Program-made: the position numbers and the translations under genes
Notes under the pieces: model-generated
Seen by the model: only the letters and a program-made list of their open reading frames with translations
What the model was told of the DNA's origin: nothing
Database searches by the model: none
Origin: Spirochaetia bacterium
GTDB taxonomy: Bacteria > Spirochaetota > Spirochaetia > Treponematales > Breznakiellaceae
Reading direction: 5' to 3'
Length of the DNA stretch: 9,310 nucleotides
Assembly: GCA_026002025.1 (NCBI GenBank)
Contig: BOAU01000079.1
Span: 1 to 9,310, forward strand
Shown: positions 1 through 9,310 of the stretch, one piece after another
Position numbering within the stretch: position 1 is the stretch's first letter
How the letters are laid out: every line of letters starts with the position of its first letter

Positions 1-2
1 AC

Positions 3-575
3 ATTATCACTTCACCAGATGCCGATTACCGGGCGGTAACCACGGCGGCGGGCCAGACTTGGGACACGCTTTTGGGTAACTGGTTAAAGGCCAACTACAT
101 GAATGCTTTAAGCGGCGAGGAAGGCTACAAGGGAGAGCTGGCTGCCCGCGTGTGGGCAGTAGCGGGGGGATCAAAGACGCTCTACCCCGGCGAAGGGGTC
201 TATTCCATAGATAATTCCACCCCATCAGATACAGGTAACGTGAAATTCGTCCAAATAAGCAGAAGTACAATGGTTACGGGCCTGCCCTACAAAAATGCCA
301 CTGACGAACTCACGGCTGCATATACCACCGGTTATATTGGGGACCGGGTCCTCATGTACAATGCCAATGTGGACCAATCGCCGGTGGAAACCGGTACTTT
401 GCCCGGTACAGGCGAAACCAGGCCGTCGCTGACCAGCCTCTCCCTACGGGGCGTCCTTGGCGAAGCCGGACCCTTTGCCATCGGCGCCCAGGATGTGCTG
501 CGCCGTAAGGGGCATAATGGCTGGGAAATCAATTTTGGAGATTTGCCCAGGGTAGAAACTGATGGTTCAAATTAA
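3..575 (+). CDS. C-terminal part of an unrecognised, probably extracytoplasmic protein (5' end outside window)
   Basis: The frame is open from the first complete codon at position 3 to TAA at 573-575, giving 190 residues. No convincing start with a ribosome site lies inside, so the gene very probably begins upstream of the window. The TTG at 72 is in frame but interrupts a continuous sequence (GQTWDTLLGNWLKANYMNAL) and has no Shine-Dalgarno. The protein is rich in Gly, Thr, Ser and Asn, has no transmembrane segment here and looks like a secreted or surface domain. The WDTLLGNWLKANYMNA stretch faintly resembles the region after the catalytic domain of hyicolysin-like (M30) metallopeptidases of spirochaetes, but no HExxH or other catalytic motif is in the visible part, so this is only a guess. 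Its end overlaps the next gene by 14 bases, which implies co-transcription. Confidence 0.75.
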   Translation: MITSPDADYRAVTTAAGQTWDTLLGNWLKANYMNALSGEEGYKGELAARVWAVAGGSKTLYPGEGVYSIDNSTPSDTGNVKFVQISRSTMVTGLPYKNATDELTAAYTTGYIGDRVLMYNANVDQSPVETGTLPGTGETRPSLTSLSLRGVLGEAGPFAIGAQDVLRRKGHNGWEINFGDLPRVETDGSN

Positions 576-942
576 AGTCCGGGGGGCCAGGTTTTTTCTG
601 ATCCTGCCTCTGCTGTTTTCTGTTGCCGCCCTTATCATGGGCCTGGGCAGGCAGGATACCGATTCACCGGAGGCTGAAAAGCCCAGGACCGTGCAGGTTT
701 CAGGCCGGGTACGGCTGATTGGAAGCGGAAGCGGCCAGGAGCTGGTTATCACCGGGACCGGCCGGGAGTGGCGTATCGATAAAAAAGATCAGGACAAGCT
801 CTGGAATCTCCAGCAGCAGACCGTAACCGTGGAAGGCCTGGAAACATCACAGGAAATGACCTTTGCCAACGGCACCCTAGCCGGAATCTGGTATTACCTC
901 CGGGTCATACGCATTATTTCCGTTTCTCAGGCGGAAAATTAA
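562..942 (+). CDS. Small membrane-anchored or secreted protein, unknown function
   Basis: This 126-residue protein starts at ATG 562, inside the end of the preceding gene, with a weak ribosome site (AGGG, 549-552) nine bases upstream. Residues about 11-28 are a hydrophobic helix after a basic start (KVRGARFF), typical of a signal peptide or N-terminal anchor. There is no lipobox cysteine. The remainder is mostly short beta-strand-like stretches (VQVSGRVRLIG, ELVITGTGREWRI, QTVTVEGLE), a pattern suggestive of a small beta-barrel or OB-like fold. That fold assignment is inference only. The 14-base overlap suggests translational coupling with the upstream surface-type gene and a joint role in the envelope. 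Its TAA (940-942) interlocks with the stop of the opposite-strand radical SAM gene through the shared palindrome TTAA. I do not recognise a named family. Confidence 0.75.
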   Translation: MVQIKVRGARFFLILPLLFSVAALIMGLGRQDTDSPEAEKPRTVQVSGRVRLIGSGSGQELVITGTGREWRIDKKDQDKLWNLQQQTVTVEGLETSQEMTFANGTLAGIWYYLRVIRIISVSQAEN

Positions 943-1856
943 GGACCGATATTCCCCGTATACACATAGGGCAGGGTTTTCCGGGCCCGTTCCGCGGCCC
1001 GCATCAAAGCGGCCCTTTCCGTTGGGGGCGCGTTCCAGCGGTAGTCCGGGTGATAGGCTGAAAGGTGCCAGGGAACTTCAGCTAAAGCTGAAGTTCCTCG
1101 GAGTTTTGCCTTGGGGGCAAAACTCCACGAATTTTTGGGGGCCAGACCGGCGATAAAAGCAGCACATTTGTCCAGTTCTTCATCGCTGTCGTTGAGGCCG
1201 GGGATTACCAGTGTAGTAATTTCCACATGAACGTCGGCTTCATGGGCCATGCGGATAAAATTCAGGACCGCCGGTAAATTCCCGCCGAGAACTTTCGCGT
1301 AGGTTTCTTCTGAAAAACACTTGAGGTCGATATTGGCCGCGTCCGTAAGGGGGAGGATTTCCGTTGCCGCCTGTTCATTGACGCAGCCGTTGGTCACCAG
1401 TACATTGGCGATGCCCTGCTTCCGGGCCAGTTTCATACAGTCGATAAGGTATTCCGCATGGATCAGGGGTTCCGAATAGGTATAGGCAATTTGGCGGTCC
1501 GCCTTTGCCAGGGCAATTGCCTCTTCGGGCTTGAGGTATCGGCCCGGCGCGGCGGCGGCGCCGACAATTTGGGAAATGTGCCAATTCTGGCAGAAGGGGC
1601 AGCGGAGGTTACAGCCCGCAAAACCCAGGGAAAGGATCGATGAACCGGGGCGGAAACGGCGAAAGGGCTTTTTCTCGATGGGGTCACGGGCAATGGCGGT
1701 GATGTAACCGTAGTAAGGAAGGGCTAAAGCACCGTCTGAATTTTCCCTGACCCCGCAGGCGCCCCGGCCGCCTGCCGGGATATTGCATTGATGGGGGCAG
1801 AGGGTGCAGCGGATAGCGGCGCCCTCGGCACTTTCAAAAAAGCGGCCCTCAGACAC
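939..1856 (-). CDS. amrS: AmmeMemoRadiSam-type radical SAM enzyme (AmrS-like) carrying an in-frame palindromic insert
   Basis: The 305-residue protein has the family's N-terminal cysteine pattern (C17, C20, C24, C34 in RCTLCPHQC...GACGVREN) and a radical SAM CxxxCxxC motif at C82-C86-C89 (GFAGCNLRCPFCQNWHIS). C82-C89 should hold the 4Fe-4S cluster that cleaves S-adenosylmethionine. Later conserved blocks are AYTYSEPLIHAEY (124-136), VTNGCVN, IDLKCF and VIPGLNDS. It is often annotated as a pyruvate formate-lyase activating enzyme homologue, and the true substrate is not established. Two oddities stand out. About 19 residues (roughly 243-261) are encoded by a double-hairpin repeat just before PWHLSAYHPDY. 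The protein also stops at YVYTGNIGP, without the CPxCG-containing tail I expect in this family. GTG 1854-1856 is the start and overlaps the upstream gene by eight bases (GTGTCTGA). No strong Shine-Dalgarno is visible, so translation is probably coupled. No MEMO1 or AMMECR1 partner is in the window. Confidence 0.88.
   Translation of the reverse strand: MSEGRFFESAEGAAIRCTLCPHQCNIPAGGRGACGVRENSDGALALPYYGYITAIARDPIEKKPFRRFRPGSSILSLGFAGCNLRCPFCQNWHISQIVGAAAAPGRYLKPEEAIALAKADRQIAYTYSEPLIHAEYLIDCMKLARKQGIANVLVTNGCVNEQAATEILPLTDAANIDLKCFSEETYAKVLGGNLPAVLNFIRMAHEADVHVEITTLVIPGLNDSDEELDKCAAFIAGLAPKNSWSFAPKAKLRGTSALAEVPWHLSAYHPDYRWNAPPTERAALMRAAERARKTLPYVYTGNIGP
1072..1126. repeat. Double-hairpin palindromic element, copy 1, inside the amrS coding region
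   Basis: There are two perfect inverted repeats in tandem. Arms GGAACTTCAGC (1072-1082) and GCTGAAGTTCC (1087-1097) flank loop TAAA. A TC spacer follows (1098-1099). Arms GGAGTTTTGCC (1100-1110) and GGCAAAACTCC (1116-1126) flank loop TTGGG. Both stems are 11 bp. The element is in a coding sequence yet contains no stop in the reading frame of the gene, where it encodes residues about 244-261 of the radical SAM protein. Including the G and A that flank both copies gives 57 bases, exactly 19 codons. A second copy with the same design is at 7750-7802. Confidence 0.85.
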
Positions 1857-2289
1857 CGGCGTTTTTGGCTGCGTCAGCGGACTTGGCCGAATTCATTTCG
1901 GCGGAAGCTGCTTTAGCAGCCCGGAGCCTCAAAAAACGTTCCCGCAGTCCCTGGGCCTTGCCGGCGAACTGGACCGGATCATCAACCTCGAAGGGTTCCA
2001 GAATGACCCCGTGGGCGCCCCTGCGGAGCCAAAGTTTTACCAGGGGAATCCCTTCACCGCTTTGGGTAACCGCCGAGTGGAGTTCCTCCACATAAAGTAC
2101 ATCTTCAATGCGGAATTCCAGCACCGTGGGATTCAGCCCCAGGGCATCATAGACGAGGATAAGCTTGTCCTTTTCCGATGGGTGCTGCCGGGGATAACCC
2201 GTAAAGGGAAAGGCGTCTTTCGGGGGACCGCCGGGGTATTTTGTGATCTCGCTTAAAGGGAGGGTTTCAAGATAGCTTCCGATACTCAT
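1849..2289 (-). CDS. Hypothetical protein, upstream partner of the radical SAM gene
   Basis: From ATG 2287-2289 the product is 146 residues beginning MSIGSYLETLPL. An in-frame ATG at 2304 would add five residues (MYIYS). Neither start has a good Shine-Dalgarno. I prefer 2289 because a promoter-like pair at 2296-2325 would place the transcript start at or next to it. The protein is soluble, with no signal peptide or membrane helix. Visible parts are a compact alpha/beta region (LILVYDALGLNPTVLEFRIE, then VLYVEELHSAV and LVKLWLRRGAHGVILEPFEVDD) and a C-terminal Ala/Lys/Arg-rich helical tail from about residue 110 (RERFLRLRAAKAASAEMNSA). I do not recognise the family. Its last eight bases overlap the radical SAM start, so the two are probably translated together and may act in one pathway. 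Confidence 0.75.
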   Translation of the reverse strand: MSIGSYLETLPLSEITKYPGGPPKDAFPFTGYPRQHPSEKDKLILVYDALGLNPTVLEFRIEDVLYVEELHSAVTQSGEGIPLVKLWLRRGAHGVILEPFEVDDPVQFAGKAQGLRERFLRLRAAKAASAEMNSAKSADAAKNAGV

Positions 2290-2295
2290 ACTGTA

Positions 2296-2325
2296 AATAT
2301 ACATCTATACAAGGATACTTGGCAA
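2296..2325 (-). promoter_or_regulatory. Candidate sigma-70-like promoter for the 1849-2289 / amrS unit
   Basis: On the minus strand, TTGCCA (2320-2325, one mismatch to TTGACA) is followed after 18 bases by TATATT (2296-2301, one mismatch to TATAAT). Transcription from it would begin near 2289, which is the A of the preferred start codon. The mRNA could therefore be leaderless, which would explain the missing Shine-Dalgarno. This is a consensus match by eye only. Confidence 0.35.
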
Positions 2326-2344
2326 ATAATAATATGGAACAAAT

Positions 2345-2349
2345 GGAGG
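2345..2349 (+). promoter_or_regulatory. Shine-Dalgarno deciding a TTG start for nudC
   Basis: GGAGG lies six bases before the TTG at 2356. The only nearby ATG (2343-2345) is in another frame and overlaps this site, so the TTG is the supported start. Confidence 0.75.
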
Positions 2350-2355
2350 TTCATT

Positions 2356-3186
2356 TTGAATATTGAAACCGGTACGGGGATCTATCTTTTTCAGGGGAGT
2401 TCCCTGGTGGTGAGTGATAATGTTCCCGATACGGCGGTCGCCGATGGGGTGTCGGCGGATGCTGTCCGGCAGACTTTTTCAGGCGAAGGCTCCCCTCTTG
2501 ATCATTTTGAGATTCCCGCGATTGATGCACCGGGAACGATTTTCGGGGCCGTTCTGAAAAAGGATGCGCCTGTTCCCGCAGGATGGCGGGCCGTCCCGGT
2601 ACGGCAGGGGCTTTCCCTGCTTACCGCCGGAACCACCGTTGACGGCACGGGGCCCATTGGACGTATGCTCCGGGCCTACCATGTTGCCCAGTGGCGGCAG
2701 GACTCGGTGTTCTGCGGTTCCTGCGGTACAAAAAATATTGATGCGCCGGATGAACTGGCCCGGCTCTGCCCTGCCTGCGGCAGGCGGGAATATCCCCGGA
2801 TATCCCCGGCGGTGATCACCATCATTCTGAACGATGACAGGAGGGCACTGCTGGCCCACAATAAAAAATTTGCCGATGGAGTTTACAGTCTGATAGCGGG
2901 TTTTAACGAGGCGGGTGAAAGCCTTGAAGCCACGGTGGCCCGTGAAATCCGGGAAGAGGTGGGCCTTGAGGTCAGGGACATCAAGTACATCGCCTCCCAG
3001 CCATGGCCCTTCCCCAATTCCCTGATGCTGGGCTTTACCGCCCGTTACGCAGGCGGCGAAATCCGCCCGGACGGCATCGAGATTGAGGACGCCAAATGGT
3101 TCACCTGTGATACCTTACCCAAACTCCCCGGCAACGGCTCCGTTTCCCGGTACCTGATTAACGGGTGGCTTGAGGGCATCTGGTAA
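2356..3186 (+). CDS. nudC: NADH pyrophosphatase NudC (zinc-ribbon Nudix hydrolase)
   Basis: The 276-residue protein has all NudC hallmarks. A four-cysteine zinc ribbon at C120, C123, C138 and C141 (FCGSCGTKN...LCPACGRREYPR) is followed by a complete Nudix box at residues 182-204 (GX5EX7REUXEEXGU, ending REIREEVGL), whose glutamates bind the catalytic metal. Next comes the family-diagnostic SQPWPFPNS at 214-222, which specifies dinucleotide recognition. Members hydrolyse NAD(P)H to (d)NMNH and AMP, and some remove NAD caps from RNA 5' ends. Length is close to the usual 255-280 residues. The N-terminal 110 residues are poorly conserved, as is normal for the family. The start is TTG with a good GGAGG. 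The gene appears to be transcribed alone, divergent from the 1849-2289 gene, and its 3' end is only four bases from the convergent pseudokinase gene. Confidence 0.93.
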   Translation: MNIETGTGIYLFQGSSLVVSDNVPDTAVADGVSADAVRQTFSGEGSPLDHFEIPAIDAPGTIFGAVLKKDAPVPAGWRAVPVRQGLSLLTAGTTVDGTGPIGRMLRAYHVAQWRQDSVFCGSCGTKNIDAPDELARLCPACGRREYPRISPAVITIILNDDRRALLAHNKKFADGVYSLIAGFNEAGESLEATVAREIREEVGLEVRDIKYIASQPWPFPNSLMLGFTARYAGGEIRPDGIEIEDAKWFTCDTLPKLPGNGSVSRYLINGWLEGIW

Positions 3187-3190
3187 GATA

Positions 3191-4693
3191 TTAATTGACC
3201 GTACGGATGATTTCCGCTATCCGCCAATTTCCCTTGACGCGCATAAGGGCGATTTCATCGGTATAGGGGTAGCCCCTGGGCAGTGTTGGCGCGGGCTCCG
3301 CATAGGCATTGGCCTCATCAAGAGAGGGGCTTTCAACGCTTTCAGCTTCGGCGTCAGCGGGTGAACCAAATCCGGCGGGTACCCAGAGGATATAGGATGC
3401 CCGGTAGTGTATCTCATCGCCGCTTTCGTCCCCGGTAATCCTGCTAAAATTCAGGTCCGATACCCCGAATACCTGTAAAACCGTGGGCTCTGCGCCGCTT
3501 TCCAGCCACTTTTCGGCGGGGATGATATTGGAGATCATGGATGTTTCATAAGCCGAGCGGACCTTGTCCATTACAAAGAGGTTGGTGACCATTTCAATGT
3601 CGCCCTTCCCGGCTTTTTTGAAGACACAGGCGTCCATCAGGGTATGATCCAGTACGCCGAAGGCGCCGTAATAGGTTTCTATCACTTCGGCGCTTTCCAT
3701 GCCTGCGGTGGTGGGAAGGCTTGCGTTGCTTACCACCACGCTGCGGACTATGAGGCCGACGATAAGCACTACGGCGCAGATCGCCGTAATAATGGCGGCG
3801 TTCCGGATCACAAAACGCCGGGTATTAACCGTAAGGTCCTTTTTCTTTTGAAACTGCGCCCCTTCCTCCGCGATTTTTGCCTCTTCCGCCTCGTCCAGGG
3901 GGTGAAAGAAAGCATCGGCCCCCTGTGAATGGATCGGCCCCAGGATTTCCCGGAATTCATCAAGGGCCGGCCGGGTTTTGCCGGAAGCCTTATTTGAGGC
4001 AGCGTTCTTTGAGGAGGCGATGGCCCGGTCAACCAGGGCGGCGGTTTTTTCGTCCAGTCCGGGCGCGGCAAGCCGTACCGGAAGGAATACCCCTTCCCGG
4101 ATATCCTGATGAAGCAGGTCCTGATCCCGGTTGGGGAAGGGCAGGGTCCCTGAGAGGAGCCGGTAAAGGATGGCCCCGGCGCTAAAGGCCGCTTTTTCCT
4201 CTTCTGCAAGTTCCGTGTTGACCAGGGATTCCGCCCCGTCAAACCAGGCGTCTTTCCCTGAATCTTCTGCCTGGATGCTCCGTGTGACGAGCCTGTCCGG
4301 GGGAAAGAGGATGGTCCCTTCTGAAAGGTTGATAAGAACCCCCGCCGGCCAGAGGGGGAGCCCTTTGGCCGCGGATTGGGCGTCAATCCAGAGCCGCAGG
4401 GCATCCAGGGCATCGTCCCGCCGTGTTTCATCTTTTAAAAGGAAGTCGAAGCGTTCACCCTTAAAATCCGGGCCCCAGATCACCATAGTGGGGGGCTCGC
4501 CCATCGTTCCCGCCCGTTTGATCACGGCGGAGGGCTGCCATGGTTCAAGCTTCCCATCGGGATATACGATGAGGCCTTCCTGGGTAATGAACTGGGCCAG
4601 CTTGGCCTGGGCAAAGGCCTGGGAAGAAAGCCCGGTGTCAAAACCCAGGGCCGCCTTCCCTTCAACTTCAAAATGTATGATCCGCTCGGCCAA
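3191..4693 (-). CDS. Membrane-anchored pseudokinase-like protein of the hflKC operon
   Basis: The protein has 500 residues. Residues about 80-250 resemble the C-lobe of a eukaryotic-type Ser/Thr kinase. The clearest match is FSAGAILYRLLSGTLPF (170-186), the place of the helix-F block (S-x-G-x-x-L-Y-E-L-L-x-G-x-x-P-F), followed by an IREGVFLPVR stretch and a final DEFREIL helix. The catalytic loop position reads PLWPAGVLINLSEGTILF (113-130), with no HRD Asp. No DFG, no glycine loop and no APE were found, so phosphotransfer is unlikely. One transmembrane helix (about 297-320) follows a basic stretch. Residues 321-500 form a probable extracytoplasmic domain ending YTDEIALMRVKGNWRIAEI. Start is TTG 4691-4693 with AGGAG (4702-4706) eight bases upstream, overlapping the hflC stop. 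The tight linkage suggests a role with HflKC. The kinase relationship is inferred from motif shape and is moderately secure. Confidence 0.85.
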   Translation of the reverse strand: MAERIIHFEVEGKAALGFDTGLSSQAFAQAKLAQFITQEGLIVYPDGKLEPWQPSAVIKRAGTMGEPPTMVIWGPDFKGERFDFLLKDETRRDDALDALRLWIDAQSAAKGLPLWPAGVLINLSEGTILFPPDRLVTRSIQAEDSGKDAWFDGAESLVNTELAEEEKAAFSAGAILYRLLSGTLPFPNRDQDLLHQDIREGVFLPVRLAAPGLDEKTAALVDRAIASSKNAASNKASGKTRPALDEFREILGPIHSQGADAFFHPLDEAEEAKIAEEGAQFQKKKDLTVNTRRFVIRNAAIITAICAVVLIVGLIVRSVVVSNASLPTTAGMESAEVIETYYGAFGVLDHTLMDACVFKKAGKGDIEMVTNLFVMDKVRSAYETSMISNIIPAEKWLESGAEPTVLQVFGVSDLNFSRITGDESGDEIHYRASYILWVPAGFGSPADAEAESVESPSLDEANAYAEPAPTLPRGYPYTDEIALMRVKGNWRIAEIIRTVN

Positions 4694-4701
4694 GGTCTTT
4701 A

Positions 4702-4706
4702 CTCCT
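4702..4706 (-). promoter_or_regulatory. Shine-Dalgarno of the pseudokinase gene, overlapping the hflC stop codon
   Basis: AGGAG on the minus strand sits eight bases before TTG 4693 and shares two bases with the TAG stop of hflC (4705-4707). This arrangement favours translational coupling and supports the TTG start. Confidence 0.65.
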
Positions 4707-5682
4707 ATCTGCCTGTGGGTGAATAGAGATACCGGAAATATTCCATGTCCGTGGAGAGGGTCTTGTCAAATTTGGGCAGGATGGTCCGGTAGGATTCCAC
4801 CGCCCGCCAAAAGTCGAAGAAGGCCCGGTCTTTACCGTAGGCTTCGGCGTAGATAGTGGAAGCCTTTGCGTCCGCCTCGCCCCGGATGGTTTCCGCGGTC
4901 TCATAGGCCGCCGAAAGGATGGAACGCCGCTCGTTGTCCATGCGGCCCAGCCAGTTCGCCTTGCGGCCTTCACCTTCGGAACGGAAGGTCTCGGCAATTT
5001 GGTTCCGTTCCTTGATCATACGGCTGTACACGCTCTGGGTCAGATCATCGGTATAGCGTATCTGCCGGGTTACCACGTCAATAAGCTCAATGCCGTATTC
5101 GGGCATCATCTTCCGGGAGCGGGCCAGTATTTCCTCTGCCAACTGCCGCCTGCCCCGGGCAACGGGCTCATAGCTGGAGTCGGACTCTATGGTAATCAGG
5201 CTGGGGTCAATATCGTCCCCAATGCCCAGACTCTCCAGGGTATTTTCCCGCTCCATGATGATGTTGGAATTCCGCACCGATTCCCGGAGGTAATTTTCCG
5301 CCACCACGGTCCGCACTTCGGAATCAATGATTTCCCCCAGCTTGGAGTAGGCCCCGTTCAGGGTTTGAATGGATTCGTAAAACTTCTTGGGATCGGAAAT
5401 CTTCCACCGGGCGATCACGTCCACCCAGATGTACTGCTTCTCACGGGTAGGCATGCTCTTCTGCTCCCCGTCCCAGGACATGATCCGTTTGGGATACCGG
5501 ACCACTTCATCGATGAAGGGTACTTTAAAATGCAGCCCGGCGTTGGTGATAACCCGGGTGAGCTGCCCAAACTGGACAATAACCGCCTGTTCGCCTTCGT
5601 CTATCACAAAGAAGGGGCCGGCTACGGCAATGCCGATGATCACCACCAGGATGATAATAAGGGGTGTTAATATCTTTTTCAT
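4705..5682 (-). CDS. hflC: SPFH/band 7 protein HflC, modulator of FtsH protease
   Basis: The 325-residue protein opens with a short N-terminal membrane helix (about residues 5-24, TPLIIILVVIIGIAVAG). The SPFH/band 7 domain follows, starting FFVIDEGEQAVIVQFGQ and continuing AGLHFKVPFIDEV (48-60). A long charged helical region in the C-terminal half (ERNQIAETFRSEGEGRKANW) is characteristic of HflC. In well-studied bacteria HflC pairs with HflK in a large periplasm-facing cage around the membrane AAA protease FtsH and influences which membrane substrates it degrades. Length is close to the E. coli protein (334). Start is ATG 5680-5682, directly after the hflK TAA with no gap, and GGAGG seven bases upstream lies inside the hflK end. 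HflC rather than HflK is assigned from the short N-terminus, gene order and the C-terminal helical pattern. Confidence 0.93.
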   Translation of the reverse strand: MKKILTPLIIILVVIIGIAVAGPFFVIDEGEQAVIVQFGQLTRVITNAGLHFKVPFIDEVVRYPKRIMSWDGEQKSMPTREKQYIWVDVIARWKISDPKKFYESIQTLNGAYSKLGEIIDSEVRTVVAENYLRESVRNSNIIMERENTLESLGIGDDIDPSLITIESDSSYEPVARGRRQLAEEILARSRKMMPEYGIELIDVVTRQIRYTDDLTQSVYSRMIKERNQIAETFRSEGEGRKANWLGRMDNERRSILSAAYETAETIRGEADAKASTIYAEAYGKDRAFFDFWRAVESYRTILPKFDKTLSTDMEYFRYLYSPTGR

Positions 5683-6645
5683 TTATCTGCCTCCCTGACC
5701 AATGTTCCGTAGGGGCAGGAAGTTGTCAAAGTTCCGGTCAATAATTACGGTTCCTTCTTCACTTCCGGCAAAGGCCTCTTCAATCATCTCATAATACAGC
5801 CGCTGCCGGGTGATGTCCGGTGAACGGCGGTATTCTTCGTATACCGAGTTGAACCGGGCGGCCTCGCCGTTTGCCCGGTTGACCCGCTCGGTGGCATAGC
5901 CCTGGGCAATCTGTATTTGCTGGGCCGCCTGGCCCTTGGTCTTGGGAATTTCCTCGTTGTACACCTGCAAGCCCTCGTTATCCAGCCGGTTCATGTCCTG
6001 GATAGCCTTGTTTACGTCGTCAAAGGCGGCCTGAACCCCCGCCGGGGGATCGATATTCTGAAGTTTTACGGCGATTACATCGATGCCCAGGTTGTAGCCC
6101 CGGAAAGTCTCGTTCATCATCTCCGTTCCCGCCGCCTCAATGGCGCTCCGCTCCGGCCCCATGATGTCCATGATGGCCCGATCTCCCACCAAGGTATTGA
6201 TGATCGAGCGGGACACGTCATGGATGGTATTAACCGGGTTCAGCACGTTAAAAGTCCAGGCCTTGGGGTCCACCACCCGGTACTGGATGATCCATTCCAC
6301 CTCCACGATGTTAAGGTCCCCGGTAAGCATGGTGGATTCCTTGATATTATTGGCATAAGAGGAAGAAACCCCGCTCCGCAGGGTGCTGAAACCGAACTGT
6401 TCGGTCTGCACGGTTTTCACGTTCACCGTGTACTGCCGGTCAATGCCGAAGGGGAGCTTGAAATGCAGTCCAGGGCCCTGGGTATTGATATACCTGCCGA
6501 ACCGGGTCACCACCGCCTCTTCGGTCTGGTCCACGATATAGACGCTGGTTCCCAGGAGAATAACAAGGACGATTCCTGCTATAATCAGGATAAGGGCGCC
6601 CGGACTCAGGAATCCGCCGATTTTGGGCGGGTTAACATTTTGCAT
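5683..6645 (-). CDS. hflK: SPFH/band 7 protein HflK, modulator of FtsH protease
   Basis: From ATG 6643-6645 the protein has 320 residues. It carries a short cytoplasmic start (MQNVNPPKIGG), one transmembrane helix (about 12-36) and a band 7 domain (VDQTEEAVVTRFGRYINTQGPGLHFKLPFGIDR). A C-terminal helical region with QIQIAQGYATERVNRANGEA and RQRLYYEMIEEAF is typical of HflK. E. coli HflK (419 residues) has a long Gly/Pro-rich N-terminal extension that is missing here. The TTG at 6648 is rejected as the start because it would lie only three bases from the Shine-Dalgarno, whereas the ATG is six bases away. It is the first gene of hflK-hflC-pseudokinase. HflK and HflC are expected to form a hetero-oligomer in the inner membrane with FtsH. 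ftsH itself is not in this window. Confidence 0.93.
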   Translation of the reverse strand: MQNVNPPKIGGFLSPGALILIIAGIVLVILLGTSVYIVDQTEEAVVTRFGRYINTQGPGLHFKLPFGIDRQYTVNVKTVQTEQFGFSTLRSGVSSSYANNIKESTMLTGDLNIVEVEWIIQYRVVDPKAWTFNVLNPVNTIHDVSRSIINTLVGDRAIMDIMGPERSAIEAAGTEMMNETFRGYNLGIDVIAVKLQNIDPPAGVQAAFDDVNKAIQDMNRLDNEGLQVYNEEIPKTKGQAAQQIQIAQGYATERVNRANGEAARFNSVYEEYRRSPDITRQRLYYEMIEEAFAGSEEGTVIIDRNFDNFLPLRNIGQGGR

Positions 6646-6648
6646 CAA

Positions 6649-6656
6649 TCACCTCC
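6649..6656 (-). promoter_or_regulatory. Strong Shine-Dalgarno of hflK
   Basis: GGAGGTGA on the minus strand is a full-length complement of the 16S rRNA tail and lies six bases (from GGAGG) before ATG 6645. It decides between that ATG and the adjacent TTG at 6648. Confidence 0.8.
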
Positions 6657-6683
6657 ATTAATAAATAAGGCAGAGACCTCTAA

Positions 6684-6712
6684 AAGGTACTTATTTAACC
6701 CCCCATAGTCAA
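6684..6712 (-). promoter_or_regulatory. Weak candidate promoter for the hflK operon
   Basis: TTGACT (6707-6712) is followed after 17 bases by TACCTT (6684-6689) on the minus strand. The -35 matches five of six bases, but the -10 matches only three, so the call is tentative. It would give a leader of about 30 bases. Confidence 0.25.
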
Positions 6713-6761
6713 TGATTACCGGAATATTTTCAGAAAAGCCCGATAAAAGCTCAGGATCGCC

Positions 6762-6790
6762 TTGACGTATATTTTTACTTGCTATAAAAT
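6762..6790 (+). promoter_or_regulatory. Sigma-70-like promoter for the small secreted-protein genes
   Basis: TTGACG (6762-6767) is followed after 17 bases by TAAAAT (6785-6790). Each box has one mismatch to consensus, and the spacer is A+T-rich. Transcription would begin near 6797, giving a leader of about 50 bases before ATG 6849. No other pair in the 6646-6848 gap is as good on the plus strand. Confidence 0.6.
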
Positions 6791-6812
6791 AGATATGTTG
6801 CCTATAAATTAA

Positions 6813-6825
6813 AGTCCTTTGGACT
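6813..6825 (+). other. Small hairpin in the 5' leader of the 6849 gene
   Basis: AGTCC (6813-6817), loop TTT and GGACT (6821-6825) make a perfect 5-bp stem shortly after the predicted transcript start and about 24 bases before the start codon. It could stabilise the mRNA 5' end. It is too short to call a riboswitch and has no T-run after it. Confidence 0.3.
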
Positions 6826-6848
6826 ATAAACGAAAAGGAAGGAAAGCT

Positions 6849-7289
6849 ATGAAAAAGTTTTCGTTGCTGGTTTTGATGATGGTCGCATTGGCTGGGCTTG
6901 TATTCGCGCAGACCCGGGATTCAAGCGTTGTGGTGCAGTGGGATGGTACGAGTCTTCCGGATTCGCTCGTATATCACCTTGAAGTATGGGATCAGCGCGG
7001 TCAGGAAACCGACATTGCCCCATTCCTGAATCCCATAAATGGCCTCAGGAAATACGGCCCCGTTACTTTTCTGATCCATGCCAATAATGGGTACATCGTC
7101 GCTTTATACGCCAGTCCCAGTTGGGAATCATCACTGACAAAGCCGCAGGGTGTTGTATCCAGATATACCGTTACCGGTGATTCGAAGGAAATTATCCGCA
7201 GTGAATTGGATAGTAAGCTGTTCAAAAGGTATATTACCCGAAGCCAATTCCTCACGGACCTCGAAGCGACCTATGCCGGACTGAAATAG
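6849..7289 (+). CDS. Small secreted protein, unknown function
   Basis: The protein has 146 residues from ATG 6849, with an A/G-rich ribosome site (AAGGAAGGAA, ending about five bases upstream). An in-frame TTG at 6819 lies inside the leader hairpin and is rejected. Residues 1-20 are a classic Sec signal peptide (MKK, hydrophobic core FSLLVLMMVALAGL, then VFA before Q21), with likely type I cleavage after FA. The mature part of about 126 residues has no membrane helix and mixes predicted strands (SSVVVQWDG, YHLEVWDQRG, GYIVALYAS) with a C-terminal helical end (RSQFLTDLEATYAGL). I do not recognise a family. The YHLEVW and NNGYIVALY blocks echo YHIEVY and NTGYAFFIY in the next gene, suggesting old paralogues. 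The export signal suggests a periplasmic or surface role. It is transcribed with the next gene (34-base gap) from the promoter at 6762. Confidence 0.85.
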   Translation: MKKFSLLVLMMVALAGLVFAQTRDSSVVVQWDGTSLPDSLVYHLEVWDQRGQETDIAPFLNPINGLRKYGPVTFLIHANNGYIVALYASPSWESSLTKPQGVVSRYTVTGDSKEIIRSELDSKLFKRYITRSQFLTDLEATYAGLK

Positions 7290-7323
7290 CCCCTGTTTTG
7301 GTCATAAAAAGGGAGGAAAAGAC

Positions 7324-7749
7324 GTGAAAAAGCTTTTCGGCGTTGTTTTTTTTGTACTCATGGCCGGTTGGCTGTTTGCGCAGAACGCGCCTACATATTA
7401 TCATATTGAAGTGTACTCCCGGGCATCAAATTACTTCGGCGATATACCCCGTTTTTCAGTTGATGACAGCAGACTGAAAAACGGTGAGGCATATTATGAG
7501 TTCTATCACAAGAACACCGGATATGCCTTTTTCATCTACTCAACCACGGGCGATACAAGTGCAATAACGGCTCCGCCCCAAGCTCCCTCGAATGCCGTGA
7601 CAATTAAAATATTCGATTGGTCAGGCACCAGCTATCCCATGTTTGAGGTTCAGATTGACCAAATTGTAACCCACTATATGCTGACCAATAAATCAGAGGT
7701 TGAGAAGCTGAAGATAGTGTTGAAATACAAGCTTTCCGTGCCCAGATAG
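7324..7749 (+). CDS. Small secreted protein, likely distant paralogue of its upstream neighbour
   Basis: The protein has 141 residues from GTG 7324, with GGAGG (7312-7316) seven bases upstream. The Sec signal peptide is MKK, then hydrophobic FGVVFFVLMAGWL, then LFA before Q20. The mature protein starts near QNAPTYYHIEVYSR and includes NTGYAFFIYSTTG (about 60-72), a Pro-rich linker (APPQAPSN), then KIFDWSGTSYPMFEVQI and a Lys-rich end (EVEKLKIVLKYKL). No cysteines, lipobox or transmembrane helix after the signal are present. The two YHIEV / NTGY blocks occur in the same order as in the upstream gene. Base composition is lower in G+C than the flanking housekeeping genes. Its TAG is immediately followed by the second copy of the palindromic element. 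Function unknown. Confidence 0.85.
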   Translation: MKKLFGVVFFVLMAGWLFAQNAPTYYHIEVYSRASNYFGDIPRFSVDDSRLKNGEAYYEFYHKNTGYAFFIYSTTGDTSAITAPPQAPSNAVTIKIFDWSGTSYPMFEVQIDQIVTHYMLTNKSEVEKLKIVLKYKLSVPR

Positions 7750-7802
7750 GGTAATTTGGCTATGCCAAATTACCTCGGAGTTTCGGGCATAGCCGAAACT
7801 CC
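7750..7802. repeat. Double-hairpin palindromic element, copy 2, in a convergent intergenic gap
   Basis: Arms GGTAATTTGGC (7750-7760) and GCCAAATTACC (7764-7774) flank loop TAT. A TC spacer follows (7775-7776). Arms GGAGTTTCGG (7777-7786) and CCGAAACTCC (7793-7802) enclose GCATAG. The hairpin, TC, hairpin order and the central CCTCGGAGTTT match copy 1. The two hairpin centres are complementary to each other (GGCTATGCC and GGCATAGCC). The element starts at the base after the TAG of the 7324 gene and ends 20 bases before the acyl-CoA ligase stop, so it could also shape both 3' ends. A run of seven T (7813-7819) follows ten bases later, too far for a standard intrinsic terminator. Confidence 0.8.
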
Positions 7803-7822
7803 ATTATAAAAGTTTTTTTAGC

Positions 7823-9310
7823 CTAATTCCTGAATAATCCATGTATCTCCCGTGCATAAAACGCCGCGATCTGGTGCCGGAGTAGTTCGCCCTTGGGGGA
7901 AAGTTCCCGGCCCTGCTCAAATGATTTGGGTAAAAGTTTGAATTTGAAGACCCGCTCAAAGGGCTTGAACCCCGTGCGGGGGCCCACCAGGTCCGCCACC
8001 TCGTTGGCGATAATCTCGTTGATTTCAGGCTGTTGTAACAGGAGCTCGTAGTCCACAATGGGGATGTTGTTTTCCTCCGCAAAGGCCATGACCATGGTTT
8101 GGACCGGGACGATGAGGGCGGCCAGGTACTTCTGGTCCTGGCCCACCACGGCGCAGTGTTCAATGTAATCGCTTTCACGGATTTTGATTTCGATGGGGAT
8201 AGGCTCCACATTCTCGCCCCCCCGGAGCACGATGGTGTCCTTGGCGCGGCCGGTAAGCCGCAGTTCATTGTCGTGGGTCTTCATGGCGATGTCCCCGGTG
8301 TTGACCCAGCCGTCCCCCGACAGGATGGCTGCGGTAAGCTCAGGCTTTTTGTAGTACCCCTTCATCACCTGGCCTCCCCGGACATGGAGCACCCCATTGT
8401 GCCCCGGCAACAGGCTTTCCCCCTTGGCATTGACGATTTTGGCTTCCGTGCCCTCAATCAACTGGCCGATGGTGCCCCGGCGGCTTTTGCGGTACTGCCG
8501 GACAGAGACGATGGGGGAAGTTTCGGTCAGGCCGTAGGCTTCCTGGAGCCGGAGCCCCACGGCGTTGAAGAAGTGGTCCACCTTGGCCGGCAGGCTGCCC
8601 CCGCCGGAAATTCCCGCATGGAAGCGGCCCCCCAGCCGTATTTTGAGCCGGCGGAACACGATGAGCCAGGCAAGACCCCGGACAGGGGAAAGCAGCAGCC
8701 AGGGGAAAAAGCCCCAAATAGCATCGAAAAGGCGGACCCGGCCGTGGAAATTGGGGATAAGGCCGAAGGTTAAATCCCTGAAATAGGAATACATCAGGGC
8801 AAACCTGACGAAAAGGTCAAAAAAAGTTTTCTGGATGCCCCCCATCTGTTTGACGCTGCGGTTGATCCCATCCATGATCGCCTCCCAGACACGGGGAACC
8901 GTGACCATCCAGTGGGGCCGCACCGCCTTAAAGTCCGCCATCAATATAGAAGAGATAGGCTTGGAGTAGGCCAGGCCGTTCGTAAAGTACAGTACCACGT
9001 ATTCCATGGCCCGCTCGTATACATGCCATACGGGCAGTACCGAAAGCCAGATATCGCCGGGTTTGGCTTCAAAGACCTGCCGAAAGGCGGGAAGCTGGAA
9101 GAGAAAAGTACCGTGGGTCAGCATGACCCCCTTGGGCTCCCCGGTGGTCCCGGAGGTAAAGATGATGGTCACCAGGTCGTCCTGTCCGCCGCTCTCGATT
9201 GCCTCATCAACTTCGCCGGGTATGAGGAGGGATCGTTTCTTCCCCAGGGCGATAAGGCTGGGGTAGTAATGGATTGCGATCCCTGCGGCAACCGCGGCGG
9301 CTTCGGTTAC
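7823..9310 (-). CDS. Long-chain acyl-CoA ligase (AMP-forming), N-terminus outside window
   Basis: The frame is open from the right edge to TAG at 7823-7825, giving 495 residues. The GTG at 9172 is not the start, since 46 in-frame codons precede it and the core domain is only beginning there. The ANL-superfamily motifs are in order: P-loop TSGTTGEPKG (52-61), YGLTETS (259-265), NTGDIA (337-342) and the hinge GRAKDTIVLRGGENVEP (354-370). A hydrophobic, Trp-rich insert between (about 160-220) fits the COG1022 group that activates long-chain fatty acids for phospholipid synthesis or degradation, probably at the membrane. The family is usually about 600 residues, so roughly 100-140 are missing. 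Near the C-terminus the usual LTPTxKLKR block, which carries the adenylation lysine, reads ELSPKGELLRH (469-479), so the lysine is shifted or replaced. Confidence 0.9.
   Translation of the reverse strand, partial: VTEAAAVAAGIAIHYYPSLIALGKKRSLLIPGEVDEAIESGGQDDLVTIIFTSGTTGEPKGVMLTHGTFLFQLPAFRQVFEAKPGDIWLSVLPVWHVYERAMEYVVLYFTNGLAYSKPISSILMADFKAVRPHWMVTVPRVWEAIMDGINRSVKQMGGIQKTFFDLFVRFALMYSYFRDLTFGLIPNFHGRVRLFDAIWGFFPWLLLSPVRGLAWLIVFRRLKIRLGGRFHAGISGGGSLPAKVDHFFNAVGLRLQEAYGLTETSPIVSVRQYRKSRRGTIGQLIEGTEAKIVNAKGESLLPGHNGVLHVRGGQVMKGYYKKPELTAAILSGDGWVNTGDIAMKTHDNELRLTGRAKDTIVLRGGENVEPIPIEIKIRESDYIEHCAVVGQDQKYLAALIVPVQTMVMAFAEENNIPIVDYELLLQQPEINEIIANEVADLVGPRTGFKPFERVFKFKLLPKSFEQGRELSPKGELLRHQIAAFYAREIHGLFRN

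What the first reader, a model, noticed from the sequence alone, without database searches (positions are those of the whole stretch)
1072..1126. Double-hairpin palindromic element inserted in frame inside a radical SAM gene
The sequence shows two perfect 11-bp hairpins in tandem within the amrS-like gene, read through without a stop. In AmrS proteins the segment ending ...FIAxxLGPxx runs almost directly into PWH(L/F)S...HPDY. Here about 19 extra residues (WSFAPKAKLRGTSALAE and neighbours) lie between, and they correspond to the repeat. An element of 57 bases with its flanking G and A equals 19 codons. This is what is expected of a mobile palindrome that tolerates insertion into protein genes, like the Rickettsia palindromic elements. 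To my knowledge, unchecked, this family is not described in spirochaetes.
Basis: partly seen in the sequence, partly recalled or inferred. Interest (0 to 1): 0.82.

Follow-up and report, generated by a model that had tools for sequence, protein, structure and literature searches.

The report
Coding palindromic repeat in termite-gut spirochaetes
A short DNA repeat that folds into two hairpins sits in frame inside a bacterial enzyme gene, and related copies are scattered through related spirochaete genomes, some inside other protein genes and inside the RNase P RNA gene, much like the coding palindromes known in Rickettsia.

Summary
Window 1072-1126 is two perfect 11-bp hairpins joined by TC, inside amrS. 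Ten amrS proteins carry the insert, with a 23-residue loop (15 in one); four close homologues without it have 4, a net 19 codons (57 bp). AlphaFold gives low confidence only there.

It is one copy of a dispersed family: core hairpin GGAGTTT(N)AAACTCC, short linker (mostly AA, CAA, TAA, TTA, GA), second hairpin of variable sequence. At least 3 exact cores occur in 43 of 194 order-mate genomes (reverse-read control: 3), up to 88. Of 80 copies read, 62 adjoin a perfect second hairpin (random positions: 38 of 4000). Copies lie in frame in hisF, histidine-kinase receivers and other genes, and inside RNase P RNA.

The amrS second hairpin stays fully paired while 4 of 11 pairs change on both sides and none on one side; leucine/lysine swaps in its loop codon fit loop inversion. 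This favours template switching during replication; selection is not excluded.

It works like Rickettsia palindromic elements and resembles Rfam TD-2 RNA of Treponema, but scores below TD-2's cut-off. How it moves is unknown; Y1 transposases show no genome-level link.

The parts
939..1856 (-). amrS-like gene (AmmeMemoRadiSam system radical SAM enzyme), host of the insert
   Evidence: 305-aa ORF; TIGR04337 265 bits, cut-off 220
1074..1142 (-). 23-residue loop APKNSWSFAPKAKLRGTSALAEV (residues 239-261) that holds the net 57-bp (19-codon) insert; exact borders cannot be fixed to the base
   Evidence: loop of 4 residues in P0129, P0130, P0131, P0134; residues 241-258 have pLDDT under 50 in the model
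1100..1126 (-). core hairpin GGAGTTTTGCC-CCCAA-GGCAAAACTCC (coding-strand sense), 11-bp arms, 5-nt loop
1098..1099 (-). 2-nt linker GA (coding-strand sense)
   Evidence: GA in 6 of 60 one-sided copies
1072..1097 (-). second hairpin GGAACTTCAGC-TTTA-GCTGAAGTTCC (coding-strand sense), 11-bp arms, 4-nt loop; its last 5 nt GTTCC code for V-P next to the conserved WHLS
   Evidence: pairs changed on both sides in relatives
7777..7802 (-). core hairpin of the second copy, 10-bp arms, between genes
7775..7776 (-). 2-nt linker GA of the second copy
7750..7774 (-). second hairpin of the second copy, 11-bp arms, 3-nt loop; starts at the base after the stop codon of ORF 7324-7749

Best explanation
The feature is one copy of a short interspersed palindromic repeat of the Treponema group. 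Shown: a constant outer core stem (GGAGTTT/AAACTCC), a short linker, a second hairpin of free sequence, many copies per genome in some species, orthologous sites with and without a copy, and in-frame copies in protein genes. In amrS it adds 19 codons in a loop whose length varies among homologues and which is modelled with low confidence. The stems stay complementary while their sequence changes on both arms. Inferred: copies spread by insertion with an unknown machinery, and the arms are rewritten together chiefly by template switching (hairpin-primed copying or inversion) during DNA replication. That would explain two-sided changes and flipped loops, and why in some copies (hisF, kinase receivers) one stem arm consists of conserved host codons with an inverted copy beside it. 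Where it lands it is probably selfish and nearly neutral.
For: Copies: 23 and 15 in G001 and G009, reverse-read controls 0 and 2; at least 3 copies in 43 of 194 order-mates against 3 of 194 for the control, my count from the table. Architecture: 62 of 80 copies adjoin a perfect hairpin, random positions 38 of 4000; linker AA, CAA, TAA, TTA or GA in 55 of 60 one-sided copies, T before the core in 55 of 60. Sites with and without a copy: amrS, L128 against L141 and L139 against L135. Genes; RNase P RNA. Two-sided change: second amrS hairpin 4 of 11 pairs, none one-sided; facing residues covary in 10 of 10 filled proteins and the loop codon changes between L and K 4 times at the least on the best tree; swapped aaa/ttt loops in the orthologous pairs L136/L148 and L135/L139. 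hisF: inverted copy of the AKR codons in L154 only, in none of 29 relatives. Template switching is described as making and mending such stems (PMC8794818, abstract and discussion).
Against: No movement was observed, no target duplication was recognised and no mobilising enzyme was found. The direction of change at the filled/empty sites (gain or loss) is not known; at the L139/L135 site other sequence stands in place of the copy. Filled amrS rows are not one clade on the best tree (4 changes), though one clade is not rejected, p-AU 0.146. Some stems are broken or changed on one side: amrS core helix in L003 and L001, L217 (2 mismatches) and L136/L148 second hairpin (1 one-sided). In the pair count, 69 of 500 shuffles reached the number of two-sided pairs and 447 of 500 the number of further pair types. 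57 of 194 genomes have at least one control match, so single core matches can be chance. Selection on an RNA or DNA structure would also give two-sided changes.
Confidence: 0.75

Rival explanations
1. The double hairpin is a functional RNA element (TD-2-like regulator, terminator or mRNA stabiliser) kept by selection on its structure; the amrS copy is such an element within the transcript.
For: Stems are conserved as structure, not sequence; TD-2 is filed in Rfam as an sRNA gene family and hits both window copies weakly; many copies lie between genes.
Against: Copies inside protein genes and in RNase P RNA and presence or absence of a copy at orthologous sites do not suit a fixed regulator. 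No common neighbour gene was seen among the copies read. No T-run terminator was looked for with a control.
Confidence: 0.15
2. A REP-like repeat moved by a Y1 (RAYT/IS200-type) transposase.
For: Short hairpins with a GGAG-bearing foot are recalled as RAYT substrates. Y1 genes lie near copies in G009 (about 1.1 kb, C16) and for two of three matches in G025 (about 4.6 and 6.5 kb).
Against: Genome level: Y1 in 24 of 43 genomes with at least 3 cores against 67 of 151 others, p 0.23; in 23 of 74 with TD-2 against 68 of 120 others, p 0.0006 the other way; 3 of 21 TD-2-rich genomes have one. The G009 Y1 gene lies among GGGACAGAGCT motifs, a different repeat. Presence of a different or a lost enzyme is not excluded.
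Confidence: 0.07
3. An ordinary length-variable protein loop that is palindromic by chance.
For: The loop varies from 3 to 23 residues among 25 amrS rows, also with unrelated sequence, e.g. P0141 and P0136.
Against: The same DNA core stands between genes (second window copy) and in other genes; two core matches against none in 200 shuffles; arms change together.
Confidence: 0.03

Closest known systems
Rickettsia palindromic elements (RPE); the Wolbachia coding palindromes are cited there only by title
   Same: Palindromic repeats in and between genes, fused in frame in conserved protein genes, and also inserted in the RNase P RNA gene (PMC2229807, passages)
   Different: RPE are 105-146 bp with 12-bp terminal inverted repeats, in alphaproteobacteria (same passages); here 55 bp (57 with borders) with a constant GGAGTTT core, in spirochaetes. 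Sequence relation was not tested.
Rfam TD-2 RNA (RF03162, clan CL00124)
   Same: Central hairpin GAGTTT..AAACTC, short A-rich linker, 3' hairpin; found through the same order. L247, over the TD-2 cut-off, has the GGAGTTT core with linker CAA
   Different: TD-2 has a further 5' hairpin and spacer; window copies score 29.5 and 28.2 bits, cut-off 48.7. Rfam files it as an sRNA; I found no text on it as a mobile or coding element.
Coding palindromes of Nematomorpha mitochondria
   Same: Perfect inverted repeats inside protein genes whose arms encode conserved residues (PMC6649704, abstract), as the hisF and kinase arms do here
   Different: Those are long (up to 284 bp) and mitochondrial; the abstract names no shared dispersed core.
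REP/BIME/REPIN elements with RAYT
   Same: Small palindromes in many copies, often paired
   Different: No genome-level link with Y1 transposases. REP and CGTC repeats are reported for Spirochaetes in PMC12306157 and PMC3733652, but Treponema does not occur in either main text (passages).

Membership tests
Rfam TD-2 (RF03162) | Score at or above the gathering cut-off, 48.7 bits | tested here: not met
   29.5 and 28.2 bits, E 0.36 and 0.67. In one search (five sources, E up to 10) the amrS copy (28.2) and L002 (26.4) were listed, the second window copy was not.
Rfam TD-2 (RF03162) | Central hairpin GAGTTT..AAACTC followed by a short linker and a 3' hairpin | tested here: met
   Alignment; TD-2 loci
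Rfam TD-2 (RF03162) | 5' hairpin and spacer before the central hairpin | tested here: not met
   In one search the model's 5' hairpin falls on GCCGG..CUGGC, which is amrS coding sequence; no such hairpin belongs to the window copies by eye
Rickettsia palindromic elements | Palindromic repeat present between genes and fused in frame in protein genes | tested here: met
   amrS copy and copy at 7750-7802; hisF, receiver domains and others
Rickettsia palindromic elements | Length 105-146 bp, 12-bp terminal inverted repeats, Rickettsia | tested here: not met
   55 bp, 11-bp stems in tandem, spirochaete relatives; feature list from PMC2229807 passages
REP/RAYT system | Y1 transposase in the genomes that hold the repeat | tested here: not met
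   24 of 43 against 67 of 151 genomes, p 0.23; some Y1 genes lie within 1-7 kb of copies
Transposing element | Observed movement or a target-site duplication | tested here: inconclusive
   Sites with and without a copy exist; no duplicated target was recognised by eye; movement itself cannot be tested here

The most novel reading that the evidence does not exclude
The repeat is a self-perfecting palindrome: a short core that, after landing, extends and repairs its second hairpin by template switching on the host's own sequence, so that host codons become one stem arm and an inverted copy of them is written into the gene. The hairpin then tracks the evolving protein (hisF AKR codons, receiver PII codons, amrS V-P codons). 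TD RNAs of Treponema would be members of this mobile family rather than regulatory RNAs.
Probability: 0.3. Interest if true: 0.8.

Novelty: new variant of a known kind. Interest (0 to 1): 0.62.

Why it matters
Protein-coding palindromes have been a peculiarity of Rickettsia and Wolbachia (as far as the passages I read and recall go). A separate case in spirochaetes, with copies in protein genes and in RNase P RNA, suggests that this lifestyle recurs. The copies are short, numerous and sit in many related genomes, so the open question whether coding hairpins are kept by selection or by template switching becomes testable by sequence comparison. It also suggests that a family catalogued as an RNA, TD-2, may be a mobile repeat.

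Tried and rejected
Rejected: chance palindrome; ordinary variable loop (copies outside genes); Y1/RAYT as a required mover. An early idea (notebook) that the second hairpin is always host flank plus an inverted copy was given up: in DegT (P0241 against P0242) the whole hairpin is in the insert, in amrS only about 5 nt are host, and the L128 hairpin is absent as a whole from the orthologous site in L141.

Led nowhere: exact search of viral contigs with the first hairpin and linker, 0 matches; a stricter pattern beginning CCNCGGAGTTT, 1 of 8 genomes, all 22 matches in G004, with L002 and L003 not held; a pattern guess in G001, 1 match against 8 for the control; papers on TD-1/TD-2 (the terms and Treponema are not in the main text of PMC2864571; supplements not open to me); a syntenic counterpart of the second window copy in G001, where similarity ends at window 6717.

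Rows dropped or not examined: P0133 by my loop regex; one G025 copy (3075624) not fetched, so 31 of 32; L074 does not reach the insert site; only part of 120 amrS proteins was printed, 4 of 120 kinase homologues were not readable. One search read only 6 of 30 hisF loci by regex; one search repeated it by alignment and read all 30. From recall only: that 4,059,867 bp is the Treponema primitia ZAS-2 chromosome (G025), that TD-1/TD-2 come from Weinberg and others 2010, and that REP feet bear GTAG/GGAG. That G051 is Leadbettera azotonutricia rests on an equal contig length, 3,855,671 bp.

Full report
What is there. Window 1072-1126 holds two perfect 11-bp hairpins joined by TC. On the coding strand of amrS (939-1856, minus; TIGR04337) the order is core hairpin GGAGTTTTGCC-CCCAA-GGCAAAACTCC, linker GA, second hairpin GGAACTTCAGC-TTTA-GCTGAAGTTCC. 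In the frame used it reads SFAPKAKLRGTSALAEV without a stop; three of the six frames of the 55 bp are open. A second copy, 7750-7802, begins at the base after the stop codon of ORF 7324-7749. The core pattern occurs twice in the window, and 200 shuffles gave none.

The insert in amrS. Of 80 related loci, three, L001-L003, carry the insert, as read from tblastn alignments; L074 does not reach the site. Among the window plus 24 of the 25 best proteins of a large search (P0133 was lost to my regex), 10 carry it. Their loops are 23 residues (15 in P0125) against 4 in the close homologues P0129, P0130, P0131 and P0134, a net 19 codons. The 15 rows without the insert have loops of 3-22 residues, some of unrelated sequence, so the site tolerates length change. 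The AlphaFold model (mean pLDDT 85.5) has one stretch under pLDDT 50, residues 241-258, inside that loop. On a tree built without the loop, filled and empty rows need 4 changes; several forks are weak, and one clade of filled rows is not rejected (p-AU 0.146). One gain with precise losses, or several gains, both remain possible.

A dispersed family. No genome is held for the window. In the genome of L001 (G001; 84% identical to the window over 5.8 kb) the core occurs 23 times and in its congener G009 15 times, with reverse-read controls of 0 and 2. In the order, 94 of 194 genomes have at least one match and 57 at least one control match, so single matches can be chance; at least three matches occur in 43 genomes and at least three control matches in 3 (my counts from the table). 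The highest are 88 (G004) and 67 (G128, control 7). I read 80 copies (G001 23, G009 15, G025 31 of 32, G051 9, window 2). Of these, 62 adjoin a perfect hairpin of at least 8 bp starting within 5 nt, 60 on one side and 2 on both, against 38 of 4000 random positions. Linkers in the 60: AA 22, CAA 10, TAA 9, TTA 8, GA 6, others 5; a T precedes the core in 55 of 60. So the element has a constant outer core stem, a polarity, and a second stem of free sequence. The search itself demanded the exact core, so decayed copies were not seen.

Where copies sit. Twelve of the 80 lie in frame in genes with homology support: amrS; hisF (L138); receiver domains of hybrid histidine kinases L140, L149, L211, L216, L217 and L223, each between an IRAxE and an xPII[AV]xTAN motif; FGE-sulfatase-like L125; DegT aminotransferase L131; and, more weakly, the N-terminus of a pseudouridine synthase (L208) and the linker of a B12/radical SAM protein (L220). 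The six kinase copies may stem from one or few old insertions: 13 of 116 readable kinase homologues, L149 and L140 themselves probably among them, show an [LV]EF peptide in the same loop. Surface-protein-like ORFs in G025 (L209, L219) carry several such peptides, without a test against homologues. Three copies lie inside RNase P RNA, one in L135 and two in L139 (Rfam 219.7 and 172.6 bits). Sites with and without a copy: the copy beside a tRNA in L128 is missing from the orthologous site in L141, and the 3' RNase P copy of L139 from L135, where other sequence stands instead. Which state is older is not known.

How the hairpins evolve. In four aligned amrS sequences the second hairpin is 100% paired, with 4 of 11 pairs changed on both sides and none on one side. 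The core helix has two pairs changed on one side and one broken pair, and L001 lacks most of one arm. Against 500 shuffles, the percentage paired, the cells changed on both sides and the covariation score were each reached in 3, the number of two-sided pairs in 69 and further pair types in 447; sliding the partner removed all two-sided pairs. In all ten filled proteins the facing residues covary (TS..EV, VS..ET, IS..EI), and the loop codon changes between L and K at least 4 times on the best tree, whose forks are partly weak. Inversion of the loop TTTA gives TAAA, which is that exchange. In three orthologous pairs of G001 and G009 (five stems) I count 6 two-sided changes and 1 one-sided change; in kinase paralogues the 9-bp arms differ by 2 two-sided changes in each of three comparisons, while L217 has 2 mismatches. 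Loops aaa/ttt are swapped in L136/L148 and L135/L139. This is the signature described for template-switch mutations (PMC8794818, abstract and discussion).

Host codons in the stems. In hisF the outer arm GCGAAACGC is the AKR of the DA[KA]R motif, which all 30 loci read share. The inverted copy and the core are in L154 alone and in none of the 29 relatives, whose loops run from 9 to 25 residues against 24. In L140 the outer arm covers the codons of RIPII of the receiver motif. In amrS only GTTCC (V-P) aligns with host residues, and in DegT the whole hairpin is insert. Arms therefore reach into the host in some copies only.

What it is related to. Rfam TD-2 is the only family with a match to the window up to E 1; it matches both copies, at 29.5 and 28.2 bits (E 0.36 and 0.67) against a cut-off of 48.7, and neither is significant alone. 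With more sequence and E up to 10, the amrS copy and L002 were listed and the second window copy was not. In the order TD-2 matches 74 of 194 genomes, 49 over the cut-off, and none of 14 control genomes; at most 19 candidates per genome were scored, so numbers per genome are floors. The TD-2 loci that I printed typically show a 5' hairpin, a spacer, the core GAGTTT..AAACTC, a short linker such as TAA or CAA, and a 3' hairpin; L247, over the cut-off, has the GGAGTTT form. The window element is thus a shorter relative, not a member by the curated threshold. It works like the Rickettsia palindromic elements, which also sit in frame in protein genes and in the RNase P RNA (PMC2229807, passages).

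What moves it is open. Y1 transposases are in 24 of 43 genomes with at least three cores against 67 of 151 others (p 0.23) and are rarer with TD-2. Against this, Y1 genes lie about 1.1 kb from a copy in G009 and about 4.6 and 6.5 kb from copies in G025; the G009 gene sits among a different repeated motif.

Novelty. Searches for Treponema with palindromic elements, for TD-1/TD-2, and for REP or termite terms listed no account of this element as a coding or mobile repeat. They cover an open-licence library and I saw listings, with passages of a few papers. Reports of REP or CGTC repeats in Spirochaetes exist (PMC12306157, PMC3733652, passages); Treponema does not occur in their main texts.

Noticed in passing
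L130 1017-2420: A Y1 transposase gene (about 1123-1458) stands among several GGGACAGAGCT motifs, which looks like a separate REP-type repeat with its own transposase.
   Followed up: partly
L128 about 200-500, orthologous to L141 2380-2640: At a shared copy, L128 has a further 16-nt palindromic insert (GCAACC-TTT-GGTTGC) in the loop of the core hairpin that L141 lacks.
   Followed up: no
L209 2494-5481, L219 249-2384 and 3572-5677: Surface-protein-like ORFs of G025 carry one or two element-encoded peptides each (GVSAxPKLQ, WSFGIAKTP), some near their N-terminal hydrophobic stretch.
   Followed up: no
L131 6802-8262 and proteins P0241-P0255: The same loop of the DegT aminotransferase holds other, unrelated insert-like sequences in relatives.
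   Followed up: no
L130 2513-2580: The second hairpin of this copy runs into sequence that reads like the Gly-Met-rich end of groEL with its stop codon (gene name by eye).
   Followed up: no
L153 1-400: Three core copies lie just beyond the 3' end of a 16S rRNA gene (417-1955, minus strand).
   Followed up: no
L149 2400-2560 and L146 2150-2260: Some copies are triple hairpins, with a second-type hairpin on both sides of the core.
   Followed up: partly
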